Position numbers and translations under genes: made by a program. Below, piece after piece: positions 1-64,000 of a stretch of DNA of 64,000 nucleotides. The DNA is from Polycladomyces zharkentensis (GTDB taxonomy: Bacteria > Bacillota > Bacilli > Thermoactinomycetales > JIR-001). The DNA lies in contig NZ_JAFHAP010000017.1 in assembly GCF_016938855.1 (NCBI RefSeq), forward strand, positions 765 through 64,764. Reading direction: 5' to 3'. The notes below the pieces were generated by a model. That model was not told the DNA's origin and searched no databases. It was given only the letters and a program-made list of their open reading frames with translations. Numbering within the stretch: the first letter of the stretch is position 1; each line of letters starts with the position of its first letter.

Positions 1-355
1 CTCTGGATTTGGAAAACTTAACCCACCCCAGTTTAGGAAGCTTTACCTTGTTTCCATCTACTTCGATCGATGGCTTTCCGTTTTTGGGATAGTTACATTG
101 ACTGGTGCAGGACTGAACAGGATTCTTTTTACTCTTGAAGCGTGGTCGATCATTCTGTTATTTGAAAAAGCGTTTGAATGCATCAACCAGATGTTTTAAG
201 GAATTTTGTAGTGAAGTTGAATCTACTTCTTTCAACCATTCCAGTTCTTTTTTAAGTTGTGTCAATCAGCTTCATTCCATTTAGCAAGAAAGTGATTAAA
301 AACAAAGCGACTACAACCAAATGTTTGATTGATGAGATCTTCTTGAGCGTATGAT
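1..355 (-). pseudogene. TnpB (IS605/IS1341 type) N-terminal relic
   Basis: Reading the minus strand from about 355 down to 1 gives a TnpB N-terminal region: the FGCSRFVFNHFLAKW stretch, then LKKELEWLKEVDSTSLQ and, further on, PRFKSKKNPVQS and a KLPKLGWVKF-like segment. These belong to TnpB, the RNA-guided nuclease encoded by IS200/IS605-family elements. An in-frame TGA after the first segment and a TAA later interrupt it, and the extreme N-terminus is missing. The rest would lie left of the window. I read it as a dead copy; its start appears to have been deleted together with the start of the divergent ribbon-helix-helix gene at 360. Confidence 0.7.
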
Positions 356-359
356 ATTC

Positions 360-527
360 GTGTCCCAGTTATTACTGCGTGAAATTGAAAAGTACCGAGA
401 ACGCAAAGGAATAGCCAATCGAACAACAGCAATGTTGGAACTTGTTCGAAAAGGACTGGAAGTGTCGGACGCGAGAGGGGGCTATCCCTCTCGCGTCCGA
501 CGCACCGATTCATCTCACCGCTTATAG
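360..527 (+). pseudogene. ribbon-helix-helix protein, 3' relic beside TnpB
   Basis: The open frame encodes LLREIEKYRERKGI followed by a helix ending in VRKGLEVSDARGG. It resembles the C-terminal helices of the small ribbon-helix-helix protein at 5588-5767, which ends in KLSDLREG. No start codon or beta-strand region remains. It runs away from the tnpB relic and its 3' end runs into the element hairpin at 464-501, the same arrangement as in the second element. Confidence 0.45.
464..501. repeat. perfect hairpin at IS605-type element end
   Basis: A perfect 16-bp inverted repeat (464-479 against 486-501) with a 6-nt loop, starting GTCGGACGCGAG. A related hairpin lies at 5570-5609 in the second TnpB element. 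It could serve both as the subterminal structure recognised by the transposase and as a terminator for the RHH gene. Confidence 0.6.
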
Positions 528-672
528 AAGCGGGAGTCTTCTCGGTGCATGATGATAAACCCAGCGGAAAAGCGCTGGGTTTGTATATTTGTGAGATGAT
601 GGTTTTCACACGGTTTTTCGAATACCAAAATCGACATTTTCTACCTCTGGATGCCTTTAAGCATGAGGGTGG

Positions 673-1452
673 TCAAGGAATGGAAAGCCATGCCCGATCG
701 TTTCGCCATTCTACTTGAACAGGAGTTTCAAAAAAAGCCGACAGGGTAGAGCTGTTTAACACATGCTGCGACCTTCCTTTTGTAAATACACGGCCACGGC
801 GGATCAATAATGTATGGGTAAAAACGGGAGCGATCTCTTCAATATGATGGGTCACAAACAGCATGTGGGGTGCGTCCGGTTTTGCAGCCAATTGACTGAT
901 ACTGGTCAACAGTGCTTCTCTTGAAAGAAAATCAAGTCCGCTGCACGGTTCGTCCAGAATGAGCAGTTTGGGGGAGGCCATCAACGCACGGGCGATGAGC
1001 AGTTTCTGTTTTTCGCCTTGTGAACAACTTTGGTACGAACGATCGACCAAATGGCCGCACCCCAATTGTTCCATCAGCTGTGTGGCCCGAACATAATCTT
1101 CTTCGCTTGGTTTTTCGTACAAACCGATCGAAGCATACTTTCCGCTGACCACAATGTCTTGGGCACGGTCGTTCCCGTATATTCTTTCCTGCAAAGAAGA
1201 ACTGACCCACCCAATCGATTTGCGCAGTTCCCTTAAATCTACTTCTCCAAACTTGTGACCCAGCACGCAAACACTCCCTTTTGTGGGCCATATGTATCCG
1301 TTGATGATATTGAGTAACGTCGTTTTTCCGGAACCGTTCAGGCCCAGTATCGCCCAGTGTTCTCCCTCGCGAACCTGCCAATTGATTTGATGAAGGATGG
1401 TTTGATTCTCTCTCTTCCAGGAAACATCGGTCATTTCAATGACAGGCGTCAA
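673..1452 (-). CDS. ylmA: ABC transporter ATP-binding protein, YlmA-like
   Basis: About 259 residues forming a single ABC ATPase domain. Visible are the Walker A motif GLNGSGKTTLL, the Q-loop region (IGWVSSSLQ), the signature CSQGEKQKLLIARAL, the Walker B LLILDEP and the switch histidine in FVTHHIEE. The stretch EGEHWAILGLNGSGKTTLLNIINGY is characteristic of Bacillus YlmA, a cytoplasmic ATPase with no membrane partner next to it. I chose a TTG start at 1452, preceded by AAGGAGAG, because the frame further upstream runs through the mobile-element end at 1480-1531. Partner and substrate are unknown. Confidence 0.85.
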   Translation of the reverse strand: MTPVIEMTDVSWKRENQTILHQINWQVREGEHWAILGLNGSGKTTLLNIINGYIWPTKGSVCVLGHKFGEVDLRELRKSIGWVSSSLQERIYGNDRAQDIVVSGKYASIGLYEKPSEEDYVRATQLMEQLGCGHLVDRSYQSCSQGEKQKLLIARALMASPKLLILDEPCSGLDFLSREALLTSISQLAAKPDAPHMLFVTHHIEEIAPVFTHTLLIRRGRVFTKGRSQHVLNSSTLSAFFETPVQVEWRNDRAWLSIP

Positions 1453-1477
1453 TGTTTTTCTCTCCTTTTTATCAAGA

Positions 1478-1752
1478 GTGAGCGGGAAAACCCAACCCTT
1501 TAGGGTTGGAATGAAAGCGAGCGTTGGACGACGATTTGTCATTCTCGCAAATCAGACAGAATGTGGGTGCAATCGAACCGAGGAGTGGGAAAATACTGAA
1601 AACGATTGCACGAGCAAAAACGCGTGAAACGAAAAATCACCTGAACGAAACCATCGTGGATAGATTGGGCTGTCACGTCGGATGAAGCGAGTATCCCACG
1701 GTGACCAAGGGAGTACCTCTCGTGCTTCAGCCGTGTGGGGCAAGTCACGAAT
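1478..1752. mobile_element. 275-bp non-autonomous IS605-type element (MITE/PATE-like)
   Basis: The left part (1480-1531, CGGGAAAACCCAACCC...) matches the left end of the TnpB element at 5530-5575. The right part (about 1643-1748) matches the conserved structured right end found at 6205-6318 and 26905-26999, sharing GATGAAGCGAG, GTGCTTCAGCCGTG and a final CAAGTCAC. No transposase or TnpB frame lies between. It sits just upstream of ylmA and may have displaced its promoter. Confidence 0.6.
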
Positions 1753-2009
1753 AGCGGGAGCAGAATCCTGATTTTAGATCAGTATAACCAGGGTTTGTCT
1801 GGCAGATCAACCATTCAACCAAATCTCCATAAAGAAGAATGGAATGAAAGGATGCCAAGTCGTTGCTTCAAGCAGTTGTTCGGTAGTTGAATCAAGAGAA
1901 GTGATCCACTGTTCCTCCCATGTGGAAGGGATCTTTTTTCGCTTATTTCTGATAAAATGGAATTGAATGTGTTTTCATGACAGACGGTTGAGGGATGGGG
2001 GGAAGAAGG

Positions 2010-3173
2010 ATGCCTTTTTACCGTCGCATGGGAGAGATTCCGCACAAACGGCATGTGCAGTTCCGCAAGGATGACGGTGGGTTGTACCGTGAAGAGGTGA
2101 TGGGAACCAAAGGATTTTCGGGGATTCAATCCATCTTGTATCATCACCATCCGCCCACACAGATCAGCGATGCGCGTTTGCTTCGCGATTGGACGGTTAA
2201 GGTGGAAGAAGAAGGGGCCAACCGGCACCGCCATTTTCTCACCCGAAAGCTTTCTCCCGGTGGCGATCCGATCGACGGGAGGCAATACTTGCTGGTCAAT
2301 GAGGATGTGGCCATCGGTATTTGTATGCCGACAGAGACGATGGAATATTTTTTCCGGAACGGCGACGGAGATGAATTGTGGTTTGTCCATGAGGGAGAAG
2401 GGCGTGTGGAGACAGTGTTCGGCACTCTGTCCTACCGCCCCGGCGACTACATCGTCGTCCCGGTCGGCACGACATACCGGCTCGTAACGTCCAGTGAACG
2501 GACGCGTTTTTTGGTGATCGAGTCCACGGGTGAAATCACGATTCCCAAACGATACCGCAACGAGTACGGTCAATTGATGGAACACAGTCCGTATTGCGAA
2601 CGGGACATTCGTGGTCCGGAGCGGCTGGAAACCCATGTGGAGGAAGGCGAATTTGAGGTGCGCGTCAAGGCGCGCAACCAACTCCATGCCTATCGCTGTG
2701 ATTTCCATCCGTTTGATGTGGTGGGATGGGACGGTTATCTGTATCCGTACGCATTCAGCATTCACGATTTCGAGCCGATCACCGGATCAATTCACCAGCC
2801 CCCTCCGGTGCATCAGACGTTTGCCGGACCCAACTTTGTGGTATGTTCGTTTGTGCCGCGCCTGTTCGATTACCATCCGGAGGCGATCCCCGTTCCGTAT
2901 TATCACAGCAATGTACACAGCGATGAAGTGCTATACTATGTGGAAGGCAATTTCATGAGCCGCCGCGGGATCGAGTCCGGTTCGGTCACGTTGCATCCCA
3001 GCGGCATTCCCCACGGCCCGCATCCCGGAGCGATTGAAAACAGCCTGGGTAAGGATCGGACCGAGGAGCTGGCCGTGATGGTGGATACGTTCCGGCCCCT
3101 CCGTGTGGCCTGTTCGGCGTTGGCGGTGGAAGACCCCGGCTATCTGAAGAGCTGGTTGCCCGCGAAGTCGTAG
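2010..3173 (+). CDS. hmgA: homogentisate 1,2-dioxygenase family protein
   Basis: About 387 residues, the usual length for bacterial homogentisate dioxygenases, which use Fe(II) to open homogentisate to maleylacetoacetate in tyrosine and phenylalanine catabolism. The cupin-type core is visible: HSNVHSDEVLYYVEG supplies a His and Glu pair, and GIPHGPHPG carries the later His. An N-terminal half with GDYIVVPVGTTY is also cupin-like. Start ATG 2010 is preceded by GGGGGGAAGAAGG; an ATG at 1995 has no better site. The flavin reductase lies downstream, but no 4-hydroxyphenylpyruvate dioxygenase or fumarylacetoacetase is in the window, so the substrate remains inferred from family. Confidence 0.8.
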   Translation: MPFYRRMGEIPHKRHVQFRKDDGGLYREEVMGTKGFSGIQSILYHHHPPTQISDARLLRDWTVKVEEEGANRHRHFLTRKLSPGGDPIDGRQYLLVNEDVAIGICMPTETMEYFFRNGDGDELWFVHEGEGRVETVFGTLSYRPGDYIVVPVGTTYRLVTSSERTRFLVIESTGEITIPKRYRNEYGQLMEHSPYCERDIRGPERLETHVEEGEFEVRVKARNQLHAYRCDFHPFDVVGWDGYLYPYAFSIHDFEPITGSIHQPPPVHQTFAGPNFVVCSFVPRLFDYHPEAIPVPYYHSNVHSDEVLYYVEGNFMSRRGIESGSVTLHPSGIPHGPHPGAIENSLGKDRTEELAVMVDTFRPLRVACSALAVEDPGYLKSWLPAKS

Positions 3174-3283
3174 GGGGTTCGTTATGATGGCGTGTCTGAT
3201 CCATCGTCAGGCCGTAACGCTTTCTCGGGCAGTCGCAGGCTTACGACTTCTGAGTGAAAGACAGAAAGTATGGGAACCCGTCA

Positions 3284-3320
3284 CGGGCAACTTCCTCCAG
3301 ATGCAAGCTTGCTTTGCCCG
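3284..3320. repeat. intergenic hairpin repeat, copy 1
   Basis: CGGGCAA (3284-3290) pairs with TTGCCCG (3314-3320). The hairpin and its surroundings (GGGCAACTTCCTC ... CTTTGCCCGCGTC) recur at 45990-46025. Function unknown; it fills the 254-bp gap between hmgA and the flavin reductase. Confidence 0.5.
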
Positions 3321-3427
3321 CGTCTGCGTTTCCAGCTCGGGGCAGATGGAGTAGCCGGGTAAGAGAAACAGACAATATGGATCGATCAAATGGGTGGATC
3401 AGACGCACAAGACGAAGGAGTGATCTC

Positions 3428-4075
3428 ATGCAAATTGATCCCCAACAACAGTCGCGACACGAAAACTATAAACTGTTGATCGGCAGTGTATTGCCGCGTC
3501 CGATCGCCTTTGTCACCTCCCGAAGTGGCGACGGGGTGGTCAATGCGGCTCCGTTCAGCTTTTTCACCGTGGTTTCGACCCAACCGCCGATGGTGAGCAT
3601 TTCGGTTGGACGCAAACCGGGTAATGTACAAAAGGACACGACGCGCAACATTGCCGAAACGAAGGAATTCGTCGTACACGTAGTAGACGGGGAGAACGTG
3701 GAGCGGGTGAACCAAACCGCTGTCGATTTCCCGCCGGACAAGAGTGAGGCGGAAGAGGTCGGATTCGATCTGGTGCCCAGCGTCAAGATCCAAACGCCGA
3801 GAATTGCACAGGCCAAAGTGCAGATGGAATGTGTGCTGGATCGGATTCTGCCGATGGGTGGAACACCGGATGCCCCCAACACCGATCTCATTATTGGCCA
3901 GGTCGTCATGTTCCATGTGCGCGATGACTTGTTGGAAGAGGGGCGGATCGACACCCGTCTGCTCGATCCGATCGGGCGGCTGGCGGGAACGTCCTACAGC
4001 ACGATTGGTCGCACTTTTTCTTTGCCGCGTCTGTCGTACGAAGAGTGGCAACAGCGGAAACGGGAACAGGAGTAG
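3428..4075 (+). CDS. flavin reductase-like FMN-binding protein
   Basis: About 215 residues of the flavin reductase-like split-barrel fold: N-terminal GSVLPRPIAFVTSRSGDGVVNAAPF, then VSTQPPMVSISVG and KDTTRNI, which form the FMN site in this family. Members reduce or carry flavin for monooxygenases or act as flavoproteins of unknown substrate. Start ATG 3428 follows GAAGGAGTG. It is co-oriented with the dioxygenase 254 bp upstream, so a role in the same aromatic pathway is plausible but not shown. Confidence 0.8.
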   Translation: MQIDPQQQSRHENYKLLIGSVLPRPIAFVTSRSGDGVVNAAPFSFFTVVSTQPPMVSISVGRKPGNVQKDTTRNIAETKEFVVHVVDGENVERVNQTAVDFPPDKSEAEEVGFDLVPSVKIQTPRIAQAKVQMECVLDRILPMGGTPDAPNTDLIIGQVVMFHVRDDLLEEGRIDTRLLDPIGRLAGTSYSTIGRTFSLPRLSYEEWQQRKREQE

Positions 4076-4079
4076 TGTG

Positions 4080-4575
4080 TGATCCGAGAATGTGCTCAGC
4101 AACCGGCGCAACCATTTTCGGGCGATGGCAGCCTGGTTCAGAATCAGCCGGATGTATTCCGGAGCGTCGAAGGGATGGTCCACGTACAGTTCCCCCATCT
4201 GCATGTCCTAGATCATTTCCCATTTTCCGGCAACCTGTATCGCCTATCGCTGGATTGTTCCGGGAACATGATGTCCGTTCGCCAATCGTACCTGAGCCAT
4301 ACGGCGCAACCCGTTTCCTGGCAGGGCAACTTGAGGACCTTCAGGGTTCCTGGTGGTCGAAGTGTCAATGGGAGAAGCCGGTGGGAAATCGTCTCCAAGG
4401 CGACGAGCTGGTGATGGTATCGATTGATGGTATACGCGTGATTGTCCTGGGTGATATCGATGAATCGCTCCTCTTTGAAAATGGTGATGGGAAAATCGTG
4501 GGCATCGGCGTAACGGAGAATGAATGCAGGGATGTCCGTGATGCGCTGAACCAGTTCAATACACCACCCGGAAGC
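4080..4575 (-). pseudogene. degraded minus-strand coding relic, family unknown
   Basis: The minus strand from 4575 to about 4215 reads IELVQRITDIPAFILRY, then a segment with TIFKEERFIDITQDNHAY and RYHHQLVALETISHRLLP, ending at a stop. The neighbouring frame continues with HPFDAPEYIRLILNQAA down to about 4090. The protein-like composition split by a frameshift suggests a dead gene of about 170 codons. I do not recognise the family. Confidence 0.3.
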
Positions 4576-4762
4576 TCAACATTCCAGCAACTGCCGGAGA
4601 TGCAGAGAAAAAGCGGGAATCCGAAATAGCGGAGGTAGGAACCTTCGCTTTTTCGTGTTCCCGCTTCCTTCCCACGGTTCGAAGTTGTCGGCCCCCCCCT
4701 GAGGGCGCAAACCGAGTGAGCAACACCCTCTTATACGCTCATCTACTTCTTTACTGCGCAGA

Positions 4763-4933
4763 TCACTCGTTTTTATTATCCTCAAAATGGTCATTGGGAT
4801 GGATGATGGTTTCACAGGCAGGGCATTGGAGAAAGCTTTGAAGGTACTTTTTTTTGTCGACTTGAAATACATTACCACATTGACAGGCTATGGTTACAAT
4901 TTCATTGAATGGCTTTTCCAATACTTTTCCCAC
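4763..4933 (-). CDS. small zinc-ribbon-like protein
   Basis: A 56-residue protein starting at GTG 4933. It carries a CQCG and a CPAC pair about 16 residues apart, a likely single zinc site. It begins only 9 bp after the stop of the small gene at 4943-5107, so the two probably form an operon. It could be a nucleic-acid-binding or chaperone-like accessory protein; no family is recognised. An in-frame stop just upstream limits where it can start. Confidence 0.55.
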   Translation of the reverse strand: MGKVLEKPFNEIVTIACQCGNVFQVDKKKYLQSFLQCPACETIIHPNDHFEDNKNE

Positions 4934-4942
4934 CTTGTTTCT

Positions 4943-5107
4943 TTAATTCTGTGTTTCTTTTGAGGGGGAAGAATAAGATAATCGCTTGATGAAATTGACA
5001 ATACCATTTTTCGTCGGTTGATCCAGGAATTTCTCATATAAATGATGATCCGAGCTATTATGCCGTTCTTCTTTATGGTCTGAATAGTTTATTTGTTGAT
5101 CTTCCAT
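4943..5107 (-). CDS. small hydrophilic protein, unknown
   Basis: A 54-residue charged protein (MEDQQINYSDHKEERH...) with an ATG start at 5107 preceded by AAGGGGGG. It has a potential -10 (TATAAT) 48 bp upstream on the same strand and is followed by the zinc-ribbon-like gene after 9 bp. No known domain. The ribosome binding site and spacing argue that it is translated. Confidence 0.45.
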   Translation of the reverse strand: MEDQQINYSDHKEERHNSSDHHLYEKFLDQPTKNGIVNFIKRLSYSSPSKETQN

Positions 5108-5154
5108 TGATGTATGCCCCCCTTGAGGTCATATAAACATCTGACGCTAGCTCA

Positions 5155-5160
5155 ATTATA
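5155..5160 (-). promoter_or_regulatory. candidate -10 box for the small-protein operon
   Basis: TATAAT on the minus strand, 48 bp before the ATG at 5107. No good -35 hexamer is seen at 17 bp spacing. Confidence 0.3.
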
Positions 5161-5523
5161 CACGAAAATACTTTTTCCTTGTCTCGGTTTTGAACATTCT
5201 GTTAAACCGATTAAATACATATGAAAGAGTTTACTTTAGATATGGCAGGGAAAGGGGATCACAACAGAGCGAAATGGGCAGCGGCCTTGCACCAAACGTT
5301 CTGCATAGGGAAGATTGTTTTCATGTAGTGATGCTTGGCAGTCTTTTTTCTGTTAGTGATTCATCATGCTGGCCACTATCCGGGATATTCAATCATTTCT
5401 GACCCGCATTGTTCGCGGGCCGGATTTGGTTATAAAATGGAATCAATCCGTATTGTTCGTGGACAAAGTTACAAATATGACAAAATGTTATGTTAACTAC
5501 GACGCGGGTCATATGTTATAAAG
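5161..5523. other. stretch without recognised gene
   Basis: Both strands were read. Open frames here lack ribosome binding sites and protein-like composition. An AT-rich segment around 5450-5510 precedes the IS605-type left end. Confidence 0.4.
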
Positions 5524-5609
5524 AGCGAGCGGGAAAACCCAGCCCTTTAGGGTTGGGATGAAAGCGAGCGTCGGACGCGGGAGGGCTTCAGCCCTCTCGC
5601 AAGTCCGAC
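5524..5609. repeat. left end of TnpB element with two hairpins
   Basis: GCGGGAAAACCCAGCCC with a CCC-TTTA-GGG hairpin (about 5537-5559) matches 1480-1531. The hairpin at 5570-5609 (GTCGGAC against GTCCGAC with an inner GGAGGGC/GCCCTC stem) overlaps the end of the RHH gene and may also terminate it. Confidence 0.6.
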
Positions 5610-5767
5610 AATTTCCCGTATTTCTCAAGGACCATTTTCATTCCTTCCTCGATCAAGCGCCCATACTTCATATCCTTTTCTACTGCCAGCAACTTGATCT
5701 GCTTTAATAAATCAGCATCAACGGTTGTGTGTAATTCAGCACGACCTTCTTTGATTCTTGCCATCAT
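5588..5767 (-). CDS. small ribbon-helix-helix protein divergent from tnpB
   Basis: A 59-residue protein. After MMARIKEGR comes a beta strand (AELHTTVDADLL), then two helices (KQIKLLAVEKDMKYGRLIEEGMKMVLEKY), the layout of Arc/CopG-type DNA-binding proteins. AGAGGTGA precedes tandem ATG codons at 5767 and 5764. It is transcribed away from the tnpB relic across a 90-bp gap holding two TGTCG-type palindromes, which suggests autoregulation. The element at 1-530 has the same divergent layout, so this protein is probably a standard passenger of the element. Confidence 0.65.
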   Translation of the reverse strand: MMARIKEGRAELHTTVDADLLKQIKLLAVEKDMKYGRLIEEGMKMVLEKYGKLSDLREG

Positions 5768-5792
5768 TCATCACCTCTTTCTCATCATATCA

Positions 5793-5840
5793 TGTCGTTG
5801 ACGACCTAATCAAAAATGATATGATGTCGTTAAGCGACAT
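5793..5840. promoter_or_regulatory. paired palindromes between RHH gene and tnpB
   Basis: TGTCGTTGACGAC (5793-5805) and ATGTCGTTAAGCGACAT (5824-5840) lie in the short divergent intergenic region. They look like operator sites for the RHH protein. Binding is inferred. Confidence 0.4.
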
Positions 5841-5857
5841 TAAAGGAGGTGATCATA

Positions 5858-6188
5858 ATGATGAGAACCTACAAATTCAAGCTGGAACCAACAAAAGAGC
5901 AAATCGAGAAGATCGAATGGACACTGGGCATGTGTCGCTGGTTATACAACTCCATGCTTGAACAACGAAAGTTCGCCTACAGAATGGGCCGGTAAGCAAG
6001 TGATGGAAGTGGATCCTCGCCACACGTCACAAGTTTGCTCCAAGTGCGGTCGGATCGTAAAGAAGGCCTTAAAAGAACGTACCCATTGTTGCTCATGCGG
6101 ATATGTGGCAGACAGAGATGTCAATGCCGCAAGAAATATCCTGCATCGAGCGATGGGAACCGTTCTTGAACCGAAATACGTACAATGA
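5858..6188 (+). pseudogene. internally deleted TnpB (N-terminus joined to zinc ribbon)
   Basis: ATG 5858 after AAAGGAGGTG opens MMRTYKFKLEPTKEQIEKIE, the TnpB N-terminus, and the frame stops after about 44 codons. In another frame the C-terminal end follows at once: KQVMEVDPRHTSQVCSKCGR, then CCSCGYVADRDVNAARNI, i.e. the zinc ribbon and last RuvC motif. Roughly the middle 250 to 300 residues of a normal TnpB are missing, so it cannot be an active nuclease. The structured right end follows immediately. Confidence 0.8.
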
Positions 6189-6195
6189 GAATGAA

Positions 6196-6318
6196 ACCTT
6201 TTCCAGGCTTGGACGAAGCCATCGTGGATGGATGTGGGTTGCCACGCCAGATGAAGCGAGAAGCCCACAGCGACCAAAGGGAGTGCCTTAAGTGCTTCAG
6301 CCGTGGGGAGCAAGTCAC
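6196..6318 (+). ncRNA. omega RNA-like right end of TnpB element
   Basis: After the tnpB stop lies a structured segment (GTGGATGGATGTGGGTTGCC ... GTGCTTCAGCCGTGGGG ... CAAGTCAC). In IS605-family elements this region encodes the guide RNA scaffold of TnpB, with the guide lying just past the element end. The same sequence occurs at 1643-1748 and 26905-26999. The fosmidomycin-resistance-type gene starts 23 bp beyond the end. Confidence 0.55.
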
Positions 6319-6340
6319 TTAACGAATAGGGGATCGATGT

Positions 6341-7579
6341 ATGCAACTTACATCAACAGGAAGAGTAAATGAGAACCCAACCTTATATCATATCCTTTTT
6401 TTGATTGGCCTCGTCCATTTGTTCAATGACTCCATACAATCAGTCATTCCCGCGATCTTTCCCATCTTGAAAGATTCTATGCACCTGACCTACACGCAGA
6501 TTGGCTGGATCGGTTTTTCGATCAACTTTACCGCCTCACTTTTACAGCCGGTGTTTGGCTGGTATACGGACAAACGTCCCTTTCCTTACATGTTGCCGCT
6601 CGGTATGGCTTCCACCTGCTTGGGAATGTTGTGTCTGGCTTTTGCTCCCAGCTACTCGTTTGTTTTGTTGGCCGTTGTGCTGGTGGGAATCGGTTCTGCC
6701 GTTTTTCATCCCGAATCTTCACGAGTTTCCTATCTGGCCGCCGGAAATCGGAGAGGGTTGGCCCAATCCATTTTTCAGGTTGGGGGGAACACGGGACAAG
6801 CGCTTGCTCCCTTGATGACTTACCTGATTTTTATCCCGCTCGGGCAGAAAGGAGCCATCTGGTTTACGCTGGTGGCGGGCATCGCCCTCGTCATCCAATT
6901 ATTCATCGCCAGATGGTATCAGGGTTATCTTCTTTCCCACCCGCGCCCTGCCAAAAAAGAAAAAACGTTATCGGTTCAGGACAGAAGGAAGAAAAAGAGG
7001 CTTCTTTTCGCCATGGTTCTGCTCATCTTTCTCATCTTCGTCCGGTCATGGTACATCGCCGGAATCGGCACATACTATCAGTTTTATCTGATGGAACGGT
7101 ACAAACTCTCTTTGGAGCATGCCCAACTTTACATTTTTCTCTTTTTGGTGGCCGGAGCAGTTGGAACCTTCTTCGGCGGACCGCTGGCAGACCGATTCGG
7201 CATGAAAAGAATCATCTATTTTTCCATGCTCGGATCTGCTCCGCTCGCCCTGCTCCTGCCTTATGTGAGTGCAACATGGGCTTATGCGATTTTATTATTG
7301 AACGGCTTTATCCTGTTATCCAGCTTTTCCGTCACAGTGGTATACGCACAGCAGCTGTTTCCGGGAAAAATAGGAACCGTGTCCGGCCTAACCGTTGGAT
7401 TTGCCTTCGGCATGGGAGCCGTCGGTTCGGTAGGGTTGGGTAAAATGATCGACGTCATGGGTCTCTCGCACGTGATGCAGTGGATCGGCTTTCTCCCGCT
7501 CCTTGGTGTGCTCACTTATTTTCTTCCCTCTGACCAAAAAGTGAAAGAATGGAATCTTGATGCAAAGAAACCGGCCTAA
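6341..7579 (+). CDS. fsr: MFS transporter, fosmidomycin resistance protein family
   Basis: A 412-residue major facilitator with 12 predicted membrane segments. Characteristic Fsr stretches are visible: HLFNDSIQSVIPAIFPIL, LLQPVFGWYTDKRP, VGIGSAVFHPESSRV, AQSIFQVGGNTGQ and PGKIGTVSGLTVGFAFGMG. Fsr of E. coli exports fosmidomycin and related compounds. Start ATG 6341 follows AGGGGAT. It stands alone directly behind the TnpB element's right end, so its transcription may be affected by that insertion. Confidence 0.88.
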   Translation: MQLTSTGRVNENPTLYHILFLIGLVHLFNDSIQSVIPAIFPILKDSMHLTYTQIGWIGFSINFTASLLQPVFGWYTDKRPFPYMLPLGMASTCLGMLCLAFAPSYSFVLLAVVLVGIGSAVFHPESSRVSYLAAGNRRGLAQSIFQVGGNTGQALAPLMTYLIFIPLGQKGAIWFTLVAGIALVIQLFIARWYQGYLLSHPRPAKKEKTLSVQDRRKKKRLLFAMVLLIFLIFVRSWYIAGIGTYYQFYLMERYKLSLEHAQLYIFLFLVAGAVGTFFGGPLADRFGMKRIIYFSMLGSAPLALLLPYVSATWAYAILLLNGFILLSSFSVTVVYAQQLFPGKIGTVSGLTVGFAFGMGAVGSVGLGKMIDVMGLSHVMQWIGFLPLLGVLTYFLPSDQKVKEWNLDAKKPA

Positions 7580-7737
7580 TTTATAAGAACGGCCCCCCAC
7601 ATTGCGGCAGTTCATACGGCGTTGAAGAGTAGGGCTAACAGAGGATTTTGCGGAAGTGTTCTGAGAAAAGGAAGAGAAGTTCATATACAAGCAGAAATAT
7701 CAGAGAACGGAGAGTGTCACGTGAGGGACAAAGATCC

Positions 7738-7770
7738 GTGAAAAGACCCGGTTAATCCGGGTCTTTTCAC
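7738..7770. terminator. perfect hairpin downstream of fsr
   Basis: GTGAAAAGACCCGG and its exact complement are separated by a 5-nt loop; the arm ends in CTTTTCAC and works in either direction. Confidence 0.65.
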
Positions 7771-7853
7771 GGTTGGATTTGGGAAGTCAAACAAGTAATA
7801 TGACATACAATATTACAGGCGTTTGATCTATACTATTTTGGAAGGTGTTTTTG

Positions 7854-8270
7854 TTGAGACAAAATGGAAAGTGGCATCCTGTAGCGGCTGAGTTGTACCG
7901 TAGCCTTTACAGCGAACAGATGGTTTGTTCCATGAGCACGCAGTTGTTTCATATTCCTGAAACCAGAGATTTAAAAGGAAATGCGGAAATGCATACCCAT
8001 CTTGTTCCGGCGTCCTACCATCGTATTACGGCAACCGGATCCGCACAAAGGTTGCTGAACGGAGAGCGTGAACCATCCATATTGAAAACCCTGATCACCT
8101 GCATTCAAAAAGCCAAACAGAGAGATCGCAACGTTCGTACCGGATTGAATGTGATGAGGAATGCCGCCACTGCTTCTTACAAACCGTTTATTGAAAACAT
8201 CATACGTTGGCAGGATGATGCTGAATTACATTTACAAAACGCGGAACAATTCGTGATGCGAATTACATGA
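7854..8270 (+). CDS. hypothetical protein
   Basis: About 138 residues, starting at TTG 7854 (or 7851), 8 bp after GGAAGG. The protein is soluble and basic, with a helical C-terminal half (LNVMRNAATASYKPFIENIIRWQDDAELHLQNAEQFV). No signal peptide or membrane segment. Family unknown. It stands alone between two hairpin-rich gaps. Confidence 0.45.
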   Translation: MRQNGKWHPVAAELYRSLYSEQMVCSMSTQLFHIPETRDLKGNAEMHTHLVPASYHRITATGSAQRLLNGEREPSILKTLITCIQKAKQRDRNVRTGLNVMRNAATASYKPFIENIIRWQDDAELHLQNAEQFVMRIT

Positions 8271-8605
8271 TGTCATTGACAATCCTTTACGGTACGTAAG
8301 GGCGGATACGTTACGGATCATGGATTGGTAAAAAATGGTGTCTAAGCACGAATCCTTCCCCCGACAGGGATTGCACGTCGATTAGCGGGCATAACCTGCC
8401 CAAAAACCAGGGCAGGCACTATACCGAAAATGCCCAAGGTTCCAACATGATGCGATGTTTCAGAATGACGAGACTGATTCAGAAAAGAACAATCTGACTG
8501 AAGTAGTGGCAAAACAACCCGGGATTTCCCGGGATTGATCATGATGGGGAAAGGGAGTTCATGCCACCAGGTTGAGGCCGATCGCTTCTCGCTCGCCTGC
8601 CCATA
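8271..8605. other. gap without recognised gene
   Basis: A 66-codon minus-strand frame (8342-8542) and short plus-strand frames exist but have no ribosome binding site or family likeness. A palindrome CCCGGGATTTCCCGGG lies at about 8518-8533. Confidence 0.35.
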
Positions 8606-8773
8606 TTAACTGTCTTCTCGTAGAAAAGAATCGGCTTGTTCAGCGGCTTCTTCTTCCGACTTAAAATCAAACAGCCTGTGCATCTCGTGAATCACTTTCC
8701 AAATCTCATCTTTGGAATACCCCAGGTTCTTTAATGCCAATGTCGCATAACCGATTATATGATTATGGTTCAT
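8606..8773 (-). CDS. small conserved-looking protein
   Basis: A 55-residue acidic protein (MNHNHIIGYATLALKNLGYSKDEIWK...) with ATG 8773 preceded by AAGGGTGC. Its helical pattern, ALKNLGYSKDEIWKVIHEM, resembles small UBA-like helical bundles, but no family is assigned. It is divergent from the cas6 relic. Confidence 0.5.
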   Translation of the reverse strand: MNHNHIIGYATLALKNLGYSKDEIWKVIHEMHRLFDFKSEEEAAEQADSFLREDS

Positions 8774-8799
8774 TTACGAGCACCCTTTACAAGTGATTA

Positions 8800-9309
8800 T
8801 CAGTCATATTTTGAACAGAAAACATGCTTTCGAATACATTCAGGTGCCCAATAATTTATTGGAATGACCTTGCTTACAAGGCCATTTTGAATGGCCCGAA
8901 ACGGTCTTGGGCCATCTGTCCCAAGACAACAGAGTACGGATCGAGGAAATCCACGCGTTCTCGTTCCTGTGGTTTGATCCGCAACTGCCCTTCTTTGTTG
9001 TATCATCACCCGCTGACAAAAGACTTCCAGCAGCAGATTCAACGGAACATGTTGAAAAAGTACCAACTCGTGTATCAATCGAATCCCATTACCGAGCGGT
9101 TTGACATTCAACCGGTGGCTTCATTTAAGCAACGCGTCTCCTTTTATAAAGAGATCATCATCAAAGGATATGTCGGGAAATTCAGGTTGTCAGCAGATGA
9201 TCCCAAACTCTTATCTCTTGCATTGGATACGGGTTTGGGAGCGAAGGGTAGCCTGGGTTTTGGATGCATCGAACAGGTGAATGTCCAAGAAGGTAAAAAA
9301 GCATGCTGA
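8800..9309 (+). pseudogene. cas6: Cas6 CRISPR endoribonuclease, frameshifted relic
   Basis: The C-terminal half is clear: ITERFDIQPVASFKQRVSFYKEIIIKGYVGKFRLSADDPKLLSLALDTGLGAKGSLGFGCIEQV. It contains the GLGxxxxxGFG glycine-rich motif and preceding strand typical of Cas6, which cuts CRISPR precursor RNA. The N-terminal half is scattered over other frames (for example IHAFSFLWFDPQLPFFVVSS near 8950-9010), so at least two frameshifts inactivate it. Decayed CRISPR repeats start about 110 bp downstream. No other cas gene is present. Confidence 0.75.
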
Positions 9310-9419
9310 TTATGCGTTTGATCCGTTTGGGGAAACCACTGATCACCGGGGGACTTACCCCAAATGAGATTATTAACTTTTCCTCCAGTCTCAGCAAATC
9401 CTTTAATCGGATGTTCCTA

Positions 9420-9635
9420 AGCTACTTCTATAGTATAAGGGATTGAAACATAAGTTTGTCGTTGTGCTGGAGGGCGGAAACAGAGAGTTTATAGAGTACC
9501 TAAGGGGAATTAACCAAAGAGATCAACATCTGAACGGGTTTTAGGTACCTATAAGGCATTGAAACACTGTTTCCTGCCATGCAGACAAAGGAGCCACCCA
9601 GTTTTGACTACCTATTTCCGGTTTTGTTGTTGAAC
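9420..9635 (+). CRISPR. decayed CRISPR array, part 1
   Basis: Repeat-like units end in ATTGAAAC: 9420-9449 and 9536-9565 (GTTTTAGGTACCTATAAGGC core), with degenerate units at 9487-9515 and 9601-9635. Starts are 65, 51 and 63 bp apart and the spacer 9566-9600 is 35 nt, as in type I-B/III arrays whose repeats end in GAAAC. No two repeats are identical. Confidence 0.6.
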
Positions 9636-9705
9636 CCTCGTTATTGGGGTACCAATAACTGATGTAAGGAGGTAAGGAAATAAAGGATAACAAGGAGAAA
9701 TGCAT

Positions 9706-9990
9706 ATGAAGACAGTCAAAATTACATCGAAAGGGCAGATGACCCTGCCGAAGGAGTTCCGAGATGCACTGGGAGTAAGTGAAGGGGATCAGTTGATTCT
9801 GTTTCGCAAAGGCAAACAGGTGATCTTGCAAAGTGCCAAAGAGTTTCAGAAGCGGGTGGAGGAGCTAGAGCGTCAATTCGAGAAGGAAGCATTGGAGGCG
9901 GGGCTTACCAAAGAGGATTATGAATCGATTCAAAACGACCGTTCCGACTATGCAGAGGAATACATGAATCGCTTGAAGGGAGAGGAGTAA
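9706..9990 (+). CDS. AbrB/SpoVT-family antitoxin
   Basis: A 94-residue protein. The first 45 residues form a swapped-hairpin DNA-binding domain: VKITSKGQMTLPKEFRDALGVSEGDQLILF. A long acidic helical tail follows, which in this class contacts the toxin. Start ATG 9706 lies 9 bp after AAGGAG; the ATG at 9700 is too close. The following frame is a truncated PIN-domain toxin, so this is an antitoxin left without partner, lying inside the relic CRISPR locus. Confidence 0.75.
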   Translation: MKTVKITSKGQMTLPKEFRDALGVSEGDQLILFRKGKQVILQSAKEFQKRVEELERQFEKEALEAGLTKEDYESIQNDRSDYAEEYMNRLKGEE

Positions 9991-9991
9991 C

Positions 9992-10060
9992 ATCCGTATC
10001 TTGATTGACTCCAATGTCTTTCTCTCCGCCGTAGTATTTTCACCCAAGATTAAGGATTAG
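9992..10060 (+). pseudogene. PIN-domain toxin, N-terminal stub
   Basis: Directly after the antitoxin stop the frame reads IRILIDSNVFLSAVVFSPKIKD then TAG. The I-D-S/T-N-V-F/L-S-A motif is the first acidic strand of PIN ribonucleases (VapC-like). The remaining 100 or so residues are missing. Confidence 0.55.
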
Positions 10061-10065
10061 ATCCA

Positions 10066-10159
10066 CTTCATCCAGTACCTAGAAGGTATCAAAAATCCCG
10101 AAACGACAGCCTTTCTCAAAACCGTCCAAGTTTCTGAACTGCCTATGAGGGAACGAAAC
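10066..10159 (+). CRISPR. decayed CRISPR array, part 2
   Basis: The unit 10130-10159 (GTTTCTGAACTGCCTATGAG... ending CGAAAC) is the best-preserved repeat-like sequence. A weaker match lies at 10066-10095, giving a 34-nt spacer and 64-bp periodicity equal to part 1. The toxin-antitoxin relic lies between the two parts. Confidence 0.5.
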
Positions 10160-10188
10160 CTCCAAACTTCATGGAAAAAGGTTTATAT

Positions 10189-10314
10189 ATGAGCGGATTC
10201 GAGTTTGTTGGTTACGGTTCCGGTTTTGGTGGTTTCGGGTTGCGTTGACTGTTCATTTTCCTGTTGGTAATCGCAACCATTTTTGTTTCTGCCGAATCAG
10301 GTGGGGGTTATTAA
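10189..10314 (+). pseudogene. YjcZ-family sporulation peptide with in-frame TGA
   Basis: The frame reads MSGFEFVGYGSGFGGFGLR, then TGA, then LFIFLLVIATIFVSAESGGGY and TAA. A glycine/tyrosine-rich head followed by one membrane helix is the plan of YjcZ/YhaL-type small sporulation proteins. The stop falls exactly between head and helix, so it is either a nonsense mutation or a truncated product. Terminator 10344-10378 follows. Confidence 0.5.
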
Positions 10315-10343
10315 CAGGATTCAGACAAAATGAGTCCAACTTG

Positions 10344-10378
10344 AAAACACCGACCATGAAAAGCGGTCGGTGTTTTTT
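10344..10378 (+). terminator. Rho-independent terminator
   Basis: AACACCGACC pairs with GGTCGGTGTT around a 9-nt loop, followed by a run of T. Confidence 0.85.
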
Positions 10379-10566
10379 GTGCGAACCATCTCCCGTGCAG
10401 CCTCCATCCTTAGCAAATCCATGAAGCGATCGGGTGATCAAACCTGTTCCAAACGGTCATACGTTCCCGGACAGCGATTCGCGTTCGGTAACCAAAATTG
10501 GATATCCACCCGTACTTACCATATCGAGAAACAATGCAAGTCGCGCGCATCATAACCTTTCTCTCC

Positions 10567-10593
10567 GCCCCTGACAAAGGGGCAATTTTTTTT
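10567..10593 (+). terminator. short Rho-independent terminator
   Basis: GCCCC, a 7-nt loop and GGGGC, then eight or nine T. No gene was recognised between 10379 and this hairpin on the plus strand. Confidence 0.6.
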
Positions 10594-10614
10594 GAAAAAA
10601 TTGCGCCAAAACCC

Positions 10615-10644
10615 TTGTCAAAGAGTGATGAGGCTTTGTATTAT
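10615..10644 (+). promoter_or_regulatory. candidate sigma-A promoter for the fusion reductase gene
   Basis: TTGTCA (10615-10620) and TATTAT (10639-10644) are spaced by 18 bp, 57 bp upstream of the ATG at 10702. Confidence 0.5.
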
Positions 10645-10701
10645 AACAGTAAGAAATGATCGGGAATTGTTATAAAACAATCCGGTGGGAGGACATCATC
10701 C

Positions 10702-13278
10702 ATGACCACTCATACAACTCACGGGAAAACCGTCTCTGTTACCTTCGATTCGGATCAGCGTGCATCGCTCCAAGTTGTTCGTCCGGGAAATCGGGTCCGA
10801 TCCAAAACCGGAATCCGGCCGCAAGTGAAAACCACTGACCATTTTCGGATGATGGAATGGGAAGTTTCACCGGGGCGTACGGTCGCCGTGTTGTCACCCA
10901 CATCTGGTTCGTCTGACCCATCAGCCATTCAGGAGTGGGTACAATGGATGCAGCAATTGGCAGACCGTGATGAACTGAAAGCATTGATCTTCGCCTGCCA
11001 GGGCGGTCGTTTCCTGTTTTCCTCCATCCATCTCCAGGAGGAGTGGCGGGAGCGTTTCGAGTCGGGATTGGCGTTCATGGAACGGATGAATAAGCCCATG
11101 ATAGCAGCAGTGGACGGGACGGTCTCCGGGATAGGGTGCGCGGTTGCGCTGTGTACGCACGCAGTCGTGGCCAGCGAATCGGCACGTTTCATCCTAAGGC
11201 GAGGAACGGGTGTTATTCAACGTCTGGTGAGAATCGCCCACTTGCAAAAAGGGATGGACGGCCTCGGACGGGCTATCACCTGGCTTTGCTCCGATCGTGC
11301 GATGACGGCGCGGGAAGCGGAGGAGACGGGATGGGTAGACCAATGCTGTGAAGGGGAAGCTATACCGTTGGCGGTGGCCTGGGCGAAAGCGGCGGCTGCG
11401 GCCGGGCAGGGGCCACTCGCCGAAGCGTTTGTGCGCCGCAGGGCATGGCGGAATGATTGGGAACGCCCCAGGCCGTTCGTTTTACAAGACAGAAAAGAGT
11501 GGGAACGGATCATGGCGGGAACAGGTGTACCGCATTCACGGTTCGAGGAAATCCTGACGCTGATTCAAACCGGTTATGAACAAGGATTTTCGGCGGGGCT
11601 GGACCATGAACGGAAATGGTGGGCCACGCAAACCCGACGCTCGGAAGCGGATCAGTTCCCGCAATGGAGCGGTTCCGTCCGGTCATTGACACGGGAGGAA
11701 GAAGAACAGTGGATTCGCGACGGTCAGTTATTTCCGCCTGACTCCCCCTTTTATCCGGGTATTTCGCCGGTGCCGTCCTGGCAGTACCGGACAACCGATC
11801 CGGTAACGGTGATACCCGTACGTAGACCCGGTCCGACGGAAGTGTTGGTCTATGTGTTGTCTCGAGGGACGAATCTCTCCGGCTTGGTGGTGGAAACGGG
11901 ACGTGCAGTAAGGGAGGAAAAGGTGATCCATGCAGGAGATGCCGTTGTTGTCATCCCCGGTGGTTCATACGAAACGGAAGGACAGTTTGTGACGGTAAAG
12001 GCGGAACAGGTATTTGCCAAACCATCCAATTTGTCTTTTGCGGAGGCGGCCGATTTGCTTCCGTGGATGAAGGCATACCGAATCACTCGGCATCGGGCAA
12101 GGGGACGTGTTTGGATCGACGGTTTGGACGACAGTTCGGCGCTGGCTTGTTTCACCGTGGTTCAACATGATGAAGGGAAGGTGACGGTGATGACGTCGTC
12201 GGATCAGGAAAGGCGGATAACGGAGGAAAGGAAAGCCGAGGCGTTGGATCTGCGTCATTTACGTTACCGCGGTGTTTTCACCAAAATCCCGGCCGACTCC
12301 TCCGCTTGGCGCAGGTGGGAGGAGCTTGGGAAAAAAGTGATGGAGGATTTTCGTCGTCGCAATCGTGGGGAGCTGGCAGATTGGACCGCCACTTTCTACG
12401 GGGAACGCACATTCGGCAGAGCTTACCAACTGTTGAAGGACGGCGGACTCTTGGTGGTGGCGGGTGCCCGGGAAGGGGAACAACTGACGTTTATCGGAAA
12501 AACAGGTGAGCGTTCACCTTCTGTCTTGCTGGAGCAACCCGGTGAGTCGGTTGTCTTGTTCTACGGAGTGGGTCGGCATCGGGAGGAGGTGTTGGACCCG
12601 TTCGGTTGGCGGGTGATCCAAGCCGCCGAGCGGCGTCAGGATCAGTTGGTGATCGTGACCCAATCCGAAGTACAGAAACGGTGGCTGCAAGGTCGGATTG
12701 GCGCCCATGCGGCGGGCATTATCAGCATCGAGGAGTGTGAGGCCTCTTGGCCCGGAGAATTTGATTGGCCGCCTTCGGTTCCCTATTTGCCGAACCCTTC
12801 GGAAAGGAAAAAGGATTGGGTGTTGACGAGACAACTGTTCGAACAACGGACGATTCGCCCTTTGCGAACCATGATCGGTGAACATTTGCGAACGATGCAG
12901 AATCCGGAGGGGTACGCGGACGTGGTGGTGGATCGGGCTGCTCACGATGCCTTGGGAATCAGCCTGCACTTGGTCAAACCGAAGTCGGGGCGCGTCGTTT
13001 TTGGTGAGAATATGTCTGGTAAACGGTACAGCTTTTACGCTTCCGCTATTATGGAACCGGAGAGGCGAATCGTCACACCGTCGGCGACCATCGTCGGATG
13101 TGGGCTTCCCGATGCCAAAGACGTGCAACGCGTGCTGGAATGGGTGGAAAACGGAGTTTTCCGGGAAGAACGACGTTTCATAATGGCGAAAACGGATCAC
13201 AGAGGAAGCGTCGCTACTGCGTTGGCCGATCTTTTCACGGTGGATCAACTGTACGAAGCGTGGAGTTCACGGTGTTGA
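10702..13278 (+). CDS. crotonase-like / MDR enoyl-reductase-like fusion protein
   Basis: An 858-residue protein. Residues about 50-290 look like an enoyl-CoA hydratase/isomerase domain (GRTVAVLSP, LKALIFACQGGRFLF, KPMIAAVDGTVSGIGCAVALCTHAVVASESARF). From about 360 the chain resembles medium-chain reductases of the crotonyl-CoA reductase or acryloyl-CoA reductase type: VPSWQYRTTDPV, AVVVIPGG..., then ERTFGRAYQLLKDGGLLVVAGA and, near the end, KRYSFYASAIMEPERR. The usual glycine-rich NADP motif after the GroES-like part is not obvious, so the second half may be catalytically altered. Start ATG 10702 follows GGGAGG. It stands alone with its own promoter and terminator. CoA-ester metabolism is inferred. 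Confidence 0.6.
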   Translation: MTTHTTHGKTVSVTFDSDQRASLQVVRPGNRVRSKTGIRPQVKTTDHFRMMEWEVSPGRTVAVLSPTSGSSDPSAIQEWVQWMQQLADRDELKALIFACQGGRFLFSSIHLQEEWRERFESGLAFMERMNKPMIAAVDGTVSGIGCAVALCTHAVVASESARFILRRGTGVIQRLVRIAHLQKGMDGLGRAITWLCSDRAMTAREAEETGWVDQCCEGEAIPLAVAWAKAAAAAGQGPLAEAFVRRRAWRNDWERPRPFVLQDRKEWERIMAGTGVPHSRFEEILTLIQTGYEQGFSAGLDHERKWWATQTRRSEADQFPQWSGSVRSLTREEEEQWIRDGQLFPPDSPFYPGISPVPSWQYRTTDPVTVIPVRRPGPTEVLVYVLSRGTNLSGLVVETGRAVREEKVIHAGDAVVVIPGGSYETEGQFVTVKAEQVFAKPSNLSFAEAADLLPWMKAYRITRHRARGRVWIDGLDDSSALACFTVVQHDEGKVTVMTSSDQERRITEERKAEALDLRHLRYRGVFTKIPADSSAWRRWEELGKKVMEDFRRRNRGELADWTATFYGERTFGRAYQLLKDGGLLVVAGAREGEQLTFIGKTGERSPSVLLEQPGESVVLFYGVGRHREEVLDPFGWRVIQAAERRQDQLVIVTQSEVQKRWLQGRIGAHAAGIISIEECEASWPGEFDWPPSVPYLPNPSERKKDWVLTRQLFEQRTIRPLRTMIGEHLRTMQNPEGYADVVVDRAAHDALGISLHLVKPKSGRVVFGENMSGKRYSFYASAIMEPERRIVTPSATIVGCGLPDAKDVQRVLEWVENGVFREERRFIMAKTDHRGSVATALADLFTVDQLYEAWSSRC

Positions 13279-13365
13279 TCCTTCATGAGGATGGGCCGGT
13301 GAAATCGGGGGGAGACGATCTCAACCCGCACCCCGGTCCGTTCAAACGCAATTTGGACAAAAAAA

Positions 13366-13397
13366 GATCCGACATCCCAGTGCGGATGCCGGGTCTT
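13366..13397 (+). terminator. hairpin after the fusion gene
   Basis: AGATCCGACATCC pairs imperfectly with GGATGCCGGGTCTT; the T tract is short. Confidence 0.5.
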
Positions 13398-13706
13398 CTG
13401 TGTATGTTGAACTGAAACGGTGCACCACTGCCATTACATCCAACAGGATGGGGACACAGGGAGGTTACATGATGTGCCGTAGTCCCCATCTTTTGATGAA
13501 GAAACGTGTATTGGCGCTTGTAGGGGATGTCCGGCAGGGAAGCGTGCGGCTTCTTTGGTGTTTTCCTGTTTCAGTTGGCAGTCACCCATTGCCAAACAGG
13601 TGGCGGTGGTGGAGATGCGCTGACTGTAAATTTGCTGACGGCTCCGGTCCCGCCTCCATAAGCGGGGGGGGGTCGGAGCCGTGTGTGGTTTCAACGTGTG
13701 GGGCCG
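13398..13706. other. gap between fusion gene and typA
   Basis: No protein-like frame. It holds the large palindrome at 13639-13681. Confidence 0.4.
13639..13681 (-). terminator. large hairpin beyond typA
   Basis: CGGCTCCG...CCCGC and GCGGG...CGGAGCCG form a long GC-rich stem 26 bp past the typA stop; on the typA strand only a weak T-containing tail follows. Confidence 0.5.
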
Positions 13707-15533
13707 TCAGCCCTCTTTTTTTACCGCTTGCGCGCGTTTCCGTTCGCTTTTGGTCAGATAGCGTTTACGCAGACGGAAGGCGACGGGTGTTACTTCCAGC
13801 AATTCGTCATCCGCCAAATATTCGATGGCATCGTCCAAGCTCATTTTGCGCGGCGGTTCCAGACGGAGGGCCTCATCCGATCCGGCGGCCCGGAAGTTGG
13901 TCAGTTGCTTTTTCTTGCATACATTGACTTCCAGATCCGTTTCCCGGATGTGTTGGCCGACTATCATGCCCTCGTACACCTCGGTGTTGGGTTCGATAAA
14001 CAACTGACCGCGATCTTGGGCGGCATGAAGACCGTAAGTGGTGGCCACTCCCGATTCCCATGCGATCAACGAACCGAAATTGCGGGTCTGAATCTCGCCC
14101 ACGTAAGGCTCGTAACCGGCGAACAAAGTGTTCATCACTCCTTCGCCGCGTGTGGCGGTGAGGAACTGCTGGCGGAAACCGATCAAGCCACGGGTAGGAA
14201 CGAGATATTGAAGAAATACCATCCCGTCCTCGCGGATTTGCATATCCTGCATTCGTCCCTTTCGTTGGCCGAGGAGTTCGACGACGGCTCCCTGATGCTC
14301 GCTGGTCACTTCAATTTCCACCGTCTCAAACGGTTCGCACAGCTGACCGTCGATCCGCTTCATGATGACTTCCGGTTTGCTGACCTGAAATTCATACCCC
14401 TCCCGGCGCATGTTTTCAATCATGATGCCGAGATGAAGCTCTCCCCGACCGGCCACGAGAAAGACGTCCGGCGAGTCCGTGTCGGAGACGCGCAGGGCAA
14501 CATCCTTGGCCGCTTCCAGATAGAGGCGCTCCCGGAGTTTGCGGGAGGTGACATATTTGCCTTCCCGTCCGGCAAACGGGCTGGTGTTGACACCGATCGT
14601 GACGCGCAGGGTGGGCTCTTCCACTTTGATCGGCGGCAACGGTCGCGGATCATCAGGATCGGCGATCGTATCCCCGATTCCGACGTCGCCCAGTCCCGTC
14701 AAGGCGATGATATCCCCTGCCGCGGCTTCCTCCACTTCGATCCGATTCAGCCCGCGATGGGTGAATACTTGCGCCACTTTGAGCGGTTGGGAAGTCCCGT
14801 CCGCCCGCATCCACAAGACATTTTGATTGCGGCGGATCGTCCCGCTGTTCAATCGTCCGATGACGATTTTCCCTTTGTATTCGTCGTAGCCCATCAATGT
14901 CGCCTGCAACTGCGTCGGACCCGACGGGTCGACGTCCGGTGCGGGCAGGTCCGCTACGATCCGTTCAAACAGCGGCTCCAACGTATCTGCCAAACGGTCC
15001 GGCTCCGTCCCGGCCCATCCTTTGATCGCACTGGCGTAGATCACGGAAAAGTCGGCTTGTTCATCCGTGGCACCCAGATCGACGAACAAATCGAAGGTCT
15101 CATTGACCACTTCGTCAGGCCGGGCGTTGGGTCGGTCGATTTTGTTGACGACGACGATCGCTTTGTGCCCCCGTTCCAACGCTTTACGGAGCACAAACCG
15201 GGTCTGCGGCATGGGACCTTCAACGGCGTCCACCAACAGCAGTACCCCGTCCACCATATTCATGACACGCTCCACTTCGCCGCCGAAATCGGCGTGCCCC
15301 GGCGTGTCGACGATGTTGATTTTGATCCCTTTGTATTCGATGGCGGTGTTTTTGGAAAGGATTGTGATGCCCCGTTCCCGTTCCAATTCGTTGGAATCCA
15401 TCACGCGTTCCGCCACCTGTTGGTTTTCGCGGAAAATACGGCTTTGTTTCAGCATGGCGTCGACCAGTGTGGTCTTGCCGTGGTCGACGTGTGCGATGAT
15501 AGCGATGTTGCGAATCTGACTCGGTTGTTTCAT
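13707..15533 (-). CDS. typA: translational GTPase TypA/BipA
   Basis: About 608 residues, the family's usual length. The G domain shows [10 protein letters not shown] (G1), RERGITI (G2), [16 protein letters not shown] (G3) and NKIDRP (G4). It is followed by the EF-G-like domain II, EF-G III/V-like parts ([22 protein letters not shown]) and the TypA-specific C-terminal domain ([27 protein letters not shown]). TypA binds the ribosome and supports assembly and stress or cold growth. I chose ATG 15533 ([15 protein letters not shown]); a GGAGGAGG lies about 25 bp upstream, so a TTG at 15542 or an upstream in-frame start at 15599 remains possible. Confidence 0.95.
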
Positions 15534-15772
15534 GTCCGTCAAGGGGTTGTCCCCTGTTCCTCCTCCACTGCCAAAATAGCGGATTTCACTAAATGACATG
15601 GTATCACACGAGAGAAGGATTCCGCCATAGTCAATCGGGGTGAAGGAGATGAAAGGAATGAACGGACTGTGAAACGTATACAGATCAAAACCGGTTTTTT
15701 CGGTCAGGTATCGGACAAAAGGTTTGACCGGACACAATCGAGCGTGAATCGGTGGGAAAGGTGGAATGGGAT

Positions 15773-16297
15773 ATGGAGCCGAGCCTTCGACAGCGGATCG
15801 TGATTCGGGAAGCGGAAAGGAAGGATGCCGCGGCCATTCTTTCCTGTCTGCGACAAACGGCGATGGAGTCGGATTTTTTGACGTCGCAATCGGACGAGAT
15901 AAAGTGGACGCTGGAACGGGAGGAACGATTCATTGAAGAGATGGCCGCTCGTTCCAATACATTGTTTTTGGTGGCCCAAGCGCGGGAAGAGATTGTAGGT
16001 ACGCTGACGTTTAGCGGGGGTACTACCCGGCGTACCCGGCATGTGGGGGAGGCGGGGGCTGCCGTCTTGCGGGATTATTGGGGATACGGTATCGGTACGA
16101 AATTGATTCAAAGACTGCTGAACTGGTGTCCGCGGGCGGGGATACGGAAGATCAACGGGAGAACACGTTCGGATAATGTACGGGCCATCCGTCTGTGTGA
16201 AAAGATGGGATTTCAACGGGAAGGGGTGTTGAAGCGGGCACTCCAGATCGACGGGCGGTTTTACGATTTTATCTTGCTCGGCCGTCTGGTTGACTAG
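15773..16297 (+). CDS. GNAT family N-acetyltransferase
   Basis: About 174 residues. Motifs of the RimJ/RimL-like GNAT fold are visible: [16 protein letters not shown] at the start, [18 protein letters not shown] (acetyl-CoA-binding R/Q-x-x-G-x-G/A region) and [23 protein letters not shown] near the end. ATG 15773 follows AAAGGTGG; GTG 15752 is an alternative. Substrate unknown. It is divergent from typA. Confidence 0.85.
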
Positions 16298-16319
16298 AAA
16301 ACGGGGTGTTTATTCTATT

Positions 16320-16715
16320 TTTTCTGCATAATGGGACTAACGGCTCGCTCCGGGAAGGAGGGGCTACGTTGCAGAAACGATACCGCTTGAAACGTCGAGG
16401 GAATGCATGCTCGGGTACAAAGTTTCCGGCGCTGTCTCTTCCTTGAGCATAAAGTTCTACATCGCTGATGAACCCTGCTGCGGCGGGAGATGAGACGCGG
16501 ATAATAAAACTTGACACTCCTGTAGGAATAGTAAGTGTTACCACCCCATTCGGTTCATCAATTTGAAACGTGGTCGTGAAATACAGTGTTGCAGGCGCAC
16601 CTCCGACATTGCTGCTCCAGGAGAGTTATAGGCATTGACAATGATCGAGCGAGTGGTGTGCCAGTGGTATTACCCACACGCAACTCAACGGAAGTCGATT
16701 TTTTGTTAATGCTGA
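16320..16715 (-). pseudogene. frameshifted surface/exosporium-like protein relic
   Basis: The minus strand encodes, in three successive frames, VELRVGNTTGTPLARS, IIVNAYNSPGA, then SNVGGAPATLYFTTTFQ and VVTLTIPTGVSSFIIRVSS with ELYAQGRDSAGNFVPEHAF. The Ser/Thr/Gly-rich beta-strand composition suggests a secreted or spore-surface domain. At least two frameshifts break it. Family uncertain. Confidence 0.4.
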
Positions 16716-16959
16716 TCTATATAAAAATGATAGGATTTGATTGGGTTAATAGAATGGGAACGAAAAAGAGTTCTTGTACCGGCAGGATGAGCACAGATCA
16801 ATAAATATGAAGTGAAGGGGATAACGGGAAAAGCTTGGGTTTTCGGACAGCCATTTCTTCGGCTAATGATGATTTGGCTTCACAAAGATAATGATAAGCC
16901 TGATTGAAAAGGTAATTGATTGTTTCGCGGGTAATGATCCATGATATGCGAACTAACTC
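16716..16959. other. AT-rich gap without recognised gene
   Basis: Nothing beyond short unsupported frames before the promoter at 16960. Confidence 0.4.
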
Positions 16960-16988
16960 TTTACAACCATTCAAATTTTTTGTACAAT
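16960..16988 (+). promoter_or_regulatory. sigma-A promoter of the leader/ABC exporter operon
   Basis: TTTACA (16960-16965) and TACAAT (16983-16988) with exactly 17 bp between, 34 bp before the leader-peptide ATG. Confidence 0.65.
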
Positions 16989-17022
16989 TGCAATTGTATC
17001 TTCATGAAAGGGGGTTTGTGCC

Positions 17023-17082
17023 ATGCGACGGATGATGGGGAAAACCAATCAAATGAAGGCGAATGGCGCAATACCGCCCTGA
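17023..17082 (+). CDS. leader peptide of the ABC exporter operon (BmrB-like role)
   Basis: A 19-codon frame, MRRMMGKTNQMKANGAIPP, is preceded by GAAAGGGGG at good spacing and ends 8 bp before an intrinsic terminator structure. Bacillus subtilis bmrCD is controlled by ribosome stalling on the short BmrB peptide in front of an attenuator. Position and layout here are the same, although the peptide is shorter. Translation is inferred from the strong ribosome binding site. Confidence 0.5.
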   Translation: MRRMMGKTNQMKANGAIPP

Positions 17083-17090
17083 TGGATTTG

Positions 17091-17149
17091 GGAATGGAAC
17101 GGCACTGTTGATCATTCCACGGGCGCGGATCGTGCCTGTGGTTTTTTTT
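17091..17149 (+). promoter_or_regulatory. transcription attenuator (terminator and competing stems)
   Basis: The terminator stem pairs CCACGGGC (17117-17124) with GCCTGTGG (17134-17141), followed by eight T (17142-17149). Competing pairings are GGCAC (17101-17105) with GTGCC (17132-17136), and GGAATG (17091-17096) with CATTCC (17113-17118). Formation of these would break the terminator. Confidence 0.65.
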
Positions 17150-17180
17150 GTGCCTTCCATTCGTGGACAGGGGGGAGAAA

Positions 17181-18977
17181 ATGCGGATTTTCCGGGAACT
17201 TGGGTGGTTTTTCCGTCAGGAGAAAAGGAGTTACGCCATCGGCGTGTTGACGCTGTTTTTCGTCGCATTGTTGGAACTGTTTCCTCCCTATGTGATCGGC
17301 GTCATCGTCGATGCCATCGAAAGCGGGACGCTGACTTCCGGTATGATCGGGTTATGGATGACATTGCTTGCATTGTCCGGGGTGCTGATCTATATCTTGC
17401 GGTACGTCTGGCGGGTCATGTTGTTCGGGGCGTCGATGCGTCTGGGCAAATGGTTGCGTGAACGGTTGTATCAGCATTTCACGTCTATGCCGCCGTCCTT
17501 TTTTCACCGCAGACGAACAGGCGACTTGATGGCGCATGCCACCAACGACGTAAGCGCTGTGGAGCAAACGGTGGGCGAGGGCGTACTGACTTTGGTGGAT
17601 TCGCTGACTTTGGGCGGTCTGGTGGTTTGTACGATGGCATTCACCATTCACTGGAAACTGACGCTGATCGCCTTGTTACCGTTGCCTGTAATGGCGTGGG
17701 CTGTCAGCCATTACGGCCGGTTGCTGCATGAGCGGTTTCACCGGGCGCAGGCGGCGTTCTCCACGATGAACGACAAAGTGCAGGAAAACATCTCCGGCGT
17801 GCGGGTGATCAAGGCGATGGGGCTGGAAGAAGCGGAGACGGAGGCGTTTCGTCGGCTGACCCGCGACGTGGCGGACAAAAATATTGCAGTGGCCCGGGTG
17901 GATGCCTTGTTTGAGCCTACCATCTCGGGGATCGTCGGTTTTTCGTTTTTTCTGACGGTGGCAGTCGGTGCTTATTACGTCGTACAAGGTGAGATCACCG
18001 TCGGTGAGCTGACCCAGTTTTCCATTTACCTGGGGCGGTTGATCTGGCCGTTGTTGGCGTTCGGATGGCTGATCAACATCCTGGAGAGGGGAAGCGCTTC
18101 GTACGATCGGATTCGTTCCCTGCTGGAAGTGAAACCGGAGATTACCGACGAGCAGGCGAGATTGGACCGGATTTCCTCCACGGAAATGGAGGTGCACATC
18201 AACTCTTTCACCTACCACGGACAAACCTCCCCAGCGTTGCAACAGATACATTTACATGTAAGGCCCGGCCAAACTGTAGGGGTGGTGGGCAAGACGGGCA
18301 GCGGGAAATCCACGTTGCTTCGCTTGTTGCTCAGGGAGTGGGATGTGACGGACGGTGTCATCCGGTTGGGTGGACATCCCTTGTCTGCCTACCGATTGGA
18401 AGTCCTGAGGGGAATTATCGGTTATGTGCCGCAGGATCACTTCCTTTTTTCGACTACCGTTGCGGAGAACATCGCTTTCGGCAAACCGGAAGCCACGCAG
18501 GAGGAAATCGAGAATGTGGCCCGGTTGGCCAGTATTCACGAGGATATACTCCGGCTTGACCGCGGCTACGAAACAGTAGTGGGTGACCGTGGTGTCACCT
18601 TATCCGGTGGACAAAAGCAACGGATTTCCATCGCCCGCGCACTGTTGCGCGATCCGGCCATTTTGATCCTCGACGACGCTTTATCCGCTATGGATGCGGA
18701 GACCGAGCAAAACATCCTGCAAGCGCTCCGCCGATACCGGACCGATCGGACTACCTGGATTGCCGCCCATCGGATGAGTGCGGTTGAACATGCAGACCTG
18801 ATTCTTGTCCTGGACGGCGGAAAAATCGCGGAATTCGGCACACATGAGGAGTTGATGGCCCAAAACGGATGGTATGCAATGATGTATCGACGGCAGCAGT
18901 TGGAGTTGCTGGTGGAGAAGGGAGGAAAGGAGAATGGTCGCCCGTCGTCTGTTTCGATATCTCCGACCTCATCGTAA
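17181..18977 (+). CDS. bmrC: heterodimeric multidrug ABC exporter subunit, BmrC-like
   Basis: About 598 residues: a six-helix exporter membrane domain (1-320) and an ATPase domain (330-590). Visible are Walker A GKTGSGKSTLL, signature LSGGQKQRISIARAL, Walker B AILILDD followed by A rather than E (DDALSAMD), and H-loop IAAHRMSA. The D in place of the catalytic Glu after Walker B fits the degenerate-site subunit of heterodimers such as BmrCD. ATG 17181 follows GGGGGGAG. It overlaps the partner gene by 44 bp, implying translational coupling. Attenuation upstream suggests induction by translation inhibitors. Confidence 0.85.
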   Translation: MRIFRELGWFFRQEKRSYAIGVLTLFFVALLELFPPYVIGVIVDAIESGTLTSGMIGLWMTLLALSGVLIYILRYVWRVMLFGASMRLGKWLRERLYQHFTSMPPSFFHRRRTGDLMAHATNDVSAVEQTVGEGVLTLVDSLTLGGLVVCTMAFTIHWKLTLIALLPLPVMAWAVSHYGRLLHERFHRAQAAFSTMNDKVQENISGVRVIKAMGLEEAETEAFRRLTRDVADKNIAVARVDALFEPTISGIVGFSFFLTVAVGAYYVVQGEITVGELTQFSIYLGRLIWPLLAFGWLINILERGSASYDRIRSLLEVKPEITDEQARLDRISSTEMEVHINSFTYHGQTSPALQQIHLHVRPGQTVGVVGKTGSGKSTLLRLLLREWDVTDGVIRLGGHPLSAYRLEVLRGIIGYVPQDHFLFSTTVAENIAFGKPEATQEEIENVARLASIHEDILRLDRGYETVVGDRGVTLSGGQKQRISIARALLRDPAILILDDALSAMDAETEQNILQALRRYRTDRTTWIAAHRMSAVEHADLILVLDGGKIAEFGTHEELMAQNGWYAMMYRRQQLELLVEKGGKENGRPSSVSISPTSS

Positions 18978-20676
18978 GGAGTTGGGGTGGGCAGTAGCAG
19001 CTTTGTTGGCGGCAACCGGTGCCAGTGTAGCCGGTCCGGTTTTGATCAAATGGTTTATCGACGATCATCTGACCCCCCGCAAACTGGATACAGAGGTATT
19101 GTGGGGGTTTGCCGCCGGTTATCTCGCCCTGTATGTGATTTCGGTCGTGTTAACCTATTTTCAACTGTTGTCGTTTCACCGGATCGCCCAATGGGTGGTA
19201 CAGCAACTGCGCGTTGACGTCTTTGCCAAAGTGCAGCGTCTGGGTCTGTCCTTTTTTGACCGTACGTCGGGCGGATCGCTGATTTCCCGCATCACCAATG
19301 ATACGGAAGCTGTGAAGGATCTGTTTGTCAGCGTCCTGTCCACGTTCATCCAAAACATCGTGTTTATCATCGGCGCGTTTGTCGCCTTGTTCGTGCTGGA
19401 TGTGAAATTGGCCGCCGCCTGTCTGATCATTTTGCCGCTTATCGGGGGCGTGATGCAGGCATACCGGCATTTCAGCGCCCTGTCATACCGTCGGGTGAGG
19501 CAAATGGTGAGCGAGATCAACGCCAAATTGAATGAAACGATCCAGGGCATGTCCATCATCCAGGCGTTTAGCCAGGAACGGCGGATGCGGCGGGAATTTG
19601 AGCGAAGCAGCATGGAATTGTACGGGGCACACATGCGTAACATCCGGTTGGCCGGACTGTTGCTTCGCCCTGCCGTTGATGCCATTTACCTCATCGCCTT
19701 GATCGTGGTATTGACGTTATTCGGCATTCGTTCGTTTGACGGGGTCGTGTCGATCGGGACGATGTATGCGTTTTTGAACCTGTTGGAACGGCTGTTTGAG
19801 CCGTTCATCCAGATTATGCTGAAGTTGTCGCAGGCGCAAAATGCGATCATCTCCGCCGAACGGGTATTTCAACTGTTGGACGAGGATCATCTGGCTCCTG
19901 TGAAAACGGGGAATGAAACACCTGTCATCACCCGTGGCAGAATTGAGTTTCGCAACGTGACGTTTTCCTACGACGGACAACAAGATGTTCTGCGTAACAT
20001 CTCATTCGCGGTGGAACCGGGACAAACTGTGGCACTGGTCGGACACACGGGTAGCGGCAAGAGTTCGATTATCAATCTGCTGATGCGGTTTTATCCGTTG
20101 CGGCAGGGGGAGATTCTCATCGACGGGGTTCCGCTCACCGCATATGACGACAAGGAACTGCGGCGTCAGATGGGATTGGTGTTACAGGACCCGTTTCTCT
20201 TTGTCGGTACGGTCAGGGAAAATATTCGAACGGGGGACCCCGATATAACGGACGAACGGGTGGAACAAGCGGCACGGTTTGTACAGGCAGACGCATTCAT
20301 CCGCCGGTTGCCCAAGGGATACGAAACGGAACTGGGAGAGCGGGGAGCCTCCCTGTCCAGCGGGCAACGGCAGTTGTTATCGTTTGCGCGGACCATGGCA
20401 CGGGAGCCGAAAATTCTGGTGTTGGATGAGGCAACCGCACATGTGGACACCGAAACGGAAGAGGCGATTCAACAGGCACTGCGGAACATGCGTCAGGGGA
20501 GAACGACGATTGCCGTTGCCCATCGGTTGTCCACCATCCAGGATGCCGATCTGATTCTGGTATTGCACCGGGGGGAGATTGTGGAGAGGGGCACTCATGA
20601 CGAGCTGATCGCCCGCAAAGGACTCTATTATAAGATGTATCTGTTGCAACAGGGCATGACAGAGCAAGTGGGTTAA
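18934..20676 (+). CDS. bmrD: heterodimeric multidrug ABC exporter subunit, BmrD-like
   Basis: A 580-residue half transporter. The membrane domain (1-320) includes LSFFDRTSGGSLISRITNDTEAVKDLF. The ATPase has Walker A GHTGSGKSSIINLL, Q-loop QMGLVLQDPFLF, signature LSSGQRQLLSFARTM, Walker B ILVLDEAT with the catalytic Glu, and H-loop AVAHRLSTI. The intact Glu here and Asp in the partner give one consensus and one degenerate ATP site. The signature reads LSSGQ rather than LSGGQ. ATG 18934 follows GGAGGAAAGGAG inside the 3' end of the partner gene. A hairpin ends the operon at 20685-20730. Confidence 0.87.
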   Translation: MVARRLFRYLRPHRKELGWAVAALLAATGASVAGPVLIKWFIDDHLTPRKLDTEVLWGFAAGYLALYVISVVLTYFQLLSFHRIAQWVVQQLRVDVFAKVQRLGLSFFDRTSGGSLISRITNDTEAVKDLFVSVLSTFIQNIVFIIGAFVALFVLDVKLAAACLIILPLIGGVMQAYRHFSALSYRRVRQMVSEINAKLNETIQGMSIIQAFSQERRMRREFERSSMELYGAHMRNIRLAGLLLRPAVDAIYLIALIVVLTLFGIRSFDGVVSIGTMYAFLNLLERLFEPFIQIMLKLSQAQNAIISAERVFQLLDEDHLAPVKTGNETPVITRGRIEFRNVTFSYDGQQDVLRNISFAVEPGQTVALVGHTGSGKSSIINLLMRFYPLRQGEILIDGVPLTAYDDKELRRQMGLVLQDPFLFVGTVRENIRTGDPDITDERVEQAARFVQADAFIRRLPKGYETELGERGASLSSGQRQLLSFARTMAREPKILVLDEATAHVDTETEEAIQQALRNMRQGRTTIAVAHRLSTIQDADLILVLHRGEIVERGTHDELIARKGLYYKMYLLQQGMTEQVG

Positions 20677-20684
20677 TCTGCTAG

Positions 20685-20730
20685 GGTGGCCTTTTTGCCA
20701 TGAACGAACCTGATGAGGAAAAAGGCCGCC
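20685..20730 (+). terminator. hairpin after the ABC exporter operon
   Basis: GGTGGCCTTTTT pairs with AAAAAGGCCGCC around a 22-nt loop. Confidence 0.55.
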
Positions 20731-20819
20731 CGGTACAGGATTGACTGAACGCACCCCAAACGCGAGGGCCATAACCCCGAATTTCCCGGATATGCCTTGT
20801 TGCAGTGTTTGCCACCATC

Positions 20820-20856
20820 ATTCCTACTTGATCAATCGGAATAATTGGCTTATATT
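20820..20856 (+). promoter_or_regulatory. promoter of tcyP with ATTCC/GGAAT inverted repeat
   Basis: TTGATC (20828-20833) and TATATT (20851-20856), 17 bp apart. ATTCC (20820-20824) and GGAAT (20838-20842) flank the -35 box. In Bacillus tcyP is repressed by CymR; whether this is a CymR site is untested. Confidence 0.4.
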
Positions 20857-20890
20857 TTGATTAATGCATGACGGAATATAGGAGGGTCTG

Positions 20891-22294
20891 ATGATGAGTG
20901 CTGTATGGGTTTTGGTGAACATTCTCTTGTTTCTGTTGATCATGTCAGGCTTGTATTGGATGCAAAAGAAACACATTTCCTTTTCTGTTCGCGTCTTCTC
21001 GGCACTGGGAGCCGGGATTGCAGTCGGCTTTGCCTTACCATACGTTTACGGTTCGGACTCTAAGATCCTGCAATCTTCAATAGACTGGTTCAGTATTGCC
21101 GGGAGCGGCTATGTCAAATTGCTGCAAATGGTGGTGATGCCGCTTGTCTTCCTGTCGATCCTGTCCGCTTTCACCAAATTGAAATTGGCGGGCAATACGG
21201 GGAATATCAGCGTGCTGATCATCGCGATTCTCGTAGGGACCACAGCCATTGCCGCGGCGATCGGAATCGCATCCGCCCTGGGGTTTCATCTGGAAGCCGT
21301 ACAAATCGATAAAGGTGACATGGAAATCAGCCGGGGCAAAGAACTGGAGCAAAAGTTCGGCGAGATTCAAGATCAGACCTTTCCGCAGAGGATTCTCGAA
21401 TTGTTGCCGGAAAACCCGTTTTTGGACTTCACTGGAGCCCGACCGACTTCAACGATTGCCGTGGTGATCTTTGCCGCGATCATCGGGATTGCTTTCTTGG
21501 GAGTCAAGCGGAAACATCCGGCACATGCCGAATTGTTTGCCAAAATGGTTGACGCCTTTCACTCCATCATCATGCGTGTGGTAACGCTCATTTTACGTTT
21601 GACGCCATACGGGGTATTCGCCATGATGACAAAAGCCGTCGCGACGACGGATGTCGCATCCGTTTTGAAGTTGGGCAAGTTTGTGATGGCATCTTATGTA
21701 GCCCTGATTCTGATGTTCTTGGTTCATCTGCTCTTTCTGACTGTCTCGAGACTCAATCCGATCACTTACGTAAAGAAAGTGCTGCCGGTTCTCACTTTTG
21801 CCTTTACATCACGTACAAGCGCAGGAACCTTGCCGCTGAATGTCGAGGTACAAACGAACAAATTGGGAGTGCCCGAAGGGATTGCCAACCTGGCCGGTTC
21901 ATTCGGACTTTCCATCGGACAAAACGGATGTGCCGGGATCTATCCCGCGATGTTGGCGGTCATGATCGCGCCAACAGTAGGCATCGATCCGTTCAACCCG
22001 TCTTTTATTGGGACTTTGATCGCAGTAGTGGCCATCAGTTCATTTGGTGTGGCCGGTGTAGGAGGGGGTGCTACGTTTGCCGCAATTCTGGTGCTCTCCA
22101 CCATGAACTTGCCTGTAGGCCTGGCCGGCTTGCTCATATCCGTTGAGCCGCTCATCGATATGGGGCGTACAGCCTTAAACGTGAGCGGAAGCATGATCGC
22201 AGGGCTGTTGACAAGCAAAGCGGTCAAAGAGCTCGATATCCATGTTTACAATGAAAAAGGTCAAGCAGAAGAAGCAACGACACTTCATGCTTGA
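20891..22294 (+). CDS. tcyP: L-cystine sodium symporter TcyP
   Basis: A 467-residue dicarboxylate/amino acid:cation symporter (DAACS family) with eight membrane helices and the re-entrant loops. LLQMVVMPLVFLSIL, TFAFTSRTSAGTLPLNVEVQ (the serine-rich hairpin) and GFGLSIGQNGCAGIYPAM-type transport motifs are visible. The N-terminal MQKKHISFSVRVFSALGAGIAVG matches Bacillus TcyP. It imports cystine across the membrane. Start ATG 20891 or 20894 follows GGAGGG. It is monocistronic, with its own promoter and a convergent terminator at 22296-22323. Confidence 0.88.
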   Translation: MMSAVWVLVNILLFLLIMSGLYWMQKKHISFSVRVFSALGAGIAVGFALPYVYGSDSKILQSSIDWFSIAGSGYVKLLQMVVMPLVFLSILSAFTKLKLAGNTGNISVLIIAILVGTTAIAAAIGIASALGFHLEAVQIDKGDMEISRGKELEQKFGEIQDQTFPQRILELLPENPFLDFTGARPTSTIAVVIFAAIIGIAFLGVKRKHPAHAELFAKMVDAFHSIIMRVVTLILRLTPYGVFAMMTKAVATTDVASVLKLGKFVMASYVALILMFLVHLLFLTVSRLNPITYVKKVLPVLTFAFTSRTSAGTLPLNVEVQTNKLGVPEGIANLAGSFGLSIGQNGCAGIYPAMLAVMIAPTVGIDPFNPSFIGTLIAVVAISSFGVAGVGGGATFAAILVLSTMNLPVGLAGLLISVEPLIDMGRTALNVSGSMIAGLLTSKAVKELDIHVYNEKGQAEEATTLHA

Positions 22295-22295
22295 A

Positions 22296-22323
22296 GAGGG
22301 CAACCGATTCCGCGGTTGCCCTC
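22296..22323. terminator. convergent terminator between tcyP and lipoprotein gene
   Basis: GAGGGCAACC and GGTTGCCCTC form a perfect 10-bp stem. Confidence 0.75.
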
Positions 22324-22340
22324 TCTATACAGATTTGTCT

Positions 22341-22808
22341 CTATTTCACTTCGACAAAAATGGTGCCGTGCAATTGATCGTTCACATAGGCGTCAAGCCG
22401 CCACATCCCTTTGGTGGGCAAAGTGATCAGAGAAGGTGAGGAAGCGGTCGCACCCCAAATTGGACCGTTGAGCGACTGGCCTGAAAGAACGGTTTTTTGA
22501 ATTCCTCGATCACTGGTTGCGATCACCTTGTAATCTTTTCCGATGATTTCATTCTCATTTCCCCAAAACAACCACATGTACTTTTGAGTTTGACCAGCGA
22601 TAAATGGAAAGTTTGTAACAGCCACTCGTCCCTTTTCACCAATCCACTGAACCGTGATACCGTTGCTGGTCACACTAAAAGTGGGGCTCGCTCGCCATTG
22701 TTTGGATAAAGCTTGCGTTGCTGCTTTTGGTTTTTTGTCAATCGTGACAGTTGATTCTGCATGGGTACACCCTGCAAGGAACAAAGACAAAAAAACGAAA
22801 ATTAACAA
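22341..22808 (-). CDS. lipoprotein, DUF4871-like
   Basis: About 155 residues starting LIFVFLSLFLAGCTH: a lipoprotein signal with lipobox LAGC. The mature part has SPTFSV, IGEKGRVAVTNFPFIAGQTQKYMWLFWGNE and KGMWRLDAYVND, the pattern of DUF4871 surface lipoproteins of Bacillus. The frame opens only at TTG 22808. The ribosome binding site AGGAG is 16 bp away and better placed for ATG 22817, which lies in another frame before a run of seven T. A one-base difference there (mutation or sequencing error) would restore a normal start. Confidence 0.65.
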   Translation of the reverse strand: MLIFVFLSLFLAGCTHAESTVTIDKKPKAATQALSKQWRASPTFSVTSNGITVQWIGEKGRVAVTNFPFIAGQTQKYMWLFWGNENEIIGKDYKVIATSDRGIQKTVLSGQSLNGPIWGATASSPSLITLPTKGMWRLDAYVNDQLHGTIFVEVK

Positions 22809-22978
22809 TAATCATGCAATTTATCAACTCCTGTGGTGAGATGAGGAAAAGATTCATGAACGCTTCCTGATTTTAACACAAAATGGGTTCCCTTTGTCAT
22901 CGAGTCGTCGAAGATCCAGGCAATAAAGAAATCGGCGGCTATTTTATTATGTTATTTTCGAATTATGCAAAAAACGCA

Positions 22979-23007
22979 TTGAAGAAAAACGAAAACGATG
23001 TTATGAT
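22979..23007 (+). promoter_or_regulatory. promoter of the sugar-acid operon
   Basis: TTGAAG (22979-22984) and TATGAT (23002-23007) with 17 bp between. Confidence 0.65.
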
Positions 23008-23018
23008 ACCTACAAAGA

Positions 23019-23051
23019 TTCACATATGCGAAATAAATTCACATATGTGAA
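23019..23051. promoter_or_regulatory. tandem IclR-type operators
   Basis: TTCACATATGCGAA (23019-23032) and the perfect palindrome TTCACATATGTGAA (23038-23051) start 19 bp apart, just downstream of the -10 box and ahead of the regulator gene. This position suits repression by the IclR protein encoded next. Confidence 0.6.
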
Positions 23052-23066
23052 TATGGAGGGACTCAC

Positions 23067-23816
23067 ATGTCGGTCAAATCGGCCGTACGCGTATTGCAGA
23101 TCTTTGAGTTGCTGATGGGTCATCCACAAGGCTTGAATATAAAGGAAATTGCAACCGCTTTAGGTTTTCCTCAAAGCAGTACATTTCATCTGGTGAAAAC
23201 GTTGCATGAGTACGGATACCTGTCACTGACCGATTTGAAAAAATACAAATTGGGGCCAAAGCTGATTCAGCTCGGAACCCGTTCGATGGAATCGATGGAT
23301 TTGTACCGAGATGCGCGGGTGCCGTTGGAGCGTTTGGCTGAACTGGTGAAAGAAACCGTTTTCATGGCGGTTTTGTTGGGAAATGAAATGGTTTATGTGG
23401 CCAAGGTAGACACGAATCGCTCAGTTCGGACAAGTGCTCAGATCGGTTCACGCAAACCGATGTATTGCACGGGACTCGGCAAAGTGATGTTGGCCTATTT
23501 GCCGGAAAACAAGCGGGACGAGATTTTGTCACGGACGCCGCTTAACCCGATCACGGAAAATACGATCACGGATCGCCAGGAGTTGGAATCGTGTTTGTCC
23601 CGGTATAGAGCGCAGGGTTATGCCATTGACAACGAGGAAAACGAAGAGGGCCTTTACTGTATTGCCGCGCCCGTCTTTGACGCGGCCGGGGAAGTGATCG
23701 CGGCGGTAAGTGTGGCCGGACCCAAAGAACGGATGAAAAAAAGGCATGATTATATCGTGTTTCATGTGAAAAATACGGCAAAAATGATCTCCAAAAAAAT
23801 GGGCTACCTTTCCTGA
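23067..23816 (+). CDS. IclR family transcriptional regulator of the sugar-acid operon
   Basis: 249 residues. The N-terminal winged helix-turn-helix reads VKSAVRVLQIFELL... GLNIKEIATALGFPQSSTFHLVKTL. The C-terminal IclR effector domain includes KPMYCTGLGKVMLAYLP and a late GLYCIAAPVFDAAGEVIAAVSVAG. It is the first gene of the operon and is preceded by two palindromes, so it probably represses its own operon until a 2-keto-3-deoxy sugar acid or galactonate binds. The effector is inferred from the neighbours. Confidence 0.87.
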   Translation: MSVKSAVRVLQIFELLMGHPQGLNIKEIATALGFPQSSTFHLVKTLHEYGYLSLTDLKKYKLGPKLIQLGTRSMESMDLYRDARVPLERLAELVKETVFMAVLLGNEMVYVAKVDTNRSVRTSAQIGSRKPMYCTGLGKVMLAYLPENKRDEILSRTPLNPITENTITDRQELESCLSRYRAQGYAIDNEENEEGLYCIAAPVFDAAGEVIAAVSVAGPKERMKKRHDYIVFHVKNTAKMISKKMGYLS

Positions 23817-23865
23817 ATTGCCGGTGGCAATGGGGTTTTGCCGGCCTTCAAAGGAGGAAAAGCGA

Positions 23866-24816
23866 GTGGATGTCGTGACCATTGGGGAAACCATGGTGTT
23901 GTTCACCCCAAAAAAGATGGGGTTGCTCCGATATGCCCGGGATTTTTCGCTCAGCATCGCCGGAGCGGAAAGCAATGTGGCGATCGGTCTTTCCCGGCTG
24001 GGTCATCGTGTCGGATGGATCAGTCAATTGGGGCAGGATGAGTTTGGCGAAGCGATTTTGGCAATGATGCGCGGGGAAGGCATCGACACCAGCCAAGTGC
24101 GAATGACGCCTCAAGCCCCCACGGGATTGATGTTTAAAGAATATGTACATAAAAAAGAATTGCGCGTCCATTATTACCGCAAACCCAGCGCTGCCAGTCT
24201 GATGGGTCCGGAACTTGTGAACGAGGAATATATCGCACAAGCGAAATACTTGCATCTCACGGGAATCACGCCTGCGTTGAGTGAAAGTTGCCGCGAGGCG
24301 GTGTTCCAGGCAATTCGGGTGGCAAAAAAACATGGCATCAAAGTGGTGTTTGACCCCAATTATCGTGCCAAGTTATGGGATGCGGACACGGCCAAAAGAG
24401 TGCTCGGGCAAATGGCCGCTCAAGCAGATATCGTGCTTCCCGGCTTGGATGAAGGGAAGTTGTTGGTCGGGGAGAATGACGCGGAAGCCATCGCTGAGCG
24501 CTTCATGGAGATGGGGGCCCAACTGGTTGTGGTGAAGCGGGGAGCAGCGGGAGCCTATTATCTGTCAAAACAGGGGTCAGGATATGTTCCGGGATTTCCG
24601 GTGGAGGAAGTGGTCGACCCGGTTGGTGCGGGAGATGGATTTGCTGCCGGTTTGTTGTCGGGCATGTTGGAAGGGTTGGAAGTGGCGGATGCGGTGAAAC
24701 GGGCCTGTGCAGTTGCCGCCATGGTGGTCATGGCTCAGGGAGATTATGAAGGACTGCCGCTTCGTGAAACGCTGCTGCGTTTTATGAATGGAAGCGGACA
24801 AGATGTGGTGAGGTGA
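23866..24816 (+). CDS. kdgK: 2-keto-3-deoxygluconate kinase (PfkB family)
   Basis: About 316 residues. PfkB signatures: an N-terminal VTIGETMVLFTP and AGAESNVAIGLSRLG, and the C-terminal DPVGAGDGFAAGLLSGML with the catalytic Asp of GAGD. LVVVKRGAAGAYYL precedes it. It phosphorylates 2-keto-3-deoxygluconate (or its galacto epimer) at C6. GTG 23866 follows AAGGAGG; upstream in-frame codons lack a site. It is followed after 5 bp by the aldolase that splits the product. Confidence 0.85.
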   Translation: MDVVTIGETMVLFTPKKMGLLRYARDFSLSIAGAESNVAIGLSRLGHRVGWISQLGQDEFGEAILAMMRGEGIDTSQVRMTPQAPTGLMFKEYVHKKELRVHYYRKPSAASLMGPELVNEEYIAQAKYLHLTGITPALSESCREAVFQAIRVAKKHGIKVVFDPNYRAKLWDADTAKRVLGQMAAQADIVLPGLDEGKLLVGENDAEAIAERFMEMGAQLVVVKRGAAGAYYLSKQGSGYVPGFPVEEVVDPVGAGDGFAAGLLSGMLEGLEVADAVKRACAVAAMVVMAQGDYEGLPLRETLLRFMNGSGQDVVR

Positions 24817-24821
24817 TTGGA

Positions 24822-25460
24822 ATGAGTATTGAGAAAATAAAGGAAAACGGAATTATTGCCATCATTCGCGGACACCGGCCGGAAGACATCGTTTCAATCG
24901 TAGGGGCCTTGCATGAGGGAGGCGTTCGAACCGTGGAGATCACCATGGACACCCCCGGCATTGGCGATGTGATCGAGCGTGTTTTGGCGGAATTCGGCCG
25001 GGAGATGCTGATTGGGGCGGGAACAGTGCTGGATCCGGAGTCGGCCCGGTTGGCGTTGATGGCTGGGGCTCGGTTCATCTTCTCCCCGTCGCTCAATGTG
25101 GAGACGATTCGCATGGCGAAACGGTATGGGGCCATCAGCATTCCGGGAGTGTTGACACCGACCGAGATCTTGACCGCTTACGAACAAGGGGCGGATGCGG
25201 TGAAAGTGTTTCCGATCAGTGTTTTGGGACCGGAGTATCTAAAGGCGGTTCGTGATCCATTGCCGCACATCCCGATCATTCCCACCGGCGGGATCACGCT
25301 CCACAATATCGGTGCGTATTTCCAAAATGGCGTCATCGCCGTTGGATTGGGCGGAGCGCTCGTCCCTAAAACGACGAGGGTGGATTCGGTCTATCTTCAG
25401 GAACTGAAGCGAAGGGCGGCGCAATTCGTTGATTCGGTCAGACAGGTACGACAGCCATGA
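24822..25460 (+). CDS. eda: KDPG/KHG (or KDPGal) aldolase
   Basis: About 212 residues, a class I aldolase of the KDPG family: IIAIIRGHRPED, TVEITMDTP (catalytic Glu), IGAGTVLD, the Schiff-base lysine in GADAVKVFP, and IIPTGGITLHNIGAY with VGLGGAL binding phosphate. It splits 2-keto-3-deoxy-6-phospho sugar acids into pyruvate and glyceraldehyde 3-phosphate. ATG 24822 overlaps the end of the ribosome binding context of the kinase gene. With the dehydratase and kinase it forms a complete route for an aldonate. Confidence 0.88.
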   Translation: MSIEKIKENGIIAIIRGHRPEDIVSIVGALHEGGVRTVEITMDTPGIGDVIERVLAEFGREMLIGAGTVLDPESARLALMAGARFIFSPSLNVETIRMAKRYGAISIPGVLTPTEILTAYEQGADAVKVFPISVLGPEYLKAVRDPLPHIPIIPTGGITLHNIGAYFQNGVIAVGLGGALVPKTTRVDSVYLQELKRRAAQFVDSVRQVRQP

Positions 25461-25666
25461 AGACTTTGCCAAGAGGGGGCGGGTAAACTTTCGTCCGACG
25501 GGTGACTTGGTCCCAAACTTCAGTGGGCAGAAACAAGAGGATACCAACCGAAAATGGATAGGGAGAATCCCTTTATCCGGGACAAAAACGACATATGGAG
25601 AGTGAATGTACCGGGATGCAAAAGCCCCAACACCCAACACGATTTCGGAAAAAGGAGTGAACGGAA
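25461..25666. other. 206-bp structured-looking gap inside the sugar-acid operon
   Basis: No coding signal. GC-rich start (GGGGGCGGG), then short self-complementary stretches (GGGAGAATCCC at about 25560-25570). AAAGGAG at 25650-25656 serves the dehydratase gene. Confidence 0.4.
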
Positions 25667-26815
25667 ATGAAAATCACGGGTTATGAAACCTTTAAAGTGC
25701 CACCGCGGTGGCTGTTTTTGAAAATTGAGACGGATGAAGGGATTGTCGGTTGGGGGGAACCTGTGATCGAAGGGCGTGCCGCCACGGTGGAAACGGCTGT
25801 TCATGAACTGATGACCTACCTGATCGACAAAGATCCGCTCAAAATTGAAGACCATTGGAACGTGATGTACCGCGGGGGATTTTATCGCGGGGGTCCCATC
25901 CTGATGAGTGCGATTGCCGGGATTGACCAAGCTCTGTGGGACATCAAGGGGAAATATTACCAAGCACCTGTCCATGAATTGCTGGGTGGCGCTTGCCGCG
26001 ATTCCATTCGTGTTTATTCCTGGATCGGCGGGGACCGGCCCGGCGATGTTGCCAAAGCTGCCAAAGAGGTGGTCGACAAGGGGTTTACGGCGATCAAGAT
26101 GAATGCGACCGAAGAACTGCAATACATTGATTCATATGCCAAGGTGGAGGCGGTGGTTGAACGGGTCGCTTCAATCCGGGAAGCGGTCGGCAAACACATT
26201 GGCATCGGAATCGATTTTCATGGAAGGGTTCACAAGCCGATGGCCAAAGTTCTGGCCAAAGAGTTGGAGTCCTATCATCCGATGTTTATCGAAGAACCGG
26301 TTCTGCCGCAAAACAATGAGGCGCTTCGAGATCTTGCCCATCTTACTTCGATTCCGATTGCCACGGGGGAACGCATGTTTTCCAAATGGGATTTTAAAAC
26401 ACTGTTGGCCGACGGGTATGTAGACATTATCCAGCCGGACCTTTCCCATGCGGGTGGCATTACGGAATGCAAGAAAATCGCGGCGATGGCGGAGGCGTAT
26501 GATGTGGCGTTGGCGCCGCACTGTCCGCTTGGACCGATTGCCTTGGCCGCGTGTTTGCAAGTGGATGCAACGGCACATAACGCATTTATCCAGGAGCAGA
26601 GTTTGGGCATTCATTACAACCAAGGCAGCGACCTGTTGGACTATTTGGTCGACCCATCCGTCTTCCGCTATGAGGAAGGATATGTGAAGATTCCGCAGGG
26701 GCCGGGGCTCGGCATTGAAATCAACGAAGAACATGTGCGCAAGATGGCCGCAATCGGTCATGATTGGAAAAATCCGGTCTGGCGCCACCCGGACGGCAGT
26801 GTGGCCGAATGGTAA
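25667..26815 (+). CDS. dgoD: D-galactonate dehydratase family protein
   Basis: 382 residues, the exact length of E. coli DgoD, a mandelate racemase/enolase-superfamily enzyme. Metal ligands appear as Asp in GIDFHGRVH, Glu in FIEEPVLPQ and Glu in IATGERMF. The catalytic His lies in [11 protein letters not shown]. The N-terminal capping domain starts [25 protein letters not shown]. It dehydrates D-galactonate to 2-keto-3-deoxygalactonate, feeding the kinase and aldolase encoded upstream. ATG 25667 follows AAAGGAG. Gluconate-type substrates cannot be excluded. Confidence 0.87.
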
Positions 26816-26889
26816 GTGAGGAGATTTCCCGAACGTACCCTCTCTAAAGGTAAAAAAATCTGATCGATTTGATGGAAGCGCTTTCTTTC

Positions 26890-27001
26890 CCTGCTTGACC
26901 CCTTCGTGGATGGATGTGGGTTGCCACACCGGATGAAGCGAGAAGCCCACGGCGACCGAAGGGAGTGCCTCCGGTGCTTCAGCCGTGCGGAGCAAGTCAC
27001 G
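26890..27001 (+). ncRNA. solitary omega RNA-like element end
   Basis: GTGGATGGATGTGGGTTGCC... GATGAAGCGAGAAGCCCACGGCGACC... GTGCTTCAGCCGTGC... CAAGTCAC is about 90 percent identical by eye to the TnpB right end at 6205-6318. No tnpB and no left end lie nearby. It fills the gap between dgoD and the permease gene, whose ribosome binding site comes 15 bp after the end, so the would-be guide is the permease leader. Confidence 0.5.
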
Positions 27002-27032
27002 CGTGATCAATCAACGGAGAGAGGTGTTTTTC

Positions 27033-28364
27033 ATGCCCTTGCTCATTACGTTCATTGCGATCGTTTTGTTGCTTGTCCTCATCAGCTACTTTAAGTTAAA
27101 TCCGATCGTTACCCTACTTTTTGTCGCCACGTTTGTCGGCGTTGCAATGGGGATGCCTTTGCCCAAAATCGCAGACTCCATTAAGGAAGGGGTGGGGAAT
27201 ACACTCGGTCTTGTCGCGATCATTGTCGCCTTGGGCACGATGGTAGGTAAAATGATGGCGGAATCAGGCGGGGCCGAACGGATTGCCCAGTCCATGATCA
27301 AGCTTTTTGGCACCAAAAATATACACTGGGCGATGATGTTTACCGCTTTTATCGTGGGTCTTCCCTTGTTCCTGCAAGTCGGGTTTGTCTTGTTGATCCC
27401 ATTGTTGTTTGCCATTGCTCGCAGAACCGGCACCAATCTTGTGAAACTCGGCATTCCTCTTGTGGCGGGGCTTTCGGCTACACATGGCCTTGTACCGCCT
27501 CATCCCGCGCCGATGGCTGTCATTGAGATGTTTAAAGCAAATGTGGGTTTAACGATTTTTTACTCGATTATTGTCGCTCTTCCCTCTGCGATCATCGCGG
27601 GACCGATATTTGGAAATTGGGTCAGTAAATATGTGCAGGCTGCCCCTTCACAGGAATTAATGGATCAAATGGCATCCAAAAAGACGGACCGACCGCTTCC
27701 TGGTCTTGGCATGACACTTTTCACCATCCTGCTCCCGGTCATTCTGATGTTGTGCGCTACGGTTGCTGATGTCACATTGCCGAAAGATCATACCGTGCGT
27801 TCCTGGATTGACTTTATTGGTCACCCGATCACATCCTTGTTAATTTCCGCTATTGTTTCTTTCTTTACCTTGGGTTCCAACCAAGGATTTACGAAAGATG
27901 AAATATTAAAATTTTCAAATGAATGTATTGGTCCTGCTGCTACAATCTTATTGGTGATCGGTGCCGGAGGTGCGCTCAATAATGTCTTGATTGACAGCGG
28001 TGTAGGCAATTATATCGCGGGTTTGGCGGTTCATTCGTCCATTTCTCCTCTTGTTCTTGCGTGGTTAATTGCCGCATTGATTCGGGTAGCCGTTGGTTCT
28101 GCTACGGTATCCATGATGACCTCAGCCGGAATTGTTGCACCCATCGCGGCAGCGGTTCCCGGAACCAGTCCGGAGCTTTTGGTTCTTGCCGCCGGCGCCG
28201 GTTCGCTCATCTTGTCTCATCTAAATGACGGCGGTTTCTGGTTAATCAAGGAATACTACAACATGAGCGTAAAAGATACGTTAAAGACGTGGACGGTGAT
28301 GGAAACCATTTTGTCGATTGTGGCTTTGATATTGATACTCCTTCTCTCCATCATCGTGTCGTAG
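27033..28364 (+). CDS. GntP-family permease (gluconate/D-serine type)
   Basis: 443 residues with about 12 membrane segments. GntP hallmarks: GLVAIIVALGTMVGKMMAESGGAERIAQ, LPLFLQVGFVLLIPL, GLSATHGLVPPHPAP (the conserved PPHPAP motif) and ATVSMMTSAGIVAP. The family covers gluconate, galactonate-like acids and D-serine (DsdX). Upstream genes use a sugar acid, downstream genes use D-amino acids, and the gap upstream contains a mobile-element relic, so the D-amino-acid operon is the better home. ATG 27033 follows GGAGAGAGGTG. Confidence 0.85.
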   Translation: MPLLITFIAIVLLLVLISYFKLNPIVTLLFVATFVGVAMGMPLPKIADSIKEGVGNTLGLVAIIVALGTMVGKMMAESGGAERIAQSMIKLFGTKNIHWAMMFTAFIVGLPLFLQVGFVLLIPLLFAIARRTGTNLVKLGIPLVAGLSATHGLVPPHPAPMAVIEMFKANVGLTIFYSIIVALPSAIIAGPIFGNWVSKYVQAAPSQELMDQMASKKTDRPLPGLGMTLFTILLPVILMLCATVADVTLPKDHTVRSWIDFIGHPITSLLISAIVSFFTLGSNQGFTKDEILKFSNECIGPAATILLVIGAGGALNNVLIDSGVGNYIAGLAVHSSISPLVLAWLIAALIRVAVGSATVSMMTSAGIVAPIAAAVPGTSPELLVLAAGAGSLILSHLNDGGFWLIKEYYNMSVKDTLKTWTVMETILSIVALILILLLSIIVS

Positions 28365-28431
28365 CATCTTGCAGACTGTGAATGTGAAGGGCTGTTACGG
28401 CCATCCATCATCAAAAAAGGAGGGATACGAG

Positions 28432-29520
28432 ATGATCGAAACGCCGTGTATGATCATTGATGAACGAAAAATGGAACAAAATATTAGAAAAATGGCGCAA
28501 ATCGCCGAAAAGAATGGGGTTCAACTGCGGCCGCATGTAAAAACACACAAAATTCCCGAGATCGCAAAGAAGCAGCTTGCGGAAGGTGCGACCGGCATTA
28601 CCGTCGCGAAAGTATCGGAAGCGGAAGTGATGGCAGAGCATGGCATTCATGATATTTTCATCGCCTATCCGCTGGTCATCGAATCGAAAATTGAACGGGC
28701 GATTGCTTTAAGCAAAAACATCAATCTGATCGTTGGAGTGGATAGCATTGAAGGTGCGAAGAAGTTATCAGAACTGGCAAAAAAGCATCATCATACGCTG
28801 TCTGTTCGTCTTGAGGTGGATACGGGACTAAAACGGACAGGTGTGTTATACGAACGGGCTGTAGCCCTTGCAAACGAGATCAACCAGCTTGACAACCTTC
28901 GGTTAAGCGGGATTTACACGTTTCGTGGAGCTGTTTTCCAAGGGAAACCGACACGTGATTTGAAGAAGGCAGGATTGGAAGAAGGAAAACTGATGGTTTC
29001 GTTGGCAAATAAAATGAGGGAAGCCGGAATCGATATACAAGATGTGAGCGTTGGATCGACCCCGACAGCTGAGTACGCCGCACAGGTCGAAGGGGTAACG
29101 GAGATTCGACCAGGCACCTATGTATTTTACGACATGATGCAAGTCAATCTTGGTGTATGCAGATTAGATGAATGTGCCGCGACCGTTTTGACTTCCGTTG
29201 TGAGCAAACCATCGGAAAACTTGCTCATTATTGACGGCGGCAGTAAAACATTTGCCACAGATGTGCAACCCCATACCTGGCCATCCAATTTAATCGGGTT
29301 TGGATATATTACGAATCTGCCGGAAGCGATATTTGACAGGTTAACGGAAGAACACGGTATGGTTACACTCCCGGGCGACGAGAACATTCAAATCGGCGAC
29401 AGGCTTGAGGTGATCCCCAACCATATTTGCAGCACGGTGAATCTTCATAATCATGTGTATATAAAAAACGAGCAAGGACTGACCAAGGTAACGGTGGCCG
29501 GACGCGGAAAGTTGGACTGA
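28432..29520 (+). CDS. D-threonine aldolase/D-serine dehydratase-like PLP enzyme
   Basis: About 362 residues of the alanine-racemase-like TIM barrel plus D-serine dehydratase-like C-terminal domain. LRPHVKTHKIPEIAKKQ carries the PLP lysine. VRLEVDTGLKRTG, GSTPTAEY and IRPGTYVFYDMMQ bind the cofactor. PNHICSTVNLHNHVYI near the end supplies the metal-binding His and Cys typical of the family. It would cleave or deaminate D-threonine, D-serine or beta-hydroxy D-amino acids. ATG 28432 follows AAAGGAGGG and it is 11 bp from the deacylase gene. Confidence 0.83.
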   Translation: MIETPCMIIDERKMEQNIRKMAQIAEKNGVQLRPHVKTHKIPEIAKKQLAEGATGITVAKVSEAEVMAEHGIHDIFIAYPLVIESKIERAIALSKNINLIVGVDSIEGAKKLSELAKKHHHTLSVRLEVDTGLKRTGVLYERAVALANEINQLDNLRLSGIYTFRGAVFQGKPTRDLKKAGLEEGKLMVSLANKMREAGIDIQDVSVGSTPTAEYAAQVEGVTEIRPGTYVFYDMMQVNLGVCRLDECAATVLTSVVSKPSENLLIIDGGSKTFATDVQPHTWPSNLIGFGYITNLPEAIFDRLTEEHGMVTLPGDENIQIGDRLEVIPNHICSTVNLHNHVYIKNEQGLTKVTVAGRGKLD

Positions 29521-29531
29521 GGAGGGAGCTT

Positions 29532-31145
29532 ATGCTCGATTTATTGATTAAAAACGGCAGAATCGTGGATGGAACCGGCAATCCTTGGTTTTGGGGGGAT
29601 GTGGGAATTAAAAATGGAATGATTACGCATGTGGGTTTGGTTGATATTGAGGCGAAAGAAGTGATTGACGCCGGTCATCAGATCGTCTCGCCGGGATTTA
29701 TCGATGGGCACTCGCACGCCGATCTTCTCGTATTGCAAGATCCTCATCACGATGTGAAGCTGCAGCAAGGTGTCACCACGGAGGTTGTTGGAAACTGCGG
29801 ATTGGCTCCGGCGCCGTTTGTCAAAGAGCGTGGGGACTTGTTGAAACGTTATATTGAACCTGTGATCGGCAACACTCCGTGGGCTTGGCCGTGGGAGTCT
29901 GTGGAGGAATACATTCAAACACTGATGAAAGCCGGCATATCTGAGAACGTATCAACTTACGTTGCCCACGGCGCTTTGCGTATTGCCGTTATGGGATTTG
30001 AAAATCGTCCGGCCACAAAGCGTGAGATGCAGAACATGAAGGATTTGCTTGAAGAAGGGATGAAGGCGGGAGCGATCGGTTTATCGATCGGATTGTTATA
30101 TGCACCGGGCCGCTATGCTTCCAAAGAGGAGTTGGCGGAACTGTGCAGCGTTTTACCCAAATATAACGGATTATTGTCCTCACACATTCGAGGAGAAGGA
30201 AACAATTTGATTCAGTCAATCAAAGAAGTCATCTGGATTGCAGAGAAAAGCGGTGTACCATTGCACATCAGCCATCTGAAAGCTGCCGGAAAACGCAACT
30301 GGGGCAGTGTTGCAGAAGCGCTTCATCTGATCGATGACGCCCGTGCCAGAGGCTTGGATGTCACTTGTGATGTATATCCTTACAACGCAGGATCAACGAT
30401 GTTGACCACATTATTGCCGCCATGGGCACTGGAAGGCGGGGTAGAGGCTTGCCTGTCCAGACTGCGGGACTTGTCTCTACGCAAGCGTATCAAGCAAGAG
30501 ATGAGTGAGGAGCAGGAAGATTGGGATAATCTGATCGTATCGACAGGATGGCAAAGTGTCATCGTTTCATCCGTATCAGAAAAGAATCAGCACCTGGAAG
30601 GGCGGAGCATTCTTGACATCAGTCAGGAGTTGGGAAAGGACCCTTGTGATACGGCACTGGATTTGCTGCTTGAAGAGGAGGGAAATGTATCGATTGTGTA
30701 TTTCCATATGTCCAATGATGACGTGGAACAAGTCATCAAGTATGATCACTCTCTTATTATCTCTGACAGCCTCGGCTGCGTGACGGGTAAACCGCATCCA
30801 CGGCTTTATGGAACTTATCCCAGACTGTTTGCGAAATATGTTCGCGAGAAAAAAATATTGTCTCTGGAGCAAGCCGTTCGCAAAGTGACTTCTTTCCCGG
30901 CGCAAAGATTTAACCTCGGCAAACGCGGATTGCTGAGACCGGGTTACCATGCTGATATCACCATCTTTGATCCGAATCAGATCATGGATACAGCGACCTA
31001 TCAGGAACCGATGAGCTATCCGGATGGCATTCGCCACGTGATTGTCAATGGAGTGAAGACAATTGAACATAAGAAAAACCTTCATGCAAACGGGGGTTGT
31101 GTCATTCAAGCTCATCGTTCTCTGTATGCTTGTTGTGATCATTAG
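29532..31145 (+). CDS. N-acyl-D-amino-acid deacylase
   Basis: 537 residues, amidohydrolase superfamily. DLLIKNGRIVDGTGNPWFWGDVGI starts the beta-sandwich. PGFIDGHSHADL holds the first metal histidines, and QGVTTEVVGNCGLAPAP carries the metal-binding Cys typical of D-aminoacylases. SHIRGEG, HISHLKAAG and SDSLG follow with further ligands. It releases free D-amino acids from N-acyl forms, consistent with the PLP enzyme upstream. ATG 29532 follows GGAGGGAG. Confidence 0.87.
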   Translation: MLDLLIKNGRIVDGTGNPWFWGDVGIKNGMITHVGLVDIEAKEVIDAGHQIVSPGFIDGHSHADLLVLQDPHHDVKLQQGVTTEVVGNCGLAPAPFVKERGDLLKRYIEPVIGNTPWAWPWESVEEYIQTLMKAGISENVSTYVAHGALRIAVMGFENRPATKREMQNMKDLLEEGMKAGAIGLSIGLLYAPGRYASKEELAELCSVLPKYNGLLSSHIRGEGNNLIQSIKEVIWIAEKSGVPLHISHLKAAGKRNWGSVAEALHLIDDARARGLDVTCDVYPYNAGSTMLTTLLPPWALEGGVEACLSRLRDLSLRKRIKQEMSEEQEDWDNLIVSTGWQSVIVSSVSEKNQHLEGRSILDISQELGKDPCDTALDLLLEEEGNVSIVYFHMSNDDVEQVIKYDHSLIISDSLGCVTGKPHPRLYGTYPRLFAKYVREKKILSLEQAVRKVTSFPAQRFNLGKRGLLRPGYHADITIFDPNQIMDTATYQEPMSYPDGIRHVIVNGVKTIEHKKNLHANGGCVIQAHRSLYACCDH

Positions 31146-31313
31146 GTTTTCAACAAGAAAAGATTTTCCAATTCCCTCTGTTTGGTATCATCCCATGGTT
31201 TGGCGTAAGAAGTTGACAGATCAGTAAGGAGCAGTGATGAATCAGCTTATTCCGCCAATGAATTCATGATCTGTAGAGCAAATGGCAGACCACGAACCAG
31301 GAGGTTATGAACC

Positions 31314-31775
31314 ATGTCTATGATCGAAAACAAACTGAAAGAAATGGGAATCGAGTTGCCAAAAGTCAGAAAACCGGTAGCACAGTATGTTCCCGCGAAA
31401 ACGGTTGGTAATCTCGTATTTTTATCCGGAGCGGACTGTCGTGTCAACGGTGAACTCCTGTACAAGGGAAAAGTCGGCAGTGATCTTACTGTAGAACAAG
31501 GTTATCAAGCCGCCCGACAAGTGATGATAAACTTGTTGGCTGTCTTAAAAGAACATGTTGGTGATCTGGATCGGGTGAAACAAATAGTAAAACTTCTTGC
31601 CTTTGTTAACTCTGCAGACGGTTTTGTGGAGCAACCATTTGTCGTAAACGGTGCTTCTGACTTGCTGGTTGAAGTATTCGGAGAGAAAGGTCGTCATGCT
31701 CGCTCTGCGATTTCCGCAAATGAACTTCCATTTGATACACCTGTTGAAATCGAGATGATTGTCGAAATTGAATAA
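31314..31775 (+). CDS. RidA/YjgF family enamine deaminase
   Basis: 153 residues. FLSGADCRVNGELLYKGKVGSDLTVEQGYQAARQVMINLLAVLK and a C-terminal ARSAISANELPFDTPVEIEMIVEI are typical of the longer RidA subgroup. The Arg in ARSAI is the catalytic position. RidA proteins clear reactive 2-aminoacrylate released by PLP-dependent serine/threonine dehydratases, which fits the operon's PLP enzyme. ATG 31314 follows AGGAGGTT. A strong terminator closes the operon. Confidence 0.85.
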   Translation: MSMIENKLKEMGIELPKVRKPVAQYVPAKTVGNLVFLSGADCRVNGELLYKGKVGSDLTVEQGYQAARQVMINLLAVLKEHVGDLDRVKQIVKLLAFVNSADGFVEQPFVVNGASDLLVEVFGEKGRHARSAISANELPFDTPVEIEMIVEIE

Positions 31776-31881
31776 AAAATGATAAGATAATCATGAAGGA
31801 AAGACTCCGTACGAAGTGAAGGACGGAAAAACCACCCATACCTGTAACCTACCTTTACCATAAACTGCTGTAAGGTCAAGC

Positions 31882-31933
31882 AAAAAGCCATTAAGTCTAT
31901 GAAGCACTCCTTCATAGACTTAATGGCTTTTTT
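31882..31933. terminator. strong bidirectional terminator
   Basis: A perfect 23-bp inverted repeat starting AAAAAGCCATTAAG with a 5-nt loop and a T tail. Confidence 0.9.
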
Positions 31934-32169
31934 ATGTCGCAGCAGGAACGCGCGTTTATTGTCGAATGTCCCCGACATCGAATAGTGTAAATAGATGAAG
32001 GTGGGCGTAGTTTGATATTAAGAGCATACAGGGCGGTAGCAAGACCACGTGATACGTCCCACGGCCACCCTTTTCTCGTTTTTGACCAAGGCCGAGTAGT
32101 TTTGATGTAGAGTATTCAATTGATGAGGAAGAACGTTTTATACATATCCAGAATTAGGAGTGGGAAAAC

Positions 32170-32649
32170 ATGAAAAAAGTATTTGAAGATTATCTTGCAG
32201 AGTTACAAGCTGATATTGTGGCGATCTGTTTAGAGTATGTTAATGACAGAGCAGATGATATCTATATGTACTGTTCCTTTGAACAAGGAGCGTATTCATT
32301 TGATGTATTCTATAAAATTAACGGTAAGGTTGTTCGTAAACACCAACTAAACGAGGCATTAGAAGAGCTTAATGGACAACCTAATGAAATTTATGATGTT
32401 TCAAGAGAAAGACAATGGAGTATGCTACGAATAGGAGTTAATTATTTTAAGGAGATTCATAAGAAATGTAAAGAATTTAATAGGGAGATGCCTACTGAAA
32501 TTAAAATGCATTACAATGTAAAAGAGAACAAACTACGAGCAACATATAAGTATGATTTAGTCTGGTCTAATGACGAAATGCTATTACCAGAAGATATTTT
32601 TCTTTCTTGGTTTGAAGAAGTGAGTAAAGAAAATAATACAGGTGATTGA
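32170..32649 (+). CDS. orphan immunity protein, YezG/DUF600-like
   Basis: 159 residues, AT-rich compared with neighbours. The layout FEDYLAELQADIVAICLEYV, then DIYMYCSFEQGAYSFDVFYKINGKVV and TATYKYDLVWSNDEMLLPEDIFLSWFEE resembles YezG-type immunity proteins that neutralise LXG polymorphic toxins in Bacillus. No toxin gene is adjacent; it sits alone after the strong terminator. Start ATG 32170 follows TTAGGAGTG. It probably arrived by transfer as an orphan protector. Confidence 0.6.
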   Translation: MKKVFEDYLAELQADIVAICLEYVNDRADDIYMYCSFEQGAYSFDVFYKINGKVVRKHQLNEALEELNGQPNEIYDVSRERQWSMLRIGVNYFKEIHKKCKEFNREMPTEIKMHYNVKENKLRATYKYDLVWSNDEMLLPEDIFLSWFEEVSKENNTGD

Positions 32650-33102
32650 TGAGAGAGTTATAGGGTTAGGATCAAGAGCGATAACACACGTAAGAAATAG
32701 CGTGAAATCGCTGTTTTAAGCGTATTTTGAATGGAATGAGTGGTCGGCCCCTTATGCTCAACTGTCAGCGCATGTTTAGGAAGTACTACTTCATAGGCCA
32801 GTTTCTTGTGGTTCTAGGTGTTTATGTCACTTGTGGAACATGCGCTAAAATCATTCGTGGGTGGTTTTTCTTTTCCGGAACCGACCCTGTACTGAACAAT
32901 ATTGATATAGAGTAGCTGGTGGTTATTCATGTATCCAGCCATATGCTGTCGCTGTCTTTTGCTGCAAGATGTACAGGAATTTCAACCGCCCTGTTTGGTA
33001 CATATTTTATTTGGATTATTGGTAAAGTTTTGTCCCATCGGTAGGAATTGCGGGGGAGAAGAAAGAATAAAAAGGGAACCGGGGTGGGGAAGGAGACAAT
33101 CC
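32650..33102. other. gap without recognised gene
   Basis: One 62-codon plus-strand frame (32727-32915) with a hydrophobic centre (YYFIGQFLVVLGVYVTC) lacks a ribosome binding site. Nothing else supported. Confidence 0.35.
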
Positions 33103-33456
33103 ATGATGAAAACAGCGAAACCGGAAGCACCTGAACAATTGGTGCAAATCCAGTTGGAAGCCTACAACCACCATGATTTGGAGCTGTTTCTGTCAGTTTA
33201 CAGCCCTTATGTTATGGTGTACGACCATCCCTGTGAACCCGTCATGTCCGGTCTCGACGAGATGAGAGAACATTATGCACGACTGTTCGAACAAAATCCC
33301 CAAATACACGCCGAGTTGATTCAACGAATTACCATGGGTCCTTATGTGATCGACCATGAGCGAATCACCGGACGGAACGCAGAGCCGTTGGAAGCGATCG
33401 CCATTTACGAAGTGAGAGATGGACTGATTCAACAGGTATGGTATGTACAACTGTGA
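33103..33456 (+). CDS. SnoaL/NTF2-like protein
   Basis: 117 residues, the size of a single NTF2-like cone fold. The helix EQLVQIQLEAYNHHDLELFLSVYSPYVMVYDHP, then FEQNPQIHAELIQRITMG and AIAIYEVRDGLIQQVWYVQ match SnoaL-like or steroid isomerase-like proteins. Ligand unknown. ATG 33103 follows GGGAAGGAGA. It converges on the glyoxalase-family gene. Confidence 0.75.
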   Translation: MMKTAKPEAPEQLVQIQLEAYNHHDLELFLSVYSPYVMVYDHPCEPVMSGLDEMREHYARLFEQNPQIHAELIQRITMGPYVIDHERITGRNAEPLEAIAIYEVRDGLIQQVWYVQL

Positions 33457-33577
33457 TAAGATACGGGAGTGAAGGATGTGTCGCGCCATCTTTCAGTAGC
33501 TTGGAAGTCTCAATTGTGGACTCCTTGGCTTCCATCGCATGGATTGCGACAATACAGGACAGGGAGAAAGCACACCC

Positions 33578-34102
33578 TCATGTATCAACACGGGCCGGAG
33601 AAGCATAGGATTGGGCCATGGATCGGGTGTACATTTCCACTACGTTTCCGTCCGGATCTTTAAAATAGAGCGCCCGGTATTCCGGTTCAAATTGCCGGAT
33701 GGTGACGGGAATGCCGAGCGATTGCAACTGTTCAAAAGTGCGGTCGAAATCTTCTTCCTCAATGTACAGGGCAAAATGCACATGTTTGCCGCCTTCATCG
33801 TACAGCTCGGGAGATGGCCAGGAGGTAACGGGTTGATGTTGGATTTTGCGTTCCTCCGGTGTCCATTTCCGGGGAAGCCACAACCCCAACCGGGTGTTTC
33901 CCCCGACATACAGCCAGGTTGCCCAGACATACGGATGTTGGCGGCTCACAAATTGCTCGGCTCGGAACCCGCTCTTGCCGGGTTCCCATTTCCATTGATC
34001 CACGATGGGGAACCCGAGCACTTCCGACCAGAAGTGTACGGCTCGGTCCATATCCGCCACTTCCAAAACCAATTCCGACACGCCTTTGACGGGGAGTTTC
34101 AT
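33578..34102 (-). CDS. glyoxalase/bleomycin resistance (VOC) protein
   Basis: About 174 residues. GVSELVLEVADMDRAVHFWSEVLGFPIV opens the first beta-alpha-beta-beta-beta module. KHVHFALYIEEEDFDRTFEQLQSLGI and EYRALYFKDPDGNVVEMYT form the second, with the metal-ligand Glu in VVEMY. ATG 34102 follows GGAGGGAT; longer frames upstream are not supported. Substrate unknown; FosB-like or general dioxygenase roles are possible. Confidence 0.8.
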   Translation of the reverse strand: MKLPVKGVSELVLEVADMDRAVHFWSEVLGFPIVDQWKWEPGKSGFRAEQFVSRQHPYVWATWLYVGGNTRLGLWLPRKWTPEERKIQHQPVTSWPSPELYDEGGKHVHFALYIEEEDFDRTFEQLQSLGIPVTIRQFEPEYRALYFKDPDGNVVEMYTRSMAQSYASPARVDT

Positions 34103-34267
34103 CACTGGTGATCCCTCCGGGTCAAATATAATGAAGCGGCAATGATGGATTACCCACTTTTCATCATTGATAAACATCATTGTTGAGTCGTGCTGCTTCA
34201 CCTCAAAGATCCTGTCCAACCAAGGATTTTCCGACAAATTTTGATAAAATTTTTAAGAATATTCAGT

Positions 34268-34273
34268 TATAAT
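34268..34273 (+). promoter_or_regulatory. candidate -10 box for the tandem PBP4 gene
   Basis: TATAAT 30 bp before the start codon. The nearest -35-like TTGATA (34241-34246) is 21 bp away, longer than usual. Confidence 0.4.
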
Positions 34274-34303
34274 GGAAATGTCCGTCACAAAGGAGGGGAG
34301 TAC

Positions 34304-37168
34304 ATGAAGCGTTGGGGCAAGTGGTTGGCCGTATGGTTGACCGTTTTACTGGTTGTTTCCGGTATCAGTCTGCCCGTTCGGGCGGGAACGGTGTCGGCGG
34401 ACCAGCGGTTGGATGCGACACTCAAACACTACGTGGCCGAACTCCAAGAAAACCCCGAGACCAGGGGGATGCTGGTCGGTTACGAGGTGGTGTCACTCGA
34501 GCGTGGTCGAACCCTGTCTGCACTTCGGGAGCACAACACGTTTGTGCCGGGCTCGACGGTAAAGCTGCTGTTGACAGCGGCGGCATTGGACCGTTGGCCT
34601 GCGGGTGCGCAGATCCCTACGGAGGTGTGGTTGGACGGTACTCTCACCCCCGGCGGGATCTTGCGGGGGAATGTATGGCTCAAGGGATATGGCGACCCTT
34701 CATTGGACGAAAGGCAGTTGCGAAAACTGGCGAAATCGCTTGCGGACCGGGGCATCCGCAAAGTGGAAGGGAATATCGGTGTGGATGACCGGTACTTCGA
34801 TCGAGCGCGTCTGGGCACCAGCTGGATGTGGGATGACGAACCGTATCCGATCAGCGCACAGATCGGGGCGTTATCGGTGGATCACAATACGGTGCGCGTA
34901 CAAGTGAAGCCGGGACGTCACACGGGACAAGCCCCCCGCGTGACGGTGACACCCGCACCGGATTATGTGCAGGTGATCAATCGGGCGCAGACAGTGGAGG
35001 GGGACCAACAGCAGCTGACGATTGCACGGACTCGCGCCAAAAATGAAATCGTCATCACCGGAACAATCGGAGAGGAGCATACGGGTGTCACGGTAAGAAG
35101 AACGGTGGAACAACCGGATTTGTTCACCGGTTGGGTGTTTAAGGAACAGCTGAACCGGGTGGGGATTCGTTTCTCTCCCTCCACTCAGGTGATAACGGGC
35201 GTATTGCCTTCCTCAGCGGAGCGGGTCTTCCAAGTGTTATCGCCGTCCGTGGATCAGTTGTTACGACGGATGATGAAAACCAGTGACAACTTTTACGCGG
35301 AAATGTTGCTCAAGCGGCTGGGGGCGACGGAAACGGGAGTCGGCAGTGCGGAAGCAGGGATCGAAGCGATTCGCAATTTCGCTGCGCGTGCGGGAGTGGA
35401 CATCGACTTCCGTCAGGTGGACGGGTCCGGCTTGTCCCGTCAGGACGTGGTGGCGCCCCATCATTTGATCCAGTTGCTCATGGCGATGGACAAGCATCCG
35501 GCGCGGGAGCGTTTCTGGTCGTTTCTGCCCGTGGCCGGTGTGGACGGGACACTGAAAAACCGTATGACGGGGACCCCTGCGGAAAACAACGTACGGGCCA
35601 AGACCGGAGGGGAGTTCGGACTCGTGGGGATGACCACGTCCCGTTCGGGGGAACGATTGGCTTTTGCCGTGTTGATCAGGGGTGCGAAGGAAAAGGCGTT
35701 GTCCAAAGCGTTTCAGGATCGCATCGCAGTGGCGGCGACCACGTATCCGGATTTGCCCGATCCCGGGGAATTGCCGCCCGAAGACGCTTATCTGTTAACG
35801 GAACGGTTGAACCCGCTGTTGGATGCTGAACCCTACCGGGGAGTCGTCAGCGGGGTGATGGTGGAGTCGCTGGATCGCGGGGATTTGCTGTACGAGCGAA
35901 ACGGCTCTGCCCTGCTGACACCCGCCTCCAACGCCAAGCTGTTTACCTCGGCCGCGGCGTTGGGGTTGTTGGGACCGGACGCCCGTCTGCATACACGGCT
36001 GTTCCGAACCGGCCCGATTCGGGATGGTGTGTTGTACGGTGATCTGATTTTGCAAGGGGGAGGCGATCCCACCTTGGCCACGGAAGGTTCGCTCCGTGTG
36101 CAGGAAGGCTCCACGATTGACCAGATGGTGAAGGATATTCAAGCCGCGGGAATCAAGCGGGTCACCGGAAACGTGATCGTCGACACCACGGCGTTTACGG
36201 ACGATGTGTACGGTCGCGGATGGTCTTGGGATGACGAAAACGAATACTACCAGCCGCAGATCACGGCCTTGTCCGTCAACCGGGGAACCGTTCGGCTGGA
36301 CTACCTGCCCGGGGGACAAGCGGGTGACCCGATCCGGCTCAGCTTGACACCACAGACGCGCTATGTCGATGTGATCAACACCGCCGTCACCGGTCCAGCC
36401 GGCTCGGAAAACACGCTCTCCATCTCCCGTGATCGGGGAACCAACACGATCCGGGTATCGGGCAGTCTCCCCCTGGACTTTCAGGGAGACTACACGCGTG
36501 TTCCCGTGGAAAACCCGCATTTGTATACGGGTGAAGTCTTGCGGGAGCAATTGGAAAATGCGGGGATCTCTTTTGACCGGCCCGGTGCTGCGCGGGCGGG
36601 AACTGTGCCGCGGGGAGCCGAACCGGTCCGCGATTATCCGTCTCCGCCGATGTCCGAGATCGTCCGCTATATGAACAAAAACAGCGATAACTTTTATGCC
36701 GAGATGTTGATTCGGGTGCTGGGACTGGAAAAAGCGGGATCGGGCACGGCACAGGCCGGCGTGGAGGCGATCAACTCCTACATGCGCCAATTGGGATTGA
36801 ACGTTCGACCGGATTTGGTCGACGGCTCCGGATTGAGCAGGCAGGACCAATTGTCTGCTGAGGAGTTGGTGCAATTGTTGATGGCCGTTTCCCATTCATC
36901 CGTCGCTGCTCCGTTTACTGATTCGCTTCCCGTGGCCGGTGTCGACGGCACGTTACAGAGCAGGATGCGCAACACCGCGGCGGCCAACAACCTGAGGGCC
37001 AAAACGGGATCGTTGACCGACGTGAGCGCTTTGTCCGGGTATGTACGCACCAAGGATGGGGAACGGTTGGTGTTTTCGATGATCATGAACGGATACACCG
37101 CCGGTTCACTCCGCCAATTGCAGGATCGGATCGGTGTGACGCTGGCCGAATTCCAACGAGGGGAGTAA
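34304..37168 (+). CDS. tandem D-Ala-D-Ala carboxypeptidase/endopeptidase (double PBP4, S13)
   Basis: 954 residues with a signal peptide (MKRWGKWLAVWLTVLLVVSG ... PVRAG) and two complete peptidase S13 units, whereas the family normally has one of about 450-500. Unit 1 (about 30-490) has the serine motif GSTVK, SDN in SDNFYAEMLL and AKTGG. Unit 2 (about 500-950) has ASNAK, SDN in NSDNFYAEML and AKTGS. Both also keep VDGSGLSRQD and PVAGVDGTL. It would trim or cut peptidoglycan cross-links outside the membrane, in vegetative wall or spore cortex. ATG 34304 follows AAAGGAGGGG; it forms an operon with the next secreted hydrolase (6-bp gap). Confidence 0.88.
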   Translation: MKRWGKWLAVWLTVLLVVSGISLPVRAGTVSADQRLDATLKHYVAELQENPETRGMLVGYEVVSLERGRTLSALREHNTFVPGSTVKLLLTAAALDRWPAGAQIPTEVWLDGTLTPGGILRGNVWLKGYGDPSLDERQLRKLAKSLADRGIRKVEGNIGVDDRYFDRARLGTSWMWDDEPYPISAQIGALSVDHNTVRVQVKPGRHTGQAPRVTVTPAPDYVQVINRAQTVEGDQQQLTIARTRAKNEIVITGTIGEEHTGVTVRRTVEQPDLFTGWVFKEQLNRVGIRFSPSTQVITGVLPSSAERVFQVLSPSVDQLLRRMMKTSDNFYAEMLLKRLGATETGVGSAEAGIEAIRNFAARAGVDIDFRQVDGSGLSRQDVVAPHHLIQLLMAMDKHPARERFWSFLPVAGVDGTLKNRMTGTPAENNVRAKTGGEFGLVGMTTSRSGERLAFAVLIRGAKEKALSKAFQDRIAVAATTYPDLPDPGELPPEDAYLLTERLNPLLDAEPYRGVVSGVMVESLDRGDLLYERNGSALLTPASNAKLFTSAAALGLLGPDARLHTRLFRTGPIRDGVLYGDLILQGGGDPTLATEGSLRVQEGSTIDQMVKDIQAAGIKRVTGNVIVDTTAFTDDVYGRGWSWDDENEYYQPQITALSVNRGTVRLDYLPGGQAGDPIRLSLTPQTRYVDVINTAVTGPAGSENTLSISRDRGTNTIRVSGSLPLDFQGDYTRVPVENPHLYTGEVLREQLENAGISFDRPGAARAGTVPRGAEPVRDYPSPPMSEIVRYMNKNSDNFYAEMLIRVLGLEKAGSGTAQAGVEAINSYMRQLGLNVRPDLVDGSGLSRQDQLSAEELVQLLMAVSHSSVAAPFTDSLPVAGVDGTLQSRMRNTAAANNLRAKTGSLTDVSALSGYVRTKDGERLVFSMIMNGYTAGSLRQLQDRIGVTLAEFQRGE

Positions 37169-37174
37169 TGGGAG

Positions 37175-38668
37175 ATGCGCACATGGTTTGTATGGCTGTC
37201 CCTGTTCGGTTGGCTGTGGATGTCGCTGGTTCCGCAACCGGCGCTGGCGGACACACCACCCCGGGAATTTCGCGCATTTTGGGTGGACGCGTTTCACGAC
37301 GGGTTTAAAACGCCTGAACAAGTGAACAAGCTGATCGCTGACGTGCAGAAGTCGCATGCGAATGCGGTTATCGTGCAGGTGCGCCGGCGCGGGGATGCGT
37401 ATTTCAACAAAGCCTTGGAGCCCCGTACCGAAGATCCCGCGTTGCAACCGGGATTTGACGCATTGGCCTACCTGATCGAAAAAGCGCACCAAGCCCGGCC
37501 GCGGATCGAAGTTCATGCTTGGCTGGCCACATTGCCGATCTGGAATTCGGCCACTCCCCCCAAGTCGCCCCAACATGTGTTCAATACGCACGGCCCGTCG
37601 GCACGGGGACGGGACTACTGGCTGATGAACCGGGTCGACGGGGTGAACCGGAACGGTGCCGACTATGTGTTGGATCCGGGACACCCGGACGCGTTGGATT
37701 ACACGGTGGAACAATATCTCAACGTTGTCCGCCAATACGATGTGGACGGCATTCATCTGGACCTGGTGCGGTATATGGGGCCGGAGTGGGGTTACAATCC
37801 CGTCAGCGTGGAACGGTTTCAACAACAGACGGGAACCACCGGCCTGCCCGACCCGCAGGACGAACGATGGAAAGCGTGGCGCCGGGAACAAGTCACCTTT
37901 CTGATGCGCAAAGTCTATCTGAAAGCAATCGCCATCCGTCCCGATATCAAGGTGTCCGCCGCGGTGATCGCTTGGGGTTCGGGCCCGTCGTCACCGGAAG
38001 AATACCGGCAATCCGCCCCTTACACGCAAGTGATGCAGGATTGGGACGGCTGGCTGCAAAACGGATGGATTGACATGGCCATCCCCATGAACTACGACCG
38101 GGAACACGTGGAGACGCAAAAGTTGTGGTACGATCAATGGATCGAATGGGAAAAGGATCACCAGTATGGTCGGCAGATCGTCATCGGTCCCGGTGTGTAC
38201 CTCAATTCCATCTCCGGCACGCTGGCGCAGGTAAAAAGGGCGCAGATGCCCTCTGCCAACGGTCATCGCGCCGCGGGAGTCAGTTTGTACAGCTATGCGG
38301 AAACCAACAAGGACAATCTTCCCAACGACTCGTTGTACACGGCACTGTCGCAACCCAACCCGTACGGGGAGCCGGTATTTGCCGAACGGGCGGAGATTCC
38401 GGACATGCCGTGGAAATCCCATCCTGCCAAGGGTTATTTGATGGGAAAAGTAACAGATGCCAAGGGGCAACCTATGGACGGTGTGACGGTGGAGATCAAG
38501 GGGCACGGCTTGAAGCGTTATGAAAGCAAGACGGACGGCAGTGGATTTTTCGGATTGTCCGACTTGCCGCCCGGTTATTATCTGGTGAAAGCGGACGGCG
38601 CGGTGCCCAAAGTGGTCCAAGTGAAAGCCGGCCGGGTGACAGAGGCGGATTTGCAGATGATGAGGTGA
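37175..38668 (+). CDS. secreted GHL10-type hydrolase with C-terminal carboxypeptidase-regulatory-like domain
   Basis: 497 residues. Signal peptide (FVWLSLFGWLWMSLVPQPALA). The glycosyl-hydrolase-like barrel of the DUF187/YngK family follows: REFRAFWVDAFHDGFKTPEQV, NAVIVQVRRRGDAYF, YDVDGIHLDLVRYMG and WIDMAIPMNYDRE. A linker leads to an 80-residue beta domain (GYLMGKVTDAKGQPMDGVTVEIKG ... GYYLVKADG), as in CarboxypepD_reg proteins. Likely acts on wall glycans together with the double PBP4. Two detached copies of its last 30 codons occur at 54240 and 62975. Confidence 0.83.
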   Translation: MRTWFVWLSLFGWLWMSLVPQPALADTPPREFRAFWVDAFHDGFKTPEQVNKLIADVQKSHANAVIVQVRRRGDAYFNKALEPRTEDPALQPGFDALAYLIEKAHQARPRIEVHAWLATLPIWNSATPPKSPQHVFNTHGPSARGRDYWLMNRVDGVNRNGADYVLDPGHPDALDYTVEQYLNVVRQYDVDGIHLDLVRYMGPEWGYNPVSVERFQQQTGTTGLPDPQDERWKAWRREQVTFLMRKVYLKAIAIRPDIKVSAAVIAWGSGPSSPEEYRQSAPYTQVMQDWDGWLQNGWIDMAIPMNYDREHVETQKLWYDQWIEWEKDHQYGRQIVIGPGVYLNSISGTLAQVKRAQMPSANGHRAAGVSLYSYAETNKDNLPNDSLYTALSQPNPYGEPVFAERAEIPDMPWKSHPAKGYLMGKVTDAKGQPMDGVTVEIKGHGLKRYESKTDGSGFFGLSDLPPGYYLVKADGAVPKVVQVKAGRVTEADLQMMR

Positions 38669-38717
38669 AGGGTTCACTTACTCTTTTGTCAGACATCGTT
38701 TCGTTCCGACACGATGA

Positions 38718-38739
38718 CAGCCCTCCAGTCGGAGGGCTG
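38718..38739. terminator. hairpin after the wall-hydrolase operon
   Basis: CAGCCCTCC and GGAGGGCTG with a 4-nt loop; related hairpins occur at 39341, 54397 and 63132. Confidence 0.6.
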
Positions 38740-38791
38740 CCTGAGACTGTTGGCAAGCAGGAGCAGTTGCACGAAATTCGCTACACACGGA

Positions 38792-38935
38792 TCAGGAGCT
38801 TGTCAGATTAAAGCACATCATATAGCTGTGTGCCAGCACATCAAGACATGGGCCTTGCACTTCTGGAGTAGTGGCAAGGAACACAAAGACGCGCTCTTCC
38901 CCAATCTCTGTCTGACTTTCTATATTCTCTTCCAT
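38792..38935 (-). CDS. small ORF downstream of the RHH gene
   Basis: 47 codons from ATG 38935 (preceded by ACAGGA), 49 bp after the RHH stop. Contains RVFVFLATTPEVQGPC. Could be the remnant of a toxin partner; not recognised. Confidence 0.25.
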   Translation of the reverse strand: MEENIESQTEIGEERVFVFLATTPEVQGPCLDVLAHSYMMCFNLTSS

Positions 38936-38984
38936 TCCTGTGCAAACTTAAAAGCTCAATAACTGAAGAGCCACATGCCTTTTT

Positions 38985-39194
38985 CTAATGATTGCTTTGA
39001 GTAGCGAGAAACTTCTCCTGCTCCAACCGGACGAGCTCCTTTTTTTCCAGATCCTCCACATATCGACGAAGCAGAAAATTGACCAACTCCGTCAGATCCT
39101 TAAAACCTCCTTTTTCAACAGCCCACAGCGCACGGCGCTTCAATTCCGGGCTGGTGCGGACATTGATTCGATTGGCTCCTGTATCTTTTGGCAT
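38985..39194 (-). CDS. Arc/ribbon-helix-helix DNA-binding protein
   Basis: About 69 residues. NRINVRTSPELKRRALWAVEKGGFKDLTELVNFLLRRYVEDLEKKELV gives the beta strand and two helices of an RHH repressor, with a charged helical tail. AAGGAGG lies 7 bp before ATG 39194; ATG 39200 is an alternative. Such proteins are often antitoxins, but no clear toxin follows. Confidence 0.65.
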   Translation of the reverse strand: MPKDTGANRINVRTSPELKRRALWAVEKGGFKDLTELVNFLLRRYVEDLEKKELVRLEQEKFLATQSNH

Positions 39195-39340
39195 ATCCAT
39201 ACCTCCTTCCTGTTTTAAGATGATAACCAATTCGGAAAAAACATACAATCGCAAACGTTTCGTTGTAAATGGAATGATACAGCCGGATTGGTTGCACTGT
39301 CTCAAATGAAACGGTCAATAAGGAAGGGTTACGGAATTGT

Positions 39341-39480
39341 GTCAGCTCTCCAACCGGAGGGCTGACTCTCTTTATCTTCAAACAACGAGAAATCGGGTGT
39401 TACTCCTTATTCAAAAAGGGGTATATAATTGGTCCAATTTTGCCCATCCAGTCCAGTCAAGTGATTGCATGTCAAGTGTA
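39341..39480. repeat. hairpin and faint relic of the two-repeat gene family
   Basis: The hairpin GTCAGCTCTCC/GGAGGGCTGAC (39341-39366) is followed by CTTTATCTTCAAAC, as at 54397 and 63132, where the two-repeat genes end. On the minus strand, 39470-39430 reads SLDWTGWAKLDQL, close to the C-terminal VDWIEWAELDRL of those genes. This suggests an old third insertion of the same unit. Confidence 0.4.
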
Positions 39481-39581
39481 TTTGCCACAGAAAGGTGACA
39501 ATGAGTTGATCATCTCGGGTATGTACAAAGTACATCCTGTATCGGTAACCGCCCAACGATCTTCGCCACGAGGTGCAGAGA

Positions 39582-40556
39582 TTACTCCTCAGATACCGTT
39601 TGGTGACCATCATCGCCCAAAAGAGACTGCACACCGCTGTCGTTAGCGTATGCAGGAGGCCAATCGCAGAGATCAAAGGGGAAATCGGTTCCGGGAACGA
39701 TTCTGTCCTCTCCCACCATTTCAATCAGATAACGCAAAGCCGCATGGTTCCATAGCACACTATCAAACCAAAAACGACGCAGATACTCTGTGGGAGGGGC
39801 TTGCAACGACGCGGAAACAGCCGGCCATTTCTCGTAGCCTTTGTTCAGTCGGCCGATTTGGTAGGGGAGAAATCCTCCGCCATGCGCCAACAAAATTTTC
39901 ACGTCCGGATATCTGTCAAGCATACCGCTCAGTAGCAGATCCGTAACACAAACGGCGGTTTCCCAGGGAACCCCGATCAGATTGGGCATCATTTTCTTTT
40001 TTAATCGCGGATCTTCGCACAGGAGCGGATGGATGAAGATGATCGCTTTTAGCGCATTGGCTTCCTCCCAAAAAGGAGTGAAAAACTCGTCCGTCAACAT
40101 TACATTCGACAGTCCGGGACCGATGATCGCTCCCTTTAATCCCAAGTTCATGGCGTTTCTCAATTCGTTTGCCGCTTTCATGGGATTGTTGAGAGGAATC
40201 GTCGCCAATGCGGACAACCGGTTGTGATGGTGACCAACCCATTGGGCGAGCGCACGATTGTAGATAGCTGAGGCCTCGCATGTAATTTCTTCCGGAAACG
40301 CATACAAAAACAGTTGGGGAACAGGGGAAACCAGGGAGTGGGTTACCCCGGCTTTTGCTTGCTCTTGCAGGTAGCGTCCGGGGTTGGTAAAAGTCTCTTT
40401 CAACTCAAAGCCCCATTGATTGTTCACGATCAGAAAATCCGCCTGATCGGGACCTTTTTTTTCCCATTTGGCATTGACCCGATGTCGGTTGTCCTTCAAC
40501 CATTGCAAAACCTCTTGCGGAATAAAGTGAGTGTGCAGGTCATACAAGCGGATCAC
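39582..40556 (-). CDS. praH: amidohydrolase-family 5-carboxy-2-hydroxymuconate-6-semialdehyde decarboxylase
   Basis: 324 residues, ACMSD-like amidohydrolase. The HxH motif lies in LYDLHTHFIPQEV (reads YDLHTHF), a conserved His in IIFIHPLLC, the LLAHGGGFLPYQIGRL signature, and the metal Asp in VPGTDFPFD. In the pra pathway PraH decarboxylates the PraA ring-opening product to 2-hydroxymuconate semialdehyde. The last 30 residues (from PPAYANDS) do not resemble the family's usual NARRLL-type tail, and the DNA just beyond resembles the repeat relic at 39341-39480, so the C-terminus may be truncated or replaced. It precedes no other gene on this strand; praR is directly upstream. Confidence 0.75.
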   Translation of the reverse strand: MIRLYDLHTHFIPQEVLQWLKDNRHRVNAKWEKKGPDQADFLIVNNQWGFELKETFTNPGRYLQEQAKAGVTHSLVSPVPQLFLYAFPEEITCEASAIYNRALAQWVGHHHNRLSALATIPLNNPMKAANELRNAMNLGLKGAIIGPGLSNVMLTDEFFTPFWEEANALKAIIFIHPLLCEDPRLKKKMMPNLIGVPWETAVCVTDLLLSGMLDRYPDVKILLAHGGGFLPYQIGRLNKGYEKWPAVSASLQAPPTEYLRRFWFDSVLWNHAALRYLIEMVGEDRIVPGTDFPFDLCDWPPAYANDSGVQSLLGDDGHQTVSEE

Positions 40557-40579
40557 GCCCCTTCAAACAAACAGGTTTG

Positions 40580-41356
40580 CTAATTTTTCCAGTATCCCAG
40601 TCTTTCCGAGATTTCTTTCGCGGCGTTTTTTACTTTGTTGATAATCGTCGTGTTGTGGGGATTCATTCGATGGATCGGGCCGATTACACTGATCGCATAC
40701 ACCACTTTGCCGGTATAGTCCCGGATCGGTGCAGCCACTGATGCGACACCTTCACGCAGTTCCTCAATACTGATCGCATATCCTTGTTCTTTTACCGTCT
40801 TCAGAATGTCCCGGAAATCGTCCGGGTCCGTGATTGTTTTGACCGTGTATTTTTCAAGTCCTTTTTCAATGACTTGCTCGATCAGGTTCTCCTCTTGATG
40901 GGCGAGTATCACTTTTCCGGAACTGGTGCAGTGAACGGGGTTTCTTCTTCCGACATGGGATAAAATTTGCACGGGATGTTTGCACTCCACCCTGTTCAAG
41001 TAGACGACGTCCAGCCCGTCCATGACCGCAATATGTGCAGTTTCCCCAATCTCATTGACCAGTCTTTGCAGAATCGGAAGTGATTCCCGGTTTATCTCCA
41101 GGTTTGATGTGACGATCGTATTTAAATGAAGAATCGTTAAACCGAGCCGGTACTTTTGTGTTTCCGGATCTTTTGCAACAAAACCTTCACTGGCCAGTGT
41201 AGCCAATAAACGGCTGACCGTGCTTTTCCCCAAACCCAGGGAAGCGGCCAAGTCTGTTACTTTTTTCTCCGGTTCTTCGAGAGAAAAGCTCCGTAAGATA
41301 CGAAGCGCGTTTTTCACCGATGACAGCAGATGTTCCTGGTTCTTGTTGTTTTTCAT
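40580..41356 (-). CDS. praR: IclR family regulator of the pra cluster
   Basis: 258 residues. The winged helix reads VKNALRILRSFSLEEPEKKVTDLAASLGLGKSTVSRLLATL. The effector domain includes NPVHCTSSGKVILAHQ and EGVASVAAPIRDYTGKVVYAISVIGP. ATG 41356 follows AAAGGG. It is divergent from praB, with a shared 22-bp sequence in front of each gene that may be its operator. The pra locus of Paenibacillus JJ-1b is also governed by an IclR-type PraR. Confidence 0.83.
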   Translation of the reverse strand: MKNNKNQEHLLSSVKNALRILRSFSLEEPEKKVTDLAASLGLGKSTVSRLLATLASEGFVAKDPETQKYRLGLTILHLNTIVTSNLEINRESLPILQRLVNEIGETAHIAVMDGLDVVYLNRVECKHPVQILSHVGRRNPVHCTSSGKVILAHQEENLIEQVIEKGLEKYTVKTITDPDDFRDILKTVKEQGYAISIEELREGVASVAAPIRDYTGKVVYAISVIGPIHRMNPHNTTIINKVKNAAKEISERLGYWKN

Positions 41357-41377
41357 TGTGCTTGACCCTTTCTCATG

Positions 41378-41399
41378 TTGCATATATAAGAACAAGGTC
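41378..41399. promoter_or_regulatory. candidate PraR operator 1
   Basis: TTGCATATATAAGAACAAGG..., 22 bp ahead of praR. It matches 41544-41566 with one substitution and one insertion. Confidence 0.45.
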
Positions 41400-41543
41400 C
41401 CTTCATGATACACATTTGATTGTATCGGAATATTAAAACAAAATCAACAAGTGAAACATCTAAGGGGTTGCAGCAAAAAATAGCTTGTTACATCCATCTC
41501 ATCAGCAGCGGGTATCATCGATGAATAAAAAAATTCACTTTTG

Positions 41544-41575
41544 TTGCATATATCAGAACATAGGTCTTGTATAAT
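41544..41575 (+). promoter_or_regulatory. praB promoter and candidate PraR operator 2
   Basis: TTGCATATATCAGAACATAGG... (41544-41566) repeats operator 1. TATAAT at 41570-41575 is a perfect -10; TTGCAT as -35 would be 20 bp away, a spacing that suggests activation. Confidence 0.5.
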
Positions 41576-41664
41576 AAACAATCGATCGTTACGATGAAAA
41601 ATGTAAGTAAGAAAACATATTGAATTCGGATCATTTCGCATATTTACTTGAGGGAGGCGCACTG

Positions 41665-43140
41665 ATGCAAGTACAACCAAAAGTGGAACAGCGTGTGAAC
41701 CCATTCGATTGCAAGCATTTTATCAACGGACAATATATGGCTTCCAAAAGCGGGAAAACGTTTGACAATATCAACCCTGCCACCCAAGAAGTGCTGGGCA
41801 GGGTTTGCGAAGGCGGAAAAGAAGAAATTGACCTCGCTGTGGCAGCAGCCAGAAGAGCTTTGAACGGACCGTGGAAAAAGATGTCCACCCATGATCGAAT
41901 ATCCGTCATTCGCCGGATCGGAGACATCATTCTTGAAAGAAAGGAAGAATTGGCGAGGCTAGAATCGCTGGATACCGGGAAACCCTACTGGCTCGCCAGC
42001 ACGATCGACATTCCGCGTTCTGCCTACAACTTTCATTTCTTTGCCGATTACTTGAGAGGGATCGGAACAGAAGCCTACCAAACGGATGACATCGCCCTGA
42101 ATTATTCCATTCGTCGTCCCGTCGGTGTCGTAGGGCTGATTACGCCATGGAATCTCCCGCTGTTATTGCTCACATGGAAATTGGCACCATGTCTGGCGGC
42201 AGGGAATACGGCCGTGATTAAACCCGCTGAACTGACGCCGATGACGGCAACCGTGCTCGCTGAAATCTGCCGCGAAGCAGGAGTGCCGGATGGAGTGGTC
42301 AACATTGTGCATGGTTTCGGCCCCGATTCAGCCGGCTCCGCGCTGACGGAACATCCGGATGTGGACGCGATTTCCTTTACCGGGGAGACTGTAACAGGAA
42401 AAATCATCATGAGAGCAGCCGCACAGTCGTTGAAGAAGCTTTCATACGAACTGGGCGGCAAGAACCCGAATATCATTTTTGCTGATGCTGATTTGGACGA
42501 AGTGGTTGAAACCACGCTGAAATCCAGTTTTATCAACCAAGGGGAAGTTTGTCTGTGCGGTTCCCGCGTCTATGTGGAGCGGCCTGTTTACGAAGCGTTT
42601 CTGGAGAAGTTTGTGGCAAGGACAAAGGAACTGGTTGTCGGCGATCCATTCGATCCCAATACAAAGGTAGGGGCACTGATCGGTGAAGAACATTACCAAC
42701 GTGTGACCGGCTATATTCAATTGGCAAAAGAGGAAGGCGGGCAGATTTTGACCGGCGGTCGTCGTCCTGAAGGCTTGGATAAAGGATACTATCTTGAACC
42801 GACGATCATTGTGGGATTAAACCGCAATTGCCGTGTCGTGCGGGAAGAGATTTTCGGGCCGGTTGTTACCGTTCTGCCTTTTGACTCGGAAGAAGAAGTA
42901 ATCGCACAGGCCAATGATACGCATTACGGATTGAGCGCTTCGATCTGGACCAACGATCTGCGTCGCGCTCACCGTGTGGCGGGTCAGATCGAAGCGGGGA
43001 TCGTTTGGGTGAATACTTGGTTTTTACGCGATCTCCGCACGCCGTTCGGCGGGATGAAGCAAAGCGGGATCGGTCGCGAGGGCGGTATCCACAGCTTCGA
43101 GTTCTTTACTGAGCTGACCAATGTCTGCATCAAGTTGTAG
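41665..43140 (+). CDS. praB: 2-hydroxymuconate-6-semialdehyde dehydrogenase
   Basis: 491 residues of the aldehyde dehydrogenase superfamily, close in pattern to XylG/DmpC. TPWNLPLLLLTWKLAPCLAAGN and the SFTGETVTGKIIM Rossmann part bind NAD. Catalytic Glu lies in YELGGKNPN and Cys in NQGEVCLCGSR. It oxidises 2-hydroxymuconate semialdehyde to 4-oxalocrotonate. ATG 41665 follows GGGAGG; earlier in-frame codons lack a site. First gene of the operon, 11 bp before praE. Confidence 0.87.
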   Translation: MQVQPKVEQRVNPFDCKHFINGQYMASKSGKTFDNINPATQEVLGRVCEGGKEEIDLAVAAARRALNGPWKKMSTHDRISVIRRIGDIILERKEELARLESLDTGKPYWLASTIDIPRSAYNFHFFADYLRGIGTEAYQTDDIALNYSIRRPVGVVGLITPWNLPLLLLTWKLAPCLAAGNTAVIKPAELTPMTATVLAEICREAGVPDGVVNIVHGFGPDSAGSALTEHPDVDAISFTGETVTGKIIMRAAAQSLKKLSYELGGKNPNIIFADADLDEVVETTLKSSFINQGEVCLCGSRVYVERPVYEAFLEKFVARTKELVVGDPFDPNTKVGALIGEEHYQRVTGYIQLAKEEGGQILTGGRRPEGLDKGYYLEPTIIVGLNRNCRVVREEIFGPVVTVLPFDSEEEVIAQANDTHYGLSASIWTNDLRRAHRVAGQIEAGIVWVNTWFLRDLRTPFGGMKQSGIGREGGIHSFEFFTELTNVCIKL

Positions 43141-43151
43141 GAGGGGTCAGG

Positions 43152-43952
43152 TTGCGCTTGGTTTATGATGAGAAAATCATTCGATTTTCCGAACAACTGG
43201 CGGAGGCGGAGAGACGGTGCCAAGGCGTTCCGCCTCTCACCGATCAGGATCCTGAGTTGACAGTGGAGCAGGCGTATCAGGTTCAATTGTGCACCGTCCG
43301 GCGAAAATTGCAGGCGGGCAGTCGGATCACGGGCAAGAAGATTGGCTTGACCTCCCTGGCGATGCAACAATTGCTGGGGGTGGATCAACCGGATTACGGA
43401 CATTTGTTGGATTCCATGGTGATCGAAAATCATGGTCTCATTTCATGGAGTCAAGTGTTGCAGCCGAGAGTGGAAGCTGAAATCGCTTTCGTTCTGAAAA
43501 GAGATTTACAAGGGCCGCGAGTCACCGTCATGGATGTGCTGCAAGCAACGGAATATGTCGTACCTGCCTTGGAAATCGTCGATAGCCGTATTCTTGACTG
43601 GAAGATCAAATTGCAGGATACGATTGCGGATAATGCCTCCTCCGGGCTTTATGTTCTGGGTGGAAAACCGCTGGCGGTGGACGAACTGGATCTCGCACAG
43701 GTGGGGATGGTTCTCTACAAAAATGGCGAGATGATGAACACGGGGGTGGGAGCGGCTGCCTTGGGTCACCCTGCTGCCTGTGTCGCATGGTTGGCCAACA
43801 AGCTGTATGAATTTGACATTTCCTTGAAGGCGGGGGAAGTGATTCTTTCCGGTGCGCTGTCTGCCGCCGTGCATGCGGAACCGGGAGATCATTTCCGGGC
43901 GCGATTTGCCCATTTGGGTGAAGTCGGCGTTCGGTTTGACGGTGAAGGATAA
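43152..43952 (+). CDS. praE: 2-oxopent-4-enoate (2-hydroxypenta-2,4-dienoate) hydratase
   Basis: 266 residues of the fumarylacetoacetase-like hydratase/decarboxylase fold. [39 protein letters not shown] (metal Glu residues) and [14 protein letters not shown] are signatures shared with MhpD/DmpE. It adds water to give 4-hydroxy-2-oxovalerate. TTG 43152 follows GGAGGGG. It differs from the paralogous decarboxylase encoded at 46141; assignment as hydratase rests on its place between praB and praG, as in the known cluster. Confidence 0.83.
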
Positions 43953-43982
43953 GTCAAGTCCGACAGGAGGGGAGTGTGAACC

Positions 43983-44867
43983 ATGTCCAAGATCAAAGCA
44001 GCCATTCTTGGATCGGGAAACATCGGTACCGATTTGATGATGAAACTGGAACGTTCCGAGGTGTTGGAGTTGACCGCGATGATCGGGATTGACCCGGAGT
44101 CGGATGGGTTGCGACTGGCGAGAGAACATGGGTATGAAGTGATTGATACGGGAATTGAAGGGTTCCTTGCCCATCCGGATCTGGCCGACATTGTTTTTGA
44201 TGCAACATCGGCCAAGGCACATATTCGACATGCCCAACGGTTGAAAGAAGCGGGGAAAATGGTCCTCGATCTGACGCCCGCTGCAGTGGGCGCATTGGTT
44301 GTGCCTCCGGTCAACTTGGGGGAACATCTGGAGGAAAGCAACGTCAACCTGATTACATGCGGCGGACAGGCGACCATCCCGATCGTTAATGCCATTCACC
44401 GAGTCAGTCCGGTTCAGTACGCCGAAATCGTGGCAACGATCTCCAGTCGCAGTGCCGGACCGGGAACAAGGGCCAATATCGATGAATTTACGCAAACGAC
44501 GGCCCGCGGTCTTGAAGTGATCGGAGGTGCCCGAAAAGGAAAGGCGATTATCATTTTGAACCCGGCGGAACCGCCGATTTTGATGCGGAACACCGTATAC
44601 GCCCTGGTCGAAGAGGATGGTTTCGACGAAGCGGCGATTGCACGATCGATCCAAGAGATGGTAGCGGCGGTGCAGTCGTATGTCCCCGGGTACCGTTTAC
44701 GTACCGAACCGATATTTGACGGAAATCAAGTGACTGTATTCCTGGAAGTGGAGGGGGCGGGCGATTATTTGCCGAAATACTCGGGAAATCTCGACATCAT
44801 GACGGCCGCCGCTGTGAAAGTGGCAGAAGAATTTGCCAAACACCGGTTGAAAAAACAAGCTGTGTAG
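43983..44867 (+). CDS. praG: acetaldehyde dehydrogenase (acylating)
   Basis: 294 residues, DmpF/MhpF family. [17 protein letters not shown] binds NAD, the catalytic Cys lies in [14 protein letters not shown], and [20 protein letters not shown] is a family block. It turns acetaldehyde to acetyl-CoA and forms a channelling complex with the aldolase PraF encoded next, 11 bp away. ATG 43983 follows GACAGGAGGGG. Confidence 0.92.
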
Positions 44868-44878
44868 GGGGGAATCCC

Positions 44879-45907
44879 ATGACTCAACAGCGTGACATCC
44901 ATATCACGGAAGTGGCTTTACGGGACGGAAGCCATGCCATTGCTCACCAATATACGGTCGAACAGGTAACGAGGATAGCAAAAGCCTTGGATCAAGCCAA
45001 TGTGCCTTACATCGAGGTCTCTCACGGAGACGGGCTGGGGGGTTCATCCTTACAGTATGGGCTTTCCCGGACAAACGAACTGGAACTGATTGAAGCGGCG
45101 GTATCCGTTTGCAAACAGGCGAAAGTGGCAGTGTTGTTGCTGCCTGGGATCGGTACGATGAAAGAATTGAAACAGGCTGCCCGGATTGGAGCCAAAATGG
45201 CCAGAATCGCGACACATGTAACGGAAGCGGATGTGTCAGCGCAACATATCGCTTTGGCGAAGGAACTGGGACTGGAAACCGTTGGTTTTCTCATGATGGC
45301 CCATATGGCTCCGGTTGAGAAACTGGTAGAACAGGCCAAGTTGATGGAAAGTTACGGAGCGGATACTGTTTATGTCGTAGACTCTGCAGGCGCCCTGCTT
45401 CCGCAGGAAGTACGGGAGAGGATTCGTGCTCTCCGACAAAGTGTAAGCGCAAACATCGGGTTCCATGGTCATAACAATTTATCGCTGGCGATGGCCAATA
45501 CACTGGCTGCGATTGAAGAAGGGGCTACCCGGATTGACGGCAGTGTTCGTTGTTTGGGAGCGGGTGCCGGAAATACGCAGACAGAGGTATTGGTTGCTGT
45601 TTTGGATCGGATGGGAATTGAAACAGGGATTGATCTCTACAAAATGATGGACCTGGCAGAAGAAATGGTCGCACCGATTCTGCAAGCACCGCAGGAGATT
45701 ACAAGAGACAGTTTGGTATTGGGATACGCCGGAGTCTATTCCAGTTTTCTGCTGCATGCCAGACGGGCTGCCAAGAAATTCGGAATCGATTCCCGGGATA
45801 TTCTGGTTGAACTCGGCAAGCGAAAAGTAGTGGGCGGGCAGGAAGACATGATCGTGGACGTGGCAGCGGAAATTGCAAAGAAAAAACTCAAATCCGTGGC
45901 GCACTAG
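44879..45907 (+). CDS. praF: 4-hydroxy-2-oxovalerate aldolase
   Basis: 342 residues, DmpG/MhpE family. [22 protein letters not shown] starts the TIM barrel (catalytic Arg-Asp). [44 protein letters not shown] (metal His-x-His) and [20 protein letters not shown] follow. It splits 4-hydroxy-2-oxovalerate into pyruvate and acetaldehyde. ATG 44879 follows GGGGGGAA. Confidence 0.93.
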
Positions 45908-45989
45908 GGCGTGAGCAATTGTGTTCCCGGATGAGCGACTTACCAGGTCCGACCGGGCGAAGCCCCGGAGAGCGCAGGGGTGCAAATCG

Positions 45990-46025
45990 CGGGCAACTTT
46001 CTCTAAGCGAAACGCACTTTGCCCG
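45990..46025. repeat. intergenic hairpin repeat, copy 2
   Basis: CGGGCAA (45990-45996) pairs with TTGCCCG (46019-46025). The flanks GGGCAACTTTCTC and CTTTGCCCGCGTC match the copy at 3284. It lies inside a 233-bp gap that splits the otherwise tight pra operon between praF and praD, with further GC-rich stems on both sides. Confidence 0.5.
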
Positions 46026-46140
46026 CGTCCGGCGTTCGGGTCTGAAGCGCCATGACCGGCTTCCTTGAGGGCGCAGGTGGAGCGAACCGGGAAAGCAATT
46101 GGACGGCATTCACCAGCCACACTTTGAAGGAGGATTCACA

Positions 46141-46926
46141 GTGGATGGGGTCAATTTCCGATCGATCGCCGAATTCTTGCACCATGCTGAAATGGAAAGG
46201 CGCGAAGTGGTTCGGATTACGGCTGATTATCCGGATCTCTCCGTGGAAGACGCCTATCAAGTGCAGAAAGAATTGGTTGCTATCAAACGCCAACAAGGGC
46301 ATCGCATCATCGGGCCGAAAATGGGTTTAACCAGTCAGGCGAAAATGAAGCAGATGAACGTGGACGAACCGATTTACGGCTATATCTTTGACTATATGCT
46401 GGTGCCTGATGGTGGTACCGTCAAGATGCAAGAGTTGATCCATCCCAAAGTGGAGGCGGAAATCGCCTTTATCTTGGGACGGGATCTGGAAGGACCGGGC
46501 ATGACGGGCGCCCAAGTGCTGGCTGCTACCGAGTATGTGATGCCTGCGCTTGAAATTATCGACAGTCGTTACGAGAACTTCCGGTTTACGTTACCTGATG
46601 TGATAGCGGATAACGCTTCTTCCTCAAGAGTGGTTTTTGGTTCCCGTCTGACACGGCCTCACCACTTGGAACTGGATTTGGTCGGTGTGACATTGTCCAT
46701 CAATGGAGAAATCAAAGATCTGGCGGCGAGTGCCGCAGTTGTCGGACATCCGGCCAACTCGGTCGCCATGCTGGCCAACATGTTGGCCAGGAAGGGCGAA
46801 AAATTGAAAGCAGGGGATATCATCCTGACCGGAGGCGTGACGGGCGCCGTGATGTTGGCTGTGGGGGATACGGTTTCAGCCAAATTCGACGGGTTGGGCG
46901 AAGTCGGTTTTCAAGTGACGGAATAA
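46141..46926 (+). CDS. praD: 2-oxo-3-hexenedioate (4-oxalocrotonate) decarboxylase
   Basis: About 261 residues, same fold as PraE. GPKMGLTSQAKMKQMNVDEPIYGYIFDYMLV, HPKVEAEIAFILGRDL and ALEIIDSRYENFRF are typical of XylI/DmpH/NahK. It decarboxylates 4-oxalocrotonate in its keto form and works in a complex with the hydratase. I chose GTG 46141, 8 bp after AAGGAGG; the ATG at 46099 has no ribosome binding site. Confidence 0.85.
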   Translation: MDGVNFRSIAEFLHHAEMERREVVRITADYPDLSVEDAYQVQKELVAIKRQQGHRIIGPKMGLTSQAKMKQMNVDEPIYGYIFDYMLVPDGGTVKMQELIHPKVEAEIAFILGRDLEGPGMTGAQVLAATEYVMPALEIIDSRYENFRFTLPDVIADNASSSRVVFGSRLTRPHHLELDLVGVTLSINGEIKDLAASAAVVGHPANSVAMLANMLARKGEKLKAGDIILTGGVTGAVMLAVGDTVSAKFDGLGEVGFQVTE

Positions 46927-46949
46927 AAACTGTGTGAACGGAGGTTACC

Positions 46950-47141
46950 ATGCCGATTGTCAATATCCAGATTTTACAGGGAAGACCCGAAGAGAAGGTG
47001 AAAGCACTGATCCGAAACGTGACGGAAACGATCTGTACGACGCTGGAGGTTCCGAAAGAATCGGTACGGGTCATTGTAACCGAGATACCCAAAACGCACT
47101 GGGGCATCGGGGGAACACCTGTGTCCGATCAACAGAATTGA
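46950..47141 (+). CDS. praC: 4-oxalocrotonate tautomerase
   Basis: 63 residues including Met. The catalytic Pro1 follows the initiator in MPIVNIQILQGRPEEKVKALIRNVTETI, and the SVRVIVTEIPKTHWGIGG core carries the active-site Arg and aromatic residue. It isomerises 4-oxalocrotonate between enol and keto forms for PraD. ATG 46950 follows ACGGAGG. Confidence 0.93.
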   Translation: MPIVNIQILQGRPEEKVKALIRNVTETICTTLEVPKESVRVIVTEIPKTHWGIGGTPVSDQQN

Positions 47142-47173
47142 TAACAAAATAATAGATTGGGGAGGAGCTGAAC

Positions 47174-49232
<2,059 letters not shown>

Positions 49233-49276
49233 TGAGATTCACAAACAGCGTGAACAATGAGAAGGAGGAAGCGGGC

Positions 49277-50734
49277 GTGAAATATTCAAAATGGAACAAA
49301 CTTTTCATTAACGGTGTGTGGAGGGAGGGGTCCAGCCGTCAGCGTTATATCAATCAAAATCCGTATCATGGTGATGCTCTTGCGGAGATCAAATTGGCAA
49401 ACCGCCATGACATAGACGAAGCGTATGAGTCGGCACGTCGTATGCAAAAAGAATGGGAACAAACGCCCGCACCCGAGAAAGCGAGCGTGATAGAAAAAGC
49501 GGTTGCCATCATCCAACGTCGGAGAGAAGAACTTGTTCAGCTTCTCATCGAGGAAGCCGGCAGCACGCATTCGAAAGCGAATGTGGAACTGGATATTGCC
49601 ACCGCATTCATGCGCGAAGCGGCCACGTATCCATTTCGCATGCATGGGGAAATGGTTCCCTCCGTCATTCCGGGTAAAGAAAACCGACTATATCGGTCAC
49701 CGGTGGGTGTAGTAGGCGTGATTGCGCCTTGGAATTTTCCGCTGCATTTGGCGATGCGCTCGATCGTTTCCGCCGTTGCTACAGGGAACGGCGTCGTGTT
49801 GAAGCCTGATTTGCAAACGTTTATCTCAGGCGGATTGGTCATCGCGGACATTTTTGAAGAGGCCGGGCTTCCAAAAGGGCTCTTCAATGTAGTGGTAGCG
49901 GATCTGGGTGAAATTGGTGATTATTTTGTGGAACATCCCATTCCGGGAATGATTTCTTTTACGGGTTCTACAGTTGCAGGTCGGCATATTGCATCTGTTG
50001 CGGGTCAGCATCTGAAAAAAACAGCGCTGGAATTGGGAGGGAATAATGCGTTCATTGTGCTGGATGACGCGGATGTGAAACAAGCGGTGTCAGCGGCCGT
50101 ATTTGGGAAATTCATGCATCAAGGGCAGATTTGTATGGCGGTCAATCGGTTGATCGTTGACCGTAAAAAGTATGTGGAGTTTATCGATGTCTTCAAGGAA
50201 AAAGTATTGCAACTGAAAGCGGGAGATCCGGCTGATCCCGAAACGGTGATCGGTCCGCTCATCAATCGCAATCAGGTCAACAAAATTCTGGGGTTGATCG
50301 AAAAGAGCGTCTCACAAGGAGCACGCGTCGTTTTGGAAGGGGAAGTAAGAGGGAACTTGATGAGTCCGTTCATTTTGGCAGATGTAACAAATGATATGCC
50401 GATTGCCCAGTCGGAAATATTCGGTCCCGTGGCTGTCATCATCCCGGTTGAAAACGAAGAGGAGGCAATCCGGATCGCCAATGATTCTCCATACGGGTTG
50501 AGCGGATCCGTTTTCTCCGGTTCCTGGGAGAGGGGTTTGCAAGTCGCTCAGAAGATCCGCACGGGAATGATCCATGTCAATGATCAAAGCATTAATGACG
50601 AGCCTCATATTCCTTTTGGCGGGGAGAAAGGGTCCGGTCTGGGACGATTGAATGGCAAGTGGTCATTGGAAGAATTTACGACGATCAAATGGATCTCCAT
50701 TCAGCATCAGCCTCGTTCCTATCCTTTCTCATAA
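49277..50734 (+). CDS. aldehyde dehydrogenase, probably aromatic aldehyde
   Basis: About 485 residues. APWNFPLHLAMRSIVSAVATGNGVVLKPD and SFTGSTVAGRHIA bind NAD; catalytic Glu lies in LELGGNNAF and Cys in QGQICMAVNR. The overall pattern resembles benzaldehyde and vanillin dehydrogenases. GTG 49277 follows AAGGAGG, giving a 44-bp gap to pobA; ATG 49229 would overlap it. In context it would oxidise 4-hydroxybenzaldehyde or vanillin to the acid consumed by PobA. Confidence 0.8.
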   Translation: MKYSKWNKLFINGVWREGSSRQRYINQNPYHGDALAEIKLANRHDIDEAYESARRMQKEWEQTPAPEKASVIEKAVAIIQRRREELVQLLIEEAGSTHSKANVELDIATAFMREAATYPFRMHGEMVPSVIPGKENRLYRSPVGVVGVIAPWNFPLHLAMRSIVSAVATGNGVVLKPDLQTFISGGLVIADIFEEAGLPKGLFNVVVADLGEIGDYFVEHPIPGMISFTGSTVAGRHIASVAGQHLKKTALELGGNNAFIVLDDADVKQAVSAAVFGKFMHQGQICMAVNRLIVDRKKYVEFIDVFKEKVLQLKAGDPADPETVIGPLINRNQVNKILGLIEKSVSQGARVVLEGEVRGNLMSPFILADVTNDMPIAQSEIFGPVAVIIPVENEEEAIRIANDSPYGLSGSVFSGSWERGLQVAQKIRTGMIHVNDQSINDEPHIPFGGEKGSGLGRLNGKWSLEEFTTIKWISIQHQPRSYPFS

Positions 50735-50778
50735 GGAATCCGTTTGTTTTACTTACCATCTGGATCGGAGGGATGACG

Positions 50779-52584
50779 GTGACACCATTCACTTCCGGGA
50801 ATCCATCCACGGCTGTGACGGGGTCGCGGGGGACAAATGTCCGGTCGACTCCTCACAAGTACACAACGGCCACTGCCCTGATGGAGGCGTTGCAAGAGGC
50901 GGGTGTTTCTTACATTTTTGCGAACCTGGGAAGCGATCATCCGGCTTTGATTGAAAGCTGGGCGCAAGCAAAAGTACAAAACAGGCTTTTCCCACAAATT
51001 GTGATTTGTCCTCATGAGATGGTGGCGTTGAGCGCCGCTCACGGTTATGCCCAAGTCAGCGGCAAGCCGCAAGCCGTTTTTGTGCATGTCGAATGCGGGA
51101 CACAAAATTTGGGCGGGTCGATCCATAATGCAGCAAAAGGAAGGGTTCCCGTTCTGATTTTCGCAGGCGCTTCACCGGTTACACAGGAAGGGGAACTCAC
51201 AGGAAGTCGAAATGAATTCATTCATTGGATTCAAGATGTTTTTGACCAACGCGGAATTGTGAGACAATACATGAAATACGAGAATGAAATCCGAACAGGG
51301 AAAAATGTAAAGCAACTGGTTTATCGAGCACTGCAAATTGCGGAGAGTGAACCGAAAGGCCCGGTTTATTTAATGGCTCCCCGTGAAGTATTGGAAGAAG
51401 AGATCGAACCGATCGCCATTGAGAAGAAGGGATGGGGGCCGCTGGTGCCCGGTGCCGTTCCTCCGCAACTGGTTGCGGAACTGGCTGAAAACCTGCTTCG
51501 AGCCAAAAAACCGTTAATCGTGACCTCTTACCTCGGCAGAAACACGGAAGCTGTCGCTGAGCTGATCAAATTGAGTGAGAAACTGGCGATTCCCGTATTG
51601 GAATCCGTTCCGAATTATGTGAACTTCCCGGCTGATCATCCGCTGCATGTCGGATATCAGTGGAATGCGCCGGTCCAAAACAAAATTTTGGGAGAAGCCG
51701 ATTTCGTTTTGGTGATCGACAGTGATGTACCGTGGATTCCGCTGAAAAATCAACCGAGGAAAGATGGCACCATTTATTATATCGATATGGATCCTTTAAA
51801 AGAAAACATCCCGCTGTGGTACATTCCCTCCGATCGTTTCATTCAAGCGGATTCACTGGTAGCGTTGCAGCAGCTCAACTCCTATTTGGACAGTGTCGAG
51901 ATTGATCAGGATACGGTCACCAAACGTTATCTGGAATTTTCGAATATTCATGCTGATCAAAGAGCAGAGTGGAAGCGCCAAGAACAATGGAAGGAAGCAG
52001 ATATCATTACTCCACAGTTTCTGACAGCGTGTGTACGCGAGGCGATTGATGACGATACGATCGTGCTCTCGGAAACGATTACCAACTATGAAACCGTCTC
52101 GAAGCATTTGGCACGAAACAAACCCGGAACCCTCTTTGGCAGCGGAGCCAGTTCCCTGGGGTGGCACGGAGGTGCGGCGATCGGTGCAAAACTGGCTGCA
52201 CCGGATCGGACGGTCGTGTGCCTGACCGGTGACGGATCTTATATTTTCAGTAATCCCACCGCCGTTCACTGGGTCGCTCGAAAATACAACACGCCATTTC
52301 TGACCATTATTTACAATAACCGAGGGTGGGGGGCGCCGAAAATGTCAACGCTTGGCGTGCATCCTCACGGGATTGCCAGTCAGACTGATCAATTCTGGGT
52401 CAATTTCGACCCATCGGCGGAGCTGGCGAAGGTAGCCGAAGCGGCCGGCGGTGCCTATGCAAGAACGGTACAAAAGCCGGATGAACTGATGGAAGCGATT
52501 GAAAGCGCTTTGCGAATCGTGAAAGAAGGGAGATCGGCTGTACTCGATGTCCGTCTGCCACAGGTTTCAAAACAGCAATTTTAA
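50779..52584 (+). CDS. ThDP-dependent enzyme, benzoylformate-decarboxylase/acetolactate-synthase-like
   Basis: About 601 residues with the three-domain ThDP layout. The N-terminal domain has the conserved Glu in CPHEMVALSAAHGYAQVSG; a central domain of ELAENLLRAKKPLIVTSYLGR type follows; and the C-terminal ThDP motif runs from GDGSYIF to IIYNNRGW. Such enzymes decarboxylate 2-oxoacids or join them. Lying after an aryl-aldehyde-type dehydrogenase and pobA, decarboxylation of 4-hydroxybenzoylformate to 4-hydroxybenzaldehyde is the natural guess, but carboligation or 2-hydroxyacyl-CoA lyase activity is not excluded. GTG 50779 is 6 bp from GGAGGG; ATG 50773 would touch that site. Confidence 0.7.
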   Translation: MTPFTSGNPSTAVTGSRGTNVRSTPHKYTTATALMEALQEAGVSYIFANLGSDHPALIESWAQAKVQNRLFPQIVICPHEMVALSAAHGYAQVSGKPQAVFVHVECGTQNLGGSIHNAAKGRVPVLIFAGASPVTQEGELTGSRNEFIHWIQDVFDQRGIVRQYMKYENEIRTGKNVKQLVYRALQIAESEPKGPVYLMAPREVLEEEIEPIAIEKKGWGPLVPGAVPPQLVAELAENLLRAKKPLIVTSYLGRNTEAVAELIKLSEKLAIPVLESVPNYVNFPADHPLHVGYQWNAPVQNKILGEADFVLVIDSDVPWIPLKNQPRKDGTIYYIDMDPLKENIPLWYIPSDRFIQADSLVALQQLNSYLDSVEIDQDTVTKRYLEFSNIHADQRAEWKRQEQWKEADIITPQFLTACVREAIDDDTIVLSETITNYETVSKHLARNKPGTLFGSGASSLGWHGGAAIGAKLAAPDRTVVCLTGDGSYIFSNPTAVHWVARKYNTPFLTIIYNNRGWGAPKMSTLGVHPHGIASQTDQFWVNFDPSAELAKVAEAAGGAYARTVQKPDELMEAIESALRIVKEGRSAVLDVRLPQVSKQQF

Positions 52585-52652
52585 AATAATTTTGAAGAAT
52601 ATACCGGAAAACAGGGAACTTGGATCATCATCCATTTTCAGGAGGTGCTAAA

Positions 52653-54098
52653 ATGCAAACGAACGTGAAAGGGTGGAAACATTATCACACGGTTTGGCTT
52701 TTGTTACTGTTGGGTTGGACGGTCAGTGCCGCTGACCGGGCTGTTACGGGTCCGATCGTCACCTGGATGATTGAAAACAAGGTCTCCTTTTTGATGGCGG
52801 CTGAGCATCCTCATGCCTTGGGTGGATTGGTGGGGAGCCTCTTTTTCACCGGATATATGCTCACGCAATTTCCTGGCGGATACTACGGGGATCGATTTGG
52901 ACATCGAAGAATCATTACGATCAGCTTGTTTGTGGCAGCCATCACCACGGTTGTAAGCGGTTTCATGTCCTCGCTGATCGGATTTGTCGCGTTGCGTGTT
53001 CTTACGGGGCTGGGTGAAGGAGTATACTACGCAAATGACCGAACCTTGATCACGGAGGTGACCCCTTTCGAAAAACGCAGTCTCGGGATGGGAGTCGTGA
53101 TCACAGGGCTGGCGCTCGGAGTGACATTCGCTTTATTGTTGCCTCCCTATCTGATTCGATGGGGGAACTCGCTGTTGGGTGACGGACAAGGGTGGAGAAT
53201 GGTGTTTTTCGCTTTTGGCATCGTCACATTGATTGTCGCCGTTGTCGTTTCAGCTTGCTTGAAAAACAAATCCGATCAGGCATCTTATCGAGACGCACTG
53301 ATCGGTTTGGGAAAGTACAACATTCTTTTCTTTCTGGCGATTTTGGGGGTATTTTTCATTGCGGATCAGGCTGGTTTGCCTTCCTGGGGAGTGGCGGTGA
53401 TTGAACTTGTCTTATGCTTTATGCTGGTCGGGTTTGCTTATATCAAAAAGGGAACGGAACTGTCCAAGGTGTTGCGGGATCGAAGCCTCGTGATCATGTA
53501 TATCGGCCATATCGCCATTCTTTGGAACCTTTGGTTTTTCAGTTTCTGGTCGGTATCCATCATTTCGGAAGCGGCAAACACTTCATTTTTGCAGGCGGCA
53601 CTGACCGCCACCTTTAACGGTGTGGCAGGCATCATCGGATTTCCTGCCGGCGGTTGGCTGGCAGACTATGCCCTTCGGAAAAACTGGGGGCGGAAGGTTG
53701 TTCTAGTCTGGTTTATCCTGTTGCAGGGAATTACTACGTTGATTTTCGGTATCTATCTTATCAATGGAGGCAAATCCGCTTTCGTAATGGGAACGTTGAT
53801 ATTCGTTGCAAGTCTGTTTTTCAACGCAATGCAGCCCATCTATCATGCCATCATCGCCGATCTTTCAGAACCGAACCAGCGTGGAGCGACTTTTGGGATG
53901 GCCAACTTGGTGGGGGAAATCGGTGCTGTTCTTTCTCCCGCTGTCAGTGGCACATTGCGGGATGCGACGAACAGTTGGTCTCCGGCGGTTTTCCTCGACG
54001 CAGCGATCATCCTTTCCTTTTTCGTGTTGGTACTGTTCGTGAAAGAAAGACGTGTTGCGATGGGGCAAAGTATCCATCAAGTGATTGAAAATAGATGA
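52653..54098 (+). CDS. MFS transporter, aromatic acid type
   Basis: 481 residues with 12 predicted helices. SAADRAVTGPIVTWM in helix 1, GYMLTQFPGGYYGDRFGHRRII between helices 2 and 3, and FEKRSLGMGVVITGLALG resemble anion:cation symporters for hexuronates, phthalate and hydroxybenzoates. Last gene of the pra operon; probably imports the operon's substrate. ATG 52653 follows AGGAGGTG. Its last 115 codons are duplicated as a pseudogene at 62481-62832. Confidence 0.82.
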   Translation: MQTNVKGWKHYHTVWLLLLLGWTVSAADRAVTGPIVTWMIENKVSFLMAAEHPHALGGLVGSLFFTGYMLTQFPGGYYGDRFGHRRIITISLFVAAITTVVSGFMSSLIGFVALRVLTGLGEGVYYANDRTLITEVTPFEKRSLGMGVVITGLALGVTFALLLPPYLIRWGNSLLGDGQGWRMVFFAFGIVTLIVAVVVSACLKNKSDQASYRDALIGLGKYNILFFLAILGVFFIADQAGLPSWGVAVIELVLCFMLVGFAYIKKGTELSKVLRDRSLVIMYIGHIAILWNLWFFSFWSVSIISEAANTSFLQAALTATFNGVAGIIGFPAGGWLADYALRKNWGRKVVLVWFILLQGITTLIFGIYLINGGKSAFVMGTLIFVASLFFNAMQPIYHAIIADLSEPNQRGATFGMANLVGEIGAVLSPAVSGTLRDATNSWSPAVFLDAAIILSFFVLVLFVKERRVAMGQSIHQVIENR

Positions 54099-54108
54099 TT
54101 ACCTTTTG

Positions 54109-54138
54109 AGAGCCTTCGCTGACGAAGGCTCTGTTTAC
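54109..54138 (+). terminator. terminator of the pra operon
   Basis: AGAGCCTTCG, CTGA loop, CGAAGGCTCT, then TGTTT. An almost identical copy follows the MFS relic at about 62841-62870. Confidence 0.8.
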
Positions 54139-54221
54139 AGTTTGTTCAACTGTGACTGAGGAATTCTGGCCGCTCATTCGGATGCTGGTAGGTTATTTGT
54201 CTGATTACAGATAATAAACAA

Positions 54222-54360
54222 ATGGTGATCCCCTCATTTGTGTTTCCCGGTTATGACTTTGCGAAAGCAGACGGTGCGATGCCGAAACGGGTCAAAATGA
54301 AAGCCGGCCGGGTGACGAAGGCGGATTTGAGGAGTGCGAAAGGCGCATTACCGGTAACAA
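54222..54360 (+). pseudogene. detached 3' end of a GHL10-type hydrolase gene
   Basis: The frame reads FPGYDFAKADGAMPKRVKMKAGRVTKADLRS, close to the C-terminal PPGYYLVKADGAVPKVVQVKAGRVTEADLQ of the hydrolase at 37175-38668. The rest of the gene is absent. Repeated at 62957. Confidence 0.65.
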
Positions 54361-54396
54361 ATGGGCAAAATTCTTACCATGGGCTCATGATGCATT

Positions 54397-54420
54397 GCAT
54401 CCCTCCGACCGGAGGGATGC
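54397..54420. repeat. hairpin of the CTCC/GGAG family
   Basis: GCATCCCTCC and GGAGGGATGC with a 4-nt loop, followed by TTCATCTTCAAAC as at 39341 and 63132. Confidence 0.55.
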
Positions 54421-54483
54421 CTTACTTCATCTTCAAACGGACTCACAAGCTCGATGGGAGGTTCAAATCATCCCAAAATACTC

Positions 54484-55215
54484 TTACAACCTATCCAATT
54501 CTGCCCATTCAATCCAGTCAACGATCTCGTCTTTCTTTCTCGTTTCGATGGTGCGAGTCGGATGTTCCTTGTCACCGTCTTTGAACACCCGTAGGACGAA
54601 CCGTCCATTGGGATCACAGCCGGGCTCCCACCCCAGACGGATTTCATCATGGTCGTCATTTTCCAACCGTAACAAGTCCCCGGTCAGGCTCGTCCACATC
54701 TCCGGTCGATCGGGAGGGATTTTAATAGGGTCTGTTTCCGTAAAGGTGTTATGTCGAACCGTCCACCCTTGATAAAATTTAATCGGTTGCAACCGAATCG
54801 GAGGAACCAGCAGTTCAATCGAAAACTCACGATCACGAGTGGGCAAAATCCCTTGGCTCACACCCCATGTAATCTTTTCGATGCCATCGAGTACTTCGTT
54901 CAAACTCCTCGTTTCGATGGAAAAGAGCTTTTTGAAGTCCTTGTGGGTCACCAGTTGAAGCTCAAATGCACCGTTCGGATCCCCCTCCGGATACCAGCCA
55001 AGATCCAATCCGAATGTCTCATCATAATGGATATACATTAGATCCTGCATAAAATCGAGCCATGCGTCTTCATCATCAGGGGAAACTTGGCGGGGATCCA
55101 TATCATTGGAAAGAGAAGTAAACTGAATTCGCCACCCCGCATGGATTTTCAAAGGTTGACGATTAAAGATCGGGTATGGCTTGGAGGGAATCCGTTGATA
55201 TTTCAAGAAGCTCAT
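54484..55215 (-). CDS. two-repeat immunity-like protein, paralogue 1
   Basis: 243 residues made of two homologous units of about 115. Unit 1: HAGWRIQFTSLSNDMDP ... DLGWYPEGDPNGAFELQLV ... IETRSLNEVLDGIEKITWG. Unit 2: YQGWTVRHNTFTETDP ... RLGWEPGCDPNGRFVLRVF ... IETRKKDEIVDWIEWAELDRL. No signal peptide. Paralogues lie at 59970-60671 and 63206-63928, and this copy is nearly identical to the latter through a segmental duplication. The surroundings of immunity genes suggest it protects against a contact-dependent toxin; the family itself is not known to me. Confidence 0.65.
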   Translation of the reverse strand: MSFLKYQRIPSKPYPIFNRQPLKIHAGWRIQFTSLSNDMDPRQVSPDDEDAWLDFMQDLMYIHYDETFGLDLGWYPEGDPNGAFELQLVTHKDFKKLFSIETRSLNEVLDGIEKITWGVSQGILPTRDREFSIELLVPPIRLQPIKFYQGWTVRHNTFTETDPIKIPPDRPEMWTSLTGDLLRLENDDHDEIRLGWEPGCDPNGRFVLRVFKDGDKEHPTRTIETRKKDEIVDWIEWAELDRL

Positions 55216-55274
55216 TTTTCACCTCTTCAATTAAAATCGTCATTTCAAATACGCAAAGTCATCTGAAAACGACT

Positions 55275-55544
55275 GCCACCCGACATCAAGGTGTCTGCTG
55301 CGGTGGTCGCTACGACCTCAGACACACCCGTGTATCCCTATTGCTCCAGCGAGGGTTCATCAAAAGATCATATCAGAATAGACTCGGTCAAGCAAGTATC
55401 ACTTTAACCTTGGATACTTACTCCCAGGAACGGGACCGACTGATCAAGGAAATCGAAGCCTTCAAAAAACGGATGGAGGACAGAGTGAGACAAGGGCGAC
55501 AGCAAGTGAAAGAAAAAGTAAATCAAAATCTAGGCAAACAATGA
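55275..55544 (+). pseudogene. tyrosine recombinase (phage integrase), C-terminal relic
   Basis: YDLRHTRVSLLLQRGFIKRSYQNRLGQASITLTLDTYS contains the R-H-x-x-R-like box, the LG.ASIT.TLDTY block and the catalytic Tyr. A helical tail KEIEAFKKRMEDRVRQGRQQ ends the frame. The upstream catalytic domain is absent. Confidence 0.6.
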
Positions 55545-55644
55545 TGAAGAAGCAAACCCAAAGACCAGTATTGGTTTCCGGGTTTTTGACAATGAACGGA
55601 TTCTAACAATCAGAGTCAGGGCAAGCCCCATCTTGTTGGACCAC

Positions 55645-55815
55645 ATGCTTTTCATTATACTGAAAATACCTAGATTTTTTCTGGATTACTATGTTGAAAT
55701 CAAACATGATGTTGAGAATTTGTGGAGCATGTTTAGGTTTATCAAATGGATTTTCCAGGGGATCGGCTGGTTATTTAGAGGAATTTGGAGGGTTATTATT
55801 TCGCTTTTCGATTGA
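55645..55815 (+). CDS. small hydrophobic protein
   Basis: 56 residues rich in Ile, Phe and Trp (FRFIKWIFQGIGWLFRGIWRVIISLFD), a likely amphipathic or membrane peptide. No clear ribosome binding site. It precedes the membrane-protein gene at 55834 by 18 bp. Confidence 0.35.
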   Translation: MLFIILKIPRFFLDYYVEIKHDVENLWSMFRFIKWIFQGIGWLFRGIWRVIISLFD

Positions 55816-55833
55816 TTGATGGAGGGTAGATAA

Positions 55834-56121
55834 GTGAAATCGTTCAAACTCGTGGCTTCTTGGATATTTGTAATCATTTCCGTGATAGGGTTACTTATCG
55901 GATTTTATATCATGGGTCTTCCATTCGTAATGGCACTCCTTATCGGACCCATATTGGTATCAGTATTTTCCACCGATTCGCCGTTTACACCGGAATATGT
56001 GCCATACCTGATCTTTTTCGGAGGATACGCCCTTGAAATTGGTTGGTTTGCACTGTTGTCCTTCGCTTTAAAAAACATTGTGCTGTCGTTCAAAAAAGAT
56101 GAGCAAGATTCCCAAACGTAG
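55834..56121 (+). CDS. small membrane protein
   Basis: 95 residues, GTG start after ATGGAGGG. Two or three membrane helices: WIFVIISVIGLLIGFYIM, FVMALLIGPILVSVF and YLIFFGGYALEIGWFALLSFAL. In this neighbourhood a membrane immunity protein is possible; family unknown. Confidence 0.5.
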   Translation: MKSFKLVASWIFVIISVIGLLIGFYIMGLPFVMALLIGPILVSVFSTDSPFTPEYVPYLIFFGGYALEIGWFALLSFALKNIVLSFKKDEQDSQT

Positions 56122-56203
56122 TGAGATGGACGATATGGATACCATTGTCCTGTTTTTATTGCGGCATCTGATTTAGTTGCTCCTTTCTTTCAATTGTTCG
56201 TTG

Positions 56204-56419
56204 ATGTCTAGTTTTGAGCGGTTACGAAAAATTGGATTTCGTATAGTGCAAATACATTGCGTGATTGTTAGTGTTCCTGCTTTGATGGCATTGGCAATGA
56301 TCAGTATGGGTGATCAAAAAACGTTTAATGATGGAATGATCTTTATGGGAATGTTGTTCTTGCCGTACGCCTTTTTTTGCATTCCCTTGGTTTCCTTTGG
56401 TTGGTCATTCATTGATTAA
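56204..56419 (+). CDS. small membrane protein, possibly degraded
   Basis: 71 residues with two membrane helices (IVSVPALMALAMISMG, MIFMGMLFLPYAFFCIPLVSFG). No ribosome binding site before ATG 56204. It may be the tail of a larger gene. Confidence 0.3.
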   Translation: MSSFERLRKIGFRIVQIHCVIVSVPALMALAMISMGDQKTFNDGMIFMGMLFLPYAFFCIPLVSFGWSFID

Positions 56420-56569
56420 TTCCTGGTCTGATTATGAGGAAAAACGGAATAGACAATCAGAAGTATTTGGCACGTTTTGTTAGTTTTTGGGACTCTGTTT
56501 GTGATAGCGTGGCTTATTCATCATTTTCATTCGCCACACTGATCTGAAAGGGGTGGGGGGTGGTATACG

Positions 56570-57034
56570 ATGATGATCGATCAAACCGAAGTAAAAAATA
56601 TTATATATCAACATACAGATAAATTTATTGCAGGTTTGAAAAAGTTTTTTTCTTATCGCTATGCTTCGACAGTCGATACCATCTTATTCGAAATCCATGG
56701 TGGTTTTAATGGGTTATTTAATATAAGCATCACTCCTATGGTCGAGGGCGAAGAATATGGTTATGAAAAAATAAGCGATTTATTGGATAAAGTAAATTTT
56801 GATGTGGAATTACAACAAATACTTCATTCAGACGAGAATGATACTTACAAAAGGAAAAAAAGGGAACTAAATGAGATTGCCCCGGATATGATATTCCAAT
56901 TCTTTATAGAGTGTTTTGAAGAAGCAGGTGGAAACCAAATTCCCTATCGTTGTTATCTTCGACACCATGAAGCGGATGATGTGTTTGATCTCAAGAACAA
57001 GTCATGGCTGATTATTGACGAACTATATGAATAG
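56570..57034 (+). CDS. immunity-like acidic protein
   Basis: 154 residues, acidic, soluble: TVDTILFEIHGGFNGLFNISITPMVEGEEYGYE, then long helices and CYLRHHEADDVFDLKNKSWLIIDELYE. AAAGGGGTGGGGGG lies upstream of ATG 56570/56573. Composition, size and location fit a polymorphic-toxin immunity protein; the family was not identified. Confidence 0.5.
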   Translation: MMIDQTEVKNIIYQHTDKFIAGLKKFFSYRYASTVDTILFEIHGGFNGLFNISITPMVEGEEYGYEKISDLLDKVNFDVELQQILHSDENDTYKRKKRELNEIAPDMIFQFFIECFEEAGGNQIPYRCYLRHHEADDVFDLKNKSWLIIDELYE

Positions 57035-57191
57035 TCCAGGATCAAATGTCCAGTGCTAAAAAGGGCTGCTTCTCTTGCGAGAGCTGCCCTTTTCCTTGTC
57101 TCACCGAATTTGAAGAAGCCCTGTTTTAACGCCTTCAGAGACTCAGAATTTTGGCCTCTGACGGTTCCAAAATCAAAAAGAGTGCTGAGAA

Positions 57192-57476
57192 TCAGCTCAT
57201 TAATCGGGGGAATCGTAAGCAGATATCAACCACCTTTTCAGCGTTTCTGCCTATGAAAGGTGATTTCCCGTCCATCGTTACGATCCAACCGAGATCAGTT
57301 CCATCGATAGTTCGTCCCACATCTATTCGGAAAGATGAACGGGATGACGGGAAGATCAACAGATCGCCAGTCTCTAAAGTCTCCAACTTCTTTAGTTGTT
57401 GTTGATCCATTCTGTGCCTTGCCTCGTATGAATCGTCAAAGTTTATCATGGCAACTGCTTGCAGGCGATACGTCAT
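57192..57476 (-). CDS. hypothetical protein fused behind the excalibur relic
   Basis: About 94 residues from ATG 57476 (MTYRLQAVAMINFDDSYEARHRMDQQQLKKLETLETGDLLIF...). The frame is continuous with the excalibur fragment upstream, so it is either a separate gene without an obvious ribosome binding site or a chimera made by deletion. Function unknown. Confidence 0.35.
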   Translation of the reverse strand: MTYRLQAVAMINFDDSYEARHRMDQQQLKKLETLETGDLLIFPSSRSSFRIDVGRTIDGTDLGWIVTMDGKSPFIGRNAEKVVDICLRFPRLMS

Positions 57477-57499
57477 GATCACGATCCAATTTGAACGGA

Positions 57500-57845
57500 T
57501 CACCGGGTTGATGGGCTTCAAAAAGCGTTGTGCTTCTTTCTGTGTTCTAAAGTCAGAGCAGTCCCGGTCACCCGTTATAGGTTCCTTCACTGGAGGTTTT
57601 TTCGCTGGTGGTTTCTTAACTGGTGGTTTCGGTGGTTCCTTTATCGGAGCAGGAAGTTACTTTCACACCATTTGCCGGGGTCAAAGCCGTCATCAGTGAC
57701 ATATCCGGGGCACTTCCAAATACCAATATGTTTTGTTTTAGCCACGTTCTCCGCTTTCCGGAACTCCACGTACTGTCTCAACTTTCCCATTGATCTTAAA
57801 GGTTGCGGTGTTACCGTCCACTGCCTCTAGGAATTGAGCCGATTG
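57500..57845 (-). pseudogene. secreted thermonuclease with excalibur domain, broken
   Basis: Successive minus-strand frames give QFLEAVDGNTATFKINGKVETVRG (staphylococcal-nuclease-like N-terminal strand), then KTKHIGIWKCPGYVTDDGFDPG, a Pro/Lys linker (KKPPAKKPPVKEP) and GDRDCSDFRTQKEAQRFL, the first half of an excalibur calcium-binding domain. The middle of the nuclease and the end of the excalibur domain are missing, and at least two frameshifts occur. Confidence 0.6.
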
Positions 57846-57924
57846 AATCCAATCTCCCTTTCCTAAATCAGCTCATACATACATTCAAAATCTTCTTGGT
57901 GAACCACGCACAGCTTACTTTTGT

Positions 57925-58563
57925 TTAATCTTCTTCATACAAACCAAAATCCGTTACCAAACAACAGATATGATTTTCATCATCATAACCCCAATAGGAT
58001 GCATAATATCCGTCACCCAGCCCACTTGAAAAGGTGATTATGTTACCTGACGGTTCTATTTGAATATCAGCCCAATCTCGTGTATCAGCATAATTATTTT
58101 TCGTTTCTTCTAAAATAAACTCATGAAATAGAGGGTTCTCTTGTGATATTTTTTTATATCTTAGGGCAGTTTCATAATCCATAAAACATCCTGTACCACT
58201 ATCAACCGGATAACCAAAAACTTCACCGTCTTCTAAAGTATTGGGATCTTGTCCTTTCTTTAAAGCCATTTCCCACCGCACAACTTTACTTTCTTTTATT
58301 TTAATCATCGCCGCTCCAATCCGTTCGTCGTCATCATCCAGATAATGGACAATATTGATGACTACCGGATATTCACCTGGAACAACTTTGTTGACAAACG
58401 GTTCCGTGCCAGGCGAAACGAAAGGATCACACGCAACAATTTGACCTGATAATAGACTTATTTTGCCCACTTCGATGTTTTTTGTCATTCCTTCTCCCAG
58501 GTGAGTATCAATTTTTACGTTATCTTGAAAGAGATTTGCGAAATCAGGAATTTTGATTCTCAT
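57925..58563 (-). CDS. DUF4241 protein, probable immunity protein
   Basis: 212 residues. GKISLLSGQIVACDPFVSPGTEPF, VPGEYPVVINIVHY, VVRWEMALKKGQDPN, GYPVDSGTGCFMDYETA and a C-terminal GLGDGYYASYWGYDDENHICCLVTDF are the blocks of DUF4241, found beside polymorphic toxins in several bacteria. ATG 58563 follows GAGAGG. The catalytic or binding role is unknown. Confidence 0.8.
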   Translation of the reverse strand: MRIKIPDFANLFQDNVKIDTHLGEGMTKNIEVGKISLLSGQIVACDPFVSPGTEPFVNKVVPGEYPVVINIVHYLDDDDERIGAAMIKIKESKVVRWEMALKKGQDPNTLEDGEVFGYPVDSGTGCFMDYETALRYKKISQENPLFHEFILEETKNNYADTRDWADIQIEPSGNIITFSSGLGDGYYASYWGYDDENHICCLVTDFGLYEED

Positions 58564-58661
58564 GACAGAACCTCTCATCCGTAGATGCCCCTTTCGGGGC
58601 AGTAAATCAAATCTACTTACTATACTTCCAAAACCCATTTATCGCTTTTTCGAGATATCCC

Positions 58662-58905
58662 TCAAAGCATAATGCCTACCACCGAAGTTATGGTCATATA
58701 CACATATTTTCTCATCGGGTGGTACGAATCCGATTGGGTTCCCTTCACCGTCAATGTTATACTGGCGCCGGCTCCAATCCTTTCAATGCACCTTCTGAGC
58801 AGATCCTTCATAAACCAGGCAACCACGTCATACCATCCGACGGCATCCAAGAGCGCTTCCCCGGCGTATCTTCCGGAACCCGGAGATCTCAGCCCACTTG
58901 CGGAC
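58662..58905 (-). pseudogene. 3' relic of unknown gene
   Basis: The minus frame encodes GSGRYAGEALLDAVGWYDVVAWFMKDLL, then GAGASITLTVKGTQSDSYHPM and MTITSVVGIML. It looks protein-like but has no start and no recognised family; possibly a toxin-gene fragment. Confidence 0.3.
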
Positions 58906-58910
58906 CACTG

Positions 58911-59222
58911 TTATCTTTCAACCACATTTGGATTGTTATATGAACAACCATAAACCTGATCAGGAAACGCTTCTGCCATAAATATGAATATGATTTGTCC
59001 ATTAGGGTGCGCCAATCTGGAGATCATATATGACAATGAATATTTTCGTATAACATTGGAAAGATATGTTGGTACATAATCAACCGTCTTTTTATTTAAG
59101 ACGAGGCTTTCCACTGGCGACAAATTTATGATTTTTTCACGCCAATAGGATGAGACACTTATTTCATAGATTACATCATACAAATATTTCTTGTGTAACT
59201 TTTTTCGAAGTCTCTTTTTCAT
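58911..59222 (-). CDS. small immunity-like protein
   Basis: 103 residues: MKKRLRKKLHKKYLYDVIYEISVSSYWREKI at the N-terminus, then LVLNKKTVDYVPTYLSNVI, and HPNGQIIFIFMAEAFPDQVYGCSYNN at the end. TAGGAGGCG precedes ATG 59222. It follows a relic (59238-59380) also found in front of the toxin tail at 60898. Family unknown, context suggests immunity. Confidence 0.55.
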   Translation of the reverse strand: MKKRLRKKLHKKYLYDVIYEISVSSYWREKIINLSPVESLVLNKKTVDYVPTYLSNVIRKYSLSYMISRLAHPNGQIIFIFMAEAFPDQVYGCSYNNPNVVER

Positions 59223-59237
59223 TACATCGCCTCCTAT

Positions 59238-59380
59238 TTATCCGGTGCGGAACCACCACTGTCAGAGTAGGCAGCGAGAACGGCTCGTTCTGAGAGCAAA
59301 CCCCATTGGAACATGCCCACTTTACGGAATCATACCGTTTTTCCCTTACCGGTTGCGTCCATTCATCCGGCTTTTAGATA
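59238..59380 (-). repeat. relic of a shared module segment, copy 1
   Basis: The minus strand encodes KPDEWTQPVREKRYDSVKWACSNG and then, with a shift, TVVVPHRI. It is a decayed copy of 61114-61275. Confidence 0.45.
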
Positions 59381-59450
59381 CCTTTCAGTTTTTTGCATGC
59401 TTAAATTAGAACGGTTTAAAAGATGCCCTTTTCGGGGCGGTAAATCAAAT

Positions 59451-59834
59451 CTACTTGGGATCGTCCAGCAAGGGGATACAAGGAGATAAAAACGGATCCC
59501 TTCGCTCATGAATTTTCCCTCGCATTAACACGAACACTTGAAATTCGTTGGCCAAACCGTTTGGATCTTCGTCATCCCATACATAGAGCAGACCGTATGC
59601 CCGGGGAGATAGTTTGGCGACATATTGATACAATTCAAATACTTCATCAGCGTCTTGAGCTTTGTGATTTGTATATCCGGACGTATAGATATGATAGGAA
59701 GCATTGACCACCGTGATTCCAAGGACACCTCTCACCCATGCGTATTCTTCGATCCGCTGTTTAATCTTCTCAAACACTGCATCTTTATTTTTTTCATACT
59801 CTGGAATCATGATCCACCCGTGAAACTCATACAT
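59451..59834 (-). CDS. Imm7-family immunity protein
   Basis: 127 residues. MYEFHGWIMIPEYE at the N-terminus, NASYHIYTSGYTNHKAQDADEVFELYQYVA, SPRAYGLLYVWDDEDPNG and the C-terminal DPFLSPCIPLLDD are the conserved blocks of Imm7, which protects against polymorphic toxins delivered by neighbouring cells. No intact toxin gene is upstream. The upstream 45 bp contain only a short frame ending just before the gene. Confidence 0.8.
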   Translation of the reverse strand: MYEFHGWIMIPEYEKNKDAVFEKIKQRIEEYAWVRGVLGITVVNASYHIYTSGYTNHKAQDADEVFELYQYVAKLSPRAYGLLYVWDDEDPNGLANEFQVFVLMRGKIHERRDPFLSPCIPLLDDPK

Positions 59835-59969
59835 GGCTTTAATCCATCCTTTTTAGGGCGTTTGTTTCTTATCCCATAAGATATTGAAGGACCTTGAACG
59901 AAGGGCGATTCATCATCTCTGGATCGACACATCGCACATCGTTAGAAAAGCGGATAGTGAAAAACCGAG

Positions 59970-60671
59970 TTACAGCATGTCCAATGTCGCCATCTCAATC
60001 CAATCCACTACTTCCTCATTATTGCGCGTGTTAAAAGTACGAAGAGAGTTTTTCTTGTTGTTGGGATCAATCACCCGCAGGACGTATCGTCCGCTGGGAT
60101 CGCCAGCCGGTTCCCATCCCAAGCGGATTTGTTTATCATGATATCCTTTCAGGCATAACAGATCATCTGTGAAATTTAGCCATATCACTTGTGAATCATC
60201 ATCCAATTTGTTTGGATCAAGGTCCATAAAATTATTTCGTTCAATTGTCCATGATTTATGGATCTTGAGTGGCAGCAATCGAATCGGAGGAGTAATCTTT
60301 TCAAGGGTTAAGTGGGAATCTGAGCTGGGTAGGACACCCTGACTGACCCCCCATGTGATCTTATCGATTACATCCGCGATTTCGTCCAATCTTCTCGTTT
60401 CTATAGAAAGAATGGTTTCAAAATCTTGATGAGTGACAAACTGGAGTCCAAACGTACCATTGGGATCTGCTTCTGGATACCATCCTACATCTAGTCCATA
60501 AATCTCATTGTAATGAATGTAAAACAAATCTTGTGTGAATTTGAAAAGCCATACATCCTCATCATCCGGTGGTACCGTTGCAGGATCTAAATCTAAAAGA
60601 TGATGAAACACAACCGTCCATCCCGGATGAATTCTGAGAGGTTGATAGTCGATTGAATTTTGTTTTCTCAC
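59970..60671 (-). CDS. two-repeat immunity-like protein, paralogue 2
   Basis: 233 residues with the same two-unit plan as 54484-55215: HPGWTVVFHHLLDLDPATVPPDDEDVW ... DVGWYPEADPNGTFGLQFV ... then HKSWTIERNNFMDLDPN ... RLGWEPAGDPSGRYVLRVI ... EEVVDWIEMATLDML. More diverged from the other two paralogues than they are from each other. Its ATG overlaps the stop of the 60668-60898 gene (ATGA), so translation is coupled. Confidence 0.65.
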   Translation of the reverse strand: MRKQNSIDYQPLRIHPGWTVVFHHLLDLDPATVPPDDEDVWLFKFTQDLFYIHYNEIYGLDVGWYPEADPNGTFGLQFVTHQDFETILSIETRRLDEIADVIDKITWGVSQGVLPSSDSHLTLEKITPPIRLLPLKIHKSWTIERNNFMDLDPNKLDDDSQVIWLNFTDDLLCLKGYHDKQIRLGWEPAGDPSGRYVLRVIDPNNKKNSLRTFNTRNNEEVVDWIEMATLDML

Positions 60672-60898
60672 TTCGTTCCCCCCTTTAATAGCTCACTTCT
60701 ACGTATCCATTTGTTTTTATAACTGTCAACACGTTTTATTGACATCGGATGCCCGTGAAATTCAGGTGGTCCCTTTCTACTGAGTTCAGACCGAATCCAG
60801 GTAGTAGGTTCACCTTGATCGTATCCAACAATCCGACCTGTATCATAGAAGAAATAGATCCTGTTTTTGTCCTCAACGTAAATAAATTCAGCTTTCAT
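60668..60898 (-). CDS. small protein coupled to the two-repeat gene
   Basis: 76 residues: MKAEFIYVEDKNRIYFFYDTG, then YDQGEPTTWIRSELSRKGPPEFHGHPMSIKRVDSYKNKW. Its ATG overlaps the stop of the toxin-tail relic (TGATG) and its stop overlaps the next start (ATGA). The last part of a homologue (GHPMSKKRVDGYLKK) precedes paralogue 3 at the window edge, so the pair is a conserved module. It may be a second immunity protein or part of a toxin domain. Confidence 0.6.
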   Translation of the reverse strand: MKAEFIYVEDKNRIYFFYDTGRIVGYDQGEPTTWIRSELSRKGPPEFHGHPMSIKRVDSYKNKWIRRSELLKGGTK

Positions 60899-61065
60899 CA
60901 AAGCTTCTTTTTCATTTTTTTTCTGTAAACATTCGGTAAATATTGGGCCGCATTGTAGCTAAACCGTTTTGCCTCATCCTTTTGTGTGTTTGATGTAATG
61001 TTCCGGCTGCGCGTTGGCAATTCTGCTTCTAAACTCCTTACTTGCATAATATCCACCATGGGCGA
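60898..61065 (-). pseudogene. toxin C-terminal domain relic
   Basis: The minus strand reads TDKIAHGGYYASKEFRSRIANAQPEHYIKHT, and after a one-base shift DEAKRFSYNAAQYLPNVYRKK up to a TGA that overlaps the next gene's ATG. It looks like the end of a polymorphic-toxin domain left in front of its immunity genes. Frameshifted and lacking the rest. Confidence 0.45.
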
Positions 61066-61113
61066 TTTTGTCCGTTTGTATTTTATCTCCCAACTATCTC
61101 AATCTCTGCTGTG

Positions 61114-61275
61114 CTAAACAAACCTGATCCGGTACGGAACCACCACTGCGGTGTAAGCGGTGGGGACGGCTCGTTCCGAGAGCAAGCCACCATTGGAACA
61201 AGCCCACTCTACGAATTCATCCCGTTTTTCCCTTACCGGTTGTGTCAATTCATCCAGCTTATAGACATTAGGTAC
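61114..61275 (-). repeat. relic of a shared module segment, copy 2
   Basis: An open minus frame, VPNVYKLDELTQPVREKRDEFVEWACSNGG followed by LLSERAVPTAYTAVVVPYRIRFV and stop. Homologous to 59238-59380. Possibly the recombination-prone part that carries exchangeable toxin/immunity cassettes. Confidence 0.45.
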
Positions 61276-61388
61276 ATGCTGGAATAAGCAGAAATATCCG
61301 ACTGAGTTGAATGATTACAAAAAAAGCCTTCCGAACTGAGGGCATACTTTATTTATCATAAACAATCGTAGTATATTCAATTTCGCTG

Positions 61389-61773
61389 GATCAAAGTTCA
61401 AACACAGTCCCAATGTAAATTTGGATTCAAGTTTCCTTCATTTTCATAAAAGTACTTAAAGGCAGCTACAACATCTTCTATCTTCACACACCAACAAGCC
61501 ATCGGGCGTGTGAATTGTAATCGTGTATTCCTTATCTTTTGGCTCATCAGGATGAATCAGTCTACAATTTTTGTCAGCAGATACATACCCGACTACGTAT
61601 CGTCTTTCGCCATTTATCAGATCCCCACCGCCACAAGTTATTTCCGATACTTCCTCTAATTCAAGATAAAAGTTATTAAATTTTTTCCATCTAAACTCTT
61701 AATAACGTCATATATTTGTTCCCAAGTAGGATTGTCTCCTTCGTATAAATCTGAACTCAAGTAAAAATTCATC
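61389..61773 (-). pseudogene. Imm1-family immunity gene, frameshifted
   Basis: The minus frames give MNFYLSSDLYEGDNPTWEQIYDVIKSLDGKN, then ITCGGGDLINGERRYVVGYVSADKNCRL, and TITIHTPDGLLVC. The order is that of Imm1 (helix, M.TCGGG strand, GERRYVV strand) and of the better copy at 62063-62432. At least two frameshifts. Confidence 0.6.
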
Positions 61774-61850
61774 ACTTATTCACTTTCCTTGGCTTTGATA
61801 TTTTTCCTGAAAACGGATTGTAAACATGCTCTGTTTTTGATCAAAACTGA
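61774..61850 (-). pseudogene. toxin C-terminal tail in front of Imm1 copy 1
   Basis: KTEHVYNPFSGKISKPRKVNK ends in TGA overlapping the Imm1 start (TGATGA). The related tail ITGNISKPSKKGK lies before the other Imm1 copy. Only about 22 codons remain open. Confidence 0.5.
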
Positions 61851-62062
61851 TCCTAGGTGAATGGTGGCTCACGCAGTATTTCTTGGAAATGTTGAACCGC
61901 ACGACAAAGACGGGAAAAATCGTGTTTGACGTACCAAATAATCAATATTGATTCCTTTACATTAGCTAGACTGGTTTCCACTTCGATCGATCGACGACAA
62001 TTCAGTTGAGCAAATGAATAATATCGAAAACCCGGCCAGTGAATAGTCGGGTTTATCAAAAA

Positions 62063-62432
62063 TTAGACACAGTCCCAGTGTAAGTTTGGATTCAGGTCTC
62101 CTTTTGTATCATAGAAATATCTAAAAGCATTGATCACAGTCTCTTTCTTCACACACCAAGCCGCTGGTGTTTCATCGGGGGTTTGAACCGTAATCACATA
62201 AAACTTGTCGGTTGGTTCTTGTTGGTTAATTAAACTACCATTTTTATCTCCTGATACATAGCTGACCACATACCTTCTTTCCCCTTCCTCCTCCACACGT
62301 CATCATTGCTACGCCATTTATATCAAATACAAAATGGTTGAATGATCCCCCATCCAACTTTTCAATTGCATTGCTAATCTCTTCCCAAGCAGGGTATTTT
62401 TCATCATCCAAGTCTGCGAAGAAATAACACAT
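62063..62432 (-). pseudogene. Imm1-family immunity gene with one frameshift
   Basis: Part 1 (62432-62290): MCYFFADLDDEKYPAWEEISNAIEKLDGGSFNHFVFDINGVAMMTCGGG. Part 2 (62296-62063): EEGERRYVVSYVSGDKNGS, KFYVITVQTPDETPAAWCVKKETVINAFRYFYDTKGDLNPNLHWDCV. Joined by one shift near 62290 in a G/A-rich run, they make a full Imm1 protein of about 125 residues. A recent loss or a sequencing error would both explain it. Confidence 0.65.
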
Positions 62433-62480
62433 CAGCTATTTCCCCTTTTTTGATGGTTTTGAAATATTTCCTGTAATTGT
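62433..62480 (-). pseudogene. toxin C-terminal tail cut by the duplication
   Basis: ITGNISKPSKKGK and stop, directly before the Imm1 start. The open frame ends at 62480 where the duplicated MFS segment begins, so the duplication boundary truncates this toxin gene. Confidence 0.5.
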
Positions 62481-62832
62481 TTTCGGTATCTATCTCATCA
62501 AAGGAGGCAAATCCGCCTTCGTAATGGTAATTTTGATATTCATTGCAAGTCTGTTTTTCAATGCATTACAACCCATTTACCATGCCATCATTGCCGATCT
62601 TTCAGAACCGAACCGGCGTGGTGCGACTTTTGGGATGGCCAACTAGGTGGGGGAAATCGGTGCCGTTCTTTCACCCGCTGTCAGTGGCACGTTGCGGGAT
62701 GCAACGAACAGTTGGTCTCCGGCGGTTTTCCTTGATGCAGCGATCATCCTTTCCTTTTTCGTGTTGGTGCTGTTCGTGAAAGAGAGAAGGATAGCGATGG
62801 GGCAAAGTATCCATCAAGCCATTGATGGATGA
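62481..62832 (+). pseudogene. duplicated 3' end of the pra-operon MFS gene
   Basis: Matches 53744-54098 over about 115 codons with scattered substitutions. A Leu codon (TTG) in MANLVGEIG has become TAG at 62644-62646, and no start or upstream helices are present. The terminator hairpin also comes along (about 62841-62870). Confidence 0.85.
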
Positions 62833-62956
62833 TTACCATTTGAGAGCCTTCGCTGACGAAGGCTCTGTTTGCTGTTTGTTCAACTTTAACTGAGAGAATT
62901 TTGGCCGCTCATTCGAATGCTGGTAGGTTATTTGTCTGATTACAGATAATAAACAA

Positions 62957-63095
62957 ATGGTGATCCCCTCGTTTGTACTTCCCGGTTATAACTTGGCGAA
63001 AGCAGACGGTGCGATGCCGAAACGGGTCAAAATGAAAGCCGGCCGGGTGACGAAGGCGGATTTGAGGAGTGCGAAAGGCGCATTACCGGTAACAA
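62957..63095 (+). pseudogene. second detached 3' end of GHL10-type hydrolase gene
   Basis: PGYNLAKADGAMPKRVKMKAGRVTKADLRS, nearly identical to 54222-54360, carried by the segmental duplication. Confidence 0.65.
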
Positions 63096-63131
63096 ATGGG
63101 CAAAATTCTTACCATGGGCTCATGATGCATT

Positions 63132-63155
63132 GCATCCCTCCGACCGGAGGGATGC
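63132..63155. repeat. hairpin of the CTCC/GGAG family, duplicate copy
   Basis: GCATCCCTCC/GGAGGGATGC followed by TTCATCTTCAAAC; identical to 54397-54420. Confidence 0.55.
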
Positions 63156-63205
63156 CTTACTTCATCTTCAAACGGACTCAACAAGCTCGCTAGTAGTTTC
63201 GAATC

Positions 63206-63928
63206 TTACAATCTGCCCAATGTGGCCCATTCGATCCAGTCAACGATCTCTTCTTTCTTTCTCGTTTCGATGGTGCGAGTCGGATGTTTCTTGTCACCGT
63301 CTTTGAACACCCGTAGGACGAACCGTCCATTGGGATCACAGCCGGGCTCCCATCCCAGACGAATTTCATCATGGTCGTCATTTTCCAACCGTAACAAGTC
63401 CTCGGTCAGGCTCGTCCACATCTCCGGTCGATCGGGAGGGAGTTTAATAAGGTCTGTTTCCGTAAAGGTGTTATGTCGAACCGTCCACCCTTGATAAAAT
63501 TTAATCGGTTGCAACCGAATCGGAGGAACCAGCAGTTCAATCGAAAACTCACGATCACGAGTGGGCAAAATCCCTTGGCTGACACCCCATGTGATCTTTT
63601 CGATGCCATCGAGTACTTCGTTCAAACTCCTCGTTTCGATGGAAAAGAGCTTTTTGAAGTCCTTGTGGGTCACCAGTTGAAGCTCAAATGCACCGTTCGG
63701 ATCCCCCTCCGGATACCAGCCAAGATCCAATCCGAAAGTATCTCTATAATGGATATACACCAGATCCTGCATAAAATCGAGCCATGCGTCTTCATCATCT
63801 GGGGAAACTTGCTGGGTATCCATATCATTGGAAAGAGAGGTAAACTGAATTCGCCATCCGGCATGAATTTTTAATGGCTGACGATGGAAGATCGGGTAAG
63901 GTGTTTTCGGAATGGACTGGTTTTTCAT
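63206..63928 (-). CDS. two-repeat immunity-like protein, paralogue 3
   Basis: 240 residues, differing from 54484-55215 at only a few positions plus the first 20 codons (MKNQSIPKTPYPIFHRQ against MSFLKYQRIPSKPYPIFN). Same two GW.....LGWxPxxDPNG units. Its ATG overlaps the stop of the partial upstream gene (ATGA). The divergent first codons suggest that the copy boundaries were patched by recombination with another paralogue. Confidence 0.65.
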   Translation of the reverse strand: MKNQSIPKTPYPIFHRQPLKIHAGWRIQFTSLSNDMDTQQVSPDDEDAWLDFMQDLVYIHYRDTFGLDLGWYPEGDPNGAFELQLVTHKDFKKLFSIETRSLNEVLDGIEKITWGVSQGILPTRDREFSIELLVPPIRLQPIKFYQGWTVRHNTFTETDLIKLPPDRPEMWTSLTEDLLRLENDDHDEIRLGWEPGCDPNGRFVLRVFKDGDKKHPTRTIETRKKEEIVDWIEWATLGRL

Positions 63929-64000
63929 TTTTTCACCTCTTTAATCGTATTGATTTTTTTAAATAGCCATCTACCCTTTTCTTGGACATGGGATGCCCGT
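63925..64000 (-). CDS. small coupled protein, C-terminal part (runs off the window)
   Basis: The last 25 codons read GHPMSKKRVDGYLKKINTIKEVKK and stop. They match GHPMSIKRVDSYKNKW of the gene at 60668-60898 and hold the same position, overlapping the two-repeat gene's start by four bases. The N-terminal part lies beyond 64000. Confidence 0.6.
   Translation of the reverse strand, partial: RASHVQEKGRWLFKKINTIKEVKK

Follow-up and report, generated by a model that had tools for sequence, protein, structure and literature searches.

A divergent ribbon-helix-helix gene with family-specific promoter sites as a probable element-encoded regulator of tnpB in IS1341-type transposons

How is tnpB expression controlled in elements that lack a transposase gene? 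The locus described here bears on this question. The window, that is the whole stretch of 64,000 nucleotides analysed, belongs to C17, a contig in a genome of 3.3 Mb, and contains an IS200/IS605-type element at about 5519-6318, in which an earlier note had seen a ribbon-helix-helix (RHH) gene divergent from tnpB and had suggested that it encodes a repressor of TnpB expression. Upstream regions of loci from genomes of the same order are identical to those of records named Marinithermofilum, Thermoflavimicrobium and Hazenella, so that the order is the one to which the Thermoactinomycetaceae belong. The element is of the IS1341 type, without tnpA, and reads left end (LE), rhh in reverse orientation, candidate operators and promoters, tnpB and right end (RE). 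The LE (5519-5610, plus strand, outer boundary approximate) consists of a terminal hairpin and a subterminal hairpin at 5570-5609, the latter with a fold z of -3.68. The tnpB of this element is an internal-deletion remnant on the plus strand: the N-terminal part, of type A (5858-5995, from the open frame and Pfam), and the C-terminal TNB/zinc-finger part (5958-6188, PF07282, E=2.4e-20) are kept, while the middle portion is gone. The N-terminal helix-turn-helix is recognized at 5849-5995 (PF12323, E=9.6e-15). The RE (6186-6318, plus strand), recognized by its match in other copies and ending near CAAGTCAC with an approximate boundary, contains a guide-RNA-like 3' region that we take, from IS605 biology, to act as omega/re-RNA.

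The gene itself occupies 5588-5767 on the minus strand, starts with ATG and encodes 59 amino acids (family r59), and its assignment to the RHH (CopG/Arc) superfamily follows from sequence profiles. The protein matches Pfam Antitox_RHH (E=1.4e-5; 25.6 bits, slightly below the cut-off of 27.2), shows CopG_antitoxin similarity in Pfam and matches PHROG 3180 'Arc-like repressor' (E=1.2e-5), so that the earlier reading of a 59-codon RHH frame divergent from tnpB is borne out. Eight of 14 RHH proteins from such elements match Pfam RHH_3 (best E=1.6e-15), eight of the 14 match the PHROG Arc-like repressor, and a profile built from all 14 recovers 56B (E=3e-8) and CopG (E=6e-4) among PDB sequences. 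The proteins compared have 44-69 amino acids, little beyond the RHH domain. In an AF2 monomer model from three sequences, helices at 18-30 and 35-58 fit the fold, and a helix is modelled where the ribbon strand is expected; with this monomer model, RHH proteins rank top in Foldseek, with weak matches (E of 0.6 and up). The gene is under purifying selection: dN/dS is 0.05 between the window copy and that on contig C2, and 0.04-0.15 in the four of eight RHH pairs for which dS could be computed, two of these four being near saturation (dS 1.8 and 3.7). The 3' end of the gene is built into the element. The last six codons of r59, and likewise of the related r50, spell SDLREG and supply one arm to the subterminal hairpin of the LE (5570-5609 in the window), with the stop codon in the loop, as the earlier note had observed for the overlap of gene end and hairpin. 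By eye, the RHH gene of an element in Geobacillus virus E3 also ends in a small hairpin, despite a differing sequence. Between C21 and G015 (L005, L142) the RHH dS is 0.11, far below the tnpB dS of 0.60, for which either double constraint or local recombination might account.

Three whole copies of the r59 gene are found in the genome, on C17 (the window), C20 and C2, together with fragments on C8. The C20 copy has a truncated tnpB and the C2 copy is a complete element with full-length tnpB ('type A'). Contig C21 carries a tnpB of a different type ('type B', 376 codons), whose own divergent RHH gene has 50 codons (r50) and is 40% identical to r59. The tnpB open reading frames of C2 and C21 are full length, and no tnpA was found within 700 bp upstream of either; an HTH_OrfB and TNB tnpB between LE and RE hairpins, complete in C2 and a remnant in the window, assigns the element to IS1341-type IS200/IS605. 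Positions 5510-5860 have at least 41 matches in the own genome, at least 38 of them not spanning the whole rhh gene, both counts being lower bounds since 40 of 90 candidates were scored. The window holds a second RHH gene, which bears out the claim that such a gene occurs in both TnpB elements: it lies at 351-527 on the plus strand and adjoins a minus-strand type-B tnpB remnant. However, it belongs to another family (rC) and gives no Pfam match, and comparison with C19, where an intact rC gene is present, identifies positions 1-553 as a deletion remnant that has lost the start codons and the promoter of the C19 copy (L225).

The argument for regulation starts from the 90 bp between rhh and tnpB. 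A consensus scan predicts an rhh promoter at 5784-5813 on the minus strand (TTGATT-18-TATGAT) and a tnpB promoter at 5798-5825 on the plus strand (TTGACG-16-TATGAT, with TG ahead of the -10), the latter agreeing with the consensus at 10 of 12 positions; the scan returned three promoter-like sites against 0.9 +/- 0.9 in shuffles. Both intergenic sites that the earlier note had quoted are present, TGTCGTTGACGAC at 5793-5805 and ATGTCGTTAAGCGACAT at 5824-5840. They correspond to two candidate operators. O1 (ATGTCGTTGACGACCT, 5792-5807) lies on the predicted tnpB -35 and within the spacer of the predicted rhh promoter, and its first 14 bases do not vary among the five elements whose r59 gene is intact. 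O2 (ATGTCGTTAAGCGACAT) shares its first two bases with the end of the predicted -10 and has its counterpart in the second copy found in two viral elements, as a perfect ATGTCGTTGACGACAT in contig L323 and as ATGTCGTTAGAGACAT in E3. Exact matches to O1 in the own genome are confined to C2, C17 and C20, which are also the sole places at zero or one mismatch. A host regulon was considered and rejected: there is no operator outside the element at zero or one mismatch, and matches with two mismatches are at background (14 in total against 15 for the reversed pattern).

Taken alone, a single intergenic region says little. Inverted repeats are at chance level in each r59 copy (p=0.32 in the window, 0.72 in C20 and 0.19 in C2). 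Among 17 regions tested, p fell below 0.05 in three for inverted and in four for direct repeats, with r59 in neither group, and k-mer recurrence within single regions was likewise mostly not significant. Such repeats are mostly at chance and were thus not taken as proof of operators. By sequence, isolated palindromes are not above chance, whereas the comparative evidence for the candidate sites exceeds it.

This comparative evidence comes from elements in which RHH family and tnpB type are combined differently. The r59 family is also found in Geobacillus virus E3 (KP144388), as a 'hypothetical protein' adjoining an 'ORFB IS605-like transposase', and in the viral contig L323. The tnpB of L323 is of type A (77% identical), while that of E3 is of type B, 77-78% identical to C21 and 40-41% to type A (40% to C2). 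Two ATGTCGTT sites, 32-33 bp apart, are present in every element whose r59 gene is intact, five in total (C17, C20, C2, E3/L291 and L323); these represent three lineages, C17, C20 and C2 being near-copies, and the E3 element occurs at a second site as well (L290). The two sites of L323 each have the perfectly palindromic form ATGTCGTTGACGACAT. Between the three lineages the RHH genes are 62-72% identical in DNA, and dS is not computable or 2.7 (C2/L323), hence saturated or nearly so. A frameshifted r59 copy (G016:C42) has neither ATGTCGTT site. The intergenic region of E3 matches those of C2 and C17 better than any of 300 shuffles in each comparison (p=0.0033); its match to C21, which has the different RHH r50, is at chance (p=0.40) despite the 77-78% identical tnpB, and C21 bears different boxes. 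All three elements whose r50 gene is intact contain TACGTNTTTACGTA, and TACGTNTTTACGTATATNAT lies across their predicted tnpB promoter; three decayed r50 copies of G032 are without an exact TACGT box. Relatives of r50 in viral contigs have ACGTNTATACGTAGTATAAT upstream of the gene in 10 of 12 loci (six distinct upstream regions), on promoter-like sequence toward the divergent neighbour, and no tnpB lies within the stretches retrieved. Among the last 130 bp of 113 distinct tnpB upstream regions, ATGTCGTT occurs in one, the RHH-bearing C2, and TACGTNTTTACGTA in three, every one RHH-bearing; neither motif occurs in an RHH-less region of this set. In 20 pairs of intergenic regions, p was 0.05 or lower in four of the ten taken as RHH-related and in none of the other ten (lowest 0.080). 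The strongest pair, G213/G027, has the exact 16-mer TATATACTAAGTATAT in common (0 of 200 shuffles, p=0.005); the RHH proteins are 51% identical, and of the G027 tnpB 39 codons remain, which show no meaningful similarity. Several RHH-related pairs have no significant common box, namely Atol/G273 (p=0.13 with RHH 74% identical), Atol/Sulf (0.52), G093/G027 (0.17), G034/L143 (0.27) and L305 against C21 (0.34). In sequence comparison the candidate operator pair is shown to be conserved and linked to the RHH family, and not to tnpB.

Divergent pairs of RHH gene and tnpB are a patchy minority. Seven of the 113 tnpB upstream regions, from which duplicates had been removed by the last 300 bases, have a clear divergent RHH gene, one of them frameshifted, and one more has a weak, decayed match (E=0.019); all seven clear matches lie on the strand opposite tnpB. 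In a phylum-wide search that matched 61 of 249 genomes, RHH was absent at 28 of the 29 TnpB loci outside the own genome among the matches listed (30 loci with the own C21 included), the remaining one being decayed (G076, E=0.05). In a tree of 117 distinct TnpBs, built quickly and without bootstrap, ten rows bear an RHH gene, four of which (L207, L224, L237, L238) came from RHH searches, and the RHH label requires at least nine changes; on 60 grouped rows the minimum is eight, seven of them forced by well-supported branches. The RHH families differ in how closely they keep to tnpB. With r50 as query, six places were found in 4 of 398 genomes of the class, all adjoining a type-B tnpB. The rC query gave 13 places in 6 of the 398 genomes, seven of which adjoin tnpB as found by type A and B queries, and an additional one (L229) adjoins a type-C remnant by eye. 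An Alicyclobacillus-type RHH gave seven places in six of the 398, one adjoining tnpB by the same queries. The profile of 14 element RHHs matches in 120 of 250 genomes, and TnpB is found at only three of 28 new loci examined, which indicates that most RHH genes of this broad kind occur independently of tnpB. On plasmids, two rC-type queries matched four and six records, all from Priestia or Jeotgalibacillus and below 60% identity, and the E3-type RHH had no plasmid match. Among 31 viral loci with type-B relatives, a divergent RHH gene lies within 260 bp in four, among them one element present at two sites and one weak match, and tnpA is present in ten. Two of the 31 (L303, L309) have an RHH-like frame just upstream of tnpB on the same strand, unlike the divergent layout.

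The earlier note had allowed that absence of the RHH gene from complete elements of the same subfamily would speak against its proposal. Taken literally, such elements exist: G016:C45 (TnpB 94% identical) and G010 (85% identical, with an upstream region identical to that of Marinithermofilum L057) are complete and have neither RHH nor sites, the LE reaching tnpB through about 100 bp free of these sites in G016:C45 and in G010/Marinithermofilum. The gene is hence not a fixed partner of tnpB but an optional, movable module. Since the RHH-less relatives lack the sites too, they speak for gain or loss of this module and do not refute regulation, and a divergent-promoter regulator encoded by the element is well supported by comparison.

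Two alternatives deserve most attention, and we give both the same small chance. The RHH gene and its own operator might be hitchhiking cargo, brought by recombination and functionless for the element. RHH relatives away from tnpB, in genomes and in viral contigs, and the patchy distribution fit with this idea; however, the orientation opposite tnpB in seven of seven clear cases (against the same-strand frames in two viral loci), the purifying selection on RHH and the persistence of the sites over saturated divergence argue against it. Alternatively, the protein might be a structural accessory on transposon ends or relaxosome-like sites, aiding or limiting transposition with secondary effects on tnpB. 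A gene that is built into the LE and ends within its hairpin points in this direction, as does the operon of rhh and tnpA in L207, but it is the promoter region that holds the conserved sites specific to each family, similar LE sequences are found whether or not a copy has an RHH gene and whichever RHH family it has, and in nine of the ten TnpB rows with RHH the 750 bp upstream contain no tnpA. Co-occurrence of RHH with tnpA, one of 10 against 50 of 107 (Fisher p=0.041), gives a hint of exclusivity, because the rows are not independent and four of the ten came from RHH searches. In L207 (1109-3054) the rhh stop overlaps the tnpA start on one strand and both genes diverge from a distant tnpB; this is a possible three-gene IS605 with RHH first in the transposase operon. 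A slimmer chance is left for an activator or dual switch of tnpB: position by itself does not prove the sign of an effect, but sites that overlap the -35 and the -10 region are typical of repression, as for CopG and Arc. Least probable is a type II antitoxin that neutralizes TnpB or its guide complex as toxin-like partner by protein contact, since, for all the Pfam similarity to Antitox_RHH and CopG_antitoxin, the proteins have no obvious toxin-binding tail beyond the RHH domain, r59 is paired with two tnpB types, and rhh reads outward into the LE with no co-directional partner within the element.

The reading that we prefer, and hold to be probable on the comparative sequence evidence, is that captured modules of RHH autorepressor and operator place tnpB under element-encoded control. 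The element would probably keep its own RNA-guided cutting enzyme, TnpB, in check by means of the RHH gene and matching promoter sites. We infer DNA binding, dimerization, repression rather than activation and the promoter positions. An RHH homodimer would bind the two operators that contain ATGTCGTT, about three helical turns apart, and dimers on O1 and O2 may keep RNA polymerase from the tnpB promoter, as the position of the sites and the behaviour of CopG and Arc suggest; O1 lies within the spacer of the predicted rhh promoter, which points to autorepression. RHH gene and operators would move together as a module, and several tnpB lineages appear to have captured various RHH families, of which at least three have boxes of their own. 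The window copy retains rhh and the operators but not tnpB, hence it could repress the intact C2 element in trans. This leads to a bolder idea, for which we see a limited chance: TnpB-only transposons might repeatedly capture phage-type RHH repressor-operator modules as a zygotic-induction switch, with deletion copies holding full copies in check. Upon entry into a repressor-free cell a burst of tnpB transcription would allow cutting at guide-matched sites, until RHH builds up and silences tnpB, and deletion copies like that of the window would be repressor-only elements that restrain full copies.

Both components of this arrangement have known counterparts. Like CopG/Arc-type RHH autorepressors (RHH_1, RHH_3, Antitox_RHH, PHROG 3180), the protein is small, and palindromic or tandem boxes lie upstream of its gene; in contrast to these, the present gene lies inside an insertion sequence, and its operator region is common to tnpB. 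With the usual IS1341-type (tnpB-only) IS200/IS605 elements it shares LE and RE hairpins, an HTH_OrfB and TNB tnpB and the lack of tnpA, but it carries, in addition, a divergent rhh gene, the end of which forms part of the LE. A second gene adjoining the tnpB start is also found in IS605 elements with tnpA and tnpB; however, tnpA of the relatives lies upstream and in the same direction as tnpB, L207 with rhh-tnpA divergent from tnpB being a mixed case. TldR proteins are RNA-guided repressors derived from TnpB. They resemble our proposal in linking repression to TnpB, as far as the excerpts of PMC13418256 go, but there TldR is itself the repressor, whereas in our proposal tnpB is repressed by an RHH protein distinct from TnpB. 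The excerpts of PMC8987985 and PMC9956272 describe no such RHH gene beside tnpB, and a divergent rhh was not found in the portions searched of the literature on TnpB or IS605 with RHH or CopG, which is not to claim its absence from print. RHH autorepressors are familiar, and so are elements with tnpB alone; their combination was not found within the literature searched. With a separate repressor that is encoded by the element and acts on defined operators, tnpB control would become testable; such a repressor would also provide TnpB tools with pairs of repressor and operator matched by family, and would connect transposon nucleases with phage-like repressor control.

Some further observations concern the surroundings of these elements. 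The E3 element (L339, 103036-108197) is part of a phage genome of 141 kb and has an integrase-like gene and a putative gene for DNA sulfur modification in its vicinity. There are also MITE-like short LE-RE elements (window 1474-1748; L027-L056), the RE following within 150 bp of the LE in 19 of 30 LE loci examined, and one of the short elements, L038, retains a scrap of TnpB. Each MITE-like element has a guide-RNA-like RE and might thus supply TnpB guides in trans. At 26901-27000 the window contains a copy of the right end of the element only, 91% identical over 100 bp.
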